Source of the DNA: Priestia megaterium | GTDB taxonomy: Bacteria; Bacillota; Bacilli; Bacillales; Bacillaceae_H | DNA: 64,000 nt | NCBI RefSeq assembly: GCF_009497655.1 | Contig: NZ_CP023317.1 | Location: 2,323,501 to 2,387,500 of the forward strand | Direction: 5' to 3' | Part shown: one piece after another, positions 1 to 64,000 of the stretch | Numbering within the stretch: position 1 is the first letter of the stretch | Layout: the number at the start of each line of letters is the position of its first letter | Position numbers and translations under genes: made by a program | Notes under the pieces: model-generated | Seen by the model: the letters and a program-made list of their open reading frames with translations, nothing else | Told to the model about the DNA's origin: nothing | The model's database searches: none

Positions 1-1
1 T

Positions 2-1030
2 AATTTCCTATCTGTAAAAAGCTATGGAGAATCTGAATATTGGTTTGCTCTCGTAAAAGTAGTAACCATCATTGTATTTATCGGAGTGGGCCTTCTGACG
101 ATCTTTGGCATCTTCGGCGGTGAATATATCGGCTTTAAAAACTTTACATTAGAAGAAGCGCCGGTCAACGGCGGATTTCTGTCCGTACTAAGCATTTTCT
201 TTATCGCGGGATTTTCTTTTCAAGGTACAGAGCTAGTCGGTATTGCGGCAGGGGAAAGTGAAAACCCTCAAAAAAATATACCAAAAGCCATTCGCCAAGT
301 CTTTTGGCGCATCCTTCTATTTTATATTGCAGCCATTGCTGTAATCGGGCTTATCATTCCTTACACCAGTCCATCTCTTCTAGGAGGAGATGTGGATAAC
401 ATTGCGGTTAGTCCATTTACGCTTGTTTTTGAAAAAGCAGGAATTGCTGCAGCTGCTTCGGTGATGAATGCTGTTATTCTTACATCCGTTTTATCAGCCG
501 GAACATCTGGTTTATATGCTTCTACGCGAATGTTATGGTCAATGGCCAATGAAGGGCAAGCGCCTAAAGCGCTTCGGAAAATTAATCGTCGAGGAATTCC
601 AGTAAATGCGCTTGTTTTAACCACTATTATTGGCGGTCTTGCCTTTTTAACATCAGTTTTTGGTGATCAAATGTATATGTGGCTTTTAAACGCTTCAGGT
701 ATGAGCGGATTTATTGCGTGGATTGGTATTGCCGTCAGCCACTATCGTTTCCGAAAAGCATATGTTGCTTCAGGACAAGATCTAAATGATCTAGCCTATA
801 AAGCAAAATGGTTCCCTCTAGGTCCTGTTCTTGCATTTGGAATGTGCCTCATTGTTATTTTAGGACAAAACTATCAAGCGGTACTTTCCGACAAAATTGA
901 TTGGTACGGCTTGACGGTCTCATACATTGGCCTGCCTCTCTTTTTAGCGACGTGGTGGGGATATAAAATAGCAAAGAAAACCAAGGTTGTACCTTTACAT
1001 GAGTGCATTCAAAAAGAGGATAAGAAATAA
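2..1030 (+). CDS. lysP: Lysine-specific permease, 5' end outside the window
   Basis: Amino-acid/proton symporter of the APC superfamily that imports lysine. The reading frame is open from base 2, so the ATG at 86 is internal and the N-terminal half lies upstream. The visible part follows remembered E. coli LysP almost block by block: FQGTELVGIAAGESENP, the SVLSAGTSGLYASTRML stretch, the WLLNASGMSGFIAWIGI segment, SHYRFR, and a final hydrophobic segment with a charged tail. It is followed directly by a terminator, so it ends its transcription unit. LysP rather than another cationic amino-acid carrier is a family judgement; substrate untested. Confidence 0.85.
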   Translation, partial: NFLSVKSYGESEYWFALVKVVTIIVFIGVGLLTIFGIFGGEYIGFKNFTLEEAPVNGGFLSVLSIFFIAGFSFQGTELVGIAAGESENPQKNIPKAIRQVFWRILLFYIAAIAVIGLIIPYTSPSLLGGDVDNIAVSPFTLVFEKAGIAAAASVMNAVILTSVLSAGTSGLYASTRMLWSMANEGQAPKALRKINRRGIPVNALVLTTIIGGLAFLTSVFGDQMYMWLLNASGMSGFIAWIGIAVSHYRFRKAYVASGQDLNDLAYKAKWFPLGPVLAFGMCLIVILGQNYQAVLSDKIDWYGLTVSYIGLPLFLATWWGYKIAKKTKVVPLHECIQKEDKK

Positions 1031-1058
1031 AAAAGCCATAGTGGCTAACGACAAAGAA

Positions 1059-1094
1059 AAAAGGTGAACCCCGGACAGTGGGGTTCACCTTTTC
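1059..1094 (+). terminator. Terminator of lysP
   Basis: A perfect 14-base stem (AAAAGGTGAACCCC and its complement) with a 7-base loop, followed by TTTTC, 29 bases after the lysP stop. Confidence 0.85.
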
Positions 1095-1269
1095 ATTTAT
1101 AAAAATCGATTATTTTACACTCTGTTATACAAATATCATATCATAAAAAGTGATTTTTTTCCAGTCTGGTTTTTATTTTGTTTATTGATAAAATTCAAGA
1201 ATACCACTGCATGCTAAGCAATTGTGGAGGTTGGAAATCTTTGTACTTTAATAAGAAAAGGGGTTCGTA

Positions 1270-2016
1270 ATGAGAATTTCTGCAGGTGTTGAGATGCTAC
1301 AGTTGACTGCCAGAGCTTTTGACCAAGATATAATATTAAATCCTACGTTAGTTTGGAATAACGATGAAGCTATTCTAATTGATACAGGAATGCCTGGGCA
1401 AACCGATCAACTGAAAGAGATCTTGGGTGAATTGAATATATCTATTGAACAGCTAAAAGTAATTCTTCTAACGCATCAAGATCTAGATCATATAGGGTGT
1501 GCGACTGATATACGAAAAAAATCAAATGAAAATATCATCGTATATGCTCATGAATTTGATAAGCCGTATATTGAAGGGAAACTTCCGCTTATTAAAACGA
1601 ATGCTAGTCAAATGAGTAAAGAAGAACTATCAGCTATACCTGATGAAATAAAATATTTATATAAAACCCCTCCAAAAGTTGACGTGGATATAGTATTAAA
1701 AGGAAGTCAACTGCTTCCATACTGCGGAGGCATTGAAGTTATTTTTACTCCCGGACATACGCCTGGGCACGTTAGTTTTTATTTAAGAAAATCAAAAACG
1801 CTGGTTGCCGGAGATGCTCTAGTATTGGCAAATGGACAGCTAATGGAACCTGTTAAACAAACGACCTTAAATATGGACCAAGCAGTTCAATCACTTGAAA
1901 AGTTTTTAAACTATGAGATCGAGCATGTTATTTGTTATCACGGAGGCTATTTTCAAGGCTGTCCGAAAGAAGCGATTTTAAGGATAAAAGAACACGTTGC
2001 AGAGAGACAAAGTTAA
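1270..2016 (+). CDS. Metallo-beta-lactamase-fold hydrolase
   Basis: A 248-residue member of the metallo-beta-lactamase superfamily. The zinc motif HQDLDHIG lies at residues 69-76, a second ligand His in FTPGHTPGHVSF near 160, and the bridging Asp in AGDAL shortly after. The ATG at 1270 is preceded by AAAAGGGG at a proper distance. The arrangement is that of the glyoxalase II/YflN-type single-domain hydrolases; substrate cannot be read. It stands 22 bases ahead of the SunI-like gene and probably shares its transcript. No signal peptide, so cytosolic. Confidence 0.8.
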   Translation: MRISAGVEMLQLTARAFDQDIILNPTLVWNNDEAILIDTGMPGQTDQLKEILGELNISIEQLKVILLTHQDLDHIGCATDIRKKSNENIIVYAHEFDKPYIEGKLPLIKTNASQMSKEELSAIPDEIKYLYKTPPKVDVDIVLKGSQLLPYCGGIEVIFTPGHTPGHVSFYLRKSKTLVAGDALVLANGQLMEPVKQTTLNMDQAVQSLEKFLNYEIEHVICYHGGYFQGCPKEAILRIKEHVAERQS

Positions 2017-2046
2017 GATTAATAGAAACCAAAGGGGATGGATAAA

Positions 2047-2304
2047 ATGTTTACACCAGCTATTAGCGTTCAAAAAATAAATGATAGCCTCATTATAAAA
2101 TGGCAGCTTGCACACTTTACGATTCCGTTAGAAGACATTCTTGAAGTAACGGAAGATGACACGTACGGAGGCAAAGAAGCAAACGCCATTCGAATCGGCC
2201 CTCCGTACGGAACGACTGACCGCATCTTTATAAAAACGACCAATAAAAACTATCTGTTATTTACCTCAAACGCACCGGCTATATTAAACGAAATAAATTC
2301 ATAA
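2047..2304 (+). CDS. SunI-like PH-domain protein
   Basis: An 85-residue protein whose pattern ([19 protein letters not shown], then [28 protein letters not shown]) matches my memory of the SunI/YnzG family, a small bacterial PH-like domain. In B. subtilis one member gives immunity to sublancin; others have no known role. I place the start at 2047, where AAAGGGG stands 9 bases upstream, rather than at the in-frame ATG at 2038 that abuts this ribosome site. No bacteriocin gene is visible nearby, so immunity is not implied. Confidence 0.6.
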
Positions 2305-2343
2305 CGACCACTACTAAATACGAGATATATAGGAGAGAAAAAA

Positions 2344-2805
2344 TTGAAGATTAGCCGTACTTTCGATGCTGATACAATTGCCAAGCTTAATCAGTCTGTT
2401 CATCAACTGCATGTAGAATTATCCCCCGAGCGCTTTCAAACATATGATTTTCAGAAGATACATGAATTTTTTAAGAAAGTGATGGAAAACGATAGGTTTA
2501 TCTTTCTTTTAGCAGAAGATGAAGGACAGCATGTAGGATTCGCTTGGGTTGAAATAAAGCAGTATCCAGAAACAGTGTTTAAAAAAGCTTACAAGTCAAT
2601 TTATGTTCATCAAATAAGTATCGCAGAACTCCACAAAAACAAAGGGTTTGGTTCAAGTTTGATGAAAGAAATTTATAGCATTGCCCGTACTCAAGACATA
2701 AATACAATTGAGTTGGATTACTGGAGTGACAATACGGTTGCGGAGAGCTTTTACGAAAAAGAAGGCTTTGTTACGTATAGAAAAATGGTTTATAAAGAGC
2801 TTTAA
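2344..2805 (+). CDS. GNAT-family N-acetyltransferase
   Basis: A 153-residue acetyltransferase fold. The acetyl-CoA loop is in the segment [20 protein letters not shown] (near residues 92-111), followed by [21 protein letters not shown], typical of GNAT motif B. It begins with TTG at 2344 behind an AGGAGAG ribosome site. Substrate unknown. The frame running on from this region into the downstream dehydrogenase is not part of either protein. Confidence 0.8.
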
Positions 2806-2832
2806 AGAGAGCATTTACTTGCGCTCTTTTTT
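2804..2832 (+). terminator. Probable terminator of the GNAT gene
   Basis: AAAGAGAGC pairs with GCGCTCTTT with one mismatch, and is followed by a run of T. Confidence 0.6.
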
Positions 2833-2995
2833 ATGTCTAGGAAGCCATTTTCTTCATTTTAATCACTCAACAAAACAAAGTACGCGATTTGAGAACTTAA
2901 CTCTTGAAAAATTTTTGTTTTACATTTATACTTACATTCTTGTTCGCGTAATGCGACAACTTACTTTATATTCAACTAGGAGGTATACAGATAGT

Positions 2996-4168
2996 ATGGA
3001 AAATTTCATTTATCATAATCCCACAAAATTAATCTTCGGAAAAGATCAGCTTCAAGCATTATCAGAAGAACTCCCGAAATACGGAAAAAATATTTTGCTT
3101 GTATATGGCGGAGGAAGCATTAAGAAAAACGGTTTATACGATCAAGTTCTTACGCTGTTAAAAGAGTTAAACGTAAATATACATGAGTTAGCGGGCGTAG
3201 AGCCAAATCCTCGACTATCTACGGTACGAAAAGGAATTGAAATTTGCCGAAATGAAAACATTGACTTCATGTTAGCAGTCGGCGGAGGAAGCGTTATTGA
3301 CTGCACAAAAGCAATCGCTGCCGGAGCTGAGTATGAAGGCGACGTTTGGGATATTATTAACAAAAAAGTAACGGCTACAAAAGCACTGCCGTTTGGAACG
3401 GTATTAACGTTGGCAGCAACAGGTTCTGAAATGAATCCTGATTCTGTTATTACGAATTGGGAAACAAATGAAAAATACGTTTGGGGAAGCACCGTTACGC
3501 ACCCTGTATTTTCTATACTAGATCCTGTGAACACGATGTCTGTTCCTAGAGATCAAACTATCTACGGCATGGTAGACATGATGAGTCATGTGTTCGAACA
3601 ATATTTCCATAACGTGAAAAACACGCCTTTACAAGATCGTATGTGCTATTCCGTATTACAAACAGTAATTGAAACAGCACCGAAATTGCTAGAAGATCTG
3701 CAAAGCTACGAACATCGCGAAACGATTTTATATTCCGGAACAATCGCATTAAATGGAACACTTCAAATGGGATACTTTGGAGATTGGGCTTCACATACAA
3801 TTGAACACGCGGTATCAGCAGTATATGACATTCCTCATGCGGGCGGTTTAGCAATCCTATTTCCAAATTGGATGCGACACGTTGTAGATCAAGATGTAAC
3901 TCGTATGAAACGCGTCATGACAAGCATGTTTGATATTGAAACTGCAGGTAAAAGTGACAAAGAAATTGCGTTAGAAGGAATCGATAAGCTAAGCGCTTTT
4001 TGGTCAAGCCTTGGTGCACCTTCTCGCTTAGCAGATTACGATATCGGAGAAGAGCGACTAGACGAAATTGCTGGAATTGCTGCTCGTGAAATGGAGCACG
4101 GAGGTTTCGGTAACTTTAAGAAACTAAATAAAGATGATATTTTAGCTATTTTAAAAGCATCACTGTAA
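2996..4168 (+). CDS. yugJ: Iron-containing NAD(P)H-dependent alcohol (butanol) dehydrogenase
   Basis: A 390-residue group III alcohol dehydrogenase that reduces aldehydes to alcohols. It tracks remembered B. subtilis YugJ closely: [15 protein letters not shown] at the start, the nucleotide-binding [27 protein letters not shown], the metal-binding stretch from [10 protein letters not shown] to [17 protein letters not shown], and the ending [17 protein letters not shown]. The start at 2996 follows AGGAGG 12 bases upstream; the longer frame starting at 2708 is an artefact overlapping the GNAT gene. Its last five codons and stop are repeated in tandem immediately downstream. Confidence 0.9.
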
Positions 4169-4220
4169 AGTGAAAAATAAAAAAGTTAAAAGCATCACTG
4201 TAAAGTGAAAAATAAAAAAG
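4151..4220 (+). repeat. Perfect 35-bp tandem duplication across the yugJ stop codon
   Basis: Bases 4151-4185 and 4186-4220 are identical. Each copy holds the sense codons LKASL, the TAA stop and 17 bases of trailer ending in an A-run. The second copy lies after the stop and is not translated with the gene; it sits just before the terminator. Confidence 0.95.
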
Positions 4221-4246
4221 AAGGAGACACCTGTCTTCTTCTTTTT
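4218..4246 (+). terminator. Terminator of yugJ
   Basis: An 11-base stem, AGAAGGAGACA with TGTCTTCTTCT (one G-T pair), loop CC, then a T-run. Confidence 0.8.
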
Positions 4247-4385
4247 GTTTTATCTTATAAATGACTGGAAATTAAGTAGAGTAGGAAGAATGGTTTTTTT
4301 TCTCAAATTTCAGTTAATAACTAAAGGAAAAGCTTTATAATTAAGTACAGAAAGAAAGTTTTAGAGAATTTAAGGGAGTGGGAAG

Positions 4386-5591
4386 ATGAAAAAGTTTGCG
4401 CTAGCTTCATATGCACTTTATTTGTTGGGCGGATTAGTCATTACAGCCGTAGGATCCGTCTTACCGCAATTGTTAACACATTATCATGTTTCCTATACAG
4501 TTGGCGGGCAGCTTGTATTAGTAGGTTCTTTAGGATTTTTGATAGGAGTTCCGCTATCTTCTTTTTTATTAGGACGCTTCAGAGAAATGAATTTACTTAC
4601 AATTTCCGCACTAATGATAGCGTTATCACAAATAGGTATGCTTTTATTGCCTCCATTTGAGTGGATTATTGCATTCAATTTTTTAAACGGTATTGGTGTA
4701 GCCGCATTGGAAGTAGTTGTAGCTACTTTAATGATGGAAGTATTTATCGGTAGAAGAGCTATTGTTATGAGTTATTTAGAAGTATCATTCGGTCTAGGTG
4801 CGCTGTTGATGCCGTTAGTAGCTAGCTTATTGATTTCACAGAACAGCTGGAGGTTTTCATTTTTTATAACAAGTGTACTAGCTTTACTAATGGTTGTGAT
4901 CTGTAAAATAATTCCTTTTAAAAAAGAGACTATTTCAACTTCAGAAAGCGATGCTTCAGATGCCAGCTCAGAACCTGCGCCTGTGCTTACTAAAAATCAA
5001 AGGTGGAAAATACTTACTCTTTTTAGTGTGATGATTTTTATGTATGCCGGAGTAGAAAGCAGTATGAATAATTTTCTTTCGTCTATTTTTATCACATATC
5101 TAGACGTAATTCCCTCACAGGCTACTTTAAGCATAAGCGTTTTTTGGGTAGCTATGCTCATAGGACGAGTGGCTACTGGATGGATTATTCGAATTGTTAC
5201 ATACGAACGTTATCTTTTTGGCAGCATTGGAGGGACAATTGTGAGTTTAGTGCTGTTTATTGTGTTAAAAGAAGCAGTAGCAGGCTATATTTTATTAGGG
5301 TTTTTAGGGCTTGCAATGTCAGGTATCTATTCGATAACGATGGTATATGCTAATCATACGTTTACCGGATCTGCTCGTATTGTCACTAGTTTAATTACTG
5401 GTTTTTCAGGGCTTGGAGGTGCTGTTTTCCCTGCGCTTATTGGCTTTACTATGGACGCAAGCGGCATTACCTCAGCGCTTTGGTACATAACAGCTTTTGC
5501 ATGTTTATATCTTCTGGCGCTTTGCATCATTTTTTTCGTTCAGCGTGATGCAAAACAAAAAGCTAATAATCATTTGCAGCCTATGAAATAA
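4386..5591 (+). CDS. Major facilitator superfamily transporter
   Basis: A 401-residue 12-helix carrier with an even spread of hydrophobic segments, a central hydrophilic loop (near residues 180-205, rich in Ser and Glu) and a loop after helix 2 reading LLGRFRE in place of the usual DRxGRR. Overall it resembles the YfkF/fucose-permease-like group. The start follows AAGGGAGTGGGAAG. It is a single-gene unit with its own terminator. Substrate unknown. Confidence 0.75.
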   Translation: MKKFALASYALYLLGGLVITAVGSVLPQLLTHYHVSYTVGGQLVLVGSLGFLIGVPLSSFLLGRFREMNLLTISALMIALSQIGMLLLPPFEWIIAFNFLNGIGVAALEVVVATLMMEVFIGRRAIVMSYLEVSFGLGALLMPLVASLLISQNSWRFSFFITSVLALLMVVICKIIPFKKETISTSESDASDASSEPAPVLTKNQRWKILTLFSVMIFMYAGVESSMNNFLSSIFITYLDVIPSQATLSISVFWVAMLIGRVATGWIIRIVTYERYLFGSIGGTIVSLVLFIVLKEAVAGYILLGFLGLAMSGIYSITMVYANHTFTGSARIVTSLITGFSGLGGAVFPALIGFTMDASGITSALWYITAFACLYLLALCIIFFVQRDAKQKANNHLQPMK

Positions 5592-5601
5592 ATGTTACGT
5601 C

Positions 5602-5637
5602 AAAAAAAGAAGTGAACTTATAAGTTCACTTCTTTTT
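5602..5637 (+). terminator. Terminator of the MFS gene
   Basis: A 24-base perfect palindrome (GAAGTGAACTT and its complement) flanked by A-runs and T-runs; it may work in both directions. Confidence 0.85.
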
Positions 5638-5735
5638 CTTTTTATTTTCTCTTTCGTTATAGTAAACAAAAAGGGTTCACATAAATTCAAACAAGAAAGT
5701 GAAAAATGGATATATCTATGAAAAAGGAGAGCAAT

Positions 5736-5831
5736 ATGAAAGAAGTGAATATAAAGGATCCCGCATTAAACCTCGACGTGGCATTAAAAAGAATACTAAA
5801 TGAGATGGCTGAAAAAGATGTAACTTTATAA
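5736..5831 (+). CDS. Orphan 31-residue peptide
   Basis: An ATG seven bases after AAAGGAG opens a 31-codon frame, MKEVNIKDPALNLDV to AEKDVTL. It has a terminator before it (from the MFS gene) and one after it, so it looks like an independent small gene. The sequence is helix-prone and mixed in charge, with no signal peptide or membrane segment. I do not recognise it. It lies 0.3 kb upstream of the predicted dipeptide operon on the same strand; a functional link is only a possibility. Confidence 0.5.
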   Translation: MKEVNIKDPALNLDVALKRILNEMAEKDVTL

Positions 5832-5860
5832 ATGGTTAATATCTATTTTAATAAAAAAAT

Positions 5861-5901
5861 AAAAAAAGAAAGGTTGAATCTATGTCGACCTTTCTTTTTT
5901 T
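5861..5901 (+). terminator. Terminator after the 31-residue gene
   Basis: A-rich arm AAAGAAAGGTTGA pairs with TCGACCTTTCTTT (one G-T pair) across a 7-base loop, ending in T7. Confidence 0.75.
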
Positions 5902-6066
5902 CAGAAAAATTCTTGTTAAATTTTTTCTCACAATATCTTTATAATCAAATAGCAAAATTCCTGCTTTTAATTTCGCTTTAGTATTAACCCTACAAACCAT
6001 TCTTTTCTTTACTTTTTACTAATATATCAAATATTCTATATATTCCTAATGTTATATAAAATTAAA

Positions 6067-6096
6067 TTGACAAATATATGAAGCGATCATTAGAAT
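6067..6096 (+). promoter_or_regulatory. Sigma-A promoter of the dipeptide-like operon
   Basis: TTGACA (6067-6072), an 18-base spacer, and TAGAAT (6091-6096), 48 bases before the first start codon. The preceding 160 bases are AT-rich without another clear signal. Confidence 0.7.
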
Positions 6097-6143
6097 TTAG
6101 TCATCGAACAGTGAAGAGCTGTTTAAAAGTAGGGGGGAAGTAA

Positions 6144-7406
6144 ATGCCGTTACAAAACAAGCATCTAGCAGTTGTGTTACAAAATACATATTTACCGTTT
6201 ATTTTTGAAGAAGCAGAAGCTCTCGGAATTAAAGTGACGTTTTTTTATAACCAAGAAGAAGTAGAACCTAAGCATCTTAAAAACGTACAAAATTTCATAC
6301 CCATTGATTTATTTCACACCTCAGACAAAGCTCTTGAGATTATTAAAGCAGAGCATCACAAAAATCCTTTTGACGGCATTATGACATTATATGAGCCTGC
6401 GTTAGAGTTTGTAGCTCAGCTGACAGAAAAATTAAACTTACCGGGCTTATCACCGTTTGTGATTAGTAACTGTCGCAACAAACAGAAAATGAGAGAGGTT
6501 TTAAAAGATAATGATCTTAACACTCCGTATTTTAAAGAGGTTGAAAATACGGAGGAATTAAAGAATCTTTCACTGCCTTATCCTGTCGTAGTAAAACCTT
6601 CTAACGGATTTTCCAGTCAAGGTGTATCACGAGCGAATAATAAAAAAGAACTGATTGACAGCATAGAAAAAGTGAGACGCGTAAATGAAGAAGACCTAAG
6701 TAAATTCACAAAAAATAAAACGGGCATGGTAATTGAACAATTTGTAGACGGACCAGAGTTTGCTATTGAGACGTTTTCTGTAGAAGGAGAGGTTTGTGTA
6801 CTCTCTATAGGATACAAAGGAAATTCCAAAGGGCCTTTTTTTGAAGAAGGTGTTTATATAGCGCCAGCTCACCTAGAAGAAAACGTTTGGGAATCTATTT
6901 CGCAAGAAGCAGCTAAAGCAGCAACCGCTTTAGGGATTGAGAATGGCCCCGCTCATATTGAATTACGTTTGGACCCAGCAGGAAAACCTTATGTGATTGA
7001 AATAGGAGCGCGCATTGGAGGGTCTGGGATTTCTCATTATATCGTAAAAGAAAGTACAGGTATTAACTATATCGAGCTAGTTTTTCACTATGTATTAGGA
7101 TTAAAACCTCCTGTATTAAAAAATGAAAGAAAACGAAAGAAAGTGGTGGGCAACTACATTATCCCTGTGCAAGGCCATGGGATTTTTAAAGAAATTCGAG
7201 GCTTGGAAGACGTGCGTAGAGACACTGAAGTAAAAAGGGTTATTCAATTTATAACTGAAGGGACAGACATTTTACCATATCCGCACTTTTCAGGTTACCC
7301 TGGATTTATTTTAACCACTCATGACTCTTATTCCGACTGTGAGCAGTATTACAGCTATTTGGATAACAAAGTAAAAATCGTTTATCAAAATAAAGTAAAT
7401 GCATAG
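6144..7406 (+). CDS. ATP-grasp amino-acid ligase, BacD-like
   Basis: A 420-residue ATP-grasp enzyme expected to join two amino acids, or an amino acid and an amine, through an acyl phosphate. Visible landmarks are the lysine-bearing strand YPVVVKPSNGFSSQGV (146-161), VIEQFVDGPEFAIE (196-209) and the metal/ATP segment GPAHIELRL plus YVIEIGARIGGSG (268-295). Length and layout match L-amino-acid ligases such as BacD (about 470 residues) and related carboxylate-amine ligases. Start follows AGGGGGGAAG. First gene of a five-gene unit; the neighbouring BacA-like gene supports a bacilysin-like role. Exact substrates are unknown. Confidence 0.75.
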   Translation: MPLQNKHLAVVLQNTYLPFIFEEAEALGIKVTFFYNQEEVEPKHLKNVQNFIPIDLFHTSDKALEIIKAEHHKNPFDGIMTLYEPALEFVAQLTEKLNLPGLSPFVISNCRNKQKMREVLKDNDLNTPYFKEVENTEELKNLSLPYPVVVKPSNGFSSQGVSRANNKKELIDSIEKVRRVNEEDLSKFTKNKTGMVIEQFVDGPEFAIETFSVEGEVCVLSIGYKGNSKGPFFEEGVYIAPAHLEENVWESISQEAAKAATALGIENGPAHIELRLDPAGKPYVIEIGARIGGSGISHYIVKESTGINYIELVFHYVLGLKPPVLKNERKRKKVVGNYIIPVQGHGIFKEIRGLEDVRRDTEVKRVIQFITEGTDILPYPHFSGYPGFILTTHDSYSDCEQYYSYLDNKVKIVYQNKVNA

Positions 7407-7421
7407 GGGGTATCAAAGGCT

Positions 7422-7982
7422 ATGATAGTTGCAGAGTCGTCTAGTAAGAAAAATAAGCAGCTTCAAAAGATTAGCATTATCCATACCTTAGGGCCTGAAG
7501 GAACAAATTGTGAAAAAGCAGGCTATCTGTGGTTTGAACGCCAAAGCATACAAGGTCAGGTCTTTTTACATCAAACGTTGGAAGAAGCTTTAGTTCATGT
7601 GAAAGAAACAGAGAGTTCTGCTCTACTAGGCTGTGCGGTATATCCTTACTTACATGATATTGTGTTCAAAAATTTAACTAGTTTAGAGCTAGTAGATAGC
7701 TTTATTATGCCAACGTATAACATGGTGCTTGCCTCAAAAGAAGAGGTGATAACAAACAACAACCTGTTAATTTCTTCACATCCTGCCCCTGTTGATTTAG
7801 CTCATTCCATCAGTTCCAATGTTCAGTTAGTAAATAGTAATGCTCAAGCCGCGATTGATTGCTTAGAAGGAAAGGTAGACGCATGTATTACAACAAGTAA
7901 AGCTGCTAACGAGCAGGGTTTAACAGTTGTAAAAGATTTTGGAGAAGTGCCGATGTGTTTTACGCTTCACGGAAGAAAATAG
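7422..7982 (+). CDS. BacA-like prephenate decarboxylase / prephenate dehydratase relative
   Basis: A 186-residue protein aligned by eye with remembered BacA of the bacilysin pathway (204 residues). Shared points are HTLGPEGTN at 21-29 (BacA: NTLGPEGTS), SHPAPVDL at 119-126 (SHPSPINL), VNSNAQAA at 137-144 (VNSTSQAA), and GLTVVKDFGEVPM at 166-178 (GLTFVKTFKSIPM). The Thr-Arg-Phe motif of true prephenate dehydratases is missing, as in BacA. BacA decarboxylates prephenate without aromatising it to give a dihydro-4-hydroxyphenylpyruvate. The same reaction here is inference. It follows the ligase gene by 15 bases. Confidence 0.7.
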   Translation: MIVAESSSKKNKQLQKISIIHTLGPEGTNCEKAGYLWFERQSIQGQVFLHQTLEEALVHVKETESSALLGCAVYPYLHDIVFKNLTSLELVDSFIMPTYNMVLASKEEVITNNNLLISSHPAPVDLAHSISSNVQLVNSNAQAAIDCLEGKVDACITTSKAANEQGLTVVKDFGEVPMCFTLHGRK

Positions 7983-8014
7983 GCTCAACTTTAAAAAAGA
8001 AATAAGGTGAAACA

Positions 8015-8953
8015 GTGATTTCTAAATTAACCCGTATTCATGTACATCTTTTGTTTTGTCTGTTAGCCGTCATCGGGGGAACGACATGGGCTTTTCAAAA
8101 GACTGGCTTAAAGGATAGCTTGCCTCTATGGTCAGCAGGTATGAGGTTTTTAATTGCTAGTTTAATAATTGCCCTCTACCTCTTACTCACAAAAAAAATG
8201 GCCATTTCAAAAGAAGTAGTAATTATTTCAGCATTAAACGGAATTTTGTACTTTGCTCTACCGTTTGGTTCTGTTTATTGGGCATCCGTCTATTTGCCAA
8301 GCGGGCTTGTTTCCGTTTTAGCTGCCAGCATTTCAGTGTTTGCTCTTTTATTTAATCGCTTATTTAAAGGAACACCAGCTACAAAAGGACAAAAGATAGG
8401 TGTAGTCATGTGCTTAATTGGTATGAGCGTTGTATTTGGAAATCAGCTGTTTATACAGGGAAATGTGATTCAAATAGTAGCCATGATTGTCATTTTAATG
8501 GCTATGCTAGGTTCTGCTTTTATAACTGTTCAAGTTCAATCTCGCATAAAATCCTTGCCTATTATGACCTTTAATTCCTTTTCGATGCTAAGTGGAGGCG
8601 CTTGTTTACTGATTGTTAGTTTATTTATAGAAAATGGAAACCGCACTTTCTCTGGGGTTAGTCTTATCTCATTATTATACTTGGCTATTATAGGATCGGT
8701 CTTGGGGTTTTCTATTAATATTTATTTATTAAAAAAATGGCATATATCAAAAGCAACGGCGCATCTATTTATTTCACCGGTTATCGCCTTATATGTAGGA
8801 TTTGTCTTTTTAGGTGAAACATTAAACAAACAGGTCTATATAGGTACAGCATTTGTAATAGCAGGGGTTATATTTATTAACTTGAAAAAGCAAGTAGAGA
8901 AAAACACAAATAACTCTACTCTTACATCATCTAAAAATATTTCTGCTAAGTAG
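8015..8953 (+). CDS. EamA/DMT-family transporter, probable product exporter
   Basis: A 312-residue ten-helix drug/metabolite transporter with two EamA repeats; the first begins LLFCLLAVIGGTTWAFQKTGL and the second ends IALYVGFVFLGETL before a basic tail. It begins with GTG behind AAGGTG. EamA proteins commonly export amino acids and related metabolites, and its place inside a biosynthetic operon suggests it exports the product and may confer self-protection. BacE of the bacilysin cluster, an MFS carrier, fills that role there. Confidence 0.75.
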   Translation: MISKLTRIHVHLLFCLLAVIGGTTWAFQKTGLKDSLPLWSAGMRFLIASLIIALYLLLTKKMAISKEVVIISALNGILYFALPFGSVYWASVYLPSGLVSVLAASISVFALLFNRLFKGTPATKGQKIGVVMCLIGMSVVFGNQLFIQGNVIQIVAMIVILMAMLGSAFITVQVQSRIKSLPIMTFNSFSMLSGGACLLIVSLFIENGNRTFSGVSLISLLYLAIIGSVLGFSINIYLLKKWHISKATAHLFISPVIALYVGFVFLGETLNKQVYIGTAFVIAGVIFINLKKQVEKNTNNSTLTSSKNISAK

Positions 8954-8981
8954 CTGCCCTAAAAAAAGGAGGGTTTTAATC

Positions 8982-10217
8982 ATGTTAACAAAAAATCATA
9001 CTCAAAGTTTAGTGGAGTTATTAAACGATAAAATAGTACCTGCTCTATATGAGATAAGAAAATATCAGGGCCCAAATGGAGAGGTCAAAAGAAATTACGA
9101 AAAAGCTAGAGAACTCTTATTAAAAGTAGTTGCTGAAACTGAAACAATATATAACTCTCTAAATTTACCTAAAGTGTGGAATGCATTAAAAAATGACGTA
9201 TGTGATTGGATCGAAAGAGGACTCGATCAATCTCCTTATTTTGATCAAACGTTAATTGCTTATAGCCCGCCTGCAAACGGAGAGGCGACGTTCTTTTTAG
9301 GACCGATTGTAACGCCTAATGGCCCTACCAAAAGAGGGTTTTATTTAGAAGCCTTTATCGCCGTTCGTGATGAACCTGAAATCATGAACTCCATTGAAGC
9401 AGACCTTCCTCATCCTAAAAATGGATGTGAATCGTTAAAGCTGTTGGCTGGTACTCAAGGATTTATGGAAGGGAAGTGTATTGTATTTTTCCCTGAGAAT
9501 GTACAAACAAAAGAAAAGGTAACAACTCAAAACTTCGCGATATTTTTCTTTAATAAATTTCACAGCATATACAATGATGATACATTAAAAAGAGCGTATT
9601 CTATCTTTCCTGATTTTAACTTTAAATCTCATACTATGAATAGAGAAGACACCTATCAGGCAAGGGTAATCTGGGGATATCTACATGACTATTATCATCA
9701 CTGTGGAAATAAACCTTTCGATCAACATATACAGGCAAAAATGAATTTTTTTGCAGGCATACTGGAAGAAGTTAAAGTAGACTGTCAGACGGTGCTGACT
9801 CTTCATAAAAGAAAATACCCTTTTTGGGAAGAGATAACAGAATTTGTTCTCTTTGAACGTCTGTTAAGGTATCCTAGTCAGCATAATGCACCTCGAAACT
9901 TTGATTCTGGCACAGGATTTTTTCTTTTTAGCTGGTTAGTTGCAAATGGGCATTCAATATCCCGAAAAGAAGACCATGCTTATTTAGATTTAGACATGTG
10001 TTTGAAGGAACTAGACCTTTTAGTAAAAGAAATTGAACAACTTGAAACAATTCAAAGTGACCTTGGCTATAAAGAAGAAGCCGAACGCTATGTTCGAAAA
10101 TACTTATTGCCTAGTGAGAACGGTGATAAATTTACTATTCCGGACAATTATTTTATTAATCAGCAAAATAAAAAGATTGAAGTTCCATACTTACTATTCG
10201 ATGACCATAATCTCTAA
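8982..10217 (+). CDS. Uncharacterised protein with an HDxxHH...EExKxD predicted metal site (DUF6421-like)
   Basis: A 411-residue cytosolic protein without signal peptide or membrane segments. From memory it most resembles the DUF6421 family, whose function is unknown. The notable feature is two short helices' worth of ligands: H235-D-Y-Y-H239-H240 and E262-E263-V-K-V-D267. This resembles the HExxxH plus EExR/KxE/D zinc site of M49 peptidases, with Asp replacing the catalytic Glu and a shorter gap. A metal-dependent hydrolase, isomerase or oxygenase step in the pathway is possible. Start follows AAAGGAGGG; the next gene starts 15 bases after its stop. Confidence 0.55.
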   Translation: MLTKNHTQSLVELLNDKIVPALYEIRKYQGPNGEVKRNYEKARELLLKVVAETETIYNSLNLPKVWNALKNDVCDWIERGLDQSPYFDQTLIAYSPPANGEATFFLGPIVTPNGPTKRGFYLEAFIAVRDEPEIMNSIEADLPHPKNGCESLKLLAGTQGFMEGKCIVFFPENVQTKEKVTTQNFAIFFFNKFHSIYNDDTLKRAYSIFPDFNFKSHTMNREDTYQARVIWGYLHDYYHHCGNKPFDQHIQAKMNFFAGILEEVKVDCQTVLTLHKRKYPFWEEITEFVLFERLLRYPSQHNAPRNFDSGTGFFLFSWLVANGHSISRKEDHAYLDLDMCLKELDLLVKEIEQLETIQSDLGYKEEAERYVRKYLLPSENGDKFTIPDNYFINQQNKKIEVPYLLFDDHNL

Positions 10218-10232
10218 GGAGAAGATGCACTA

Positions 10233-11534
10233 ATGAATGCTTTGCATTTAAGTAAAATAGGAAACAAAATGACTAATAAAGTAGGCGTTCGTGCTATTAT
10301 GCATGACATTCAAGAAGTGCTCAATTCTGATCTCAATCAATATGTGAATTTAAGCGCTGGAAATCCTGCCATACTCCCTCAAGTTTATGAAATGTGGGAA
10401 GAAGCTTTAAAAGATATTGTGAACGACAAACAACTAAAGAATTTGATTAGCCAATATGGGTCTAGTTACGGTACGTATGAATTAATTGATTGCATAAGAG
10501 AATACTTCTTTAGGAATTATCGTATTGAGCTGGACAGAGAACAAGTCTTGATCACTTCAGGAAGTCAAAATCTGTTTTTTTTAGCTATAAATTCATTTTG
10601 CGGTACAAGTAAAGAAGGAAGAGTTAAAAAAGCATTAATACCTATGCTGCCGGATTACGCTGGGTACAGCGGAGTGGCACTAGAGGAAGCTATAATAGAA
10701 GGAATTCCTCCTATCGTCTCAAAGCTTGATCATCATACGTTTCGTTATGAATTTAACAAACAGGCATTCAAAGATAAAATAGCACAGGACCCAGATATCG
10801 GAGCTGTCGTATTATCAAGACCTAATAATCCAAGCGGCAACATTCTTTCAAAAGAAGCCGTACACTTTATATCCCAAGTATGCAAGGACTATAACATTCC
10901 ATTGCTAATTGATTCAGCGTACGCACCTCCTTTTCCGGCTATGAACTTTGTTGAAATGAATCCAATTATACATGACAACATCATTCACTGCATGAGTCTT
11001 TCTAAAGCCGGATTGCCTGGAGAGAGAATAGGAATTGCTATAGGAAAAAGTGACTTCATAAAAGTAATGGAAGCATTTCAATCAAATATTTTGATTCACT
11101 CTTCTAGGTTAGGTCAGCGGATGGTGGTTAACACCTTAAAGAACGGAAAGTTACCTGGAATTTCAGCTAACTATATAAGAACTCATTATAAACAAAAACA
11201 TGACTATTTAAAAAATCTTTTAACTACACATATGCCGGATGATATTCCTTGGTATTTACATAAAGCGGAAGGTTCGTTGTTTGGTTGGCTTTGGTTAGAA
11301 GGTTTGACTTTCAGTGATAACGATCTATACAATAAATTAAAAGCAGAAAACTTGATTGTAGTACCAGGCGGATCATTCTTTCACGGCAACCGGTCTTGTC
11401 CTCACAACCAGGAGTGCATTCGCATAAGTCTTACTGCTACAGATGAGGAGTTAAAGAAAGGAATTGATATTCTTTCGTCAGTAGTCAAGAAAGTATACAG
11501 TTCAGATTTTATATGTGAAACAGAAAAAATCTAA
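10233..11534 (+). CDS. AvtA-like PLP-dependent aminotransferase
   Basis: A 433-residue fold-type I aminotransferase similar along its length to remembered E. coli AvtA (valine-pyruvate aminotransferase): IGNKMTNKVGV, SAGNPAILPQVYEMW, YGSSYGTYELID, LSRPNNPSGNIL, LIDSAYAPPFPAM, the PLP-lysine segment CMSLSKAGLPGERIG, and CIRISLTA near the end. It is the last gene of the five-gene unit and is followed by a strong terminator. In this setting it probably aminates the keto acid made by the BacA-like enzyme, the job BacF does in bacilysin synthesis. Ordinary AvtA function cannot be excluded. Confidence 0.8.
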   Translation: MNALHLSKIGNKMTNKVGVRAIMHDIQEVLNSDLNQYVNLSAGNPAILPQVYEMWEEALKDIVNDKQLKNLISQYGSSYGTYELIDCIREYFFRNYRIELDREQVLITSGSQNLFFLAINSFCGTSKEGRVKKALIPMLPDYAGYSGVALEEAIIEGIPPIVSKLDHHTFRYEFNKQAFKDKIAQDPDIGAVVLSRPNNPSGNILSKEAVHFISQVCKDYNIPLLIDSAYAPPFPAMNFVEMNPIIHDNIIHCMSLSKAGLPGERIGIAIGKSDFIKVMEAFQSNILIHSSRLGQRMVVNTLKNGKLPGISANYIRTHYKQKHDYLKNLLTTHMPDDIPWYLHKAEGSLFGWLWLEGLTFSDNDLYNKLKAENLIVVPGGSFFHGNRSCPHNQECIRISLTATDEELKKGIDILSSVVKKVYSSDFICETEKI

Positions 11535-11555
11535 TTTCTTAAAGGTTTAGAGGTG

Positions 11556-11591
11556 AAAAAAGCCGACCTGGTTGCTAGGGTCGGCTTTTTT
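11556..11591. terminator. Shared terminator between convergent units
   Basis: AAAAAAGCCGACC pairs with GGTCGGCTTTTTT around a 10-base loop. The A-run and T-run make it usable by the operon on the plus strand and by the ferredoxin-like gene on the minus strand. Confidence 0.8.
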
Positions 11592-11698
11592 GTTTAGATT
11601 AAGCAATAGGCGCATTAAAGAAAACAAACAGACATTTTTAATAATGTTTCTCTTTTAATTGGTTAACTTTATAAAGACCAGGATTTCACCGTTGTAAA

Positions 11699-12091
11699 TT
11701 AAAGTTTTTTAGATACTTTGATGACGGTTTCTTTTTGTTTTGAGATACCTTTAACAGTACCTTCTGTTCGCTGGAAACCTTCTCCGCAAAAAGTATGACT
11801 TGTTTTTTGGACAAAAGGTTGATCTGTCTTTAAAGAGTTAATAAGCTCTCGTGCATCATCAGGCTTCATATCTTTATACCAAATACCGTCTGGGTAGGAA
11901 ATGACGACGCATTTATCATGACATCTTCCATTACATCGAGTGCGAGTCGTATGTATGTATTCGTCCATCTCTTGATTAGCTATCTCAGTTCGAATCGCTT
12001 GTGTAACTTCTTCGGCTCCAACTCGATTGCAGCTGCTTCCATTGCAAATGAGAACGTGATGTTTCGTTGTACCTAAGTTCCATGTAGCCAT
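11699..12091 (-). CDS. Thioredoxin-fold [2Fe-2S] ferredoxin-like protein, Zur-box controlled
   Basis: A 130-residue protein with the cysteine pattern of the thioredoxin-like 2Fe-2S ferredoxins: C16-x4-C21 and C53-x3-C57, with an extra C61. It also has the family's VISYPDGIWYKDMKPDDARELI segment after the second pair. Such proteins are soluble electron carriers of mostly unknown partner. The gene has a 17-base Zur-like site 20 bases upstream, identical (as reverse complement) to the one before rpsN. This suggests expression in zinc shortage. A C-terminal stretch of about 35 residues, basic at its end, is not part of the core domain. Confidence 0.75.
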   Translation of the reverse strand: MATWNLGTTKHHVLICNGSSCNRVGAEEVTQAIRTEIANQEMDEYIHTTRTRCNGRCHDKCVVISYPDGIWYKDMKPDDARELINSLKTDQPFVQKTSHTFCGEGFQRTEGTVKGISKQKETVIKVSKKL

Positions 12092-12110
12092 GTTGATCCC
12101 TCCTATTAAA

Positions 12111-12127
12111 AGTAATGATTACGATTT
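12111..12127 (-). promoter_or_regulatory. Zur box upstream of the ferredoxin-like gene
   Basis: AGTAATGATTACGATTT contains the near-palindrome TAGTAAT-N-ATTACGA type core of Bacillus Zur operators and is the exact reverse complement of the site at 12484-12500. Confidence 0.75.
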
Positions 12128-12182
12128 ATGACGTATAATGATTCCTTTTTTAGCAAAGAGGGCCCTTTACCTCATTAGAATT

Positions 12183-12452
12183 TTACCAGCTTGATTTTTT
12201 CACCCCAGGAAGCTGTCCCTTGTGAGCAAGTTCTCTAAATGCAATTCGCGAAAGCTTAAATTTACGTAAATATCCACGAGGTCTTCCCGTTACTTCACAG
12301 CGATTATGCAAGCGAGTAGAAGAAGAGTCTCTAGGAAGCTTTCGTAGTTCATTATAATTTCCTTGTTCCTTTAACTGTTTTCTTAACTCAGCATATTTTT
12401 CGACAAGTGCTTGTCGGTGCTTTTCTTTTGCTATTTTTGATTTTTTAGCCAA
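12183..12452 (-). CDS. rpsN: 30S ribosomal protein S14, zinc-independent paralogue
   Basis: An 89-residue S14 with [20 protein letters not shown] at the start and [16 protein letters not shown] near 51-66. The two CxxC zinc knuckles of the 61-residue housekeeping form are absent, so this is the C-minus form used when zinc is scarce. It begins with TTG behind AAGAAAGGA. A Zur box lies upstream, in line with the known Zur control of alternative ribosomal proteins in Bacillus. The ferredoxin-like gene follows it on the same strand after 91 bases. Confidence 0.92.
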
Positions 12453-12483
12453 ATAATCAATCCTTTCTTAAAGTCCTTCTTGA

Positions 12484-12500
12484 AAATCGTAATCATTACT
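12484..12500 (-). promoter_or_regulatory. Zur box upstream of rpsN
   Basis: AAATCGTAATCATTACT matches the known Bacillus Zur consensus TCGTAATNATTACGA at all but one base and stands about 30 bases before the rpsN start. Confidence 0.8.
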
Positions 12501-12711
12501 ATTTATATTTTTATATCATAAACCACTAAAGAATGAAATGCAACTCATATTTAATGAGTAAAGTTATATTTTTATATGCTGAAAAATAGTTAAAAAAATA
12601 CGATAATATACAATTTCTTTTGGAACTGGATAATTTTTTGCAATGAAAGACTCTTATATTTCTGCTAGCATATGAACCACGTCAAGAAATAGCAAGGAGG
12701 CTTTTATTTTT

Positions 12712-13170
12712 ATGATGAAAAAACTAGTAATTGCTATCGCAATGCTTATCCCGAGTTTTGGTGCAGGTTACTCAGCATTTGCTGCAGCACCCGCTCATGA
12801 ACAGCACATTCAAGTAAATAAAAATGATAAAGAACTATTAGCTCGTCTTGTATCAGCTGAAGCCAAAGGAGAGCCGTACGCAGGCAAAGTAGCCGTGGCA
12901 ACAGTTGTATTAAATAGAGTCGACAGCAGCAAATTCCCGGACACTGTAAAAGGCGTTATTTATCAAAAAGGTCAGTACAGCCCGGTCAGCAACGGTCAAA
13001 TCAATAAACCTGCAGACAAAGGTTCAAAAAAAGCTGTAGAAGAAGCAATTAACTTCCAAGGTCAAGGAAAAGGTTCATTATTCTTCTTTAATCCTGATAA
13101 AACGGGAGATCAATGGCTGCGCCAAAAACAAGAAACAATTAAAATAGGGCATCATGTATTTGCAAAATAA
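12712..13170 (+). CDS. Secreted SleB/CwlJ-type cell-wall hydrolase
   Basis: A 152-residue protein with a signal peptide (MMKKLVIAIAMLIPSFGAG, cleavage probably after AFA-A near 24-27) and a hydrolase-2 domain: LLARLVSAEAKGEPYAGKVAVATVVLNRV with the catalytic Glu in SAEAKGEP, then YSPVSNGQI, and a C-terminal GHHVFAK. The family cuts the glycan strands of cortex or vegetative wall; the length and lack of a peptidoglycan-binding domain fit the YkvT-like short form. A double ATG follows AAGGAGG. Monocistronic with a terminator. Confidence 0.85.
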   Translation: MMKKLVIAIAMLIPSFGAGYSAFAAAPAHEQHIQVNKNDKELLARLVSAEAKGEPYAGKVAVATVVLNRVDSSKFPDTVKGVIYQKGQYSPVSNGQINKPADKGSKKAVEEAINFQGQGKGSLFFFNPDKTGDQWLRQKQETIKIGHHVFAK

Positions 13171-13171
13171 T

Positions 13172-13213
13172 AAAAAAGCTAATGGCTAGCTACGTGCTGT
13201 CATTAGCTTTTTT
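13172..13213 (+). terminator. Terminator of the cell-wall hydrolase gene
   Basis: AAAAAAGCTAATG and CATTAGCTTTTTT form a 13-base perfect stem across a 16-base loop. Confidence 0.8.
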
Positions 13214-13312
13214 AGTTATGTACATAACATAAACAGTAGAACAACCTTCAAAATTAGAATTTTATGGTAAAATAAAAGAGGTCATTTGTAATTAAAAATA
13301 TGAGGTGATAAC

Positions 13313-13513
13313 TTGAAAGAGAATATGATGTTTGCTTGGATAGCTTCATGGTTAGCTCTTGTTGGTCAGCTCATTTTTTTTATGGGAGTAGCGCTTTTTA
13401 CAGGGGATTGGCGCTACATGATGTGGAGTTTTATGATAAGCATAATTGTAGGTATACCTAGTATAATGGGTACCTATAAACGAAATCAGCAGCTAAAAGC
13501 ATACAAAAAATAA
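13313..13513 (+). CDS. Small two-helix membrane protein
   Basis: A 66-residue protein of unknown function. Two hydrophobic stretches (near 7-29 and 37-52) are split by GDWRYMM, with a basic tail ending KAYKK. TTG start behind GAGGTGATAAC. Its own terminator follows closely, so it is a single-gene unit. Confidence 0.6.
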   Translation: MKENMMFAWIASWLALVGQLIFFMGVALFTGDWRYMMWSFMISIIVGIPSIMGTYKRNQQLKAYKK

Positions 13514-13539
13514 GGAATATCGTATTGAAACGCGTTATG

Positions 13540-13572
13540 AAAGACTTAGAGAAATCCTCTAAGTCTTTTTTT
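13540..13572 (+). terminator. Terminator of the small membrane protein gene
   Basis: AAAGACTTAGAG pairs with CTCTAAGTCTTT, then T7. Confidence 0.85.
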
Positions 13573-13677
13573 GTTTGGGTATAAAAAGACATGAACCGTA
13601 CTCCGTTCTTCTAAAAAAAGTACTTTTTACATAGTTTATCAATACAGAACATTTGATAAACACGCGGAGGAGTAAAC

Positions 13678-15420
13678 ATGAAGGAGCAGCCTAATTTTTT
13701 GTTGATTATGGTGGACGAAGAACGATTTCCACCCGTATATGAAAGTAAAGAAGTAAAAAAGTGGCGAAAAAAACATTTAAAAGCACATGAATTTTTAAAA
13801 CAGCATGGAATGGGGTTTACTCGTCACTACGTCGGTTCTACAGCCTGTTCACCGAGTCGAGCTACATTGTTTACAGGGCAGTACCCTTCCTTGCACGGAG
13901 TGACCCAAACGCAAGGTATCGCAAAGAAGTCACAAGATCCTGATATGTTTTGGCTGCAGCCTAATACCGTCCCAACGATGGGAGATTATTTTAAGCAGGC
14001 TGGGTATCAAACCTTTTATAAAGGAAAATGGCATATTTCTGATGAGAACATCTTAATTCCAGGAACACATAACGTTTTTTCTAGCTACCAGATGCAAACA
14101 GGAATACCGGATCCAGAAAAAGAGCGCCTCTATCAACGGGCTAATAAGCTTGAAAAGTTTAGTTTTTCAGGGTGGATTGGTCCAGAGCCGGAAGGGAGAA
14201 ACCCGCACAATTCTGGTTCATCTGCGGCCATTGGAGTGAGTGGACGAGACGAAATATATGCAGAGGAAATCATAGAGCTTATTCAACAATTAGAATATCA
14301 AAAGACTGCGCAGCCTTGGCTCATGGTAGCTTCGTTTGTGAACCCGCATGACATTGCGCTGTTCGGAGCAATCACCAAACACCTTGCTATGTTTCAGTTT
14401 TCTATTGATGAGACAATTCCGAACATCGAGCCGCCACCTACTATTAGAGAATCTTTACAAACGAAGCCTAGCGCTCAAAGCAGCTATAAATACATCTACC
14501 CAAAAGCGCTGCAGCCGACGCCAAATTCTAGTTTCTACCGGCGCTTATATTATCAGCTTCAAAAAAATGTTGATAAACAAATTTTGAAAGTCCTTCGGAC
14601 TATAGAACAATCTTCGTTCTATGACAATACCATTATTATTTTCACGTCGGATCACGGTGATTTGCTTGGGGCTCACGGAGGACTACATCAAAAATGGTAC
14701 AACATGTATGAAGAGTCGATTCACGTGCCGCTTCTCATTCATAACAAGCATTTGTTTCCTAGTTATCAACGTACAGACGTGCTGACTAGTCATGTTGACT
14801 TGATCCCGACAATGCTTAGCTTGGCTAATATCGATGCTTCCGCTGTTCAAAAGCAATTGCAAAAAAGTCATACGGAAGTACATCCATTTGTTGGGCGAGA
14901 CCTCTCAGGAACGTTGCGAGGAGAAACATCGCTCCATAAAGAAAAAGCACCGATTTTCTTTATGACGGATGATGACCCGACAAAAGGACTTCACCAAACA
15001 AATTTTTTAGGAGAAAGCTATCCGTCAGTCGTTCAGCCTAATCACATTCAAGCGATCATTGTCGAGTTTCAATCAGCCGCAGGAAAGGAAATCTGGAAAT
15101 ACGCTCGATACCATGATAATCCGCAATTTCGGTCAGCACCTAACGAAAAAGATGAAGTCATCCACCGAGAGCAATATGAAAGTTACCCGGTAGATCTTAC
15201 TAACCTTAAAGAAACATCGGTTCCGGATCAAATTGAAATGTACAATTTGACCAAGGATCCGTTAGAAACAGTAAATTTGGCTTACCCGTATTTTTCAACA
15301 AATGAAACAAGGAAAATTCAGCGGCAGCTTGATGTTATTCTTAAAGAACAACTCAGGAAAAAACGGATTTTTCCGCAAAGTGGAAGCATGTACCAGGAGC
15401 TTCCGTCTAAAGATAGATAA
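13678..15420 (+). CDS. Sulfatase-family hydrolase, cytosolic
   Basis: A 580-residue alkaline-phosphatase-superfamily enzyme. The sulfatase signature A-C57-S-P-S-R61-ATLFTGQYP is present, where Cys is converted to formylglycine in active sulfatases, as are FLLIMVDEER at the start (metal Asp) and FTSDHGDLLGAHGG near 322-335. There is no signal peptide, which is unusual for sulfatases acting on outside polymers, so the substrate is probably a small imported ester. It could also be a phosphonate or phosphodiester hydrolase, since that branch uses the same motif. RBS CGGAGGAG. No transporter or maturase gene is adjacent. Confidence 0.8.
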   Translation: MKEQPNFLLIMVDEERFPPVYESKEVKKWRKKHLKAHEFLKQHGMGFTRHYVGSTACSPSRATLFTGQYPSLHGVTQTQGIAKKSQDPDMFWLQPNTVPTMGDYFKQAGYQTFYKGKWHISDENILIPGTHNVFSSYQMQTGIPDPEKERLYQRANKLEKFSFSGWIGPEPEGRNPHNSGSSAAIGVSGRDEIYAEEIIELIQQLEYQKTAQPWLMVASFVNPHDIALFGAITKHLAMFQFSIDETIPNIEPPPTIRESLQTKPSAQSSYKYIYPKALQPTPNSSFYRRLYYQLQKNVDKQILKVLRTIEQSSFYDNTIIIFTSDHGDLLGAHGGLHQKWYNMYEESIHVPLLIHNKHLFPSYQRTDVLTSHVDLIPTMLSLANIDASAVQKQLQKSHTEVHPFVGRDLSGTLRGETSLHKEKAPIFFMTDDDPTKGLHQTNFLGESYPSVVQPNHIQAIIVEFQSAAGKEIWKYARYHDNPQFRSAPNEKDEVIHREQYESYPVDLTNLKETSVPDQIEMYNLTKDPLETVNLAYPYFSTNETRKIQRQLDVILKEQLRKKRIFPQSGSMYQELPSKDR

Positions 15421-15766
15421 AAAATAGTTTCGACGAGTTCAAGCCAAATATTGGTGTAAGTAGAAAAAGGTATATTTAATATTTTAGTATATAAATAAAA
15501 AACTGATGATACTTGTGCTATGTTACTTATTCTGATTTGAGCAGTACTGGATTTTAATTCGTTAATAATACTTAGATAAAGCAAATAAATGCTTGTAACA
15601 TCTTTCTTTTTTGCCTTTATTCTTACACAATAAAGGTAAAAACAAAAATAAAATGTAGGTGTTAATATTATAATAAAAAACTTTTTAAGCCCATATATTC
15701 TTAAGTAACTTTTCGGGAATTTAAGCATAAATTAATTCTATAACATTAAGAAATAAAAATTACTTC
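15421..15766. other. AT-rich intergenic stretch
   Basis: I see no gene or RNA motif here. An open minus-strand frame exists but overlaps the sulfatase end and has no ribosome site. The stretch ends at the T-box promoter. Confidence 0.5.
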
Positions 15767-15796
15767 TTGACTTCTGTAAAATTTATACACTATAAT
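15767..15796 (+). promoter_or_regulatory. Sigma-A promoter of the T-box/ThrRS unit
   Basis: TTGACT (15767-15772), 18-base spacer, TATAAT (15791-15796), about 30 bases before the first T-box leader. Confidence 0.8.
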
Positions 15797-15827
15797 CACT
15801 TTTAACAACTAACAAACATTATTTGGC

Positions 15828-16071
15828 AACGAAAAGGACATGAATTAGGTGCTGTTTTCTTCGCAGAGAATAGGGTCAGCGGCTGGGAGCCCTTAAGAAA
15901 TCATCTAATTTACCACCTTAGAGCTATTGCAGGGAATGTGCATAACTGAAACTGCAATCGGTAAAACCGTTATCTTTTTTTGAGCGTAAAATGCGTACAG
16001 GTATTTTACGGAATTAGGGTGGTACCACGACCGCATTCGTCCCTTCACTAGGGATGAGTGCGGTTTTTTAT
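15828..16071 (+). ncRNA. T-box riboswitch 1 (threonine specifier ACC)
   Basis: tRNA-sensing leader. The conserved T-box AGGGTGGTACCACG lies at 16016-16029. It is followed by a terminator stem that starts CCGCATTCGTCCCT and ends AGGGATGAGTGCGG plus a T-run. Stem I elements (AGAGAATAGGG-like loop and the AATTTACCACC segment) are upstream. The probable specifier codon is ACC at 15912-15914 (Thr). Uncharged tRNA-Thr would stabilise the antiterminator and allow read-through. Confidence 0.88.
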
Positions 16072-16096
16072 GTAGAAAAAATGAATATACAAGCAT

Positions 16097-16339
16097 TGAA
16101 AAGGACATGAATCATTTTTGGATTTTCTTTACAGAGAGTAGGGTCACTGGCTGAGAACCCTTAGAAAACGAAATGAATTTACCACCTTGGAGCTGCGGCG
16201 GGGAATGTGTATACACTGAAACTGCAACCGGTAAAACCGTTATCTTTTTAAGCGTAAAATACGTATAGGTATTTTACGGAATTAGGGTGGTACCACGGCC
16301 GCATTCGTCCCTTTATTAGGGATGAGTGCGGTTTTTTTG
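16097..16339 (+). ncRNA. T-box riboswitch 2 (threonine specifier ACC)
   Basis: A second complete T-box in tandem, about 80% alike to the first by eye. It has the AGAGAGTAGGG loop, the AATTTACCACC segment with ACC at 16181-16183, T-box AGGGTGGTACCACG at 16284-16297, and its own terminator with the same CCGCATTCGTCCCT arm and a T7 tail. Both must read through for the downstream gene to be expressed, which makes the response to threonine starvation steeper. Confidence 0.88.
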
Positions 16340-16368
16340 TTGAATAAAAACATATTGGAGGAATGAAC

Positions 16369-17586
16369 ATGTCAAAACAAATGGAAGCAGAAAAACGAAA
16401 TCATCAAAAATTAGGTCAAGAACTGGAGCTGTTTATGTCGATGGAAGAAGCTCCTGGTATGCCGTTTTTCTTACCTAACGGAATGATTGTTCGAAATGAG
16501 TTAGAAAACTACTGGAAACAAAAGCATTACAAAGCAGGCTATCAAGAGATAAAAACACCCATCATGATGAAACAGGAGCTATGGGAACAATCAGGGCATT
16601 GGGAGCACTATCATGAAAATATGTATTTTTCAAATGTTGACAAACAAAACTATGCGATTAAACCGATGAATTGTCCGGGAGCCATTTTATTGTTTAACAG
16701 CAAGCGAAGAAGCTACCGAGAACTTCCAGTTCGATACGCGGAGCTCGGGTTAGTTCATCGCCACGAGCTTTCTGGCTCTTTAAACGGATTACTAAGAGTT
16801 CGGTCATTCACACAGGACGACGCTCATTTATTCGTAGAACCCAGTCAGATCGAAGCTGAGATTAGCCGCATTCTAGCGTTTATCCATGACTTTTATTCAC
16901 ATTTTGGCTTTGATTACAAAGTGGAGCTATCCACACGTCCTGAAAAATTTATGGGAGATATTGAAACATGGAATCAAGCAGAAAAGTCGCTTCAATCGGT
17001 GCTAAATGAAAAAGGCTTAGACTATCAGGTAAATGAAGGAGACGGAGCTTTTTACGGGCCGAAAATCGATTTTCATATTTTAGATTCCCTAGGCCGCAGC
17101 TGGCAGTGCGGAACAGTTCAGCTTGATTTTCTAATGCCAGAGAAGTTTGACTGTATGTATATTGGAGAGGACAATAAACCGCACCGTCCCGTAATGATTC
17201 ACCGCGCTATATACGGTTCCGTTGAACGATTTATGGCCATCTTGATTGAACATTATGAAGGTCAATTTCCTCTTTGGCTGGCTCCTGTTCAATTTAAGCT
17301 TTTGCCTATTGCACCGCCGCATGTGGAATATGCATACAAGGTGAAACACGAGCTGGAGTCACAAGGGTATCGTGTTGAAGTGGATGATCGTATTGAAAAA
17401 ATAGGTCTGAAAATTAGAGAAGCCGAAATGCTCAAAGTTCCTTATATGGCCGTAATAGGAGATAAAGAAGTAGAAAATAAATCGCTTGCTATGCGAAAGC
17501 ATGGGAAGAAAAACATTGGAACAGTAAGTGTTGAAGAGGCAGCTGTACACTTGAATAAAGAAATGGATTCAAACAGAGTTTATTGA
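16369..17586 (+). CDS. Threonyl-tRNA synthetase lacking TGS and editing domains
   Basis: A 405-residue ThrRS that starts directly at the catalytic core; ordinary bacterial ThrRS is about 640 residues with TGS and N2 editing domains in front. The core is intact: zinc/threonine ligands C102 (MNCPG), H153 (DDAHLF) and H278 (MIHRAI) keep the E. coli spacing (51 and about 125 residues). Motif 2 ArgHisGlu is at 131-133, motif 3 is AIYGSVERF, and the C-terminal anticodon-binding domain starts near 302 (LWLAPVQFKLLPI). The ATG at 16369 lies 7 bases after GGAGG; the ATG at 16363 is too close. Without N2 it cannot clear Ser-tRNA-Thr itself. Two T-boxes control it. Confidence 0.88.
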   Translation: MSKQMEAEKRNHQKLGQELELFMSMEEAPGMPFFLPNGMIVRNELENYWKQKHYKAGYQEIKTPIMMKQELWEQSGHWEHYHENMYFSNVDKQNYAIKPMNCPGAILLFNSKRRSYRELPVRYAELGLVHRHELSGSLNGLLRVRSFTQDDAHLFVEPSQIEAEISRILAFIHDFYSHFGFDYKVELSTRPEKFMGDIETWNQAEKSLQSVLNEKGLDYQVNEGDGAFYGPKIDFHILDSLGRSWQCGTVQLDFLMPEKFDCMYIGEDNKPHRPVMIHRAIYGSVERFMAILIEHYEGQFPLWLAPVQFKLLPIAPPHVEYAYKVKHELESQGYRVEVDDRIEKIGLKIREAEMLKVPYMAVIGDKEVENKSLAMRKHGKKNIGTVSVEEAAVHLNKEMDSNRVY

Positions 17587-17612
17587 AGCCATTTACCTTG
17601 CTAAATAGAAAA

Positions 17613-17674
17613 ATCCGATTTTTTAAGTCGGATAGTGATTCCCTTCATCTTGTCTTACACCAAAATGAAGGGAA
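17613..17674 (+). other. Two hairpins after the ThrRS gene
   Basis: ATCCGA/TCGGAT (17613-17632) and a longer ATTCCCTTCAT/ATGAAGGGAAT pair (17638-17674) follow the stop. Neither has a good T-run, so terminator function is unsure. Confidence 0.35.
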
Positions 17675-17757
17675 TATTGAACTAGAAGGGTATAAGATAA
17701 TATATATCAGCAGTATAACTTTTGCCTTAGACAAACGCCGGTATTTTATAAAAAAAA

Positions 17758-17928
17758 TTATCTTGTTCCATTCGAATCGTTTGTACGGGGGGAAGCTGAA
17801 TCTTCATTTGACAATTTGTTCATAGGTTGCTGACCTCGCTTCTTTTTAGAAGGAGAATAAAAAAGAAATTTAAACATAAAGTACACTCCTAATGCTAGTA
17901 AAATACAGCCAATAAGTAAGTTAAGCAT
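17758..17928 (-). CDS. Small single-pass membrane protein
   Basis: A 56-residue product: hydrophobic helix LLIGCILLALGVYFMFKFLFY at the N-terminus followed by a basic then polar tail. I start it at the internal ATG at 17928, behind AAGGGCGGAG, rather than at 17964, which has no ribosome site. Function unknown; probability of being a real gene is moderate. Confidence 0.45.
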   Translation of the reverse strand: MLNLLIGCILLALGVYFMFKFLFYSPSKKKRGQQPMNKLSNEDSASPRTNDSNGTR

Positions 17929-18189
17929 CTCTCTCCGCCCTTCATACACTTCAGTTTTCATCATTATAACACCCGTTAAGGTAAAACATTCATCGTTCTG
18001 TAAATAATCCCTATGTCAGGAATTTATATTTGAAGATAGGCGGCGAAAAAACTATCTGAAAATGAACCAATTTATTTTTTAGAATATTAATTTTATTCAA
18101 ACTTATTATACATAATCACAATGATGATTTCTTTATTTAGTTGATAAAGCCAAAATAGATAGAGATTAAGAAATCGCTTACAAAAACTC

Positions 18190-18255
18190 TTGAAATATAT
18201 ATAATGATATTAGTATACTAATAGACAAGTTAGTAATTATTTCTATATAATTACT
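18190..18255 (+). promoter_or_regulatory. Promoter and palindrome upstream of the APC permease gene
   Basis: TTGAAA (18190-18195), 18-base spacer, TATACT (18214-18219). Thirteen bases later comes a perfect inverted repeat AGTAATTAT-N6-ATAATTACT (18232-18255) in the expected 5' leader, a candidate repressor site or RNA hairpin. Confidence 0.55.
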
Positions 18256-18349
18256 TCTGTATCTGAAGTAAAAACGCGTAGTCAAATAGGAAAAGACGTC
18301 ATTTTTAAGTTTTTTAATGGATGAGTGGCAACAGAGAGGAGAGAGTGCA

Positions 18350-19750
18350 ATGGGAAAACTATTTAAAAAGAAGTCAATCGAGCAATTATTAGAACAAAGT
18401 CAAAACAAATCTCTAGTCAAAACATTAGGGGCATTCGATTTGACTCTTCTTGGTATTGGAGCCGTAATAGGAACGGGGGTTTTAGTTTTAACAGGCTTAG
18501 TAGCTGCTAACGATGCGGGGCCAGCCGTTATTTTTTCTTTTATACTGGCTTCTATTGTATGCGGTTTTGCAGCGCTGTGCTATGCGGAATTTGCTTCAAC
18601 TATACCTGTATCTGGGAGCGTTTACACCTATACATATGCAACCATCGGCGAAGTGGTAGCACACTTAATGGGATGGACATTGCTTTCCGTCTATTTATTA
18701 ACGATGTCAGCAGTAGCAAATGGATGGTCTTCTTATTTTAATAATTTTTTAGAAGGCTTTGGTTTTTCACTCCCAAAAGAATTGATTACGATCCCTGCAA
18801 ATGGAGGCCTGGTGAACCTTCCTGCTATTTGTATTACCCTTCTTATTACATGGCTGCTTTCAAGGGGAACTAAAGAAAGTAAAAAAGTGAATAATTTTAT
18901 GGTGCTTGTTAAATTATTTATTATCCTTCTCTTTATTATTGTAGGGGCTTTTTATGTGAAGCCGTCTAATTGGACTCCTTTTATGCCTTATGGAATTGAA
19001 GGGGTTGTGACAGGGGGAGCGGCCGTATTTTTTGCTTTCTTAGGTTTTGATGCTTTATCTACATCAGCAGAAGAAGTAAAGAACCCGCAGCGCAATTTGC
19101 CAATTGGAATTATTAGTTCACTCGTGATCTGCACGATTATTTATGTAGCGGTATGCCTTGTTATGACAGGGGTTGTTTCTTACAAGGAACTGAATGTTCC
19201 AGAAGCAATGGCCTATGTTCTTCATTCAGTAGGACAAAATGCAGTGGCAGGAGTTATTGCTGCAGGAGCTGTCATTGGGATTATGGCTGTTATTTTCGCC
19301 TACATTTATGCAGCAACACGAATTTTATTCTCAATGAGCCGCGACGGCTTGCTACCAAAAGCATTTGCTAAAACAAATGAGAAAACGGGAGTTCCGACTC
19401 TCTCCACTTGGCTAGTAGGAATTATCGGAGCGTTAATTTCAGGATTTATCGATTTAAAAGAACTTGCGAATTTAGCAAATATCGGAGCCCTTTTAACTTT
19501 CGGTATGGTGGGCGTCAGCATTATCATCTTACGCAAAACGCACCCAACTTTAAAACGTGGATTTACAATGCCGTTTGTCCCGGTTTTACCAATTTTATCT
19601 GTATTATCTTGTTTATTTTTAATGATTAATCTTCCTAAAACAACATGGCTATATTTTAGCATATGGATTGTGCTTGGTATATTTGTGTATATAGGTTATT
19701 CTCGTAAACACAGTCGATTAACAAGTAAAGAAATGAAAAAAGCGAGTTAG
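18350..19750 (+). CDS. APC-superfamily amino-acid permease (YfnA/cationic transporter group)
   Basis: A 466-residue 12-helix permease. The APC signature LTLLGIGAVIGTGVLVLTG is at 32-50; ALCYAEFASTIPVSGSVYTYTY and FFAFLGFDALSTSAEEVKNPQRNLP follow and match the YfnA/YhdG-type group that carries branched or cationic amino acids. The ATG at 18350 follows GAGGAGAG, in preference to the upstream frame start. It ends at a bidirectional terminator shared with the convergent MFS gene. Confidence 0.82.
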   Translation: MGKLFKKKSIEQLLEQSQNKSLVKTLGAFDLTLLGIGAVIGTGVLVLTGLVAANDAGPAVIFSFILASIVCGFAALCYAEFASTIPVSGSVYTYTYATIGEVVAHLMGWTLLSVYLLTMSAVANGWSSYFNNFLEGFGFSLPKELITIPANGGLVNLPAICITLLITWLLSRGTKESKKVNNFMVLVKLFIILLFIIVGAFYVKPSNWTPFMPYGIEGVVTGGAAVFFAFLGFDALSTSAEEVKNPQRNLPIGIISSLVICTIIYVAVCLVMTGVVSYKELNVPEAMAYVLHSVGQNAVAGVIAAGAVIGIMAVIFAYIYAATRILFSMSRDGLLPKAFAKTNEKTGVPTLSTWLVGIIGALISGFIDLKELANLANIGALLTFGMVGVSIIILRKTHPTLKRGFTMPFVPVLPILSVLSCLFLMINLPKTTWLYFSIWIVLGIFVYIGYSRKHSRLTSKEMKKAS

Positions 19751-19756
19751 AAGCAG

Positions 19757-19792
19757 AAAAAGAGCCTTTCATCCAAGAAAGGCTCTTTTTTT
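19757..19792. terminator. Bidirectional terminator between APC permease and MFS genes
   Basis: AAAAAGAGCCTTTC and GAAAGGCTCTTTTT form a perfect stem around ATCCAA, with A-runs and T-runs on both sides. Confidence 0.85.
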
Positions 19793-19816
19793 GCTTTTTG
19801 TTCAGTTGTTAGACAG

Positions 19817-21025
19817 TTAGGACGATTGTTCACTATGTTTTTTGCGTGTTTCCACAATAAACAGACAAGTGCTAATAACAAAAGCCGTTCCTACAAAAAT
19901 GGCGCCAACCCAAGGAAGTGAAGTAAGTCCCATATGGTTAATAATTACGCCTCCGAAAAAGGCGCCAAAAGCATTTCCTAAGTTAGCAAATGAGTGATTC
20001 GAAGTAGAAGCTAAAGCAGGTGCTTCCTGTGCTAAGTTCATAATTTTCACTTGAATACCAGGCATTACAGCAAATGCTGCTGCTCCCCAGAAAAACAGCG
20101 TGATAATCGCGGCTGTTGGGCTTTTGACAGTAAACGTAAAAATAGTCAGCACAATACAAAGAAAAGCAAATATACCTACAACCGAAGGCATTAACTTCCA
20201 ATCTGCAAGCTTTCCTCCAACAACATTTCCAAGCGTAACGCCGCATCCGTACAATACAAGTATCCACGTAACGCTGTGTTCACTTACTCCCGTAACGTCT
20301 TCAAGAAGCGGTGTAATGTACGTAAATACAGTAAATAAACTACCGCACCCTATTGCACTTAAAAGAAGCATCACAAGAAGTTTTGGTTGGCTAAAAGCAG
20401 CAAACTGCTGTTTTAGACCCGTTAATTTTTCTTGACCAAGCTTTGGGATAAACAGAATAATACCGATAAATGCAATGATTCCCATAATGGTAATAGCCCC
20501 AAACGAAGCTCTCCAACCTAAGTGTTGGCCAATAAATGTTCCTACAGGAACGCCGATAATATTTGCAATGGTTAAACCTGCCATCATCGTTGCAACAGCA
20601 CTTGCTCGCTTATGCGGTTGTACGAGCCGTGAAGCAATAACAGCGCCTACTCCAAAGAAAGTACCGTGACATAACGCCGTAACTAAACGAGCTCCCATCA
20701 AAATTCCATAGTTAGGTGCAATAATAGCAATCGCATTTCCGAGAATAAATAAAAGCATGAGTAAACAAAGCAGAAGCTTTTGAGGAAGTCGATGAGTAAA
20801 AATGGTTAAAATTGGCGCGCCAATCGCTACTCCTAAAGCATAGCCCGTAATTAGCTGACCAGCAGTCGAAATGCTAACATGAAGGTCTTCTGCAACGTTA
20901 GGCAGTATCCCCATAATAACGAATTCCGTCATTCCAATAGCAAAAGCTCCAAGAGTCAACGAGATAAGAGCAATTGGAAAGGAATCTTTCTTACTGACCT
21001 GCTCATTAGCATGCATTGTATTCAT
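19817..21025 (-). CDS. MFS drug/sugar efflux transporter (DHA1, YdhP/AraJ-like)
   Basis: A 402-residue 12-helix carrier. Typical of the DHA1 AraJ-like group are GAFAIGMTEFVIMGILPNVAEDLHVSISTAGQL in helix 1 and the following loop, GARLVTALCHGTFFGVGAVIASRLV, and helix 5 ANIIGVPVGTFIGQHLGWRASF. The family exports arabinose-like sugars, purine ribonucleosides or drugs. Monocistronic, convergent with the APC gene and divergent from the MarR/MMPL unit. Specific substrate not readable. Confidence 0.8.
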   Translation of the reverse strand: MNTMHANEQVSKKDSFPIALISLTLGAFAIGMTEFVIMGILPNVAEDLHVSISTAGQLITGYALGVAIGAPILTIFTHRLPQKLLLCLLMLLFILGNAIAIIAPNYGILMGARLVTALCHGTFFGVGAVIASRLVQPHKRASAVATMMAGLTIANIIGVPVGTFIGQHLGWRASFGAITIMGIIAFIGIILFIPKLGQEKLTGLKQQFAAFSQPKLLVMLLLSAIGCGSLFTVFTYITPLLEDVTGVSEHSVTWILVLYGCGVTLGNVVGGKLADWKLMPSVVGIFAFLCIVLTIFTFTVKSPTAAIITLFFWGAAAFAVMPGIQVKIMNLAQEAPALASTSNHSFANLGNAFGAFFGGVIINHMGLTSLPWVGAIFVGTAFVISTCLFIVETRKKHSEQSS

Positions 21026-21193
21026 GTGTGATCACCCTTTCTGTGTATAAAATTTATATCTCCTTGAAAAGAAGTCAATTACTAATAATACTTAAGTGAT
21101 TGAGCTTTGACAACCAAAAAAGCTGATGTAAGCGGTATCTTTTGGGATTCCGTTTATCTTTATCATATATGAAGACAGTCAGACATAAATTTA

Positions 21194-21258
21194 TTGACAG
21201 AATAAAGTTTAGTCCTATAAACTATTTTTAAAGTTGAATAGTTTATACCTATAAACTA
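21194..21258 (+). promoter_or_regulatory. Promoter with two MarR-type palindromes before the marR-MMPL operon
   Basis: TTGACA (21194-21199) and TATAAA (21216-21221), spacer 16. An imperfect repeat AGTTTAG-TCC-TATAAACT overlaps the -10, and a perfect TAGTTTATA-CC-TATAAACTA (21239-21258) lies just downstream, a likely autorepression site for the encoded MarR protein. Confidence 0.7.
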
Positions 21259-21280
21259 AATGAGCAAAGGAGGGAAAGAA

Positions 21281-21742
21281 GTGACGAAAAGCAAGTTATA
21301 TCAAGCTGTAGAACTTTTTGAAGAAGTGCTGTTTGTAGGAACAGAAGTCATTCACAGAGAGCTGAGCCATAACCTCTTCGAACATGTCTCAAGGCAGCAG
21401 TTTGATTTGTTAAATAGTTTAATGATTAAAGGTCCATCTTCACCTGGCAGTCTCGCTGTCTTGCAAGGTGTTCATAAAAGTGCCATTTCGAATCGAATTA
21501 AAAAACTGCTCGAAAAAGGGCTTGTGGAGTGGGACACTAATGAACTAGAGAGCGATAAACGTTCTAAGCTTATTAAGATTACGGCTGAAGGAGAAAAGGT
21601 AATACATGACGGAAATGCCGCGTGTTTTAGTATCATTGAGAATTTGTTTGATGATGTAGAAGAAGAAAAAATAGATACATTTATTGAAATTCTTACAATG
21701 GCAAAAGAAAAGTTAACTATAAAAGGGGAAAGCAAAAAATGA
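21281..21742 (+). CDS. ydgG: MarR-family repressor of the MMPL pump
   Basis: A 153-residue winged-helix regulator: helix-turn-helix in LAVLQGVHKSAISNRIKKLLEKGLVEW and wing in ESDKRSKLIKITAEGEKV. I use the GTG at 21281 behind AAGGAGGG; the ATG at 21260 precedes this ribosome site. The stop overlaps the pump start by 4 bases. In B. subtilis the YdgG/YdgH pair has the same order, with YdgG repressing the operon, and the palindromes upstream fit this. Confidence 0.8.
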   Translation: MTKSKLYQAVELFEEVLFVGTEVIHRELSHNLFEHVSRQQFDLLNSLMIKGPSSPGSLAVLQGVHKSAISNRIKKLLEKGLVEWDTNELESDKRSKLIKITAEGEKVIHDGNAACFSIIENLFDDVEEEKIDTFIEILTMAKEKLTIKGESKK

Positions 21743-24405
21743 AATTTATTGTGAAATTTAAATGGGTGATTGCGGCCTTTATTTTAGCTTTAACGGTCAT
21801 ATTGATGCTAACGGCACCCAATTTAACAAAGCTCGCAAGTGAAAAAGGGCAGTCTCAGCTTCCTGATGATGCCGTTTCATCTAGGGCCAGCCAAATTCTC
21901 AAAAATGCCGGGGAAGACAGTAACACCATCAGCATGGTGATCAAGCTAGATAACGCATTAGATAAAGATAGTGAGAAACAGATACAGAAAATCATTGATA
22001 AGACAGAGAAAATTAAAGGTGTAAAAGATGTTACAACGCCTTTAACAGATGATCAAGATGTTCGTAACCAATTAATGTCTAAAGACAAAAAAACCGTTTT
22101 AGTTCCGGTTACTGTCAGTGGATCGGATGAAAAAGTTGAAAAAATAGCGAATCAGATTTATGACAGCGTGCCAAAAGACGTTACGGCATATGTAACAGGT
22201 GCATCTCTTATTAATCAGGATTTTGCACACAGTTCAGAAGAAGGGTTAAAGAAAACCGAGTTTATTACTATCTTCTTGATTTTAGGTTTGCTTCTACTCG
22301 TTTTCCGTTCAGTCGTGACGCCGTTTATTCCTATTTTAATTGTGGGAATCACATACTTAATCAGTCAATCGTTACTAGGTATTTTAGTTAAAAATGTCGA
22401 TTTTCCAATCTCAACGTTCACGCAAACGTTCTTAGTAGCTATTTTGTTTGGAATAGGTACGGATTACTGCATTCTTTTACTTAACCGTTTCCGTGAAGAA
22501 TTGGCTAACGGACATGATAAAGTAGAAGCCACGATCACGGCTTACCGTACAGCAGGAAGAACGTTATTCATCAGCGGAATTGCCGTATTTATTGGTTTTG
22601 CAGCCATCGGATTTGCCAAGTTTGCTATTTTCCAATCGGCCGTTGGCGTAGCAGTGGGAGTTGGTGTGCTGCTAGTGATTTTATTTACCTTGCTGCCACT
22701 TTTTATGGTTACGCTTGGAGAAAAATTATTTTGGCCGTCTAAAAAAGTGGCTTCTCATAGCGATAATAAGCTGTGGGGGTTTTTAGGAAGAAAGGCAGTA
22801 GCGCGACCGTTCGTATTTTTAGTCATTACAGCGATTATTACCGTGCCTTTTATTGTAACGTATGACTCAAAAGTATCGTTTGATTCTACTGCTGAAATAA
22901 GCAGTGATTATAAATCTATAAAAGGACTAAATGCTATCAGTGACGCACTGGGAGAAGGAAAAGCATTTCCTGTCAATGTTATTATTAAAGGAGATAAAGA
23001 GTTAACAAAGGCGGATGTTATTCCGTATTTAGGAAATATAAGCAAAGCAATTGAAAAAGTGGATCACGTGGATTCTGTTATGACGATCACACAGCCTACG
23101 GGAGAAAAGATTGATGATTTATATGTTAATTCACAGCTGGGCTCTGTATCAGACGGAATCAAAGATGCTGTTAAAGGAATCGGAGATGTACAAAAAGGAT
23201 TAAGTGATATTGAAAAAGGGCTAAATCAAATAGCCGACCAAACGGGTTCTGCTTCTAAAGAATCTGGCGGGTCACTTGCACCTGCCGCAGACGGATTAGC
23301 TCAAGTTAATCAACAGCTGCAGCTTGTCAGCACTCAGCTCTCTACAACAGGAAATGTGCAGCAAGCGGTTCCTCAGCTTGCAGCAATCAGCAAACAGCTT
23401 ACTACCATTCAAACCGGTCTTCAACAAGCAAATGAGAATCTTTCAGCTCAGCAAGGCCAAGTCGGAACCCTATCAGACAGTATCAATCAATTAGCAGAAG
23501 GTGTTGATAGTGCAAATGATGGGCTAACGAAAATCTCAGATGGCTTAACAAAAGCAACAGGTATGCTTGATAACATGAGTGACAGCTCAACAGTTAGAGA
23601 TACGGGTATTTATCTTCCAGCAGAAGTGATGAAAGATAAAGGGTTTAAACAATCCATCGACAACTATTCTTTTGCAGATGGAAAAGGAGTTAAGCTCAGC
23701 GTAGTGCTCGATCAAAATCCATATTCTGAAGAAGCCATTTCAACCGTAAAAAATATTGAAAAAGCGGTGGCAAGCGAAGTCGTTGATACGCCGTTTGAGC
23801 ATACAGAAATTGTGTACGGAGGGGTATCGAGCTCAAATGCGGATTTAAAAGATTTATCTACAACGGATCTTTCACGCACAATGGTTATTATGATGATTGG
23901 ATTGTTTATTGTTTTGACCATTTTATTCCGTTCAATGATCATGCCTGTATACATGATTGCTTCACTGTTGCTTACGTATTATACAGCAATGGGAATCTCA
24001 GAGCTTCTATTCGTGGATATAATGGGGAATGACGGAATCAGCTGGGCCGTGCCATTCTTTAGTTTTGTTATTTTAGTTGCTCTTGGAATTGACTATTCTA
24101 TTTTCTTGTTAGACCGTTTTAACGAAGAAGTGAAAAGCGGCGTAGCAGAAGGCATGGTTACGTCTATGAGTAAGATGGGGTCGGTTATTATTACTGCCGC
24201 TATTATCCTAGCCGGAACGTTTGGGGCTATGATGCCATCAGGTGTATTAACGCTTGTTCATGTAGCAACAGTTGTTATCATCGGTCTTTTACTTTATGGT
24301 CTTGTTATTCTTCCGCTTCTTATGCCAGCGATTGTCGTGACGCTTGGAGAAGGAAACTGGTGGCCGTTTCTTCGAAAAAAAGAAAAATACAAAGTAGAAG
24401 AATAA
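21739..24405 (+). CDS. ydgH: MMPL/RND-type transporter, YdgH-like
   Basis: An 888-residue membrane protein with two MMPL blocks: one N-terminal helix plus helix groups near 175-330 and 715-880, and two large extracytoplasmic domains. The GTDYCILLLNRFREEL and GIDYSIFLLDRFNEEV segments carry the proton-relay Asp-Tyr pairs of this family. A coiled, Gln/Ser-rich insert (about residues 475-615) resembles the phage-infection-protein/YhgE-type region found in Firmicutes MMPL pumps. Probably exports lipids or hydrophobic compounds. Translationally coupled to the MarR gene. Confidence 0.85.
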   Translation: MKFIVKFKWVIAAFILALTVILMLTAPNLTKLASEKGQSQLPDDAVSSRASQILKNAGEDSNTISMVIKLDNALDKDSEKQIQKIIDKTEKIKGVKDVTTPLTDDQDVRNQLMSKDKKTVLVPVTVSGSDEKVEKIANQIYDSVPKDVTAYVTGASLINQDFAHSSEEGLKKTEFITIFLILGLLLLVFRSVVTPFIPILIVGITYLISQSLLGILVKNVDFPISTFTQTFLVAILFGIGTDYCILLLNRFREELANGHDKVEATITAYRTAGRTLFISGIAVFIGFAAIGFAKFAIFQSAVGVAVGVGVLLVILFTLLPLFMVTLGEKLFWPSKKVASHSDNKLWGFLGRKAVARPFVFLVITAIITVPFIVTYDSKVSFDSTAEISSDYKSIKGLNAISDALGEGKAFPVNVIIKGDKELTKADVIPYLGNISKAIEKVDHVDSVMTITQPTGEKIDDLYVNSQLGSVSDGIKDAVKGIGDVQKGLSDIEKGLNQIADQTGSASKESGGSLAPAADGLAQVNQQLQLVSTQLSTTGNVQQAVPQLAAISKQLTTIQTGLQQANENLSAQQGQVGTLSDSINQLAEGVDSANDGLTKISDGLTKATGMLDNMSDSSTVRDTGIYLPAEVMKDKGFKQSIDNYSFADGKGVKLSVVLDQNPYSEEAISTVKNIEKAVASEVVDTPFEHTEIVYGGVSSSNADLKDLSTTDLSRTMVIMMIGLFIVLTILFRSMIMPVYMIASLLLTYYTAMGISELLFVDIMGNDGISWAVPFFSFVILVALGIDYSIFLLDRFNEEVKSGVAEGMVTSMSKMGSVIITAAIILAGTFGAMMPSGVLTLVHVATVVIIGLLLYGLVILPLLMPAIVVTLGEGNWWPFLRKKEKYKVEE

Positions 24406-24469
24406 CTTATATATGCTGGATTTTATCAACAATCAGATATAACGTTAAGCATTAGATAGAGTAAAAATG

Positions 24470-24515
24470 AAGGATAGATGAGCGTCATGAGACTGCTTTA
24501 TCTATCCTTTTTTTT
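24470..24515 (+). terminator. Terminator of the marR-MMPL operon
   Basis: AAGGATAGAT and ATCTATCCTT pair across a 20-base loop and are followed by T8. Confidence 0.75.
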
Positions 24516-24642
24516 GTGCTATTAGAAAACTTGAGCATGATTAAAAGTAAACTCAAGCAGGCGCTGTGATAAATATACCGGGTCGAATAAAAGGCTTCCT
24601 ACTAGGAAAACCTATAGTCAAAAACATGCGGAGGTCTTTTTA

Positions 24643-24807
24643 ATGAAATTTGTAAATCTTTTAGCTAATCAGCGAGAAAAACGACGCGAACAAATGCGTG
24701 AAGCAGGCACATGTCCAGACTGCTTAGGAAAACGTTTTCACCATGTTGGGCTTTATTTTGTTCACGTTTATGAATGTCCGAGCTGTCAGGGGAATGAGGA
24801 AAACTAA
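24643..24807 (+). CDS. 54-residue zinc-ribbon-like protein
   Basis: A short gene with an excellent GGAGG ribosome site and its own terminator. The product has a basic N-terminal helix (NQREKRREQMREAG) and two knuckles, CPDC (24-27) and CPSC (45-48), spaced like a zinc ribbon. Function unknown. The spacing between knuckles (17 residues) suits a single zinc ion. Cytosolic. Confidence 0.75.
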   Translation: MKFVNLLANQREKRREQMREAGTCPDCLGKRFHHVGLYFVHVYECPSCQGNEEN

Positions 24808-24819
24808 ATAATTCAGCCG

Positions 24820-24852
24820 AAAAGCTTCTTCATAAAATAGAAGCTTTTTTTA
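24820..24852 (+). terminator. Terminator of the 54-residue zinc-ribbon gene
   Basis: AAAAGCTTCT and AGAAGCTTTT pair, loop of 9, then a T-run. Confidence 0.8.
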
Positions 24853-25007
24853 TTTCACCACTATTACAAGCTCAGTAGATTGAAAAGAATTGTTCCTTTA
24901 GAGCTAATAATGATAAGATTAAAAAAAGCAGCATCCAAGGTAATTCATACTCACTTTTACGTAAAAACCACTATAGTAGAGAGATTATATAAAAAGGAGA
25001 TTCCGGC

Positions 25008-26027
25008 ATGGGTGAAAAAAAGAATATTGATATAGGTGGTCTTAGTTTTGCTTGGGATTTAGAAAAAGGAAAATTTAGCTTTGAAGGAGAAGATGCGATT
25101 CTTTTTTGGATTTCTTCGGCGATGAAAACATTGTTTGACACAATCGAAGAAATATCTGGAGAAGAGGCAGCTTCGGTAGTACTGGAAACTACTGGTTTTC
25201 GACAAGGATTAGTAGTAGGAGAGTACTTTCAAAACATGAAGGGCGTAACGGTTTTTGAAGCGGCTGAGTTAATTACAAATACATACGCTTCGGCTGGATG
25301 GGGAAAAACAACTATCAAATATTTAAATCCTGAAAGTAAAACTCTATCTGCTGAATTAAAAGACAGTTGGGAACATAAAATTAACGTGGCGCAAAAGAAA
25401 ACAATGGGAGGAAATTTTCTTCCGGCCCATTATGCAGGGATTTTTACAGGACTATTCGGAACAAATATTTGGTACAAGGTGATTCAACATCAAATAGAAG
25501 GGCATGAATGCACCACAGTAGAATACTTCCCTTCCAACATTGATATCACTCAAAATATTCATCAATTAGCGAGAAGAAAAGAAGCGCAGAAAATAGAACA
25601 TTTGCAAAACATTGTAGCGGAAAAAACAGCAGAGTTAAAAGATCTTATTAAAAAGCTGTCTTCTCCTATTATTCCCGTTTTGGAAGGCATAGTCGTCGTT
25701 CCTTTGATTGGCAAATACGACGAGGATCGAACGGAAGATTTGATTGTCAATACATTAAATAACCTCCCAAAACATCAGGCTAATTATCTTGTGCTGGATT
25801 TAACCGGATTGGATAAAGAACTTACTGAATATACGGCAAGTCTTATCGAAAAATTAGGTGCAGCAGCGTCCCTGATTGGTACAAAAACCATTTTAGTAGG
25901 AATTTCTGCTGACTTAGGCTTAGTTATATCAGAGACTCATATTGATTTATCAAAATATGATTGTTTTCAAACACTGCAGCACGGCATTCATTATGCATTG
26001 GCACAAAGCGGACGAAGCATCGTTTAA
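25008..26027 (+). CDS. V4R-like sensor plus STAS domain protein (RsbR-like)
   Basis: A 339-residue cytosolic protein in two parts. Residues about 1-190 look like a V4R/heme-NO-binding-like fold (LETTGFRQGLVVGEYFQNMKG, then NIWYKVIQHQIEGHECTTVEYFP). A coiled linker (about 200-222) follows, then a STAS domain from 223 (SPIIPVLEGIVVVPLIGKYDEDRTEDL, YLVLDLTGLDKELTEYTASLIEKL). This is the layout of stressosome RsbR paralogues, where the N-terminal module senses and the STAS part assembles. No kinase or phosphatase gene is adjacent. RBS AAAAGGAG. Confidence 0.7.
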   Translation: MGEKKNIDIGGLSFAWDLEKGKFSFEGEDAILFWISSAMKTLFDTIEEISGEEAASVVLETTGFRQGLVVGEYFQNMKGVTVFEAAELITNTYASAGWGKTTIKYLNPESKTLSAELKDSWEHKINVAQKKTMGGNFLPAHYAGIFTGLFGTNIWYKVIQHQIEGHECTTVEYFPSNIDITQNIHQLARRKEAQKIEHLQNIVAEKTAELKDLIKKLSSPIIPVLEGIVVVPLIGKYDEDRTEDLIVNTLNNLPKHQANYLVLDLTGLDKELTEYTASLIEKLGAAASLIGTKTILVGISADLGLVISETHIDLSKYDCFQTLQHGIHYALAQSGRSIV

Positions 26028-26133
26028 AAGATATATTTTAAATATAACAAAATGCACTCATTCAACATCATAACAAATCTCTTTATCGAAGAACGGAAAT
26101 GTATTGAAGGATTTCATTTTTTAAAAGAAGAAT

Positions 26134-26191
26134 TGACACGAAACCAAAAGGTGTTATATTATTTTTATATAACACCTTTTGGTGTTATATT
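26134..26191 (+). promoter_or_regulatory. Promoter overlapped by a 16-bp palindrome before the AHSA1-arsR unit
   Basis: TTGACA (26134-26139), 16-base spacer, TATATT (26156-26161). CCAAAAGGTGTTATAT at 26145-26160 is perfectly repeated in inverse at 26168-26183, and a third half-site GGTGTTATAT overlaps the end. This is a clear operator for the ArsR-type regulator encoded by the second gene. Confidence 0.75.
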
Positions 26192-26203
26192 TGGAAAAGG
26201 AGA

Positions 26204-26644
26204 ATGAAGACAACGATGAATGATAAAAGTGTAGTAGAAGATGTAAAACAGACGATAATATTTAACGCGCCGATTCAAAAAGTTTGGGATAAAGTAGCAA
26301 CCGCAGAAGGGCTCCAACAATGGTTCATGCCTAATGATTTTCAGCCTCTGGTAGGATATGAATTTCATTTGCAATCGCCTTTTGGACCATCTCCGTGCAA
26401 AGTATTAGAAATAGATGCACCAAACTATCTTTCTTTCTCTTGGGATACGGATGGATGGGTCGTTTCGTTTACCTTAAAAGAAATGGGTAATCAAACTGAA
26501 TTTACGTTTATTCATAGCGGCTGGAAAGAAGCTGAAACACTTCTTGAAAAAGCAAACGAAAAGAGTTCAGTGGTACGAGATAGAATGAGCTACGGGTGGA
26601 CTAGTCTCGTGAATGAAAAACTTCGAAAGGTTGTTGAAAACTAA
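26204..26644 (+). CDS. AHSA1/SRPBCC-domain protein
   Basis: A 146-residue START-like hydrophobic-pocket protein: [30 protein letters not shown] at the start, [30 protein letters not shown] in the middle, and [16 protein letters not shown] at the end. The group is very often co-encoded with an ArsR regulator, as here (the next ATG follows this stop directly). Ligand unknown. The ATG at 26204 lies almost on the ribosome site, so translation could instead begin at the ATG at 26216, which gives 142 residues. Confidence 0.8.
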
Positions 26645-26980
26645 ATGACTTCATCAGCTGCCAAGCATGATATCTTTCAAGCCATTGCTGATCCTACTCG
26701 AAGAAAAGTACTTGAGCTGCTTTCTGAAAAAGAATTGCCTATTTCAGAAATAACGTCCCATTTTTCAATAAGCCGTACCGCTGTTGTCAAGCATCTTCAT
26801 ATACTTTCAGAAGCAGACCTAGTCCATGGACAAAAAAAAGGCAGAGAAAAAGTGTATCATCTTCAGCCAGAGCCTTTGAAAGAAATAAAAGATTGGCTTT
26901 CTTACTACGAACAATTTTGGACAAACAAATTATCTATTCTTCAGCATATTGTTGAAAGAGACGAAGAAAGAAATCAATAG
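26645..26980 (+). CDS. ArsR-family transcriptional regulator
   Basis: A 111-residue winged-helix regulator: FQAIADPTRRKVLELLSEKELPISEITSHFSISRTAVVKHLHILSEADLVHGQKKGREKVYHL is the standard ArsR HTH and wing. It has no cysteine metal site, so it probably is not metal-responsive, and belongs to the subgroup paired with SRPBCC proteins. Begins immediately after the preceding stop without its own strong ribosome site, so it is translationally coupled. Confidence 0.88.
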   Translation: MTSSAAKHDIFQAIADPTRRKVLELLSEKELPISEITSHFSISRTAVVKHLHILSEADLVHGQKKGREKVYHLQPEPLKEIKDWLSYYEQFWTNKLSILQHIVERDEERNQ

Positions 26981-27017
26981 AAAAAGCATAAAAACGTTTT
27001 TTATAAGGAATATAGCA

Positions 27018-27048
27018 AAGCCAGTCGTTAAAAAGACTGGCTGTTTTA
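27018..27048 (+). terminator. Terminator of the AHSA1-arsR unit
   Basis: AGCCAGTC and GACTGGCT pair across 8 bases, followed by GTTTTA. Confidence 0.65.
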
Positions 27049-27164
27049 CATAAAAGCTGGTTTTATTCTAGAAGGACAAATAAAAGAAAGATGCAGAACA
27101 CCATAGGGCATTTCTTAAAATAAAAAGATAGACCTTTAGAAGAAAAAAAGGGGGAAACAGAGCA

Positions 27165-27953
27165 ATGAACAAGCTTTTATTTTATGGGACGAGCGATGCT
27201 CAAGGAGTGCCTCGATTATTATGTGACTGTAAAGTATGCACGCAAAAAGATCCATTAAATCAGCGCACAAGACCTAGTGCACAGTTCACACTGGACGGTA
27301 ACGTGTGTTTGATTGATGTATCACCTGATTTTAAACATCAATTTCATTTATATAATAACAAAAAAATCCCTTCTACCGTGTTTATTACTCATCCTCACAA
27401 TGATCATGTTGCTGGTTTAGGGGATTTAGCCGACTTATGCTACTGGAATAATGTAAGTACAGAAGTCGTAGCAGCCCCTGAAGTCATCAGCGAGTTAATC
27501 AAAAGATTTCCTTATCTCGCAAAAAGAAAAGGGCTTACTTTTAATGGCACGTTAAAGTGGGAAAGCGGAGAAACGGCCATTACGTTTCATAAAGTGAATC
27601 ACGGATTTAACGGTCATTCCTACGGCATTGTGGTTCATCAAAAACAAGGCGTACGCTGGGCGTATGTATCCGATTCTTTTAATGTGACAAAAGAACAGTG
27701 GGAGCCTTTTTACCACTTAGATTTACTGATATTCGGTACATCTTTTTGGAAAGAATATCTTCAAAAAGAAAAAAGATCCGTATATGATGTGACAGAGGCA
27801 ATGGAGATTAAAGTGAAGCTACAAGCAAAAAACATGGTGTTCACTCATTTATCACACAATATTGATATCCCAAAGCACGCTGAGATGCTTTTAGATAAAA
27901 ACGTAAGCTTTGCCTATGACGGACGCGAGATTTCATTACCTTATTTGTGTTGA
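27165..27953 (+). CDS. Metallo-beta-lactamase-fold hydrolase, PhnP-like
   Basis: A 262-residue metal-dependent phosphodiesterase-type protein. THPHNDHVAGLGDL carries the HxHxDH site (with Asn in the second variable position), and conserved His and Asp follow in FHKVNHGFNGHSYGI, VSDSF and TLSHNIDIPKH-type segments. The early CDCKVCTQKDP and RTRPSAQFTL stretches are typical of the PhnP/cyclic-phosphodiesterase subgroup. RBS GGGGGAAACAGAGC. Not next to phosphonate genes, so its substrate is open. Confidence 0.75.
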   Translation: MNKLLFYGTSDAQGVPRLLCDCKVCTQKDPLNQRTRPSAQFTLDGNVCLIDVSPDFKHQFHLYNNKKIPSTVFITHPHNDHVAGLGDLADLCYWNNVSTEVVAAPEVISELIKRFPYLAKRKGLTFNGTLKWESGETAITFHKVNHGFNGHSYGIVVHQKQGVRWAYVSDSFNVTKEQWEPFYHLDLLIFGTSFWKEYLQKEKRSVYDVTEAMEIKVKLQAKNMVFTHLSHNIDIPKHAEMLLDKNVSFAYDGREISLPYLC

Positions 27954-28078
27954 GATTAATTAATATCTTATAGAATAATAATTTCAAACTAGGAAGGTAA
28001 AAGGGGTTAATAAGCAGGGATAGCTTGAAGTAGGAACGAACACGACACTAAATTGGAGCTAAAGAAGGGGATAGTGTT

Positions 28079-28948
28079 ATGGATGCTATTATAGAAAAAC
28101 CAAATAACCTCGGTGAATTATCTCGATTTCTATTAGAAAAAAATAGTCAGAAAACATCACATATTGGTTATTGTGGTGAAAAAGAAGAAGAAATCTACCA
28201 GACATTAAAAGAAGATTTTATTAGTGACGAGGGTGATATTAAATTTTTAATCGCTAGAAATAGGACAGGAGAAATTTTAGCGGCTATTGGATTTGATATC
28301 GAAGAAATGGTAGCAGAAGTGTGGGGACCTTTTAATAAAACATCTTCTATTGATTTGCAATCTCAATTATGGAAACAGTTAGTTAATGAAAATCCTTTGA
28401 TCCAAGAATTTCATTTTTTTATCAATGAAGAAAATGAGCTGCAACAAGTATTTATGAATGAAATAAAAGCAAAAAAGACTGGTGAACACTTGATCTTAGA
28501 AATTAAAGAACAAAATTTTGATAAAGTTATTGAAATGAAAAGCGAGCCATTTAAACATAGTGATTTTCAAGCATTTGAAATGCTGCATAACGCAATGTTT
28601 CAAAATACTTATTATGATGGAAAAACAATTATTGAGAGACTTAACGATAGAAATATGTTAAAGATACTTAAAAATATGTCTAATGAGTTGCAAGGCTATG
28701 CGTACTTTGAAGTCGATACTGAAATGCGAGAGGCTTCATTGGAGTATATTGGTGTTTCAAAGAATGCTCAGAGTCAAGGTCTAGGAACGAGGTTGTTAAA
28801 GGAAGTTTTAACAGAGATGTTTTCATTTCCACAAATTAATGAAATTAAACTAACCGTTGATAGAGCAAATAGTCAAGCAAATCGAGTATATATGAAAGTT
28901 GGTTTTGAACCAAAAGATATTCTTATAAGTTATCGCCTCAAACTGTAA
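28079..28948 (+). CDS. GNAT acetyltransferase with a degenerate N-terminal repeat
   Basis: A 289-residue protein in two halves. The C-terminal half (about 175-289) is a GNAT domain with ISVSKNAQSQGLGTRLLKEVL-type acetyl-CoA loop (LEYIGVSKNAQSQGLGTRL) and NRVYMKVGFEP. The N-terminal half has the same secondary-structure pattern but no clear cofactor loop. Start follows AAGAAGGGG. Substrate unknown. Confidence 0.7.
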   Translation: MDAIIEKPNNLGELSRFLLEKNSQKTSHIGYCGEKEEEIYQTLKEDFISDEGDIKFLIARNRTGEILAAIGFDIEEMVAEVWGPFNKTSSIDLQSQLWKQLVNENPLIQEFHFFINEENELQQVFMNEIKAKKTGEHLILEIKEQNFDKVIEMKSEPFKHSDFQAFEMLHNAMFQNTYYDGKTIIERLNDRNMLKILKNMSNELQGYAYFEVDTEMREASLEYIGVSKNAQSQGLGTRLLKEVLTEMFSFPQINEIKLTVDRANSQANRVYMKVGFEPKDILISYRLKL

Positions 28949-28984
28949 AAGAGTTAAGTTCAATGAGGGCGGAGAACATTAAGT

Positions 28985-29020
28985 GTAAAAGCGCTCGGAT
29001 TTTTTTCGAGCGCTTTTACT
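28985..29020. terminator. Bidirectional terminator between GNAT and alpha/beta hydrolase genes
   Basis: TAAAAGCGCTCG and CGAGCGCTTTTA form a strong stem around a T-rich loop; T-rich exits exist on both strands. Confidence 0.75.
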
Positions 29021-29113
29021 TACCATTTATATTGCTGATTTGTAGTTCTAACTTATGCTTCTTTCTATCAACCGAATCCGTTAGAAACAAGGCAATTCTT
29101 TTTTTGTTGTAAA

Positions 29114-29920
29114 TTAGATGCGCTCGATAAAATCACTCACAACTTTGTTAAACCGATCGCTTTCTTCGAGAAAAGGGCAGTGACAGCTGTTCTCAAAAAC
29201 TTCAAGTACAGAACCTGAAACCAGCTTTTGAATATGCCTTCCAGCCGCTACAGGAATGAGTTTTTCTTCTTTTCCAAAGCACAGTAAAGTAGGAATTGTA
29301 ATAAACGGGAGGAATTCTCGATAATCCACAATGGATTGATCAAACAAAATAGCACTAGCTATCGACTCGGGCATTTTCGTTACTTCTTTCATAATCCAAT
29401 GTTTATCTTTTTCAGTTAATTCATCCTTAAACATAAGCGGAATAAAACTTTCTAATGTACTTGTTCGATCAAGCTGAATACCTTGCATAAGCGAAATAAG
29501 GGCAGGTAAATCAAATGCACCGATTGGAAAGTCTGACCATTTAAAGTCTGAAGCCATTTCATCTACAATAATATTCCCTTTTACATTTTCTTCACCAAAT
29601 TGTTTCAAATATTCCCACACAACAAAAGCACCCATCGACCAGCCTACTAATATGACGTCTTTTAATCGATTATTATTTATAAACTCATGCACATCGCGAG
29701 CATAAGTGGAAATTGTGTGACCATATGGAGTATGACTTGAATTTCCATGTCCTCTTAAATCCAAAAGAATAGTTTGATACTGTTTCGAAAAAAAAGAAAG
29801 CTGGTTGTGAAAAAAACGACTGCTCATCCAAACTCCGTGAATGAAAATAATAGGTGTTCCTTCCCCTTGTTTTTCATAGTATAAAGTTGCACCGTCTTTT
29901 AATGTATAAAAAGGCATCAT
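29114..29920 (-). CDS. Alpha/beta-fold hydrolase
   Basis: A 268-residue hydrolase: oxyanion-hole HGVW (IIFIHGVWMSSRFF), nucleophile elbow GWSMGAF, acid in the LLCFGKEEKL region, and catalytic His in ENSCHCPFLEESDRF near the end. I start at 29920, where GGAG lies 6 bases upstream and the domain begins (MMPFYTLKDGATLYYEK). A longer frame from 30007 adds 29 residues without clear purpose but cannot be excluded. Esterase or haloperoxidase-like; substrate unknown. Confidence 0.8.
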   Translation of the reverse strand: MMPFYTLKDGATLYYEKQGEGTPIIFIHGVWMSSRFFHNQLSFFSKQYQTILLDLRGHGNSSHTPYGHTISTYARDVHEFINNNRLKDVILVGWSMGAFVVWEYLKQFGEENVKGNIIVDEMASDFKWSDFPIGAFDLPALISLMQGIQLDRTSTLESFIPLMFKDELTEKDKHWIMKEVTKMPESIASAILFDQSIVDYREFLPFITIPTLLCFGKEEKLIPVAAGRHIQKLVSGSVLEVFENSCHCPFLEESDRFNKVVSDFIERI

Positions 29921-30115
29921 TTCCGTCTCCAATCTCAAAGGTTCATATCTCATCATGTATGCGCAGAAAAGCTCAGGTAGAACGTATCTCCGCAAGAAAA
30001 TGTTCATAAAAAAACAAATCCTAGAAGTGTTCGCCTTGATATGTTATACTATTACAGGCTTAAATACTGTATGTTTTTGAAACAATCATTCACTGTAATA
30101 CTTTTTAGATAGAAG

Positions 30116-30142
30116 CATCCTCATAAAAAGGATGTTGTTTTT
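30116..30142 (+). other. Hairpin in the region upstream of trhO
   Basis: CATCCT and AGGATG pair across 7 bases and are followed by TTGTTTTTGT. It may be a weak terminator or attenuator; the rest of this 330-base gap shows nothing firm. Confidence 0.35.
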
Positions 30143-30251
30143 GTCGTAATGTACCTTTAAGTAATGAATTGTTACCATCAATTCGGTTCACAATAACCGA
30201 CCTACATGCATTATATCTTGCAAATATAAACAGATAGGTGGAAGAAGCAAC

Positions 30252-31220
30252 ATGACTGAAAGAAAACCATATCAAGTACTACTATATTATTTGTACACTC
30301 CAATTGAAAATCCTGAAGAGTTCACAGCTCAGCACTTGGCATTTTGTAAAGAGCTTGAACTAAAAGGACGCATTTTAATTGCGGCTGAAGGGATCAATGG
30401 AACAGTATCAGGAACAGTTGAACAAACAGATAAATACATGGAAACGATGAAAAATGATCCTCGTTTTGAAGGTATTGTATTTAAAATAGACGAAGCAGAT
30501 GAACATGCGTTCAAAAAAATGCACGTGCGTCACCGCAAAGAATTAGTAACTCTTCGATTAGAAGAAGATGTGAATCCTCTTCGCGTAACGGGTAATTACT
30601 TAAGCCCAAAAGAATTTTATCAAGCGATGCAAGATGAAAATACGGTCGTAATCGATGCACGAAACGATTATGAATACGATTTAGGCCACTTCCGAGGAGC
30701 TGTTCGTCCGGATATTCAAAACTTCCGTGAGCTTCCTGAATGGATTCGCGACCACAAAGATCAGTTTGAAGATAAAAAAATCTTAACGTACTGCACAGGC
30801 GGTATTCGCTGTGAAAAATTCTCTGGATGGCTTCTTGAAGAAGGTTTTGAAGATGTAAGCCAGCTTCACGGAGGTATTGTAACATACGGAAAAGATCCAG
30901 AAGTACAAGGTGAACTATGGGATGGTCAGTGCTATGTATTTGATGAGCGCATCAGCGTACCAGTTAACCAAAAAGAGCATGTGATTGTCGGGAAGGATCA
31001 CTTTACCGGCGAGCCTTGCGAACGTTATGTTAACTGCTCAAACCCAGAATGCAATAAGAAAATCTTAGCTTCTGAAGAAAACGAACACAAATATTTACGC
31101 GCTTGTTCACATGAATGCCGAGTAAGTCCCCGTAACCGCTATGTAAAAGAACATGGTTTAACAGAAGAAGAATTTGCAGCACGTGTTAAAGAGTTAGAAA
31201 ACGAACACGTAACTTTATAA
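30252..31220 (+). CDS. trhO: tRNA uridine(34) hydroxylase TrhO (rhodanese family)
   Basis: A 322-residue enzyme that forms 5-hydroxyuridine at the wobble position of certain tRNAs. It has an N-terminal UPF0176 domain ([18 protein letters not shown]), a rhodanese domain from about 125 ([20 protein letters not shown]), and the active Cys loop [15 protein letters not shown] near 181-195. A C-terminal cysteine cluster ([16 protein letters not shown]) probably binds zinc. Length and order match B. subtilis YbfQ. Single-gene unit ended by a perfect terminator. Confidence 0.9.
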
Positions 31221-31221
31221 T

Positions 31222-31260
31222 AAAAAAACAGCACGCTATATACAGCGTGCTGTTTTTTTA
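31222..31260 (+). terminator. Terminator of trhO
   Basis: AAACAGCACGCT and AGCGTGCTGTTT form a perfect stem with loop ATATAC and T-run. Confidence 0.9.
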
Positions 31261-31276
31261 TGAAAAGATTCTCTTG

Positions 31277-31314
31277 TAACCTAGTGTTTAGAGAATAACC
31301 TAGTGTTTAGAGAA
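31277..31314. repeat. 19-bp tandem direct repeat
   Basis: TAACCTAGTGTTTAGAGAA occurs twice with no gap (31277-31295 and 31296-31314) in the gap after trhO. The same CTAGTGTTTAGA string also occurs once near 57489. Confidence 0.85.
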
Positions 31315-31441
31315 GGTTATGCAACGGGTATTTATAAAAAGGAAACATATTCCTGTTTTTTTGTTTTGCATACTTAAAGGAATATTTTTTAGAAAGCGAT
31401 TAAAAAACGGTTGTACATAAAAACAACAAAGGAGCTTGAAA

Positions 31442-32299
31442 ATGGAAGCGAAAATTGAAAAAAAGTACGATGGACGTTTACTGGAAGGACCCCTATGGGA
31501 TGAAGAAAATCAAAGATTAGTGCTAGTAGACATTTTAGATAAAAAACTTCTTACGTACGATCCAAAAACGACAACATTAGAAGATATGGATCTTCCTTCA
31601 GTTGTTACAAGCGTTTCTACAACCAATCATTCAAAATTGGTCGTCTCCACTCGTAATCAGCTGCTTTTAGTGGATAAAAACAAAAAGAATCATGAAGAGT
31701 ATATCCGTTTAGATACTCTTGAAAAAAACATGCGTTTTAATGACGGGAAATGTGATCCATATAATCGCTTTTGGATTGGCACGATGAGTGAAGAAGATGA
31801 AGAAGGAAAAGCCCAGCTGTACGTAGTAGATGAAAAAGGTGTAATTAAGAGTGCTAAAGAAGGATTAAGCGTGTCAAACGGGCTAGCTTGGAATCGAAGA
31901 GGAGACAAATTCTTTCTGGTTGATTCCCCGAAAAATAAAATTATGTCTTATTCATTTTCTAAAGAAACAACAAGGCTCGAAGATGAAAAAGTGTTGATTG
32001 ACCTTTCAGATATAGACGGGTTTCCTGATGGAATGACAATTGATGAGCACGACCGACTGTGGGTAGCGCTTTGGGGAGGTTCGAAAGTTATTTGTGTAGA
32101 TCCAGAGAAAGGAGAAATTATAGAATCTATTCATCTTCCTGTTTCCAATGTAACCTGCTGTACATTTGGAGGAGACGATTTACAAACTTTATTTATCACC
32201 ACAGCTAAGGAAGAAGAAAAATACGAAGAAGCTGCCGGCTCTCTTTTTTCATGCCGAGTAGGAGTAAAAGGCTTACCGGCTTATACTTACGTATATTAG
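31442..32299 (+). CDS. SMP-30/gluconolactonase/LRE-family lactonase
   Basis: A 285-residue six-bladed beta-propeller hydrolase: EGPLWDEENQRLVLVDI at the start (metal Glu), MRFNDGKCDPYNRFWIGTM (Asn and Asp), GLSVSNGLAWNRRGDKFFLVDS, and IDGFPDGMTIDEHDRLWVALWGG (Asp). These four positions are the calcium/zinc ligands of sugar lactonases. The ATG at 31442 lies 7 bases after AAAGGAG; the TTG at 31436 is too close. Likely hydrolyses an aldonolactone; adjacent genes give no pathway. Confidence 0.82.
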   Translation: MEAKIEKKYDGRLLEGPLWDEENQRLVLVDILDKKLLTYDPKTTTLEDMDLPSVVTSVSTTNHSKLVVSTRNQLLLVDKNKKNHEEYIRLDTLEKNMRFNDGKCDPYNRFWIGTMSEEDEEGKAQLYVVDEKGVIKSAKEGLSVSNGLAWNRRGDKFFLVDSPKNKIMSYSFSKETTRLEDEKVLIDLSDIDGFPDGMTIDEHDRLWVALWGGSKVICVDPEKGEIIESIHLPVSNVTCCTFGGDDLQTLFITTAKEEEKYEEAAGSLFSCRVGVKGLPAYTYVY

Positions 32300-32520
32300 A
32301 CCAGCACTTATCAAAATGTAATGATTCAGACCAGTAACGATAGATATTAAATGCAGTTTCTACAACTCCTTTGCACTGCGTTCATTCCCTTTACATTTTA
32401 TTCATTATGAGGAAGAGGAATAAAACATGACGATAACGAATTCCCATAAAGAAGCCTTTCAAAGAATATGAATACTTGTATTGGGTAACAATGGTTAAAG
32501 GTACAAAAGGAGGAATTGTT

Positions 32521-32883
32521 TTGGAACAAACATTGTATGAAAAAGTGGGCGGACAAGAAGCGATTGAAAAAGTAGTAGACTATTTTTATTCTGAACTTGT
32601 TTTAAAAGACGAAACAGTTAGTCACTTTTTCGAGCACACGGATATGGATAAACAACGTCGACATCAAGCCAAGTTTATAAGCTTTGCCTTAGGTGGACCG
32701 AATCAATATTCAGGAAAGTCGATGGCCAAAGCGCATGCAAATATGAATATTCAGCCCGAACATTTTAATGCAATTGCTAAGCATCTTCATGATGCACTTG
32801 CTCACTTTAATGTTGAAGAGCCTGATATTGACCAAGCATTAAGTAAAGTTGAATCCCTAAGAAATGATATTCAATATAAATAA
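32521..32883 (+). CDS. Group I truncated hemoglobin
   Basis: A 120-residue 2-on-2 globin: TLYEKVGGQEAIEKVVDYFYSELV, HFFEHTDMDKQRRHQAKFISFALGGPNQYSGKSM, and the proximal His in KAHANMNI. Such proteins bind O2 and NO for detoxification or redox sensing. Start is TTG at 32521 behind AAAGGAGGAA; frame upstream to 32476 lacks a ribosome site. Single-gene unit. Confidence 0.88.
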   Translation: MEQTLYEKVGGQEAIEKVVDYFYSELVLKDETVSHFFEHTDMDKQRRHQAKFISFALGGPNQYSGKSMAKAHANMNIQPEHFNAIAKHLHDALAHFNVEEPDIDQALSKVESLRNDIQYK

Positions 32884-32888
32884 ATCAT

Positions 32889-32922
32889 AAAAAAAGAAGG
32901 TTACTGTAACCTTCTTTTTTTA
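32889..32922 (+). terminator. Terminator of the truncated hemoglobin gene
   Basis: AAAAAAGAAGGTTAC and GTAACCTTCTTTTTT nearly form a continuous palindrome with a T-run. Confidence 0.9.
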
Positions 32923-33023
32923 TGCTCAAAGCTGTGATGTATGAAGGAAACATGGAAAAGACATCGTAATATGATAAAAATGCAATAGGTGAAAATATTT
33001 ATCGAAAGTCTGGGAGTGGGAGT

Positions 33024-34460
33024 ATGTCAGCAATTAATGGGAAGCAATACGTAGAGAGAATTAACCAATTAAAAGCAAATGTATGGGTTGATGGCAAGCT
33101 CGTAACAGGCGATATATCAGAACATCCGGCTTTTAAAGGAGCCATTAACAGTCAAGCTAAGCTTTATGATCTTCAGCATGATAAAAAAATCAAAGATATC
33201 ATGACATACCAATCTCCGGCTTCTAAGGAATTTGTCGGTACATCTTATTTACAGCCTAAAACAAAAGAGGAGTTAAAAAAGAGGCGAGAGATGACTCAGC
33301 AGTGGGCTCGCTTAACTCACGGTATGATGGGGAGAAGTCCAGATTATATGAATACCGTATTGATGGCTTTTGCATCCTCTGCAGAACTCCTGAGAGGAGC
33401 AGAAAATTGCTTTCCTGAAAACATCATTTCTTATTATGAATATGTGAGAGAGCACGACTTATCGCTCACTCATACATTCATCGATCCTCAAGTCAATCGA
33501 ATCCAATTTTATTACGAGCAAAACGATGAACCGATAGCAGCAAGAATAGTTGATAAAAACAATGAGGGAATCGTTATCCAAGGCGCGAAACTGCTTGCTA
33601 CACAGGGCGGAATGACAGATGAACTGCTCGTACTGTCTTCAGCGGGCATTCAAGGAAAAGAAAAAGGATTTGCTTTTTCAATTCCAAGTAATACAAAAGG
33701 AATTAAATTTATTTGTAGAGAATCATTTGCAGGAAAAGATTCGACGTTTGATTATCCATTAAGTTCTAGATTTGAAGAAATGGATACAATTGTTGTCTTT
33801 GACCATGTATTAGTACCGTGGAACCGCGTGTTTTTCTATGAAAATGTAGACGTATCAAATACATTCCTTGCTTCTAGTTCCTTCTCAGCTTTTGCTCTGC
33901 ATCAAGTAACTTCAAGGAGAATTGTCAAAACAGAGTTTGTATTAGGAATTGTACAATCTCTGATTGAAACCATTAACATTACGGACTATCCGCATGTGCG
34001 AGAAAAAGCCACGGAGCTTATTATTGCGTTAGAAACGATGAAAGCTCTCGTGATGAAAGCAGAAGAAGAAGCGGAGATTGATACATGGGGATACATGCGT
34101 CCGAATGAAACTACACTTCGTATTGCCGCAAATATATTTTCAAAAACATATCCTACCTTTACAGAGATTATCCAGCTTTTAGGTGCAAGCGGACTAATGG
34201 CAATACCAACAGAAAATACGTGCCGCTCATTGGTTAAGGAAGATATTACGCGTTATTTGCAAGCTAAATCGAGAGGAGCAGAAGATCGAATTAAGCTTTT
34301 TCGACTTGCATGGGATTTAACGATGAGTCCGTTTGGCACAAGAGAAACGCTGTATGAACGTTTTTTCTTTGGAGAGCCTGTACAGTTAACCAGTTATCTG
34401 TACTTATCTTACGATAAAGAGCGCTATGTACAGAGAGTCACCGATTTTTTGAAAAGTTAA
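33024..34460 (+). CDS. HpaB-family flavin-dependent monooxygenase (4-hydroxyphenylacetate 3-hydroxylase type)
   Basis: A 478-residue FADH2-using oxygenase. It has family marks GKQYVERINQLKANVWVDGKLV at the start, RLTHGMMGRSPDYMN near 92-106, SLTHTFIDPQVNR, IVIQGAKLLATQGGMTDELLV, and the C-terminal FFGEPVQLTSYLYLSYD. These match YoaI/HpaB-type enzymes that hydroxylate phenolics. The small flavin reductase partner (HpaC) is not in this window. RBS GGGAGTGGGAGT. Confidence 0.85.
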   Translation: MSAINGKQYVERINQLKANVWVDGKLVTGDISEHPAFKGAINSQAKLYDLQHDKKIKDIMTYQSPASKEFVGTSYLQPKTKEELKKRREMTQQWARLTHGMMGRSPDYMNTVLMAFASSAELLRGAENCFPENIISYYEYVREHDLSLTHTFIDPQVNRIQFYYEQNDEPIAARIVDKNNEGIVIQGAKLLATQGGMTDELLVLSSAGIQGKEKGFAFSIPSNTKGIKFICRESFAGKDSTFDYPLSSRFEEMDTIVVFDHVLVPWNRVFFYENVDVSNTFLASSSFSAFALHQVTSRRIVKTEFVLGIVQSLIETINITDYPHVREKATELIIALETMKALVMKAEEEAEIDTWGYMRPNETTLRIAANIFSKTYPTFTEIIQLLGASGLMAIPTENTCRSLVKEDITRYLQAKSRGAEDRIKLFRLAWDLTMSPFGTRETLYERFFFGEPVQLTSYLYLSYDKERYVQRVTDFLKS

Positions 34461-34472
34461 TGGAGAAAACTG

Positions 34473-34516
34473 ATCTCCGCTGGGTATGATAATTTAGTTG
34501 CAAAAACAGCGGAGAT
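34473..34516 (+). other. Hairpin after the HpaB-like gene
   Basis: ATCTCCGCTG and CAGCGGAGAT form a 10-base stem over a long loop; it lacks a T-run, so it may be a weak terminator. Confidence 0.4.
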
Positions 34517-34608
34517 GCTTATTGAATAAATTTGAAAAATCTGCAATAATTTTCAGGGAATCATTTCTGTGAAAATACTAAGGAATACTATAAAGATAGG
34601 ATGTTACA

Positions 34609-35415
34609 ATGAAGCAATTAATCTATTTTGGTTTAGAACAAGCAAAATCTTGTGTTTTTCCTGTTATTATTTTTCTTACATTGGCCATGACAAAAATAAT
34701 TGAAGTACCGTTTATTTCTAGATATGACCTTATTTTATTAGTCTGTCTAGGAACTCAAGTTTTAATGGTGGCGTTTAAACGAGAAACGCTTGATGAAGTA
34801 AAAGTCATTGCAGTATTTCATTTAATTGGACTAGCGTTAGAACTCTACAAAGTTCATATGGGCTCATGGAGCTATCCGGAAAAAGCTTTCACTAAAGTCT
34901 GGGGAGTTCCGCTGTACAGCGGATTTATGTATGCTAGTGTAGCCAGCTACATGTGCCAAGTGTGGAGAAGGCTTGAATTAAAGCTTGCGAATTGGCCTTC
35001 TACGTGGATTGTCAGTATACTAAGTATGACTATTTACCTTAACTTTTTCACGCATCATTTCATTTACGACTTCCGCTGGTTTTTAAAACTTTTTACTTTA
35101 CTTATTTTTTATCGAACTTTTGTATATTTTACGGTTAACAAACGTACATATCGCATGCCTTTAGTATTGTCTTTTGTACTGATTGGCTTTTTCATTTGGA
35201 TCGCTGAAAATATCGCAACATTTTTCGGAGCATGGCAGTATCCAGATCAACAGCAGCAATGGACAATGGTTCATATAAGTAAAATTAGCTCTTGGCTTCT
35301 TCTTGTGATTGTTAGTTTCTTGATTGTTGCTTTACTAAAGCATTTAAAAGAAAATCAAAGCCAATTTAAACAAAGGAAGAAATCCAAAGAAACAAACGAA
35401 ATATATGAAAGATAG
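34609..35415 (+). CDS. DUF817 membrane protein (YoaT-like)
   Basis: A 268-residue integral membrane protein with about eight hydrophobic segments. The YKVHMGSWSYPEKAFTKVWGVPLYSGFMYASVASY block and the NFFTHHFIYDFRWFLK block are, as I recall, typical of DUF817 (B. subtilis YoaT). No function is established. It is followed by the tubby-like gene after 55 bases and may be co-transcribed. Confidence 0.75.
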   Translation: MKQLIYFGLEQAKSCVFPVIIFLTLAMTKIIEVPFISRYDLILLVCLGTQVLMVAFKRETLDEVKVIAVFHLIGLALELYKVHMGSWSYPEKAFTKVWGVPLYSGFMYASVASYMCQVWRRLELKLANWPSTWIVSILSMTIYLNFFTHHFIYDFRWFLKLFTLLIFYRTFVYFTVNKRTYRMPLVLSFVLIGFFIWIAENIATFFGAWQYPDQQQQWTMVHISKISSWLLLVIVSFLIVALLKHLKENQSQFKQRKKSKETNEIYER

Positions 35416-35470
35416 AAACATAACTATGTACACGCTGTTAATATGAGGTACAGAAGCTTTGGAGGATTAT

Positions 35471-36031
35471 ATGCAAGAATATATCTTTTATCTTCCCTAT
35501 TTTAAATCAGCGGGGAAGACCGTAGCAGTTACAAATGAAAATGGAGAAAACGTCGGACAGCTTAAGAGAGTGCATAAAAATATGTGGACTAAAAGTATTG
35601 ATTTTGTAACTCGTGATGGACTTCCAGTTTTAGATTCTATTTCTTGGTTTCCTATCTTTTCCTGCGGCTTAAAGGTACATGTACAAGTTCAATGGGAAGG
35701 AAGAACGGTGTTTATTGATCACGTGAAGAAACACCGGTGGGTGATAAAAGAAAGTGGAAAAACAGTGGGGGATCTATTAGGTAAAGGAATAATCAAAAAC
35801 GAAGGAGCACAAGAAATTAGATGGGGAAATAACGTCTACATGTTAAGTAGTCATGAAGCTGTAGAGGAAGCATGTATTTTTAATCAAAAAAGAGAAAAAG
35901 TCGCGGAGTTTAAATCAGACCTTTTTCATTTTAAACAAGGAAAACACTCAATAAGAGTAACAGAAGAACTGCCCGTACCCATTTTTATCGCTTCTTACTA
36001 TATAACTACTTTTATTATGCCATGCATATAA
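35471..36031 (+). CDS. Tubby C-terminal-like / LURP-type domain protein
   Basis: A 186-residue beta-rich protein with no transmembrane segment except a hydrophobic C-terminal end (VPIFIASYYITTFIMPCI). The alternation of short strands with inner helix (KVHVQVQWEGRTVFIDHVKK, WVIKESGKTVGDLLGK) suggests a tubby/LURP-one-like barrel, a low-certainty fold call. Start 35471 lies 5 bases after GGAGG; the TTG at 35459 precedes that site. Confidence 0.5.
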   Translation: MQEYIFYLPYFKSAGKTVAVTNENGENVGQLKRVHKNMWTKSIDFVTRDGLPVLDSISWFPIFSCGLKVHVQVQWEGRTVFIDHVKKHRWVIKESGKTVGDLLGKGIIKNEGAQEIRWGNNVYMLSSHEAVEEACIFNQKREKVAEFKSDLFHFKQGKHSIRVTEELPVPIFIASYYITTFIMPCI

Positions 36032-36063
36032 TCAGGCGCAGAATGATTCTGCGCCTGATTTTT
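36031..36063. terminator. Terminator between convergent genes (tubby-like, htpG)
   Basis: ATCAGGCGCAGAAT and its complement form a near-continuous palindrome, overlapping the end of the tubby-like gene and followed by T5 just before the htpG stop. Confidence 0.85.
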
Positions 36064-37939
36064 ATATCATGATTTTACAAATATCATTTGTGAATTCAAC
36101 GGGATCACTAATAGATAAGCCTTCAATTAGAAGAGCTTGGTTATATAATAAATTTGTATAAAGGTCTAGTTTCTCTTTGTCATTTTCAAATGCATCTTTT
36201 AAAGAAGCGAATACATCATGATTTACGTTAATTTCTAACACTTTTTCTGCTTTTACATGCTGATTGTCAGGCATAGCACTTAAAATTTTCTCCATTTCAA
36301 TCGTTACTTCACCATCAGCTGATAAGCAAACGGGGTGTGTTTTTAAACGTTTAGACGCGCGCACATCTCCTACTTTTCCCGCCAAAGCTTTTTTCATATA
36401 GTCAAATAGCTCTTTATTTTCTTTTTCCTCAGACTCATTGAGCTGTTCTTCTTCTGCTTCAATCCCTAAGTCACTGCTTGAAACAGATTTAAATTCTTTT
36501 TCTTCGTACGTCATTAACATTTTAATCGCAAATTCATCGATATCTTCTGTAAAATACAGAATTTCGTATCCTTTATCTGCAACCAATTCTGCTTGAGGAA
36601 GCTTTTCAATTCGGTCGTACGATTCGCCTGATGCATAATAGATATACTTTTGATCCTCAGGCATGCGCGATACATACTCGTTTAGTGTTACGAGCTTTTT
36701 CTCTGTAGAAGAATAGAATAAAAGCAGGTCTTTTAATACATCTTTGTTGCTGCCAAAGTCACTGTAAACGCCGTATTTTAGCTGGCGGCCAAATGATTCA
36801 TAAAACTTCTCGTACTTTTCACGTTCGTTTTTAAGCAAGCTTTTTAATTCGTTTTTGATTTTCTTGCCGATGTTTTTGGCAATCAGCTGAAGCTGGCGGT
36901 CTTGCTGCAAAATTTCACGTGAAATATTAAGAGATAAATCTTCAGAATCTACCATACCTTTTACAAAGCTAAAGTAGTCTGGAAGAAGATCTGCACATTT
37001 ATTCATAATTAAGACTCCGTTTGAATACAGTTCAAGCCCTTTTTCAAATTCTTTTGAGTAGTAATCAAACGGACTATTTTCTGGAATAAATAAAACAGCA
37101 TTGTAGCGAATCGTTCCATCCACATTAATATGAAGGTGAGTGAGCGGTTTATCAAATCCGTAGCGCTTTTCTGAATAAAACTGCTCATAGTCTTCTGAAG
37201 TCAATTCATTTTTATTTTTCTTCCAGATCGGTACCATACTGTTGATAACTTGTTCTTCTGTATAATCTTCTAGCTCGTTATCAGAACCTTCTTTAGGCCG
37301 TTTTTCCGTTATGTCCATTTTAATCGGGTAGCGGATAAAGTCTGAATACTTTTTAATGATTTCTTTTAAACGATACTCTTCTAGATACTCATCATACGTT
37401 TCATCTTCTGTATTTTCTTTAATTTTTAAAATGATTTGAGTCCCAACCGTTTCTTTGTCGCAAGGTTCGATTGTATAACCATCAGCACCAGTAGATTCCC
37501 ATTTATAGGCTTCATCGCTGCCTAACGCTTTACTAATCACCGTTACGACATCTGCCACCATAAACGCTGCGTAAAACCCAACGCCGAATTGGCCAATAAT
37601 CGTGTGTCCGTCCTTTGTTTCATTTTCATTTTTAAACGCAAGGGAACCGCTTCGCGCAATTGTGCCCAAGCTACTTTCAAGCTCTTCTTGCGTCATGCCA
37701 ATTCCAGTATCCGTAATGGTTAAGGTACGGTTAGTTTTATCGGGTGTTACTTTTATGTAATAGCTTTCTTTGTTAAAACGCAAGGAGTCGTCTGTTAAAG
37801 CTTTGTAATAAATTTTATCGATTGCATCGCTTGAATTTGATAGAAGTTCTCTCAAAAATACTTCTTTTTGAGAATAGATGGAATTAATCATCATCTCTAA
37901 TAATCGCTTTGATTCGGCTTTAAATTCTTTTTTTGACAT
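36062..37939 (-). CDS. htpG: Molecular chaperone HtpG (Hsp90)
   Basis: A 625-residue Hsp90: N-terminal ATPase domain with [28 protein letters not shown] and [15 protein letters not shown]; middle domain with [10 protein letters not shown]; and C-terminal dimer domain. It lacks the eukaryotic charged linker and MEEVD tail, as bacterial forms do. RBS GGAGAACTTCTT. Unlike B. subtilis htpG, which is not under HrcA, this gene has a CIRCE element upstream. Confidence 0.95.
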
Positions 37940-37976
37940 AAGAAGTTCTCCTTTCCAAATAGGGCTTACAAAATAA

Positions 37977-38003
37977 TTAGCACTTGAATAGATAGAGTGC
38001 TAA
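37977..38003 (-). promoter_or_regulatory. CIRCE (HrcA) operator upstream of htpG
   Basis: TTAGCACTT-N9-GAGTGCTAA on the plus strand, one base away from the perfect TTAGCACTC-N9-GAGTGCTAA. It lies about 40 bases before htpG. On the minus strand TTGACA and TAAATA (spacer 17) precede it as a sigma-A promoter, so HrcA binding would block transcription near +1. Confidence 0.85.
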
Positions 38004-38107
38004 TCACTCTTTTTATTTAACATGTATTAGGGTATTTGTCAATATATTAGGAGATTCACCAAAGAGATTAAAAATTAGACTGAAAAAAGCAAACTTTTAA
38101 AAAAAGG

Positions 38108-38136
38108 TTGAACGTTCTGAAAGAGTTTGCTAGAAT
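38108..38136 (+). promoter_or_regulatory. Sigma-A promoter of the ZTP riboswitch-serA unit
   Basis: TTGAAC (38108-38113), 17-base spacer, TAGAAT (38131-38136), with the riboswitch starting about 15 bases downstream. Confidence 0.75.
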
Positions 38137-38150
38137 ATACTTAATTTCAA

Positions 38151-38262
38151 AGACTATATGTGACTGGCGAAACGCGGATAACCGTGAGGAAGCATATAGT
38201 GACGTAGCCGTTCGCCTGGGCAGAGGTAAGGGATTAATACATATCTCTTACCTCTTTCTGTT
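38151..38262 (+). ncRNA. ZTP (pfl) riboswitch
   Basis: P1 stem ACTATATG (38153-38160) pairs with CATATAGT (38193-38200). Inside are the conserved GACTGGCG and ACCGTGAGGAAGC-type elements, followed by CCGTTCGCCTGGGCA at 38208-38222, whose CGCC forms the pseudoknot. An overlapping terminator (AGAGGTAAGG with its complement to 38255, then a mixed T tract) completes it. ZTP signals low 10-formyl-THF; such riboswitches turn on folate, purine and one-carbon genes, here serA. Confidence 0.88.
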
Positions 38263-38396
38263 TAGGGGGAGAGGATATAGAAGTTATCAGACATGTAGGC
38301 TAAAAAACCAGACTTTTAAAAAAATTAAAAATGAAGTTCCTTTATCCAAAGGTAAAAACATGTAAAACTACGATGATAATCAGAGGAGAGTACAAA

Positions 38397-39596
38397 ATGA
38401 GCACATTAACATTAGAAAAAGTACAAACAATCAAAACATTAAACAACATTGCACAAAAAGGTCTAAATGTTTTTAATCAAGAAGGTTATCAAATTGACAA
38501 CGACAGCGAAAATCCAGATGCGATTGTCGTGCGTAGCTTTAACATGCACAGCATGGCATTTGACCAAAATTTAAAAGCTATTGCACGAGCTGGAGCAGGG
38601 GTTAACAATATACCGGTGGACGCTTGCACGGAGCAAGGTATCGTTGTATTTAATACGCCAGGAGCTAATGCAAACGCAGTAAAAGAAATGGTTTTAACTA
38701 CAATTATGGCTTCTTCTCGTAACTTATTTGCTGGAGTTGAATGGACAAAAGGATTAGACGGCCAAGGTGATCAAATTCCTAAGTTAGTTGAAGCAGGTAA
38801 AAAACAGTTTGTTGGAAAAGAAATCAAAGGTAAAACATTAGGCGTTATTGGTTTAGGTGCAATTGGTGCTCTTGTAGCAAACGACGCGCTTGATTTAGAT
38901 ATGGACGTAATTGGTTTTGATCCATTCATTTCTGTTAATACAGCTTGGAATTTGTCTCGCAACGTACAGCGTGCAATGTCTCTAGAAGAACTATTTGCAG
39001 CATCTGACTATATTACGGTTCACGTTCCATTAACGGACGATACAAAAGGTGTTTTCAATAAAGAGACGTTTAGCATCATGAAACCAGATGTTCATATTTT
39101 GAACTTCTCACGCGGTGAGCTTGTAAACGAAGAAGATATGAAAGCTGCTCTTGAAAGTGGAAAAGTTGGTCGATATATTACAGATTTCCCAAATCAAAAT
39201 GTCTTGAACATGAAAAATGTTGTGCCAATTCCTCATTTAGGGGCATCAACTCAAGAATCAGAAGAAAACTGTGCGGTAATGGCAGCACGTCAAGTGAAAA
39301 ATTTCTTAGAAACAGGAAACGTTAAAAATTCAGTGAACTTCCCGAATGCATCTCTTCCTTACACTGGGAAAAAACGCGTAGCTGCTTTCCATCACAACGT
39401 ACCGAATATGGTAGGACAACTTACGCAAGTATTCTCAAACTACAATTTAAACATCGCAGATATGGTGAACAGAAGCCGCGGTGAATATGCGTATACAATG
39501 ATCGATATTGACAATCAAGTAAGTGACGAGATTGTGCCTGAGCTAGAAGAAAAAATTGGTCAAATTGAAGGAATTATTACAAGTCGTATTATCTAA
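38397..39596 (+). CDS. serA: D-3-phosphoglycerate dehydrogenase
   Basis: First step of serine synthesis: oxidises 3-phosphoglycerate to 3-phosphohydroxypyruvate with NAD. 399 residues: substrate domain, nucleotide domain GVIGLGAIGALVANDAL, active-site Arg in NFSRGELVNE, Glu/His pair with IPHLGASTQESEENC, and a C-terminal ACT domain (RVAAFHHNVPNMVGQLTQVFSNYNLNIADM) that usually gives serine feedback. The ATG at 38397 follows GAGGAGAG; the frame from 38331 is a leader artefact. Serine feeds one-carbon units to folate, which explains the ZTP riboswitch upstream. Confidence 0.94.
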   Translation: MSTLTLEKVQTIKTLNNIAQKGLNVFNQEGYQIDNDSENPDAIVVRSFNMHSMAFDQNLKAIARAGAGVNNIPVDACTEQGIVVFNTPGANANAVKEMVLTTIMASSRNLFAGVEWTKGLDGQGDQIPKLVEAGKKQFVGKEIKGKTLGVIGLGAIGALVANDALDLDMDVIGFDPFISVNTAWNLSRNVQRAMSLEELFAASDYITVHVPLTDDTKGVFNKETFSIMKPDVHILNFSRGELVNEEDMKAALESGKVGRYITDFPNQNVLNMKNVVPIPHLGASTQESEENCAVMAARQVKNFLETGNVKNSVNFPNASLPYTGKKRVAAFHHNVPNMVGQLTQVFSNYNLNIADMVNRSRGEYAYTMIDIDNQVSDEIVPELEEKIGQIEGIITSRII

Positions 39597-39623
39597 TTTG
39601 GTTATCATCCTATTTTAGTGTTT

Positions 39624-39657
39624 CAGCCCTAACTTTTCTAAGTTAGGGCTGTTTTTA
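39624..39657 (+). terminator. Terminator of serA
   Basis: CAGCCCTAACTT and AAGTTAGGGCTG, loop of 4, then T5. Confidence 0.88.
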
Positions 39658-39729
39658 CATGGTGCTTATCCTCATATCATTTCCTTCATTCCCATAGCAT
39701 ATAGAAATACCTTTAAAGAGGTGAACGTT

Positions 39730-40182
39730 TTGTCAGGAGAAATGATAGGAATTTTGATAGGGTCGCTCATCGCGCTGGCAGGAACTTTCATTACGTCTGT
39801 CGTAGCTATAGCGATGTCGAAAGAGCAATACAAGCAAGAGCTTCGCAAAGCATTTATCCAAAAGAAAGTTGATGCCTATACCCATGTGTGTCAGGTTATT
39901 TTAGCTATAAAAAATGATTTACTGACAATAACCGTTTCTTCAGCCGGCTTAAACTGGACGGCTCAATCTATTAACAAACTAGCAGATGTATGTATTACGG
40001 AAGGACTGTGGATCGATGAAGAAGACAGCAAAAAGCTGGAGGTTCTGCAAAAGCAGCTTTCAAAGTTTGTATTGGATGAAATAGAACTGTCTAGACATGA
40101 TATCCTCACAACCTGTTATGAAATTATTGAGTATTGTGAAAAAAAGGTAAAGATTCTTCATTTTATGACTACAAAAGAATAG
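39730..40182 (+). CDS. Uncharacterised protein with one N-terminal membrane helix
   Basis: A 150-residue product: hydrophobic helix (about 4-24: IGILIGSLIALAGTFITSVVAI) then a helical cytosolic part with probable coiled coil (EQYKQELRKAFIQKKVDAY onward). I use TTG at 39730, six bases after AGAGGTG, instead of GTG at 39721, which is part of the ribosome site. The layout recalls small phage or stress proteins that tether a coil to the membrane. Function unknown. Confidence 0.6.
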   Translation: MSGEMIGILIGSLIALAGTFITSVVAIAMSKEQYKQELRKAFIQKKVDAYTHVCQVILAIKNDLLTITVSSAGLNWTAQSINKLADVCITEGLWIDEEDSKKLEVLQKQLSKFVLDEIELSRHDILTTCYEIIEYCEKKVKILHFMTTKE

Positions 40183-40327
40183 GTGATTACTACTTTAAGA
40201 AGGGATAGTAGACGGATAAAAAAAGCATCGGAATATAAAGTCAAAAAACAATCCGTTTATACACCAGCAGTCGACGAGGGCATTAGTAAGGAAAGGGCCA
40301 AGGGGAAATTTTTTGTAAAAACGATAG

Positions 40328-40362
40328 AAAAAGATAGGCTCAGTACCGGGTCTATCTTTTTG
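40328..40362 (+). terminator. Terminator downstream of the 150-residue membrane protein gene
   Basis: AAAAAGATAG and CTATCTTTTT pair across 14 bases. It lies within the unsupported 65-codon frame that follows the gene. Confidence 0.65.
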
Positions 40363-40456
40363 CGTTTATATAAAGATTAAATATATTTATATATGCATGT
40401 GTCCAAGCATTTACAGAAAAAACTCCTAAAATATAGTCCAGAAAGGAGACGATTGT

Positions 40457-40998
40457 ATGTCAAATTACGAGTCGAGCAAACCGTATATTAAATCCGTTAA
40501 TATACCTAATCCTTTATATCAATCGTTAAAAGGAGACTATTTTGTTGGACAAACTGAGCCTATTCGTTTTGGTGGAAATAGAAACGCTTCGGGCGGATTA
40601 GTGAACCCTTCCGGCTCCGGAGTAGATTTATTTGTGAATGCTTTTACTATCACTAACTATTCAAACGAACCTTTTACTGCTGAAATTTGGTTTAATTCTA
40701 TCCCCCTGGAAAAGGAACAACTTCAGATAATGTGAGTCCAGCAAATACTACAATACGTTCAAAGCCAAAAGGGAAAATTAAATTTGCAGAAATGGTAAAA
40801 GGCGTTCCTGCTAAAGGGGTAAACGTATTTAACCGTGTTGTTCCGCCGAAAAGTACATTAGTAAGTGATGAAGACGGCAAATTTATCTTTCCAAACAACG
40901 GTTCATACGTTATTTTCTTAGTTTCTCCAGGAAATAAAGAAATTGAAGCTGAAATTGCATATGGATGGTTCGAGAAAAAACGTAAGAAGGACTGTTAA
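40457..40998 (+). pseudogene. DUF6143-like protein gene, split by a -1 frameshift in a C-run
   Basis: Two overlapping frames together give one protein of about 180 residues. The first 82 or so codons (MSNYESSKPYIKSVNIPN to AEIWFNSIP) are in frame 1. The tail (PGKGTTSDNVSPANTTIRSKP to GWFEKKRKKDC) is in the next frame. The switch falls at CCCCC (40702-40706); one added C restores a natural SIPPGKG junction. The full product looks like the DUF6143 family known mostly from Bacillus (from memory; function unknown). RBS AGAAAGGAG. It may be a true mutation, phase variation or a sequencing error. Confidence 0.7.
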
Positions 40999-41403
40999 CT
41001 GAATAGGTCTTAGCGATTGTATGAGAAGTGTATGAGCTATTTCATATTTAATACAGTTCTTAACAAACGGTAAGTGTTTATGAAAAGAACTTTACAGTAG
41101 CATCCAAAGTTCTTTTTTATAGCTTGCGTTTTTTCGTTTGATTGTAGATATAACTAAAGAAAAACAAGCAAACGTATAATTCCGATTACGCAAGCGATTT
41201 GAACGGCATTTAAAGAAGTTGAGGACTCAAGAAGCAAAGCGATAATACATAAGTAGAATGAAGTAACTTTTTTGTCCAGGATATAAGCATGCTTAACATC
41301 TCACGTTCATGTCTACATTCACATTATCTTAAGTTTCAATTCATACTGGCTTCATATAAATGAATCATACTGAATGTATTAATGAAAGATACGAGGTGAA
41401 ACA
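40999..41403. other. Intergenic stretch with one terminator
   Basis: A terminator stands at 41083-41118 (AAAAGAACTTT with AAAGTTCTTTT). A hydrophobic minus-strand open stretch (about 41150-41300) has no start codon and no ribosome site. I see no gene. Confidence 0.5.
41083..41118 (+). terminator. Terminator of the DUF6143-like gene
   Basis: AAAAGAACTTT and AAAGTTCTTTTTT pair across a 12-base loop and end in T6. Confidence 0.75.
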
Positions 41404-41532
41404 ATGTTAAACAAGCTTTTTAGACTATTTACACAAGAAACCGAGATATCTAAAGATAAAGAAGGAGATCTCCAAGAAGAGAACGATTTTAACGAAGTTT
41501 GTGATGATTATTTCATTATAGATGAGTATTAG
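41404..41532 (+). CDS. 42-residue acidic small protein
   Basis: ATG six bases after GAGGTG; product MLNKLFRLFTQETEI to DDYFIIDEY. A short amphipathic N-terminal helix (LNKLFRLF) is followed by an acidic tail. I do not recognise it. The ribosome site is good, but coding evidence is otherwise limited to the open frame. Confidence 0.5.
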   Translation: MLNKLFRLFTQETEISKDKEGDLQEENDFNEVCDDYFIIDEY

Positions 41533-41707
41533 AAACCCTATAAAACGCTGCAAAATTTCAAGGATTGATTGAGTATATCTGTACAACCAGTAATCGTACA
41601 AGGATCGTAAAGGTATACTTTTATGGCCGATTAATATTGATAAATTGCTTTTTACATGAAACAATGCGAAAAAGATGGGCACCCTAAAAGCAAAAGGAGG
41701 GGATAGA

Positions 41708-41857
41708 ATGAGCAAAGAACCAAACGATGAAACAAGTGAAGGGCTGAATCAGCTTTTTGAAATCATCAATGCAAAAGGCGACGAGGGCGAACTTAGAGAA
41801 ATTGTAAGCAGGAGCAGTGAAAAGAATAATTATAAAAATCATGAGGATCAATCGTAA
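41708..41857 (+). CDS. 49-residue small polar protein
   Basis: ATG at 41708 follows AAAAGGAGGGG. The product, MSKEPNDETSEGLNQLFEI to NYKNHEDQS, is acidic and probably partly disordered. Function unknown. In-frame codons upstream to 41675 precede the ribosome site and are not used. Confidence 0.5.
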   Translation: MSKEPNDETSEGLNQLFEIINAKGDEGELREIVSRSSEKNNYKNHEDQS

Positions 41858-41860
41858 AAA

Positions 41861-41898
41861 GAAAATAAAAAACCTCTTCATGAAAATCATGAAGAGGT
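41861..41898 (-). terminator. Terminator of tRNA-Ala
   Basis: On the minus strand ACCTCTTCATGA and TCATGAAGAGGT pair around TTT and run into T6, 76 bases after the tRNA end. Confidence 0.8.
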
Positions 41899-41974
41899 CA
41901 GATGAAATAGTATTACACCCATTCCATCCGGCAGAGTTTTAAAGTGTTTTAAACTCTTGATGCGACTGGTTTTA

Positions 41975-42046
41975 TGGAACTGATGGGATTCGAACCCACG
42001 ACCCCTTGTCTGCCAGACAAGTATTCTCCCACTGAACTACAGTCCC
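41975..42046 (-). tRNA. tRNA-Ala(GGC)
   Basis: 72-nt cloverleaf on the minus strand: acceptor GGGACTG with CAGTTCC, giving the G3-U70 wobble pair that identifies alanine tRNAs. D arm is GTTC/GAAT, anticodon arm CTTGT/ACAAG with loop CTGGCAG (anticodon GGC, reading GCC), T arm GTGGG-TTCGAAT-CCCAT, discriminator A. The CCA end is not encoded (next bases are TAA). Solitary, not in an rRNA operon or tRNA cluster. Confidence 0.92.
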
Positions 42047-42152
42047 GCTTATGTAGAGTCTTTATTGCCTGTTGACTCTACTATATTTTAATACGTATGA
42101 CGCACGTTCGCAATAGTTATTTTCAGTGTTTTCTAATTTCTTCATATGAATA

Positions 42153-42701
42153 TTAACTTCTAAAAAAATCATTTACTTCTTGTTTGTACGTATTAAAAAA
42201 ACTTGGAATTTGGCTTGGTTCCAATCCTTTTTCAGCGTATTTGCTGATGGACTCGTAGTACCATTTCTGTTTTTCGAATCCTCTTTTAAAACTATTCCAA
42301 ATCGTATCTCCTTGCTGATCGTAGCTTTCTTTTAAAGACCGTAAATTGTCTAATTTATCTGCTACAATTAAAGATTTCACTTCAAGAGAACCAGTTTTCA
42401 CAATTTGAATTGTATGCTGTTTACGTTCTTCCCAGCTTTTTGATTTGTTTTCTGTATGAGCTTCAACAATCCCTGCTACCTCTAAACCAAATCTTCGTAC
42501 AATTTCTTCGAGTGTTACACTTGTATCTTCTACAGCATCATGCAGATAAGCTGCTGCAATTACTTCTTCACTAAAACCTGCTTTTTCTAAAATATTACCT
42601 ACGTTAATAGGATGAACAATATAAGGTGTATCGGAAAGCTTGCGCATTTGGCCGGTATGAGCGTGTTCTGCATACCTACGTGCTTCTTTTATTAAAGACA
42701 T
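42153..42701 (-). CDS. HD-domain phosphohydrolase (SpoT-type HD fold)
   Basis: A 182-residue hydrolase made only of an HD domain: H in YAEHAHTGQMRKLSDTPYIVHPINV, HD in AAYLHDAVEDT, and a distal Asp in IVADKLDNL. These are the metal ligands of the RelA/SpoT hydrolase half, so it could act on (p)ppGpp or another nucleotide (small alarmone hydrolase type). I use the second ATG (42701), six bases from GGAGG. Confidence 0.8.
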   Translation of the reverse strand: MSLIKEARRYAEHAHTGQMRKLSDTPYIVHPINVGNILEKAGFSEEVIAAAYLHDAVEDTSVTLEEIVRRFGLEVAGIVEAHTENKSKSWEERKQHTIQIVKTGSLEVKSLIVADKLDNLRSLKESYDQQGDTIWNSFKRGFEKQKWYYESISKYAEKGLEPSQIPSFFNTYKQEVNDFFRS

Positions 42702-42927
42702 CATATTCCTCCATTTTTTATACAGTATATCTTCATATTATTAGTATAAACGAATATAGCTCTTCTAACGTTATGAAATTGCACAAATTCATTTCTTATA
42801 ATAAGGTAAGGCTACCAAAAGCCCTTCTTATTGTACGGTTTTTTATAAAGCCTAATATCTATTTAATAGGCCTGTATCAGTTGCCATTTCCTTTTTTATT
42901 CATAGTTTGTATGAAGGAGTGATAGCA

Positions 42928-44229
42928 ATGCAAAACCGTAATAATCAAAATATTAAGGTCATTGATGTTTCTCATCACAACGGAACAATTAATTGGGCAA
43001 AAGTGGCGTCGGATGGGGTAAAAGGCGCGTATATTAAATTAACAGAAGGTACAACCTTCTTAGATAAAAAATCATATGATAATTATATAGGAGCAAAAAA
43101 TGCAGGTCTACGTGTAGGCTTTTATCACTTTGCTCATGCTGATAATGATCCTATTGCAGAAGTTAATTTCTTTTTAAATAAATTAGGCAGCATGAAGGTT
43201 GATTTGCCTCATTGCTTAGATTTGGAAGAAAATAAAGGGAAAACAAAAGCGCAGGTCACAGCCTTTGCAGTTAGATGGATGGAATATATTGAAAGGAAAA
43301 CAAGCATTACGCCTATTCTTTACACCGGGTATAGTTTTATTAAATCCAATTTTACAAGCGCCGTGGCAAGATATCCGCTATGGATAGCTCGTTACAGTGG
43401 AAGTAACCGTTCCAAGGGATTTACTAATCCAGGTGATACGGCCATTTGGGATAGATGGTCTATGTTTCAATATACAGATCAAGGAAAAGTAAACGGGATT
43501 AAAGGCAATGTTGATATCAATGAAATGGATCTGGATTTCTTTAATAGTATTAACACAGGGGTGGCGGTGGTGGAAAATAATCAGCCATCAGCACAATTGC
43601 AGCAAGGTGATAGCGGACTAGCTGTAAAAGAACTGCAGCAAAACTTAATTAAATTAGGATTTGAGCTTTCCCAGCAAGGAACCGATGGCCAATACGGAAA
43701 TGAAACCGTTGCAGCTGTTAAAGCTTTTCAAGAAAAGTATGGATTAACGTCAACTGGAAAAGCTGATGAGAAAACATTAGCTAAAATGATGGAATTGCTT
43801 AAGGGTGTAAGTACTCCTATAGAAGAATCATTACCAAAGGTTACTTCACTCGGAGATAAATATTCTTTTCAAGTAAAAGCGAAGAAGGATATTGGAGTCT
43901 ACAAATATGCGAATGTAACAGAGAATTTCAGAACTATAAAAAAAGGCACGGTATTTAGCGTATATGGCTATACGAGTGCAGCATGGGCTGTTCCAGGCGG
44001 ATTCGTGCAAATGAAAGACGTAGAACCTATCCCAGTTACAATTAAAACAGGCGGATTAAGTAAAGACATGGAAACAGAGTTTCGTGCTTTCTTAAAAAAT
44101 GAAGGAATTGACAGTGAATTAAACGTACATGCAATAGGTAATCCGTCAGCTGAACTCACAGCAGCTGGACTGGATTTTGTAAAAGTTAAACAATTTTTAG
44201 ATAAAAAAGGCTGGTACTACAAGCAATAA
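42928..44229 (+). CDS. GH25 lysozyme with peptidoglycan-binding domain, endolysin-like
   Basis: A 433-residue muramidase without signal peptide. GH25 catalytic domain (about 8-205) has DVSHHNG, the FYHFAHA strand, the acidic pair in CLDLEEN, WIARY and WSMFQYTDQGKVNGI. A PG-binding-1 domain (about 222-290) starts LQQGDSGLAVKELQQNLIKLGF. The last 115 residues may be a further wall-binding module. ATG 42928 follows GAAGGAGTGATAGCA. Lack of a signal peptide is like phage endolysins, but no holin or other phage gene is adjacent. Confidence 0.85.
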   Translation: MQNRNNQNIKVIDVSHHNGTINWAKVASDGVKGAYIKLTEGTTFLDKKSYDNYIGAKNAGLRVGFYHFAHADNDPIAEVNFFLNKLGSMKVDLPHCLDLEENKGKTKAQVTAFAVRWMEYIERKTSITPILYTGYSFIKSNFTSAVARYPLWIARYSGSNRSKGFTNPGDTAIWDRWSMFQYTDQGKVNGIKGNVDINEMDLDFFNSINTGVAVVENNQPSAQLQQGDSGLAVKELQQNLIKLGFELSQQGTDGQYGNETVAAVKAFQEKYGLTSTGKADEKTLAKMMELLKGVSTPIEESLPKVTSLGDKYSFQVKAKKDIGVYKYANVTENFRTIKKGTVFSVYGYTSAAWAVPGGFVQMKDVEPIPVTIKTGGLSKDMETEFRAFLKNEGIDSELNVHAIGNPSAELTAAGLDFVKVKQFLDKKGWYYKQ

Positions 44230-44260
44230 ACCCCCGCTCTGAAGAGTAGGGGTTTATTTT
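44228..44260 (+). terminator. Terminator of the GH25 gene
   Basis: AAACCCC(C) pairs with GGGGTTT, with extra pairing CTCT/AG-A beside the loop, then TATTTT. Confidence 0.75.
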
Positions 44261-44410
44261 GAGATTTTATAAAAAAAGAAGAGCAGACATCAATTAAGTA
44301 ATTAAAATATGTTCTAAATAACAAATTAAGTGATAACAAAAAAGTTTTTATGTATAGTCGACCTCTAACAGTCATATTTTTAGTCAACGGCTCATGGAGG
44401 GTGAATGAAT

Positions 44411-44641
44411 ATGAAAAATACGCAGATTCGAATTGAAACACTATCCTATCACTATGAAAGCATTATGGTGAATGATGAAGTAGAGCGTGCGATAAAAAGT
44501 ATTGAAGTGACGTATCGAGCATATAAACATAACCACGTTTTAAACGGACACGTAGTACTTTCAGGAGAAGAGATTTACGATCTTCAGCAGCTGACTCACG
44601 CAGTGGCTGGGAAAATAAAAGCAGAATTAGAAACTACATAA
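44411..44641 (+). CDS. Uncharacterised small protein
   Basis: A 76-residue product of unknown function (KNTQIRIETLSYHYESIMVNDEV to AGKIKAELETT), soluble and helix/strand mixed. An ATG at 44405 gives two more residues; GGAGG at 44396-44400 is closer to that one but both are possible. It is followed by a strong terminator. Confidence 0.6.
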   Translation: MKNTQIRIETLSYHYESIMVNDEVERAIKSIEVTYRAYKHNHVLNGHVVLSGEEIYDLQQLTHAVAGKIKAELETT

Positions 44642-44690
44642 AAAAGCGCCTTTCTTTAATGTTTGAAATTTAAAGAAAGGCGCTTTTTTA
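44641..44690. terminator. Terminator of the 76-residue protein gene
   Basis: AAAAAGCGCCTTTCTTTAA pairs with TTTAAAGAAAGGCGCTTTTT, a long stem with A-run and T-run. Confidence 0.88.
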
Positions 44691-44782
44691 TATTAATTAT
44701 TAATTAAACTGCAAAAAGAAGAAATTAAAGTATGTTCTAAATAAAATATATAAATAAAAAACATAGCATTTAAGAGAATTCC

Positions 44783-45679
44783 CTAAGCCCTACGCATTAC
44801 CTTTGCATTGTGAACTTTCTCTCTTTTACTATGTGTAAGCAACACGCCGCATAACGTAATGATGCTTCCAACAATGGAAGCTGCACTCGGGATATCTTTT
44901 AAAAGCAGCCACGCTAAGAAAAAGGACAGCGCAGGAGTTAAGTAAAGAGAGATGGCAGCCTCAGCAGAACCTATACGCGATGTCAGATAAGCGAGTACCA
45001 TATAGGGAATAACGGTTGGAAATAATCCTAAATATATCACGCTTATTGCTGATCTGACAGAGATATACGCAAGTTCTGTTTCTAACCCAGGTAAAAAAAC
45101 AAGCATAGAAATTGTAGCCCCCCAAATACTGTACGTCACAAAAGAAAGGAAACCATATTTTTTTAATAAATTTTTTTGACATACTATATAGACGCTTTCT
45201 GCAAGGGCAGCTAGCAGAACCAGTAAGATTCCATTAACTGAGTGTACAAAATTCTCTTTGCTGAAGGTTAAAAGTACAATACCAGCAAAGCTTACTGCAG
45301 ATCCAATCCATTTTCTTTTTCCGAACTCCTCCTGAAAAAGAAAAATAGCTAAAAGCGAAGAAAAAATAGGAGTAGTCGAGATCAGTAAACTCGCAATACC
45401 CGCACTTACCGTTTTTTCTCCAATGTTTAAGGCCGTGTGATAGACGGTAAAGCCTAAAAAACCGAGCGCTAAAAGAAGTGGAATATCTTTTATATCAGGC
45501 AAGGACATGCGTGTGGCTATTGCAATAACTAACAGCACTACAGAAGCAATACTTAACCGAACAAAAGCGAGGTGCTGAGGAGAAAACGATTCCAGCCCTA
45601 TTTGAATAACTGGAAATGCTGAAGCCCATAAGCTAATCATCAGTATATGTAAGAACACCAGACTAAACGTTAATTTCAT
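44783..45679 (-). CDS. EamA/DMT-family transporter
   Basis: A 298-residue ten-helix drug/metabolite exporter: ISLWASAFPVIQIGLESFSPQHLAFVRL at the start, then two EamA repeats, with ALAESVYIVCQKNLLKKYG at the centre and SAEAAISLYLTPALSFFLAWLLL in the second half. It is divergent from a MocR-type regulator whose repeated sites fill the shared gap, so it is probably the regulated target, perhaps exporting an amine or vitamer. Confidence 0.82.
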   Translation of the reverse strand: MKLTFSLVFLHILMISLWASAFPVIQIGLESFSPQHLAFVRLSIASVVLLVIAIATRMSLPDIKDIPLLLALGFLGFTVYHTALNIGEKTVSAGIASLLISTTPIFSSLLAIFLFQEEFGKRKWIGSAVSFAGIVLLTFSKENFVHSVNGILLVLLAALAESVYIVCQKNLLKKYGFLSFVTYSIWGATISMLVFLPGLETELAYISVRSAISVIYLGLFPTVIPYMVLAYLTSRIGSAEAAISLYLTPALSFFLAWLLLKDIPSAASIVGSIITLCGVLLTHSKREKVHNAKVMRRA

Positions 45680-45710
45680 ACCTATTCATCTCCATTTTTC
45701 ATTTTGAATC

Positions 45711-45803
45711 CAACCAGTATCTATTGTGGTTCCCATGTTAATAAACATTTGATAAAATGTCTTCAACCAGTTTAAAAGCAATTAACCCAACCACTTTAAA
45801 AAC
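45711..45803 (+). promoter_or_regulatory. Direct repeats between the EamA and MocR genes
   Basis: CAACCAGTTTAAAAGC (45764-45779) and CAACCACTTTAAAAAC (45788-45803) are spaced 24 bases apart, start to start. A third, partial copy CAACCAGTATCTATTG is at 45711-45726. Widely spaced direct repeats are typical operator sites of MocR proteins. Confidence 0.65.
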
Positions 45804-45815
45804 AGGAGTACGTGT

Positions 45816-47249
45816 ATGAATCAAGAGAACAGTTCGAGTTATCCAAAATACAAGCAAATCATTGATTTTATGAAAGAGAAAATTGCGCGTGGAGAATGGC
45901 CGATTGGAAGTAAAATTCCTAGTCAGCGAAAGCTTGCTGCTATGTTTGATGTTAACCGAAGTACGGTCATCACCGCATTAGAGGAATTAACAGCGGACGG
46001 TTTAATTGAAGGTAAGATGGGAAAGGGAACCATCGTTATAAATAATACGTGGACACTTTTGGCTACAACTCCGCCCGATTGGGATGTTCATGTGAAATCA
46101 GGCATGCATCATCCGAGTCAAGCAATGGTACAAGATATTAATGAATCCGAATTTAACTCAAACCTTATTCAATTAAGCAAAGGAGAGCTTTCACCTGACA
46201 TATTTCCTAAAAACAAAATGAAATACGCCGTAGAAAAAGTAGCAGAAAATATGGAGGTTCTAGGATACGAAGAACCAAAGGGGTATTTTCCTTTACGAAA
46301 AGAATTAAGTGCATATATGAAAACAATAGGGATTGAATCTTCTCCAGATTCTATTTTAATTGTTTCCGGCGCTCTTCAAGCTCTTCAGCTTATTTCAATT
46401 GGACTGCTGCAAAGAAACTCTTCGGTTTTGCTCGAAAAACCTTCTTATCTATATTCCTTACATGTATTTCAATCAGCCGGAATGAAACTCAAAGGCCTTG
46501 CTATGGATGAGGAAGGAATAAAAGTAACAGCTATAAAACGCGCCGACCCTCAAGAAGGGCAAGCTATTTTATATACAAATCCATGTTTCCATAACCCAAC
46601 GGGAACATTAATGTCACAAAATAGGCGTTACGATTTGTTGAAAGAATGTGAGGAACATCAGCTTCCTATTATTGAAGATGATTTATACCGCGAATTATGG
46701 CTAGATAAACAGCCTCCGCTGCCATTAAAAGCTTTAGATAAAAATGGACACGTGTTATATGTTAGCAGTCTTTCTAAAACACTAAGCCCGGGATTACGGA
46801 TCGGATGGATAGTCGGCCCAGAACCAGTCATTGAGCGTTTGGCGGATATTAAAATGCAAACAGATTATGGATCTAGCTCATTATCTCAAAGAGTAGCAGC
46901 AGAATGGTTTAAAAATGGCTTATATCAACAGCATATGGAAACTGTACGAACGGAATTGCGAACAAGAAGAAAAGTGATGCTGAATGCTTTGGAAACATAC
47001 GCAGGAGATATAGCAACATGGACGAATCCTGAAGGAGGCTTTTTTATATGGGTGCATATTCAACCTTCTATTTCAATGAAATCTTTATACTCTCGTGCTT
47101 TAAAAAGAGGGATATTGCTTAACTCTGGAAGTATTTATGCACAAGAAACCGGCAGTTATCTTCGGCTTTCTTACGCCTATGCCTCTTTACCAGATATCGA
47201 TAGAAGCATTGAAATTCTTGCTGAACTGATTCGGGAATTGCAAGTATAG
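45816..47249 (+). CDS. MocR-family regulator (GntR HTH fused to aminotransferase domain)
   Basis: A 477-residue fusion. A GntR winged helix occupies about 10-78 (SKIPSQRKLAAMFDVNRSTVITALEELTADGLIE). A fold-type I aminotransferase domain lies at about 110-475, with TNPCFHNPTGTLM, IEDDLYRELW and the PLP-lysine segment YVSSLSKTLSPGLRIGWI. MocR proteins sense PLP-linked amines to control adjacent genes; the best known is PdxR. Divergent from EamA. Start 45816 follows ACAGGAGTACGTGT. Confidence 0.9.
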   Translation: MNQENSSSYPKYKQIIDFMKEKIARGEWPIGSKIPSQRKLAAMFDVNRSTVITALEELTADGLIEGKMGKGTIVINNTWTLLATTPPDWDVHVKSGMHHPSQAMVQDINESEFNSNLIQLSKGELSPDIFPKNKMKYAVEKVAENMEVLGYEEPKGYFPLRKELSAYMKTIGIESSPDSILIVSGALQALQLISIGLLQRNSSVLLEKPSYLYSLHVFQSAGMKLKGLAMDEEGIKVTAIKRADPQEGQAILYTNPCFHNPTGTLMSQNRRYDLLKECEEHQLPIIEDDLYRELWLDKQPPLPLKALDKNGHVLYVSSLSKTLSPGLRIGWIVGPEPVIERLADIKMQTDYGSSSLSQRVAAEWFKNGLYQQHMETVRTELRTRRKVMLNALETYAGDIATWTNPEGGFFIWVHIQPSISMKSLYSRALKRGILLNSGSIYAQETGSYLRLSYAYASLPDIDRSIEILAELIRELQV

Positions 47250-47250
47250 T

Positions 47251-47288
47251 AAAAAAAGGAATAGTGGATTACCCACTATTCCTTTTTA
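47251..47288 (+). terminator. Terminator of the MocR gene
   Basis: AAAAGGAATAGTGG and CCACTATTCCTTTT pair around GATTAC-like loop bases and run into T5. Confidence 0.85.
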
Positions 47289-47362
47289 TTTGTATCAAAC
47301 TATTCTTCTTATAAAAAACATCAAGTAACAACTGACTATATATTACCATCTATAAATACGTG

Positions 47363-47467
47363 TTATTTTTTATGGAAAAAATAAGTTAATAAAACTTTTA
47401 ATTGACTTTCTGTACGTTTTACATGTAAATCGTGAATGGTTTTAACTACGTAATCATTATCAAACAT
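47363..47467 (-). CDS. 34-residue small basic protein
   Basis: ATG on the minus strand nine bases after GAGGTG; product MFDNDYVVKTIHDLHV to LLTYFFHKK, helix-prone with a basic tail. No family recognised. Gap otherwise lacks genes on the plus strand. Confidence 0.45.
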   Translation of the reverse strand: MFDNDYVVKTIHDLHVKRTESQLKVLLTYFFHKK

Positions 47468-47554
47468 TTCCAACACCTCAATTATTGTTAAGTTTCCTGT
47501 TTGTTATAGTTTATGAAATCAGCAGACGCATATCATCGGCCATCAGCTGTAACT

Positions 47555-47690
47555 TTACGGTTTATCTTTTACAACTAAAGGCTGAAACGTACGCTCATGA
47601 TTGAACGCACGAATAACAGGATATGCAAAAAAATGAAAAGTGTGCACGTTTTGTTTTAAAAAAGCTATATCTTTAAAAAAAGAAAATTGT
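47555..47690 (-). pseudogene. Possible decayed coding fragment
   Basis: A minus-strand open stretch of about 44 codons reads ...KQNVHTFHFFAYPVIRAFNHERTFQPLVVKDKP and stop, with no ATG or ribosome site. The end looks protein-like. It may be the tail of a lost gene, or chance. Confidence 0.25.
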
Positions 47691-47762
47691 CACACACATT
47701 TATGAATATGTATCTACTAAGTAAGAAGACTTTTTTAGTTGGTGGGATTGAAGGTGAAAAAG

Positions 47763-48395
47763 ATGGATGAATTATTTAAAGATCTTGATCTGTACAGAAC
47801 GCAAGAAGAAATGAAACAGTATTTTGAACATACGCAGCAAATGATTCATCAAAACAAAGAGTATATAAAATTAGCTCGACTCAAAAAAGGGCGTTTCAAA
47901 AAGTTTTTTGAAGAGTTTTATCCGCTTTATTGTTTCAGCCAATCTTCTTATTGTCCGAGGAATTCAAAATTGAAGCTTATTATTGGAAGTCAAGGATACG
48001 ACGGATTAATTCTTCAGCCGGATGGTACTGAAAAACGAATTGAAATTACTTCTTATAAAGATGGGAAACTGGAATTTGAAGATGCACAGAGGGTCAATTC
48101 AGGAAATTTTGCTCTACCCCGTATCCAGACGGAAGGTTCTGTGGAAGAGTATATAGAAAAAGTGCTAGAAAACATCCAAAAAAAGAGCAAAAAAGATTAC
48201 AGTGGAGCATCCATTCTATTTGTTGTACACACGTTTCATTATTTTGAAGCCTATGGAAAAAGTTCAGCTGCCTTTATTCGTACCTTAAAAAAAGAAATGA
48301 AGAATACTGATTTTCGAGCGGATGAAATTTATTTATTAGAATTAAATCAGCCAGAAAGTGAAAGTATTAAGCAAAACATTCATTTCATTAAATAA
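47763..48395 (+). CDS. Uncharacterised 210-residue protein
   Basis: Soluble protein with a charged helical start (MDELFKDLDLYRTQEEMKQYFEH). A central segment GYDGLILQPDGTEKRIEITSYKDG has the D-x(n)-E-x-T/K spacing seen in some PD-(D/E)xK nucleases, and a strand SILFVVHTF follows. This is weak and I do not assign a function. ATG 47763 is six bases after AAGGTG. Confidence 0.6.
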   Translation: MDELFKDLDLYRTQEEMKQYFEHTQQMIHQNKEYIKLARLKKGRFKKFFEEFYPLYCFSQSSYCPRNSKLKLIIGSQGYDGLILQPDGTEKRIEITSYKDGKLEFEDAQRVNSGNFALPRIQTEGSVEEYIEKVLENIQKKSKKDYSGASILFVVHTFHYFEAYGKSSAAFIRTLKKEMKNTDFRADEIYLLELNQPESESIKQNIHFIK

Positions 48396-48433
48396 GAAGA
48401 CACGCTGTAGATTTTGAGGCGTGTCTTCTTTTC
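48394..48433 (+). terminator. Terminator of the 210-residue protein gene
   Basis: AAGAAGACACGC and GCGTGTCTTCTT pair across about 13 bases, followed by TTCT. Confidence 0.75.
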
Positions 48434-48529
48434 TGATAATAGAAGTTAATGCAGGTGGATAATTTTGAAAATTACAACAATTAAGTGCTATAATTCAAGT
48501 ATGAATATGCATTCAGAGGAGGAAAACCA

Positions 48530-49375
48530 ATGGATTTAGCTTATAGAGAGAAAGCGTACGAATATGCTAAAAGATTCGAATCTAGCTATGACGATTATGA
48601 TGAACGCTATAAGGTGCACAATAATCCGACGGTGTGGCGATTTATGCCGCTGTCTGATTTTCAAGATTTACTAGAAACCAATGCGCTTTTTTTCGCGAAA
48701 CCTGATGCATTTTCAGACCCTCTTGAAGGATGCTCTTCAATGTGGAACATAGAAGAGTTAAGAAAAAAAGGCGAACGTCATAACCGTACCTCTAGAACCT
48801 ATATAAGAAAAATCCATGAATTTTCTGCTGTTTCATCCTGGCATATCAATGACTACGAAGCCGCTGGAATGTGGGATCTATATTTAAAGGGGAATGATGG
48901 CGTAGCTATTAAAACCACCTATGAAAATTTATTGTGCAGTATTAAAGATTTGCGCTATAAAATCTTCTCTGGCAAAGTGCAGTACATAGACTTCCAAAAA
49001 GAAATGATCAGTCACTCTGTATATGACACGTTATTTTACAAGCGCAAATCCTATCAGCATGAAAATGAATTGAGGCTTGTTATTGTGGCAAGTCGTATAC
49101 ACGCTTGGAAGCTGCAAAAGCTATTCGAAATTCAAGGTATTTCCGCAAATCAATGGCAAAAACGAATGGATATCCTTGAAAAAAGATCGTATGAGTTTTC
49201 TCATGAGCATGGCAACCTCCTTACATGTAATTTACATCAGCTTATCAACGATATTTACGTATCGCCAAGAAGCGCTCAAAGCTGTGTAGATGAGGTAAAA
49301 GCTCTTACTAAGAAACACGGTCTCGCTTATAAAAAGGTTATTCAGTCTGACTTGTATAAGGACTATATTTACTAA
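48530..49375 (+). CDS. DUF2971-family protein
   Basis: A 281-residue soluble protein with the layout I recall for DUF2971: VWRFMPLSDFQDLLETNALFFAKPDAFSDPLEG, the Ser/Trp centre VSSWHINDYEAAGMWDLYLKGNDGVAIKT, and an RKSYQHENELRLVI motif. Members are often found with defence or toxin genes but have no proven activity here. RBS GAGGAGG. Monocistronic. Confidence 0.75.
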   Translation: MDLAYREKAYEYAKRFESSYDDYDERYKVHNNPTVWRFMPLSDFQDLLETNALFFAKPDAFSDPLEGCSSMWNIEELRKKGERHNRTSRTYIRKIHEFSAVSSWHINDYEAAGMWDLYLKGNDGVAIKTTYENLLCSIKDLRYKIFSGKVQYIDFQKEMISHSVYDTLFYKRKSYQHENELRLVIVASRIHAWKLQKLFEIQGISANQWQKRMDILEKRSYEFSHEHGNLLTCNLHQLINDIYVSPRSAQSCVDEVKALTKKHGLAYKKVIQSDLYKDYIY

Positions 49376-49392
49376 ATGCTAGCGAAGTACAC

Positions 49393-49423
49393 AAAGGCTT
49401 AATCAAAAATGATTAAGCTTTTC
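49393..49423 (+). terminator. Terminator of the DUF2971-like gene
   Basis: GCTTAATC and GATTAAGC pair around AAAAAT, then TTTTC. Confidence 0.7.
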
Positions 49424-49519
49424 GTGTTACACGTTTTATATTTCCATACATTTCCTCATATAAAATAAAACAAACCTCCAAAGCCTATGTATACATATTA
49501 GATAAATCAGGAGTACAGT

Positions 49520-50719
49520 ATGGTTAAAAAAATGCTGTTTATTTTAGTATGCGGGCTTTGTTTGTGTTTGTTTTTTCAATGGGACGTAAAAAAAGGCTAT
49601 AACGCTTATGTTCGCGTACATCCGCTTATCGAAACGCCTGTTTACCAAGGCGAGATAGCGCTGTATGCACAAGGAAGTAGTTTATATCCTGCTTTATTTG
49701 AGGACATTAAAAAAGCAAAAAAGTACGTGTACATTCAATTTTTTATTATTCGAGCGGACAACATTAGCATGAAGCTATTTAAGCTATTGAAAGAGAAAGC
49801 AGCTGAAGGGGTAAAGGTTAAACTTTCTGTAGATCGTTTTGGAGGAAACGATCTCTCCCGAACACTCATAGATGATCTTAAGAAAAATGGAGTTGAGTTT
49901 ACTTTTAGCCGAAAAGCAAGCAGGCAGCACTTTTTCTATAGCATTAATCATCGAAATCACCGAAAGTTTGTCGTAATAGATGGCCAAGAAGCCTATCTCG
50001 GAGGTTTTAATATAGGAGAAGAATACTTAGGGAAGCATAAAAAATTGGGCTATTGGCGTGATTACCACTTGCGAATCAAAGGAGAAGGTATTTTTGAAAT
50101 TGAAAAGCAATTTTTGAAAGATTGGGAAGAAGACACGGGACAACATATATCTCCTCAGCGAGTTCCTATCGCTCGCTCTAACGGAGCAAACTATCAGCTA
50201 CTGTTTTCAACTGGAGAAGAACTTGAGCAAAAGATGATTGATCTAATCAACCGTGCCAAAGTAAAGCTTACCATTGCTACCCCTTATTTTATTCCAAGTG
50301 AACATTTAATGAATGCACTTATTTCAGCAAAAGAAAAAGGCGTTTTAATTGATATTATACTTCCAGACAATACCGATGCGTGGTTCACTAAACCGCCTAG
50401 TTACCCTAAAACAGAGAAACTATTAAACAAAGGTATTCGAATTTTCTTATATAAAAAGGGATTTTTTCACGGAAAAGTAATGGTCATCGATCATACGATT
50501 GCCAATATTAGCACAGCCAACTGGGATCCCAGAAGTTTTTATTTAAATGATGAAGCAAGCTGTATTATTTACGATCGCGAGATGATTGCACACATAGAAC
50601 GAGAAATTAATGAAGATAAAACAAACAGCCGCAGATTAACCAAAACAGTAATAGATGAAATCCCTAAATGGGAACGTTCTCTTAAAAAAACACCGGAATG
50701 GATTTATTATTATTTTTGA
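49520..50719 (+). CDS. Cardiolipin synthase (phospholipase D family)
   Basis: A 399-residue PLD-superfamily enzyme with a single N-terminal membrane anchor (MLFILVCGLCLCLFF) and two HKD motifs: HRKFVVIDGQEAYLGGFNIG and HGKVMVIDHTIANISTANWD. It condenses phosphatidylglycerol to cardiolipin. It is shorter than ClsA-type enzymes of about 480 residues and has one rather than two membrane helices, matching the YwiE-like or YwjE-like paralogues. Whether it makes cardiolipin or a minor phospholipid cannot be told. Confidence 0.82.
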   Translation: MVKKMLFILVCGLCLCLFFQWDVKKGYNAYVRVHPLIETPVYQGEIALYAQGSSLYPALFEDIKKAKKYVYIQFFIIRADNISMKLFKLLKEKAAEGVKVKLSVDRFGGNDLSRTLIDDLKKNGVEFTFSRKASRQHFFYSINHRNHRKFVVIDGQEAYLGGFNIGEEYLGKHKKLGYWRDYHLRIKGEGIFEIEKQFLKDWEEDTGQHISPQRVPIARSNGANYQLLFSTGEELEQKMIDLINRAKVKLTIATPYFIPSEHLMNALISAKEKGVLIDIILPDNTDAWFTKPPSYPKTEKLLNKGIRIFLYKKGFFHGKVMVIDHTIANISTANWDPRSFYLNDEASCIIYDREMIAHIEREINEDKTNSRRLTKTVIDEIPKWERSLKKTPEWIYYYF

Positions 50720-50804
50720 AAAAATACCCAAATCAAGTTTTAATTATTTTTCCCCGGGTATATATTCTATGTAAGGCCAATACAGGAAAGGAGAGACTGT
50801 ACAC

Positions 50805-50912
50805 ATGCATTGTTTTACAGCGACTTCAAGAAACGTATTGAGCACCTTAGAAGGAAGATTTGCTTTAATTACAAAAGGAACATTGGTAAACAATCGTTAT
50901 ACTAAGTGCTAG
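50805..50912 (+). CDS. 35-residue small protein
   Basis: ATG about ten bases after AAAGGAGAG; product MHCFTATSRNVLSTLEGRF to NNRYTKC, with a Cys near each end. It is followed by a terminator, so the unit is plausibly real. Unrecognised. Confidence 0.45.
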   Translation: MHCFTATSRNVLSTLEGRFALITKGTLVNNRYTKC

Positions 50913-50970
50913 GCTGTCTAATTCAGACAGAATACTCGACTATTCTATTCAAACATAACATTCAGTATAA

Positions 50971-51005
50971 AAAAGAAGATGCGTGCTAAGCGCATCTTCT
51001 TTTTT
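50971..51005 (+). terminator. Terminator after the 35-residue gene
   Basis: AAGAAGATGCG and CGCATCTTCTT, loop TGCTAAG, then T-run. Confidence 0.85.
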
Positions 51006-51077
51006 GTTGACTCTATTTTCTCTCTCTTTTGTACTTCGTCTTATTTTTACGCATAAAATAATAAAAAGGAGGGGGTT

Positions 51078-53012
51078 ATGCTGTTTGATTATGAACGGGA
51101 GTTAACGATTGACCGAAAAGATGCTACTCAAAAGACTGCAGTCACTAATGCTGAGACTTATAAAAAAATAGACTGGGAACAAGTGAAATCAGAACAAAAT
51201 CTTGCGGATGACCAAGCCCTTGTACGCGTACCTTTTCCGCTGATTTTCAAAAAAAATCAGCTGTATCCTGTATGGGATTTAAGAAAGTACGCTTTTTTAT
51301 TTGAACAATCTACACCTGCTACTGTCCACCCTAAACTGTGGGAACAAGGAAAATTAAATGTACAAGCCGGTTTATATCAAGTAACTGAAAACATCTTTCA
51401 AGTAAGAGGCTTTGATATGGCTAATATTACATTTGTTAAAGGGAAAACGGGGTGGATTGTTATTGATTGCTTAACATCCAAAGAAACGGCAGAAAAAGCG
51501 ATTGAACTAGTAAACCAGCAGTGCGGTAAGCGTCCTGTTAGAGCTGTTATCTTCTCTCATTCGCATATAGATCATTACGGCGGAGTTCTAGGGATATTAC
51601 CTGACTCAACACAAAATAAAACTAGTAAAGTTTATGCTCCTGCTGGATTTATGGATGCGGTTATTGATGAAAACGTCACGGCGGCAACAGCAATGACACG
51701 AAGAAGTCAATACATGTACGGTATTCGACTGCGACGCGATGAAAAAGGCCTAATTGACAACGGCATCGGAAAAGAAATTTCATTTGGAACAATCACGCTT
51801 ATTAAAGGAATAGAAGAAATTCATCCTTCCGAACATCATTCTTATGTAAGTAAGAAAATTGACGGCGCCTCATTTCAGTTTCAGCTTACGCCAGGGACGG
51901 AGGCGCCTGCTGAAATGAACATCTATATTCCTAGTGAAAAGGCTCTTTGTATTGCAGAAAACTGTACGGCCACTCAGCACAACCTCTATACCCTTAGAGG
52001 AGCAAAAGTAAGAGACGCAGCAGCGTGGGCAAAATACTTGCAGCAAGCAATCGATTTATTTGGCCAAGAACTAACAACTGTATTTGGGGTACATAATTGG
52101 CCAAGGTTCGGAAACGAGTCGTGTATTACCTATATCGAAAATCAACGAGATGTTTATCAATATATTCATGACCAAACATTAAGGCTGATGAATCAAGGTT
52201 ATACCATCGACCACGTCGGCCGAATGATGAAGCTACCGGAAACCCTATCTCACGAGTGGTATACAAACGGCTTTTATGGAACGGTTAACCATAACGCAAA
52301 AGCGGTTTATCAGCGCTATATGGGCTGGTATAACAGCAATCCTGTAGATTTAAATAAACTGTTTCCTGAAGAGTCAGCTAAGAAATATGTAGAGTATATG
52401 GGCGGAGCGGACAACATTGTCCAAAAAGCACAGCGCTGTTTTCAACAAGGCGACTATCAATGGGTAGCTGAAGTGACCAAACAAGTTATTTACGCTGATC
52501 CTCACCATGTGAAGGCAAAACTTTTATGCGCAGACGCGCTTGAACAATTAGGGTATATAGCTGAATCTGGTCCTTGGCGAAATGAATATTTAACAGGAGC
52601 CAAAGAACTTCGTTTAGGTAATATACCGCTGCCAGTCAACATTATTACAAAAGAAGTATGGGATACACTTCCATTAAAAAATATTTTAGAACTATTTAGC
52701 ATTCGCGTAGATGGATTAAAGGCGGGCGCATGTAACTATCGTATATTGTTTGTGATACCCGATCGTAATGAAGTAGCTCTCACAGAACTTAAGCATGGAA
52801 TCTTTAGGTATCTTGGAGATACGCGAAAGAAAGCTGAGGTGACGGTAACGGTGTGGCAAGATACCTTATACCGGCTAACAACTACAAATGATCACTCTTA
52901 TAGCTCGGTCATATTTGTTCAAGGAGATAAATCAAAATGGGATTTCTTTTTGTCTTGTCAGGATTCTATTGATCCAAACTTTAATATTGTGACACCTGTT
53001 TCTAAAAAATAG
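51078..53012 (+). CDS. Alkylsulfatase (SdsA1/BDS1-type metallo-beta-lactamase fold)
   Basis: A 644-residue enzyme that cleaves sulfate from linear primary alkyl sulfates. The zinc motif is H161-S-H163-I-D165-H166. There is a second set of ligands in the ENCTATQHNLYTLRGA and VFGVHNWPRFGN regions, a helical dimerisation domain (ADNIVQKAQRCFQQGDYQWVAEV) and a C-terminal SCP-2-like domain from about 530. Secreted homologues carry signal peptides; this one has none, so it is likely cytosolic. RBS AAAGGAGGGGG. Confidence 0.88.
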   Translation: MLFDYERELTIDRKDATQKTAVTNAETYKKIDWEQVKSEQNLADDQALVRVPFPLIFKKNQLYPVWDLRKYAFLFEQSTPATVHPKLWEQGKLNVQAGLYQVTENIFQVRGFDMANITFVKGKTGWIVIDCLTSKETAEKAIELVNQQCGKRPVRAVIFSHSHIDHYGGVLGILPDSTQNKTSKVYAPAGFMDAVIDENVTAATAMTRRSQYMYGIRLRRDEKGLIDNGIGKEISFGTITLIKGIEEIHPSEHHSYVSKKIDGASFQFQLTPGTEAPAEMNIYIPSEKALCIAENCTATQHNLYTLRGAKVRDAAAWAKYLQQAIDLFGQELTTVFGVHNWPRFGNESCITYIENQRDVYQYIHDQTLRLMNQGYTIDHVGRMMKLPETLSHEWYTNGFYGTVNHNAKAVYQRYMGWYNSNPVDLNKLFPEESAKKYVEYMGGADNIVQKAQRCFQQGDYQWVAEVTKQVIYADPHHVKAKLLCADALEQLGYIAESGPWRNEYLTGAKELRLGNIPLPVNIITKEVWDTLPLKNILELFSIRVDGLKAGACNYRILFVIPDRNEVALTELKHGIFRYLGDTRKKAEVTVTVWQDTLYRLTTTNDHSYSSVIFVQGDKSKWDFFLSCQDSIDPNFNIVTPVSKK

Positions 53013-53021
53013 AGTACCTGA

Positions 53022-53177
53022 TTACAACTCAGAAAGCACATCGTTGACTTTTTGTTCAAAACAGCTGTCGCATGTGAAGATTTCTTTTTCTTGAAAAGAT
53101 GTTAGCCTTTCTCCACAGATGGAACAGCATTCTATATAGTGATTGTTTCGCTCTTGTTCTTTTCTTTCATGTAACAT
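53022..53177 (-). CDS. 51-residue paired-CxxC protein
   Basis: A short minus-strand gene, ATG 10 bases after AAGGAGG. The product has a charged start (MLHERKEQERNNHYIE), CSIC (18-21, with an extra Cys before) and CDSC (36-39), a zinc-ribbon arrangement spaced like the other small protein at 24643. Function unknown; possibly related in role to that one. It ends ten bases after the alkylsulfatase stop, convergent with it. Confidence 0.7.
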   Translation of the reverse strand: MLHERKEQERNNHYIECCSICGERLTSFQEKEIFTCDSCFEQKVNDVLSEL

Positions 53178-53313
53178 AGCACTTTCCTCCTTTTCAGTAT
53201 AAATAGTTTGTCTTATTTCTTTAAGTATATACTAATATCAGCCTATGCAGGGAATATAAGGGGTGCTAATGCAGATTATTTATAAAATAAAAGCGTTGTA
53301 AAACCGCTGAAAT

Positions 53314-53358
53314 TGGCACAGGAATTGCATATTAAATCATTGAGAAATTTCAATGATT
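53314..53358 (+). promoter_or_regulatory. Sigma-54 (SigL) promoter and palindrome before glutamate dehydrogenase
   Basis: TGGCAC-N5-TTGCA (53314-53329) is the exact -24/-12 consensus. A perfect inverted repeat AATCATTGA-N6-TCAATGATT (53335-53358) falls at or just after the expected start and would form a 5' hairpin. No activator gene is in the window. Confidence 0.85.
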
Positions 53359-53375
53359 AATATGGGGTGAACAGA

Positions 53376-54668
53376 ATGTCCATTACAAAAACAGCTAGTG
53401 AATTAAAAAAAGAACAGCAGCAAGAACAGGAATCACTTAATTTATTTTTATCTACTCAAACTGTTATTCAAGAAGCGCTTCAAAAACTAGGGTATGGTGA
53501 AGAAATGTATCATTTGTTGAAAGAACCGCTGCGCATGATGACGGTTCGTATTCCAGTTAAAATGGATAACGGATCGGTAAAAGTATTTACGGGCTACCGC
53601 TCTCAGCATAATGATGCTGTCGGGCCTACTAAAGGAGGCGTACGCTTTCATCCTGAAGTAAATGAAGAAGAAGTGAAGGCATTATCCATTTGGATGAGTT
53701 TAAAATGCGGGATTGTCGACCTTCCGTACGGCGGAGGTAAAGGCGGAATTGTATGTGACCCAAGAAACATGTCGTTTGGTGAACTAGAGCGACTCAGCCG
53801 CGGCTATGTAAGAGCCATCAGTCAAATAGTTGGGCCTACTAAAGATATTCCTGCACCGGATGTCTATACAAATTCTCAAATCATGGCGTGGATGATGGAC
53901 GAATATAGCCGACTGCGTGAGTTCGATTCTCCTGGTTTTATTACCGGAAAACCTATCGTACTCGGAGGATCTCAAGGACGCGAAACTGCAACGGCTAAAG
54001 GAGTAACCATTTGTATAGAAGAAGCTGTTAAAAAGAAAAACCTTAACTTGCAAGAAGCACGGATTATTATTCAAGGCTTCGGAAATGCCGGCAGTTTTCT
54101 TGCTAAGTTCATGCATGACGCAGGAGCAAAAGTAATTGGCATTTCAGACGCGTACGGAGCTCTTTATGATCCGCTTGGTCTTGATATTGATTACCTGCTT
54201 GATCGACGCGACAGTTTTGGTACCGTAACGAATTTATTTACAAATGTGATAACAAACGAAGAACTATTAGAAAAAGAATGTGATATTTTAGTACCCGCAG
54301 CCATTTCGAATCAAATTACGGTTCGTAACGCTCATCACATTAAAGCCTCTATTGTAGTCGAAGCGGCGAACGGACCGACTACGCTTGAAGCCACGCACAT
54401 TTTAGATGAAAAAGGCGTGCTTTTAGTGCCAGATATTTTAGCAAGTGCTGGAGGCGTAACGGTTTCATACTTCGAATGGGTGCAAAATAATCAAGGCTAC
54501 TACTGGTCTGAAGAGGAAGTAGCTTACAAATTACGCAAGGTAATGGTGGATTCATTTGAAACGATCTATCAAATCGCTCAAGAAAATGACGTAGACATGA
54601 GACTCGCTGCTTACATGGCAGGAATCAAAAAATCAGCTGAAGCTTCTCGCTTCCGCGGCTGGGTATAA
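53376..54668 (+). CDS. Glutamate dehydrogenase (NAD-type)
   Basis: A 430-residue Glu/Leu/Phe/Val dehydrogenase: MDNGSVKVFTGYRSQHNDAVGPTKGGVRFHP, the catalytic Lys in LPYGGGKGGI, PAPDVYTNSQIMAWM, and the Rossmann GFGNAGSFLAKFM. It deaminates glutamate to 2-oxoglutarate, or the reverse. The sigma-54 promoter upstream is the control used by catabolic RocG of B. subtilis, so this is likely a RocG functional equivalent. ATG 53376 follows GGGGTG; the GTG at 53367 is part of that site. Confidence 0.88.
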   Translation: MSITKTASELKKEQQQEQESLNLFLSTQTVIQEALQKLGYGEEMYHLLKEPLRMMTVRIPVKMDNGSVKVFTGYRSQHNDAVGPTKGGVRFHPEVNEEEVKALSIWMSLKCGIVDLPYGGGKGGIVCDPRNMSFGELERLSRGYVRAISQIVGPTKDIPAPDVYTNSQIMAWMMDEYSRLREFDSPGFITGKPIVLGGSQGRETATAKGVTICIEEAVKKKNLNLQEARIIIQGFGNAGSFLAKFMHDAGAKVIGISDAYGALYDPLGLDIDYLLDRRDSFGTVTNLFTNVITNEELLEKECDILVPAAISNQITVRNAHHIKASIVVEAANGPTTLEATHILDEKGVLLVPDILASAGGVTVSYFEWVQNNQGYYWSEEEVAYKLRKVMVDSFETIYQIAQENDVDMRLAAYMAGIKKSAEASRFRGWV

Positions 54669-54671
54669 GAT

Positions 54672-54713
54672 AAAAAAAAACGATTTGGATTACATGTTCC
54701 AAATCGTTTTTTA
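54672..54713 (+). terminator. Terminator of glutamate dehydrogenase
   Basis: AAACGATTTGGA and TCCAAATCGTTT pair around ttacatgt, then T-run. Confidence 0.85.
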
Positions 54714-54908
54714 TTTGCCGGAACTGCCAAATAATTAAAAGAAAAACTGCTAAAAAAACAAACACGCTTAAAAAATTGGCATATTTATTTATCGCAACCC
54801 GAATGATGGCAAAACAATTGACAGTGAGAATGATTTTCAATTATTCTATATATAAGATATATACATACCTATACTAATAAATTGAATGTAGAAAAGGAGA
54901 CAGAAAGC

Positions 54909-55469
54909 ATGAGCGTATTAGATATTATTAAAGCCAGAAGAACGATTGGGGCTATGCAAGACAAAGACGTATCAGAAGATGCTATCAACCTTATGTTAGA
55001 AGCAGGCACTTGGGCTCCTAACCATAAAAAGACAGAGCCTTGGAAATTCCGAGTGTTTACAGGGGATTCACGCGTTCGTTTAGGAGACGAAATGGAACGT
55101 ATTATGAAGCAAAAAACTGCTCACTTAAGTGAAGAAGAAGCGTTGAAAAAAACAACAAAAGCAAAAAAAGGACCGCTTCGCGCTCCTGTCATTATTGCTG
55201 TAGCAGTAAGTCCTTCAGGAAAAGTGCCTGAAATTGAAGAAATCTCTGCCGTAGCGGCAAGCATACAAAATATGCTATTAGTAGCGGAAGAACAAGGTTT
55301 GGCTACAATTTGGAGAACAGGTGAAATTGTCTATCAGACAGAACTGAATGACTTTTTATCTCTAGAAGAAGACGACAAGCTCTTAGGCTTAATTTACGTC
55401 GGTCATCCTAATAAAGAAGCTTCATCAAAACGTATTCCGTATCAAGATAAAACAATTTGGTATCGTTAA
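54909..55469 (+). CDS. Nitroreductase-family FMN protein
   Basis: A 186-residue FMN-dependent reductase: SVLDIIKARRTIGAMQDKDVSEDAI (phosphate-binding Arg), AGTWAPNHKKTEPWKFRV, ISAVAASIQNMLLVAEEQGLATIWRTGE, and GLIYVGHP near the end. Matches the YdgI/YfhC group. The ATG at 54909 follows AAAGGAGAC; the frame from 54882 has none. Substrate unknown. Confidence 0.85.
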   Translation: MSVLDIIKARRTIGAMQDKDVSEDAINLMLEAGTWAPNHKKTEPWKFRVFTGDSRVRLGDEMERIMKQKTAHLSEEEALKKTTKAKKGPLRAPVIIAVAVSPSGKVPEIEEISAVAASIQNMLLVAEEQGLATIWRTGEIVYQTELNDFLSLEEDDKLLGLIYVGHPNKEASSKRIPYQDKTIWYR

Positions 55470-55496
55470 AAGGTTATTTCTGTGTTTCTATAAATA

Positions 55497-55535
55497 AAAG
55501 GCAGCAGCTCATCAGTTGAGCTGCTGCCTTTTATT
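55497..55535 (+). terminator. Terminator of the nitroreductase gene
   Basis: AAAGGCAGCAGCTCA and TGAGCTGCTGCCTTT form a strong stem around a short loop. Confidence 0.9.
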
Positions 55536-55607
55536 GTTTTTAAGAAGTGGCAGAAGGAAACTTAAAATGAACATCAAATGATTATTTTATAATAAAATCC
55601 ATAATCT

Positions 55608-55649
55608 AAACATAGCCCCTGCCTAGACTTAGGTAGGGGCTATGTTTTA
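55608..55649 (+). terminator. Orphan terminator-like hairpin
   Basis: CATAGCCCCTGCCT and AGGTAGGGGCTATG (one mismatch) with A-run and T-run. No gene ends here on either strand except the decayed fragment. Confidence 0.7.
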
Positions 55650-55808
55650 TGGGGTGAAAAGGGGAGGCTGCTTTTTTTCTTCAACATTATAGTATAACTC
55701 CTTAATATATGGAACGGAATCATAGTCCAATTCTATCTCAATGTGTGCAGGTGAATAACCTCTCTCTAGAAATGAACTTATCGTCCTTCTCCTAACTTTT
55801 TCACCTTC
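55647..55808 (-). pseudogene. Decayed coding fragment
   Basis: A minus-strand stretch of about 51 codons with protein-like content (KVRRRTISSFLERGYSP, ELYYNVEEKKQPP) has no start and no ribosome site. It is probably the C-terminal remnant of a lost gene. No family recognised. The rest of the 55470-55963 gap holds two terminators and the promoter of the next gene. Confidence 0.35.
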
Positions 55809-55901
55809 TTAAAGTTCTTCTAGATAACCTTCACGCCTAGCTGTATAATGTGTTTGCTTGATTCTGTATAAACCTGCCCTTTACTGGCTGTATGCTTTGC
55901 G

Positions 55902-55945
55902 TTGACTGCTTTTTCAAATATAATGTATAGTAAAAATATACTATA
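55902..55945 (+). promoter_or_regulatory. Promoter with palindrome before the 394-residue orphan
   Basis: TTGACT (55902-55907), 18-base spacer, TATAGT (55926-55931). The -10 is half of an inverted repeat TATAGT-N8-ACTATA (55926-55945), a candidate operator. Confidence 0.6.
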
Positions 55946-55963
55946 TATTCCAAGGTGATTCCA

Positions 55964-57148
55964 ATGAGATTTTTGATTGAGTATAAGGATTTTAAAACGA
56001 AAGAAGAAACTAACTTTTCTTTGCAATTATTAGATACTTTTTTAAATGAACATTTAATAGGAGAGTTTCACGGAAGCACATTTGAGTGCATTTTGATCCG
56101 TTTTATAAATAATCCTAGCTCTAAGAAGAAGTACAAATTACGTGTTCTCTATGAAGATATAGCCGAAATTGAGCTGCCCGGAAATTTTATCAATAACAAA
56201 ACTCTTAATGTAGAGGATTTCTTAACAGGTCTACATAGAGTTGAAGAGGCTATTATGTTGGTTAAAACTATAGAACTAAAGTCAGAACTCGACTTTAGTG
56301 AAGACAAACTTCTATTAAAGTTTCAACAGTCGATAAAAAATGCACCACGTACACTCGAAGAACTAAAGGCATACTTCAAGAAGCAAAAGCAAACAGTTCA
56401 AAGTAACTGGGCAAAACTAGCTGACCTTTCAATGAAAAGATCTTTGTCTAATCCAAAACCTCTAACAAAGCCATTAATAACAATTAGTATTTCTGCTCCT
56501 ATCGAAGAAACAGAACCAAACCACTCTTTTATCTACACCGAAGTTTTCAGCAACCTGCTAAGGAAAGCAGAAGTGATGCTGCCGGGTTATAGTCACATCT
56601 TTATACATTTAGCGGACACACTAGTGGAAGCAAAACAAGAATTTGCTCCAAATCACCGGATAAAAGATGCATTTTCGATAATAGATACTAAAAAATATAT
56701 GGCGAGTGACAACGAAACTAAATCAAATATGATGTTTAATAGTATAGTTTCAGCATTAAGAAGCATTACAAAGTTTGATCACTTAGAAGAGAATAAAATA
56801 GAATCTGTTATTGGAAAAATAAAAGAAGAAGGCACCGACATTGAGCTCACATACTTCTCGAAACAAAATGATAAGTATTTAGCCGAGGTCATTTATACAG
56901 TGCCCAAATCTCATCTTACAAATGCTCCATTTAAACTGCGTGTTACGGACCGTAATTCTAACGCTGTTAAAACTACAAAAATAGATGATATTAATTTATT
57001 TTGGTGCCCGTATAGCTTCGGAAGCATAAATATAAAAAAAGATTCAGTTGTTATTAAAGGGAGAAAGAGCCACAGAGCAGAGATTTCAAGGAGAGCTGAC
57101 AAATTACCGGATGAATACATTTTTAAGATTAAAGATATATTTATTTAG
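55964..57148 (+). CDS. Orphan 394-residue soluble protein
   Basis: No family recognised. Residues 1-60 look beta-rich (MRFLIEYKDFKTKEETNFSLQLL, ECILIRFINN); a helical, Lys-rich middle (about 100-160) follows; the C-terminal half repeats the alternating strand pattern (VIYTVPKSHLTNAPFKLRV, SINIKKDSVVIKGRKSHRAEIS). Length is long for an orphan. Start 55964 follows AAGGTG. It has its own promoter and terminator and lies between decayed fragments, which suggests a horizontally acquired or fast-evolving gene. AT content is higher than that of its neighbours by eye. Confidence 0.65.
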   Translation: MRFLIEYKDFKTKEETNFSLQLLDTFLNEHLIGEFHGSTFECILIRFINNPSSKKKYKLRVLYEDIAEIELPGNFINNKTLNVEDFLTGLHRVEEAIMLVKTIELKSELDFSEDKLLLKFQQSIKNAPRTLEELKAYFKKQKQTVQSNWAKLADLSMKRSLSNPKPLTKPLITISISAPIEETEPNHSFIYTEVFSNLLRKAEVMLPGYSHIFIHLADTLVEAKQEFAPNHRIKDAFSIIDTKKYMASDNETKSNMMFNSIVSALRSITKFDHLEENKIESVIGKIKEEGTDIELTYFSKQNDKYLAEVIYTVPKSHLTNAPFKLRVTDRNSNAVKTTKIDDINLFWCPYSFGSINIKKDSVVIKGRKSHRAEISRRADKLPDEYIFKIKDIFI

Positions 57149-57650
57149 CTTTTTATAATGGTTAGAAATAAATTTACAATCAAGAACACAATAGTAGTAA
57201 GGATGACTGTTCTTATCCCCAATTTTTTTATAAATATCTTACACTCTAAAAAACAAAACAAGCTGCGCATTTAAAATGCCAGCTTGTTTTGTCTGTTTTT
57301 TTAAGTAAAAAAATTACTTGTGGGAGAAAAAAACAGATAACAATATTCAGTATGAAGATTGCTCTTTGCAAGCAGCAATTCTACAGACCACAAGTTAGGG
57401 TTTCATTATTGTTATAAGACCAATAAGGCTAGTATCCCAGCTTAATCCCCTCATTTTAGGCGTATGTGAGGTAAAATATCTTTTGCATCTAGTGTTTAGA
57501 AGCTTCAATAGTGTTATTTAAAACCCTTAATTTAATGAGTTACATTACAAAATAACCCATAATATGCTATTTTTTGTGCTATAATGATAAATTAATAGGT
57601 GTTATAGAGGATATAAAGCCTATAATCTTATAATGAAACGGAGAAATGAT
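57149..57650. other. AT-rich intergenic stretch
   Basis: Apart from the terminator at 57253-57300, nothing gene-like was seen. One copy of a CTAGTGTTTAGA string near 57489 echoes the tandem repeat at 31277. Confidence 0.5.
57253..57300 (+). terminator. Terminator of the 394-residue orphan gene
   Basis: CAAAACAAGCT and AGCTTGTTTTG pair, extended inward by GCATTT/AATGC, followed by a T-run after a short gap. Confidence 0.75.
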
Positions 57651-58094
57651 ATGAAAAGAGTAACGCGAGTAGCATTAGCCGGAGTAATTACATTAGGTGG
57701 TTTAGGATTAGGATCTGTAGCAAGTCTCCCATTGGTTCCAAATGGGCATATTCAAGAAGCTGATGCCGCTTCATCATACGGTGTATCGGTTAACTCAACT
57801 AAGACAAATTGGACAAAAGAAGAATCAATTATTATGAAGTTTATTAATCATAATTCATTTGAAGTACGACTTGTCGGTCAATTGCAGCATTTAGAGAATG
57901 GTAAATGGGTAAACGTGCAATCTGCATCCCAATGGTATGCAGTCCCTGGAGAGAAATTTGGAACGAGTTTTAAAGTTGATACTAATGGCACATACCGTTA
58001 TAAGCTTGCTGTATATCATATAACCAAACCGCTAACCAATTATGATGGAACTTTCGCTGGAAACCTTTATAGCAGCAACTTTTACATGAAATGA
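57651..58094 (+). CDS. Secreted uncharacterised protein
   Basis: A 147-residue product with a clear signal peptide (MKRVTRVALAGVITLGGLGLGSVA; cleavage probably near ADA-A at about residue 40) and a mature beta-rich domain (YGVSVNSTKTNWTKEESIIMKFIN, then KWVNVQSASQWYAVPGEKFGTSF). It looks like an immunoglobulin-like or fibronectin-type secreted domain. ATG 57651 has ACGGAG seven bases upstream; the ATG at 57633 does not. Function unknown. Confidence 0.7.
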   Translation: MKRVTRVALAGVITLGGLGLGSVASLPLVPNGHIQEADAASSYGVSVNSTKTNWTKEESIIMKFINHNSFEVRLVGQLQHLENGKWVNVQSASQWYAVPGEKFGTSFKVDTNGTYRYKLAVYHITKPLTNYDGTFAGNLYSSNFYMK

Positions 58095-58119
58095 TCAAGT
58101 TTTTTAATACAGTTATAAT

Positions 58120-58154
58120 AAAAAAGGACTTGATTAGACATCAAGTCCTTTTTT
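58120..58154 (+). terminator. Terminator of the secreted protein gene
   Basis: AAAAAGGACTTGAT and ATCAAGTCCTTTTT pair around TAGAC. Confidence 0.9.
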
Positions 58155-58164
58155 GCTTATGTGC

Positions 58165-58295
58165 TTATTTAGTAGCATTAATAGTCTGTCTTAAAGTATC
58201 GGCGCTATAATATTCTTTGCCATTGAACCTATGTAAAGTTAACTGTTTCTCAAACTGTCAAGAGAGTCCTGAACATCCTTTTTTCTATTGCCCAT
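58165..58295 (-). pseudogene. Decayed fragment with an internal frameshift
   Basis: On the minus strand a frame starting MGNRKKDVQDSLDSL stops near 58243. The next frame continues FEKQLTLHRFNGKEYY and ends in DTLRQTINATK then stop. Joined, they read like the tail of one protein. No ribosome site for the ATG. Low certainty. I see nothing else in the 58156-58523 gap. Confidence 0.3.
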
Positions 58296-58523
58296 AACAC
58301 TTCTTAATTAATCTTTAAAGACGAATAGACTACATTTATACATTTTAGGATTGATTCTATTGCCAGACTTAACTTTTATATTTTCTAATACATATTGGCT
58401 TACTGTCCCTAAGGATGCTACAACAATAAGACCGAGCGTGAACAAATCTATATAAATTTACTTTTTTTATAAGTGACGCAACGAAAATTCTGGAGTGAAA
58501 ATCTTATAAGAAAGAGGGAAGTA

Positions 58524-58853
58524 ATGGACGTTCAAAAGGTAGCAAATTTATTTTTGATTTTTGTCTTAATTTCAGCAGGCATTTCATTGGTAATTGGCTT
58601 TGTTGTTGCTGTGAGAAGTACAAACTATAAGAAGGGATATGTAAGTACTTTTATATCCAGTGTTGTCTTTTTAATAATTATTGTGAGCTGGTATGATAAA
58701 GCATCTTCAAACGTTTTTATGGGGACAATACCTTGGATTTTAAATGTTATTGCCGTCATTATTGTGTTACCACTGTACGTGTTAGTTGCTCGCTTTATAT
58801 TTAAAAAGGTGACAAAAGGACAAAAAGGAACAAATGAAAAAATTAGCGGTTAA
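58524..58853 (+). CDS. Small three-helix membrane protein
   Basis: A 109-residue protein with hydrophobic segments near 7-29, 40-58 and 70-92 and a basic, Lys/Gly-rich tail. ATG 58524 follows AGAGGGAAG; the frame upstream to 58473 does not have a ribosome site. Unknown function. Confidence 0.55.
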   Translation: MDVQKVANLFLIFVLISAGISLVIGFVVAVRSTNYKKGYVSTFISSVVFLIIIVSWYDKASSNVFMGTIPWILNVIAVIIVLPLYVLVARFIFKKVTKGQKGTNEKISG

Positions 58854-58981
58854 CTTACTTTTTTTATCGTTTTTCCTAATCTTCACGATTTTAAATAAAT
58901 GAAGATACACAAAATAATTTTTTATCAATATCCTGTTAGAGAAGGTGATTGATATCATTTTCTGTAAAGGAGAGAACGTCT

Positions 58982-59797
58982 ATGATTAAAGTTAATCAAC
59001 AAATTGTGAAAATAAGCGATTTAAATAATAGTTCGTTAACAAAAGAAAAAGCAGACATTTTAAAACAAATGGATGCCTATAGGGAAGTGTATGAGTATGC
59101 TACATTTGACCAGCTTGATTTTGATGTATCTGTTAAATTACAAATTATTGAATCGTCTGTGTTGCTGCGCAAAAGCGGCGCTAGGTTTGCTACATTCGCC
59201 CGTTCTAGGTGCAACGAAAAGTATTGGAAACGAACCGATAACGGAGGGTTTCAGCTACTACCTACCGTTTCTCCTCATCAGGCCATCGATGATATTTTTT
59301 ACAACGGACACGAATACGCGTTTGAGTGCGCGACGGCTGTTATCATCATCTTTTACAAAGCTGTATTAAATAATATTGGAAAAGCAAATTTTAACAGGCT
59401 TTTTGCTGATCTTTACTTACACGATTGGCAATACGATGAAGATCTTGAGCTTCATGGTTATAAAGGATCTGACTACTTGCCCGGAGACTGTGCGTATTTT
59501 AAAAACCCTGATTATAACCCTGATACTCCCCAGTGGAAAGGTGAAAACACCATTGTATTAGATGAAACTCTATATTTTGGTCATGGAATTGGAATTACGA
59601 CGCGGGAAAGAATTATTGAAGTGTTAAATTTAAAGAGAAAAGACAACGCAAAGCAATCAGCTTACCTGTCAGATGAAATTGTCAGGCTTCACACCGCTCA
59701 CCTCAGTTATTTGGCGGTTAGATACGAACCTGTTGTTTGGTATGACAGAAACAGCGCTATTATTTCCACTATTGGATCGATTACGTATGTAGCTTGA
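58982..59797 (+). CDS. tgl: Protein-glutamine gamma-glutamyltransferase (spore-coat transglutaminase)
   Basis: A 271-residue enzyme that cross-links glutamine to lysine side chains in the spore coat. Shared with remembered B. subtilis Tgl (245 residues) are LRKSGARFATFARS, the active Cys in NGHEYAFECATAVIIIFYKA, GDCAYFKNPDYNP-QWKGENTIVL, and HGIGITTRERIIEVL. It is 26 residues longer, mostly at the C-terminus. Presence of tgl supports a spore-former. RBS AAAGGAGAG. Confidence 0.92.
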   Translation: MIKVNQQIVKISDLNNSSLTKEKADILKQMDAYREVYEYATFDQLDFDVSVKLQIIESSVLLRKSGARFATFARSRCNEKYWKRTDNGGFQLLPTVSPHQAIDDIFYNGHEYAFECATAVIIIFYKAVLNNIGKANFNRLFADLYLHDWQYDEDLELHGYKGSDYLPGDCAYFKNPDYNPDTPQWKGENTIVLDETLYFGHGIGITTRERIIEVLNLKRKDNAKQSAYLSDEIVRLHTAHLSYLAVRYEPVVWYDRNSAIISTIGSITYVA

Positions 59798-59799
59798 AT

Positions 59800-59830
59800 G
59801 ATCAAAGTTTTGATACTTTGGTCTTTTTTT
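59800..59830 (+). terminator. Terminator of tgl
   Basis: GATCAAAGT and ACTTTGGTC (one G-T pair) around TTTGAT, then T7. Confidence 0.8.
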
Positions 59831-59947
59831 GTAAAAAGGAAAGAATTACATGAAGGTAAATTTGAGAATTCAAAAGGATTTTATGTATAAAAGAAGAATC
59901 CATTTAATACGCAGGTCTTAAAACTAAAAGGAAAGGAGGAGATTACT

Positions 59948-60076
59948 ATTAAAAATCGTGATAAAAGACGCAAGAGAAAACGCGGCGCATTAAAAGATTA
60001 TCTGAAAAATAAGCTTGGTCAGCTAAAACCGAAGCCAAACAAAGGACCTGTCTCAAATTTAAAGTCTTCTGCTTAA
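59948..60076 (+). CDS. Basic 43-codon peptide with an apparent ATT start
   Basis: A strong AAAGGAGGAG ribosome site stands six bases before ATT (59948), which opens IKNRDKRRKRKRGALKDYL to PVSNLKSSA and stop. No ATG, GTG or TTG lies in a usable place. The product is highly basic (about one third Lys/Arg). A terminator follows directly, so transcription as a small unit is likely. Either ATT is used for initiation, as in infC, or an ATG has been lost. Unrecognised family. Confidence 0.45.
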   Translation: MKNRDKRRKRKRGALKDYLKNKLGQLKPKPNKGPVSNLKSSA

Positions 60077-60114
60077 AAAATCCCCCTAGTTTTTATATAG
60101 GGGGATTTTCTTTT
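60075..60114 (+). terminator. Terminator of the basic peptide gene
   Basis: AAAATCCCCCTA and TAGGGGGATTTT pair around GTTTTTATA. Confidence 0.85.
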
Positions 60115-60228
60115 GAATTTTCTTTTATTTTAAGGTTTAAATGTTATGAGTGGCATTTAAGGGGTAATTTGTGCACAATAGACATTGAATAGTTTATCTA
60201 ATACGACAACGTAAGGAGAGATTAGACG

Positions 60229-60702
60229 ATGGAAAACATGATTTTAAAACATATGGACGTTGTAAGAGGGATTACGATTAGTATCCTCGAAAAAACAACA
60301 GAAGAGGCAGCGGACATCACACCAAAAGGGTTCAATAACAATATTCGCTGGAATCTTGGACACATTGCCTTTATTCAAGAAAAGCTTGTGTTTGGCTTAG
60401 CTGGTGAACCGATGCAAACGCCAGAGAGTTATGAAAGCTTTTTTGGTGCCGGAACAAAACCTGCTGATTGGAACGAGGCTGCTCCATCTCTTGAGGAAAT
60501 TACGAATGTGTTGAAAGACCAAGCACGCCGTATTAAAGAGTTCATGCCGGGGCAGTTTGATAAGCAGTTAATCACACCTTTTACAAATAAAGCGGGTATC
60601 AACTTTACAACAGTTGGCGAAACGTTTTTATTCAGTTTCTATCACGAAGCGATGCATGTAGAAACGATTAAGCAAATTGGGAAAGCAGCAGCTGCACAAT
60701 AA
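60229..60702 (+). CDS. DinB-family protein
   Basis: A 157-residue four-helix bundle: helix 1 MILKHMDVVRGITISILEKT, metal His in RWNLGHIAF (about 47) and paired His in SFYHEAMHVETI (about 142-146), matching the three-His DinB/YfiT site. Members include bacillithiol S-transferases and damage-induced proteins. Which one this is cannot be read. RBS GTAAGGAGAG. Confidence 0.85.
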   Translation: MENMILKHMDVVRGITISILEKTTEEAADITPKGFNNNIRWNLGHIAFIQEKLVFGLAGEPMQTPESYESFFGAGTKPADWNEAAPSLEEITNVLKDQARRIKEFMPGQFDKQLITPFTNKAGINFTTVGETFLFSFYHEAMHVETIKQIGKAAAAQ

Positions 60703-60835
60703 GGAAATAAAAAAGAATAAATCACATATTCTTTATAACTATTTTACATAGCGCCTATGCATATACTGATCTATACAGCGCATAAGATGTAACATGAGCT
60801 GCTTTTCCTAATGCAGTTCGCAAGGAGGTGACAAC

Positions 60836-61051
60836 GTGAAATTTCTTTCAGGTTTAACGACTCTTCTTGTGATTTTAGGCGGTTTAAATTGGTTAGCTGT
60901 AGCATTAGGCGTGAATGTAGTAGAAGAGCTATTTGGCTCTTGGGATTGGTTAGTAACAACGATTTATTGGTTAGTTGGCCTGTCTGCTCTTTATCAAATT
61001 TTTGATAAGTTCTTCGGAACGGGAGCAAGTGTCAAAAGCAAAGCGCTATAA
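60836..61051 (+). CDS. DUF378 small membrane protein
   Basis: A 71-residue protein with two hydrophobic helices, carrying the family-like segment VILGGLNWLAVALGVNVVEELFG and VGLSALYQIFDKF. Begins with GTG after AAGGAGGTG. Matches the YuzA-type DUF378 group; function unknown. Ends in a strong terminator. Confidence 0.82.
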   Translation: MKFLSGLTTLLVILGGLNWLAVALGVNVVEELFGSWDWLVTTIYWLVGLSALYQIFDKFFGTGASVKSKAL

Positions 61052-61078
61052 TAAATATTATTTTTTATTATCTTTTTA

Positions 61079-61112
61079 GGGGGTTTGAATGTATATTCAA
61101 ACCCCCTTTTTC
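61079..61112 (+). terminator. Terminator of the DUF378 gene
   Basis: GGGGGTTTGAAT and ATTCAAACCCCC pair around GTAT, then T5. Confidence 0.9.
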
Positions 61113-61184
61113 ATGGATAAAAGACGTGACATCTTTACAAAATAAGGTAAAATAAGGTAATAACCAAAAAGTAGGAGGGATGAG

Positions 61185-61370
61185 ATGGAGCTTTGGGGTG
61201 TAGTACCTATCTTAGTGTTTGGAGTTCTTTATATAGGAATCATTGCTGGTATGATAGCTGTTATTGTTATAGTGTTAAAGCGAATGAAAGAGAGAAATCA
61301 ATATTTACGTGAAATACGGGATGAACTGAGAAATCAAAACAAGATAACTATAGCAGAAAATAAAGAATAG
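61185..61370 (+). CDS. Small single-helix membrane protein
   Basis: A 61-residue product with one membrane helix (VVPILVFGVLYIGIIAGMIAVIVIVL) and a charged coiled tail (KERNQYLREIRDELRN). RBS TAGGAGGG. It is 15 bases ahead of the next small membrane gene and probably co-transcribed. Unknown. Confidence 0.65.
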   Translation: MELWGVVPILVFGVLYIGIIAGMIAVIVIVLKRMKERNQYLREIRDELRNQNKITIAENKE

Positions 61371-61385
61371 AAGAGGGTTTAATAG

Positions 61386-61664
61386 ATGAATAAAAGTGTA
61401 CTTCCTAGCTTTTTTATCGTAAATCTTTTTTTTATTTACTGTTTATTATTTAATCAAGAATACATCTTTCAGCTAAAGAATCTACCTTACATATGGGCTA
61501 TTTATTTACTTATTGGCACCCTTTTAGCTTTTTATTATATGCTGCGATACAAACAAAAAAGAGACGGACAGGTGCTGCTTTCAATCGGTATTTTAACTAC
61601 AAGCATTAGTTCACTTGGCTGTTTGGGTTTCTTTTATTTCTTTTATCGTGCGATGGGTGGATAA
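61386..61664 (+). CDS. Small three-helix membrane protein
   Basis: A 92-residue product with hydrophobic segments near 7-25, 33-52 and 66-88. Start follows GAGGGTTTAATAG. Unrecognised; pairs with the preceding gene and ends in a terminator. Confidence 0.6.
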   Translation: MNKSVLPSFFIVNLFFIYCLLFNQEYIFQLKNLPYIWAIYLLIGTLLAFYYMLRYKQKRDGQVLLSIGILTTSISSLGCLGFFYFFYRAMGG

Positions 61665-61675
61665 GAAAGAGCACC

Positions 61676-61711
61676 AAAAGCAGAGACTTCAGTGAAAGTC
61701 TCTGCTTTTTA
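61676..61711 (+). terminator. Terminator of the two small membrane protein genes
   Basis: AAAGCAGAGACTT and AAGTCTCTGCTTT pair across CAGTGA-like loop bases. Confidence 0.85.
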
Positions 61712-61764
61712 TATAGAAATCTATTGTATAATAGAAAAAAAGAAATGGATGCAGGAGGGGAAAT

Positions 61765-62568
61765 ATGCGAATTGTTTCGCTTTGTCCAAGCAATACAGAA
61801 CTAATAGCGTATTTAAAATGTGAGCATTTGCTCGTAGCAATTGATGATTATTCCGATTGGCCGCAGTCTATTGGAGGTCTGCCGCGTTTAGGTCCCGATT
61901 TATCTATTAATATGGATGCGGTGGAAAAAGCCAAGCCAGATTTAGTCCTAGCTTCACTAAGCGTTCCTGGAATGGAGCGAAATATTGAAGAACTTAAAAA
62001 ACGAAAGATACCTTACGTCGTATATAATCCTAATTCGCTAGAAGATATCCGTCAAAATCTACAGGATTTAGGCCAGCGATTAAATATTGAAACAAAAGCA
62101 GCTGAACTGTTAGAGCGGTATGATCAGTTTCTTTCTACATATAAAGGAATGGCAAGTCAAATCGAAAAAACCACTGTATACTGGGAATGGTGGCCAAAAC
62201 CCGTTTTTACTCCTGGAAAAGCAAACTGGCTGACCGAAATTAGCGCGTTAGCGGGAGGAGAAAATATATTTGCTGATCACAAAGAAGCAAATGTACAGAG
62301 TGATTGGGAAGAAGTGCTCAAACGAAATCCACATCACGTGTGTTTGGCTTGGGTAGGCGTACAGACAAACAAAGTAAATCCAACGATTTTACACAAGAGA
62401 CCGAACTGGTCTGACATGCCGGCCATAAAAGAACATCGTGTATATGTACTAGAAGAATGGCTGTATTGTCGTCCTTCACCTCGATTGCTGTTAGGGTTAA
62501 AAAAACTCGCGCCGCTTCTTCATCCAGATACGTTCCCTGCATTTGACGGTAAGGACCCTTTATTATAA
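61765..62568 (+). CDS. BtuF-like helical-backbone substrate-binding protein without signal peptide
   Basis: A 267-residue member of the cobalamin/siderophore-type binding fold: MRIVSLCPSNTELIAYL at the very N-terminus, DYSDWP, DLSINMDAVEKAKPDLVLASL, and a closing block LHKRPNWSDMPAIKEHRVYVLEEW. Normal ABC partners carry a lipoprotein signal; this one starts directly at the domain, so it stays in the cytosol. No ABC permease adjoins. It may bind a cofactor inside the cell. It is 18 bases from the FabZ-like gene and probably co-transcribed. RBS AGGAGGGG. Confidence 0.78.
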   Translation: MRIVSLCPSNTELIAYLKCEHLLVAIDDYSDWPQSIGGLPRLGPDLSINMDAVEKAKPDLVLASLSVPGMERNIEELKKRKIPYVVYNPNSLEDIRQNLQDLGQRLNIETKAAELLERYDQFLSTYKGMASQIEKTTVYWEWWPKPVFTPGKANWLTEISALAGGENIFADHKEANVQSDWEEVLKRNPHHVCLAWVGVQTNKVNPTILHKRPNWSDMPAIKEHRVYVLEEWLYCRPSPRLLLGLKKLAPLLHPDTFPAFDGKDPLL

Positions 62569-62586
62569 GAAAAAGGAGCGATACAT

Positions 62587-63012
62587 ATGAAAGATATTGA
62601 ACAAATAAAACATACCCTTCAACACCGCTATCCTTTTTTACTTGTTGATCGCATCTTAGAGCAAGAAGAAGGAAAGCTTGCTGTAGGAATTAAACAAGTA
62701 ACAGCAAATGAACCTTTTTTTCAAGGTCACTTCCCGGACTACATGGTAATGCCTGGTGTACTTATTGTGGAGGCTCTTGCTCAGCTCGGCGGATTTGCCA
62801 TGGCTACGGATGACCACCAAAAAGGAAGACTTGCTTTTTTAGCAGGAATAGATGAATGTCGCTTTAAGCGTCAAGTAAGGCCAGGAGATACACTACGCTT
62901 AGAATTTGAGATTCTTAAGCAGCGCGGAAAGATTGTAAAAGGAAAAGGAAAAGCATTTGTAGGCAGCGAATTAGCTTGTGAAGCGGTCATTACCTTTGCT
63001 CTTGATGTATAA
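62587..63012 (+). CDS. FabZ-like 3-hydroxyacyl-ACP dehydratase
   Basis: A 141-residue hot-dog enzyme: [11 protein letters not shown], catalytic His in [14 protein letters not shown] (about 48), and Glu in [11 protein letters not shown] (about 62). It dehydrates 3-hydroxyacyl-ACP in fatty-acid elongation. Not in a fatty-acid cluster here; it may be an additional copy beside the main fabZ. RBS AAAAAGGAG, 18 bases after the BtuF-like gene. Confidence 0.88.
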
Positions 63013-63101
63013 TACAAACGCCTTTGTAAAAAAGCAGCTGATGTTAGTAAGATGAAAACGACCGATGTAAAAAAGGAAATAATTCAGGATAAAGCGTAGC
63101 G

Positions 63102-63136
63102 AGAAAACCGCCTTATGTCGTAAAAGCGGTTTTTTA
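63102..63136 (+). terminator. Terminator of the BtuF-like/FabZ-like unit
   Basis: AAAACCGC and GCGGTTTT pair across 14 bases, then T-run. Confidence 0.7.
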
Positions 63137-63207
63137 TGAATACCTTTTTACCTTTTGATAAAAGAAGAAACGGGGTATAGAAGAAAAAAGGGAGAGGGGA
63201 GAATGCA

Positions 63208-63483
63208 GTGAGAACATTAACGGAAGTTGTTGTATTACTCACACTATTGGGTACGTATATAGGCATCTCACTACTTGTCTACAAACGGAAAAGAACGAAT
63301 CCGTTTTTCTACAGCATTTACTTTTATTTAGCTACCAGCGTCATTTTGATTTGCTTGGTTATCTTTTGGCTTCAGCTTCGTTTTGGACTCACTGATAAGC
63401 AAGTAGGAGGATTGCTTATCAGTGTGGTGGCATTCTTTTTACTTATTTATGGTTTGTTAAAAACAAGACAAAAAGACAGGTAG
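63208..63483 (+). CDS. Small three-helix membrane protein
   Basis: A 91-residue product with hydrophobic segments near 5-23, 34-55 and 66-83, a basic KRKRTNP loop and a basic tail. Starts with GTG behind GGGGAG. Unknown function. Confidence 0.6.
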   Translation: MRTLTEVVVLLTLLGTYIGISLLVYKRKRTNPFFYSIYFYLATSVILICLVIFWLQLRFGLTDKQVGGLLISVVAFFLLIYGLLKTRQKDR

Positions 63484-63659
63484 CCGGTGCTATCTGTTTT
63501 TATTTATATTTATGTTATATATTTTTATCAATTGTAGTGTCAATTCAATACATCTCTTCATATAATAAAGATAACAGCTTTCTTTTGCAGGTTAGTTGAC
63601 ATCGCAGCTTATAACTCGCTATTCTTTTGATAATTCATTTTGTGAAAGGAAGTGGACGT

Positions 63660-64000
63660 ATGGATGCATCCCGCATTATAGCTAAGTTAGAAAACCGGAT
63701 GCCGACAATCCTTGGGATGGAGCAGTTCTCCCGCTTCGGCATTCTTGTTCCGCTTATTGAAAAACAAGGGGAACTACATGTTTTATTTGAAGTAAGAGCG
63801 CTCGATTTACGTAGACAGCCCGGAGAAATTTGTTTTCCAGGAGGGCGTGTTGAAAAGACGGATGCAGATGAAAAAGAAACGGCTATCCGTGAAACCTCTG
63901 AAGAGTTAGGAATTACACCCCAATCTATTCAGCACGTACAAGCTTTAGATTATATTGTTTCTCAATTCGGAACAATCATTTATCCTTATGTAGGTTTCAT
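63660..64000 (+). CDS. CoA pyrophosphatase-like Nudix hydrolase, 3' end outside the window
   Basis: ATG at 63660 behind AAAGGAAG opens a frame that runs off the window after 113 codons. LRRQPGEICFPGGRV (50-64) is the conserved segment of the NudL/YeaB group and is followed by the Nudix box with RETSEELG (77-84). Members split CoA into 4'-phosphopantetheine and ADP derivatives. The expected length is about 210 residues, so roughly half is visible. Confidence 0.85.
   Translation, partial: MDASRIIAKLENRMPTILGMEQFSRFGILVPLIEKQGELHVLFEVRALDLRRQPGEICFPGGRVEKTDADEKETAIRETSEELGITPQSIQHVQALDYIVSQFGTIIYPYVGF

Follow-up and report, generated by a model that had tools for sequence, protein, structure and literature searches.

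A predicted iron/pterin-dependent amino acid oxidase of the DUF6421 family in a conserved, prephenate dehydratase-linked operon of Priestia megaterium

Genomic Context of the DUF6421 Gene

The stretch of DNA analyzed here (the window) comprises 64,000 nt of the Priestia megaterium assembly GCF_009497655.1 (contig NZ_CP023317.1, forward strand, positions 2,323,501–2,387,500). An open reading frame at nt. 8982–10217 of the window (+ strand), with an ATG start preceded by the sequence aaaggaggg, encodes a DUF6421 protein of 411 a.a. and is the fourth of five plus-strand genes separated by gaps of only 15–32 bp. The first gene (nt. 6144–7406, +) encodes an ATP-grasp L-amino acid ligase of the dipeptide ligase type, with the Pfam domains ATPgrasp_N, ATP-grasp_4, and LAL_C2 all above their cut-offs; against the model of the bacilysin ligase BacD it reached 42 bits (cut-off 850), so it is not BacD itself. 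It is followed by a prephenate dehydratase-like (PDT-like) gene (nt. 7422–7982, +), related to BacA and TdaC and lacking both an ACT domain and the TRF motif, and by an EamA-family exporter with a GTG start (nt. 8015–8953, +; Pfam EamA, 127 bits). The last gene (nt. 10233–11534, +) encodes a class I aminotransferase of the AvtA/valine-pyruvate transaminase type (NF006967, 652.7 bits against a cut-off of 402).

A likely operon promoter, identified by a consensus scan and resting on that match (TTGACA-N18-TAGAAT, 11/12 positions), lies at nt. 6067–6096 (+), and an intrinsic terminator with a 14-pair stem and a T-rich tail closes the operon at nt. 11556–11591 (+). The ~240 bp ahead of the first gene are near-identical to the corresponding region in Priestia aryabhattai (locus L008), while the DNA farther upstream is not. 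A short frame at nt. 5737–5832 was considered as a leader peptide and rejected, given it is not conserved in P. aryabhattai. Within the genus, half of the genomes (5/10) carry the DUF6421 gene, indicating that the operon is accessory.

The Predicted Metal Site and Its Relation to PolE

The protein matched the Pfam family DUF6421 (PF19985) over residues 21–355 with 73.3 bits (cut-off 25, E 2e-20), confirming the family label given in the original prediction. That prediction had also proposed an HDxxxH/EExKxD two-part site, with Asp in place of a catalytic Glu, in the segments W231-G-Y-L-H235-D-Y-Y-H239-H240-C-G and G259-I-L-E262-E263-V-K265-V-D267. The residues are real and correctly placed. 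When the window protein was aligned with 44 relatives (n = 45, identity down to 32%) from Bacillota, Pseudomonadota, Actinomycetota, and Cyanobacteriota, the residues H235, H239, E262, E263, and D267 were each invariant (45/45), position 236 was Asp in 44 sequences and Glu in one, and position 265 was Lys in all but one sequence, which has Arg, with the pattern H[DE]xxH-x23-E fitting every sequence. Position 240 proved variable (His in 35/45, Tyr in nine, Phe in one), so the conserved pair is H235/H239 and the first element is the pentapeptide HDxxH, not the hexapeptide HDxxxH. As the site residues proper do not vary across the 45 sequences, the motif is not a chance occurrence, and a conserved, putative two-part metal site is well supported by the alignment. 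In the AlphaFold model (mean pLDDT 95.1), used here for helix placement only, H235 and H239 lie on one helix (residues 221–239) and E262–D267 on another (residues 256–277).

The only sequence matches in the PDB were PolE proteins (phmmer E 6e-14; family profile E 2e-26), and the AlphaFold model aligned with PolE 9j3g at a Z-score of 32.2 (3.8 Å over 360 residues); sequence identity to PolE is ~18%, with the match confined to residues 151–360. The predicted iron ligands H235 and H239 belong to HDYYH (residues 235–239, nt. 9684–9698, +), which aligns with the HExxH motif of PolE. Counted on the alignment, the step from H206 to E230 in PolE spans 24 residues, the same as that from H239 to E263, suggesting that E263 (equivalent to PolE Glu230), and not E262, is the likely third ligand within EEVKVD (residues 262–267, nt. 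9765–9782, +).

PolE is a DUF6421 Fe/tetrahydrobiopterin L-Ile desaturase (Du et al., Nat Chem 2025, PMC12614342). In that study, PolE activity is strictly dependent on Fe2+, O2, and tetrahydrobiopterin, an HE/DxxHx21–23E motif is common to the DUF6421 family, soluble PolE mutants in this motif are inactive, and many DUF6421 genes adjoin amino-acid-modifying genes; its passages on DUF6421 neighbors do not name a PDT-linked operon. The P. megaterium protein shares with PolE of polyoxin biosynthesis (SnPolE 9J2E, SmPolE 9J3G) the Pfam family, the fold, the H[D/E]xxHx23E site, the EE-x-K/R-x-D element, the FPEN and NKF motifs, and a location among amino-acid tailoring genes. It differs in its gene partner, which is PDT-like here rather than PolF, and in two of three residues mutated by the PolE crystallographers (F140, Y157, and Y280). 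While the counterpart of F140 is kept as F170, both Y157 and Y280 correspond to Phe residues invariant in the 45 sequences (F188 and F307), and substrate or pterin contacts may thus differ from those in PolE. These two replacements sit less easily with a PolE-type function, as does the absence from the genome of pterin-4a-carbinolamine dehydratase (PF01329), which bears on how a pterin would be recycled.

We conclude that the product of nt. 8982–10217 is a PolE relative that most likely oxidizes an amino acid by Fe/pterin-type chemistry, with the predicted cofactor and reaction type carried over from PolE at ~18% identity. The proposal that a metalloenzyme modifies an amino acid within a peptide-building operon is supported. 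The proposed novelty of the enzyme does not hold, given PolE was published in 2025 and the class is not wholly new. Fe/pterin chemistry in the DUF6421 family has so far been based on this one published enzyme.

Conservation and Gene Linkage

A scan of bacterial genomes yielded 56 loci with DUF6421 relatives, 44 of which entered the alignment above, and linkage was assessed over 60 loci found by similarity to the protein's own clade, such that the counts describe this clade and not all DUF6421 proteins. At 59 of the 60 loci, a same-strand PDT-like gene lay no more than 8 kb away; the remaining locus is on a contig of 3.3 kb. An aminotransferase (class I or class IV) was present at 43 loci and an ATP-grasp gene at 28, with some loci having no ligase or no aminotransferase. 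In plasmid records, all five DUF6421 hits at 38–46% identity were accompanied by a PDT-like gene, which was not seen beside the four more distant plasmid hits examined (24–30% identity). Pairwise distances of the DUF6421 and PDT-like proteins were strongly correlated across 55 loci (r = 0.94; 0/999 permutations), a value to which shared vertical descent contributes. Within a sample of 398 Bacillota, DUF6421 occurred in the P. megaterium genome of the window only, so this sample affords no statistics, and a single-protein query with the DUF6421 protein found no viral relatives.

In Actinomycetota, the same five functions recur in the order PDT-DUF6421-EamA-ligase-BCAT. Pantoea and Marinobacter carry the Bacillus-like gene set minus the aminotransferase, which suggests acquisition by horizontal transfer. 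Pantoea sp. X85 and P. endophytica (L006, L041) each have a DUF6421 frame broken into two parts, which may reflect operon decay or sequencing error; the frame is intact in Pantoea sp. SS70. In Boseongicola (L052, nt. 8965–10695), DUF6421 is naturally fused to a SnoaL/NTF2-like protein, which is encoded by a separate neighboring gene in Streptomyces, Stappia, and Serpentinimonas. An apparent PDT-DUF6421 fusion in Paracidovorax anthurii (L026) was rejected, since in an alignment with P. konjaci the end of this PDT-like gene differs in length by one base.

Our search of the open-access literature found no described operon of the PDT-DUF6421 kind and, as far as that literature shows, this conserved operon is apparently undescribed. 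It offers a compact and culturable system (Priestia, the Bacillus licheniformis group, Pantoea, and Streptomyces) in which the reach of the chemistry and its substrate could be tested.

The Prephenate Dehydratase-Like Protein

The PDT-like protein scored weakly, below the cut-off, against the Pfam prephenate dehydratase family; its structural model (pLDDT 90) found prephenate dehydratases as the best PDB matches (Z 14.4). In profile comparison (hhalign), BacA of bac operons was a far closer match (E 2e-17) than the PheA encoded in the P. megaterium genome (E 0.017). At the position of TRF, the catalytic motif of prephenate dehydratase, it has M-C-F, where BacA has M-S-W. Identity to BacA is 26–28%, whereas TdaC, from the tropodithietic acid cluster, is ~40–44% identical and is the protein's closest named relative. 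The protein shares the motifs of Phaeobacter TdaC, including VPMxFTxHG, although TdaC sits in a tda cluster without DUF6421. TdaC has been proposed to supply phenylpyruvate (PMC7497051), a role which is unsettled, and it is absent from a Janthinobacterium strain still making tropodithietic acid (PMC13163973). Given the likeness to BacA and the loss of TRF on the one hand, and the unsettled role of TdaC on the other, the protein may be either a non-aromatizing decarboxylase or a dedicated source of phenylpyruvate. Its constant pairing with DUF6421 opens a route to the function of TdaC.

Two clusters join a PDT-like gene with DAHP synthase, which points to prephenate as the source. The Pseudoalteromonas cluster ends with a DAHP synthase/chorismate mutase, and in Proteus, where DUF6421 is absent, a class II DAHP synthase follows the PDT-like gene. 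The latter cluster, in Proteus mirabilis H63 (L076, nt. 7262–10451), comprises RraA-like, PDT-like (TdaC/BacA type), cupin, and class II DAHP synthase genes and probably represents another pathway starting from prephenate. Separately, three loci (L080, L081, and L082) have short proteins of the PDT-like type (IHTLGPEETDS...) encoded within shikimate operons of the same order, adjoining aroC-, aroA-, tyrA-, and aroK-looking genes; their TRF site is too divergent for obvious dehydratases.

Proposed Pathway and Alternative Readings

Taken together with its neighbors, the operon probably makes an unusual amino acid from prephenate and incorporates it into a small peptide for export. By analogy with PolE, we consider it likely that the DUF6421 protein is a mononuclear non-heme Fe/pterin oxidase of the PolE family, acting on a prephenate-derived amino acid in a dipeptide operon. 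H235, H239, and E263 would coordinate Fe(II) within a fold also found in dipeptidyl peptidase III (DPP III), and tetrahydropterin and O2 would generate an Fe(IV)-oxo species able to desaturate (by removal of hydrogen), hydroxylate, or epoxidize a free amino acid at its side chain. In the putative pathway, prephenate would become a 2-oxo acid through the PDT-like protein and then an amino acid through the aminotransferase; the DUF6421 enzyme would oxidize this amino acid, the ATP-grasp ligase would couple the oxidized product with another amino acid, and the resulting dipeptide would leave the cell through the EamA protein. We infer the substrate and product from the neighboring genes, and the cofactor within this clade, the order of steps, and the dipeptide nature of the product are likewise predicted.

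The bacilysin pathway (BacA-G) is among the closest known parallels to this scheme, with a TRF-less prephenate-type entry protein, an aminotransferase, an ATP-grasp ligase, and an exporter. The operon differs in having no BacB, BacC, or BacG, in the addition of DUF6421, and in an EamA exporter instead of one of the MFS type, and both its ligase and its PDT-like protein are only distantly related to their bacilysin counterparts. No cupin or SDR gene was found in the operon by inspection of its open reading frames and Pfam matches. The bacilysin operon itself was rejected as an identity given the missing BacB/C/G and the low BacD score noted above. A more specific scheme, which we put forward tentatively and regard as somewhat doubtful, is that this widespread PDT-linked clade uses Fe/pterin oxidation (epoxidation, hydroxylation, or desaturation) of a non-aromatic cyclohexadienyl amino acid derived from prephenate to form an anticapsin-like warhead, exported as a dipeptide. 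If true, this would constitute a bacilysin-like antibiotic pathway with different oxidation chemistry; more generally, a prephenate-derived dipeptide product may be an antimetabolite antibiotic of common soil and fermentation bacteria.

An alternative keeps the oxidase class and assigns it a branched-chain substrate, desaturated as by PolE, with some other role for the PDT-like protein. PolE acts on L-Ile (PMC12614342), and the AvtA-type and BCAT-type aminotransferases are of branched-chain types; however, the near-complete linkage (59/60) and co-inheritance (r = 0.94) with a PDT/BacA-type protein, the DAHP synthase genes in two clusters carrying the PDT-like gene, and the replacement of both Y157 and Y280 by Phe make this reading unlikely.

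It is improbable that the metal site instead employs another co-substrate, such as 2-oxoglutarate, folate, or a flavin reductase, in place of pterin. Such a co-substrate would fit a genome in which pterin-4a-carbinolamine dehydratase (PF01329) was not found, the invariant Arg residues R129, R293, and R296 of the 45-sequence alignment, and the existence of HExxH/2-oxoglutarate enzymes (cited in PMC12614342), but that study describes PolE as strictly BH4-dependent and its model as having no 2-oxoglutarate site, and the fold and motif found here agree with PolE.

The original prediction had likened the site to that of M49 zincins. The AlphaFold model does match DPP III (M49) structures (Z 10–19.5, the highest with 6eom), more weakly than PolE, and the likeness extends to the overall scaffold, the two-helix metal site, and the EExR/KxE/D element (here E262-E263-x-K265-x-D267). 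DPP III proteins have 524–725 residues with the second motif ~50 residues on, whereas the window protein has 411 residues and a 24-residue step, HDxxH in place of HExxxH, and no catalytic Glu. The DUF6421 fold is described in PMC12614342 as resembling DPP III without its HExxGH motif and catalytic His. The zincin analogy is right for the fold only, and membership of the M49 zincins was rejected, given the lost HExxxH and the closer match to PolE (Z 32 versus 19.5). That the site holds Zn and hydrolyzes a peptide precursor or product, as had been entertained for a precursor, is therefore very improbable despite the fold match and the kept EExKxD element, given the absent HExxxH, an Asp for the catalytic Glu in 44/45 sequences, a catalytic His reported as not conserved in DUF6421 (PMC12614342), and nearest relatives by both sequence and fold that are Fe/pterin oxidases. 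A PolE-type oxidase acting on a prephenate-derived amino acid thus remains our preferred reading.

Other Features in the Window

Downstream of the operon, nt. 16087–17586 contain a T-box leader (RF00230, 96.6 bits) ahead of a threonyl-tRNA synthetase-like gene, the 407-residue product of which has catalytic and anticodon-binding domains only. A longer paralogue elsewhere in the genome is 48% identical (702-residue frame); the shorter enzyme, which lacks the N-terminal editing part, could be a second ThrRS for resistance or stress. Finally, a ZTP riboswitch (58 bits) lies at nt. 38150–38228.
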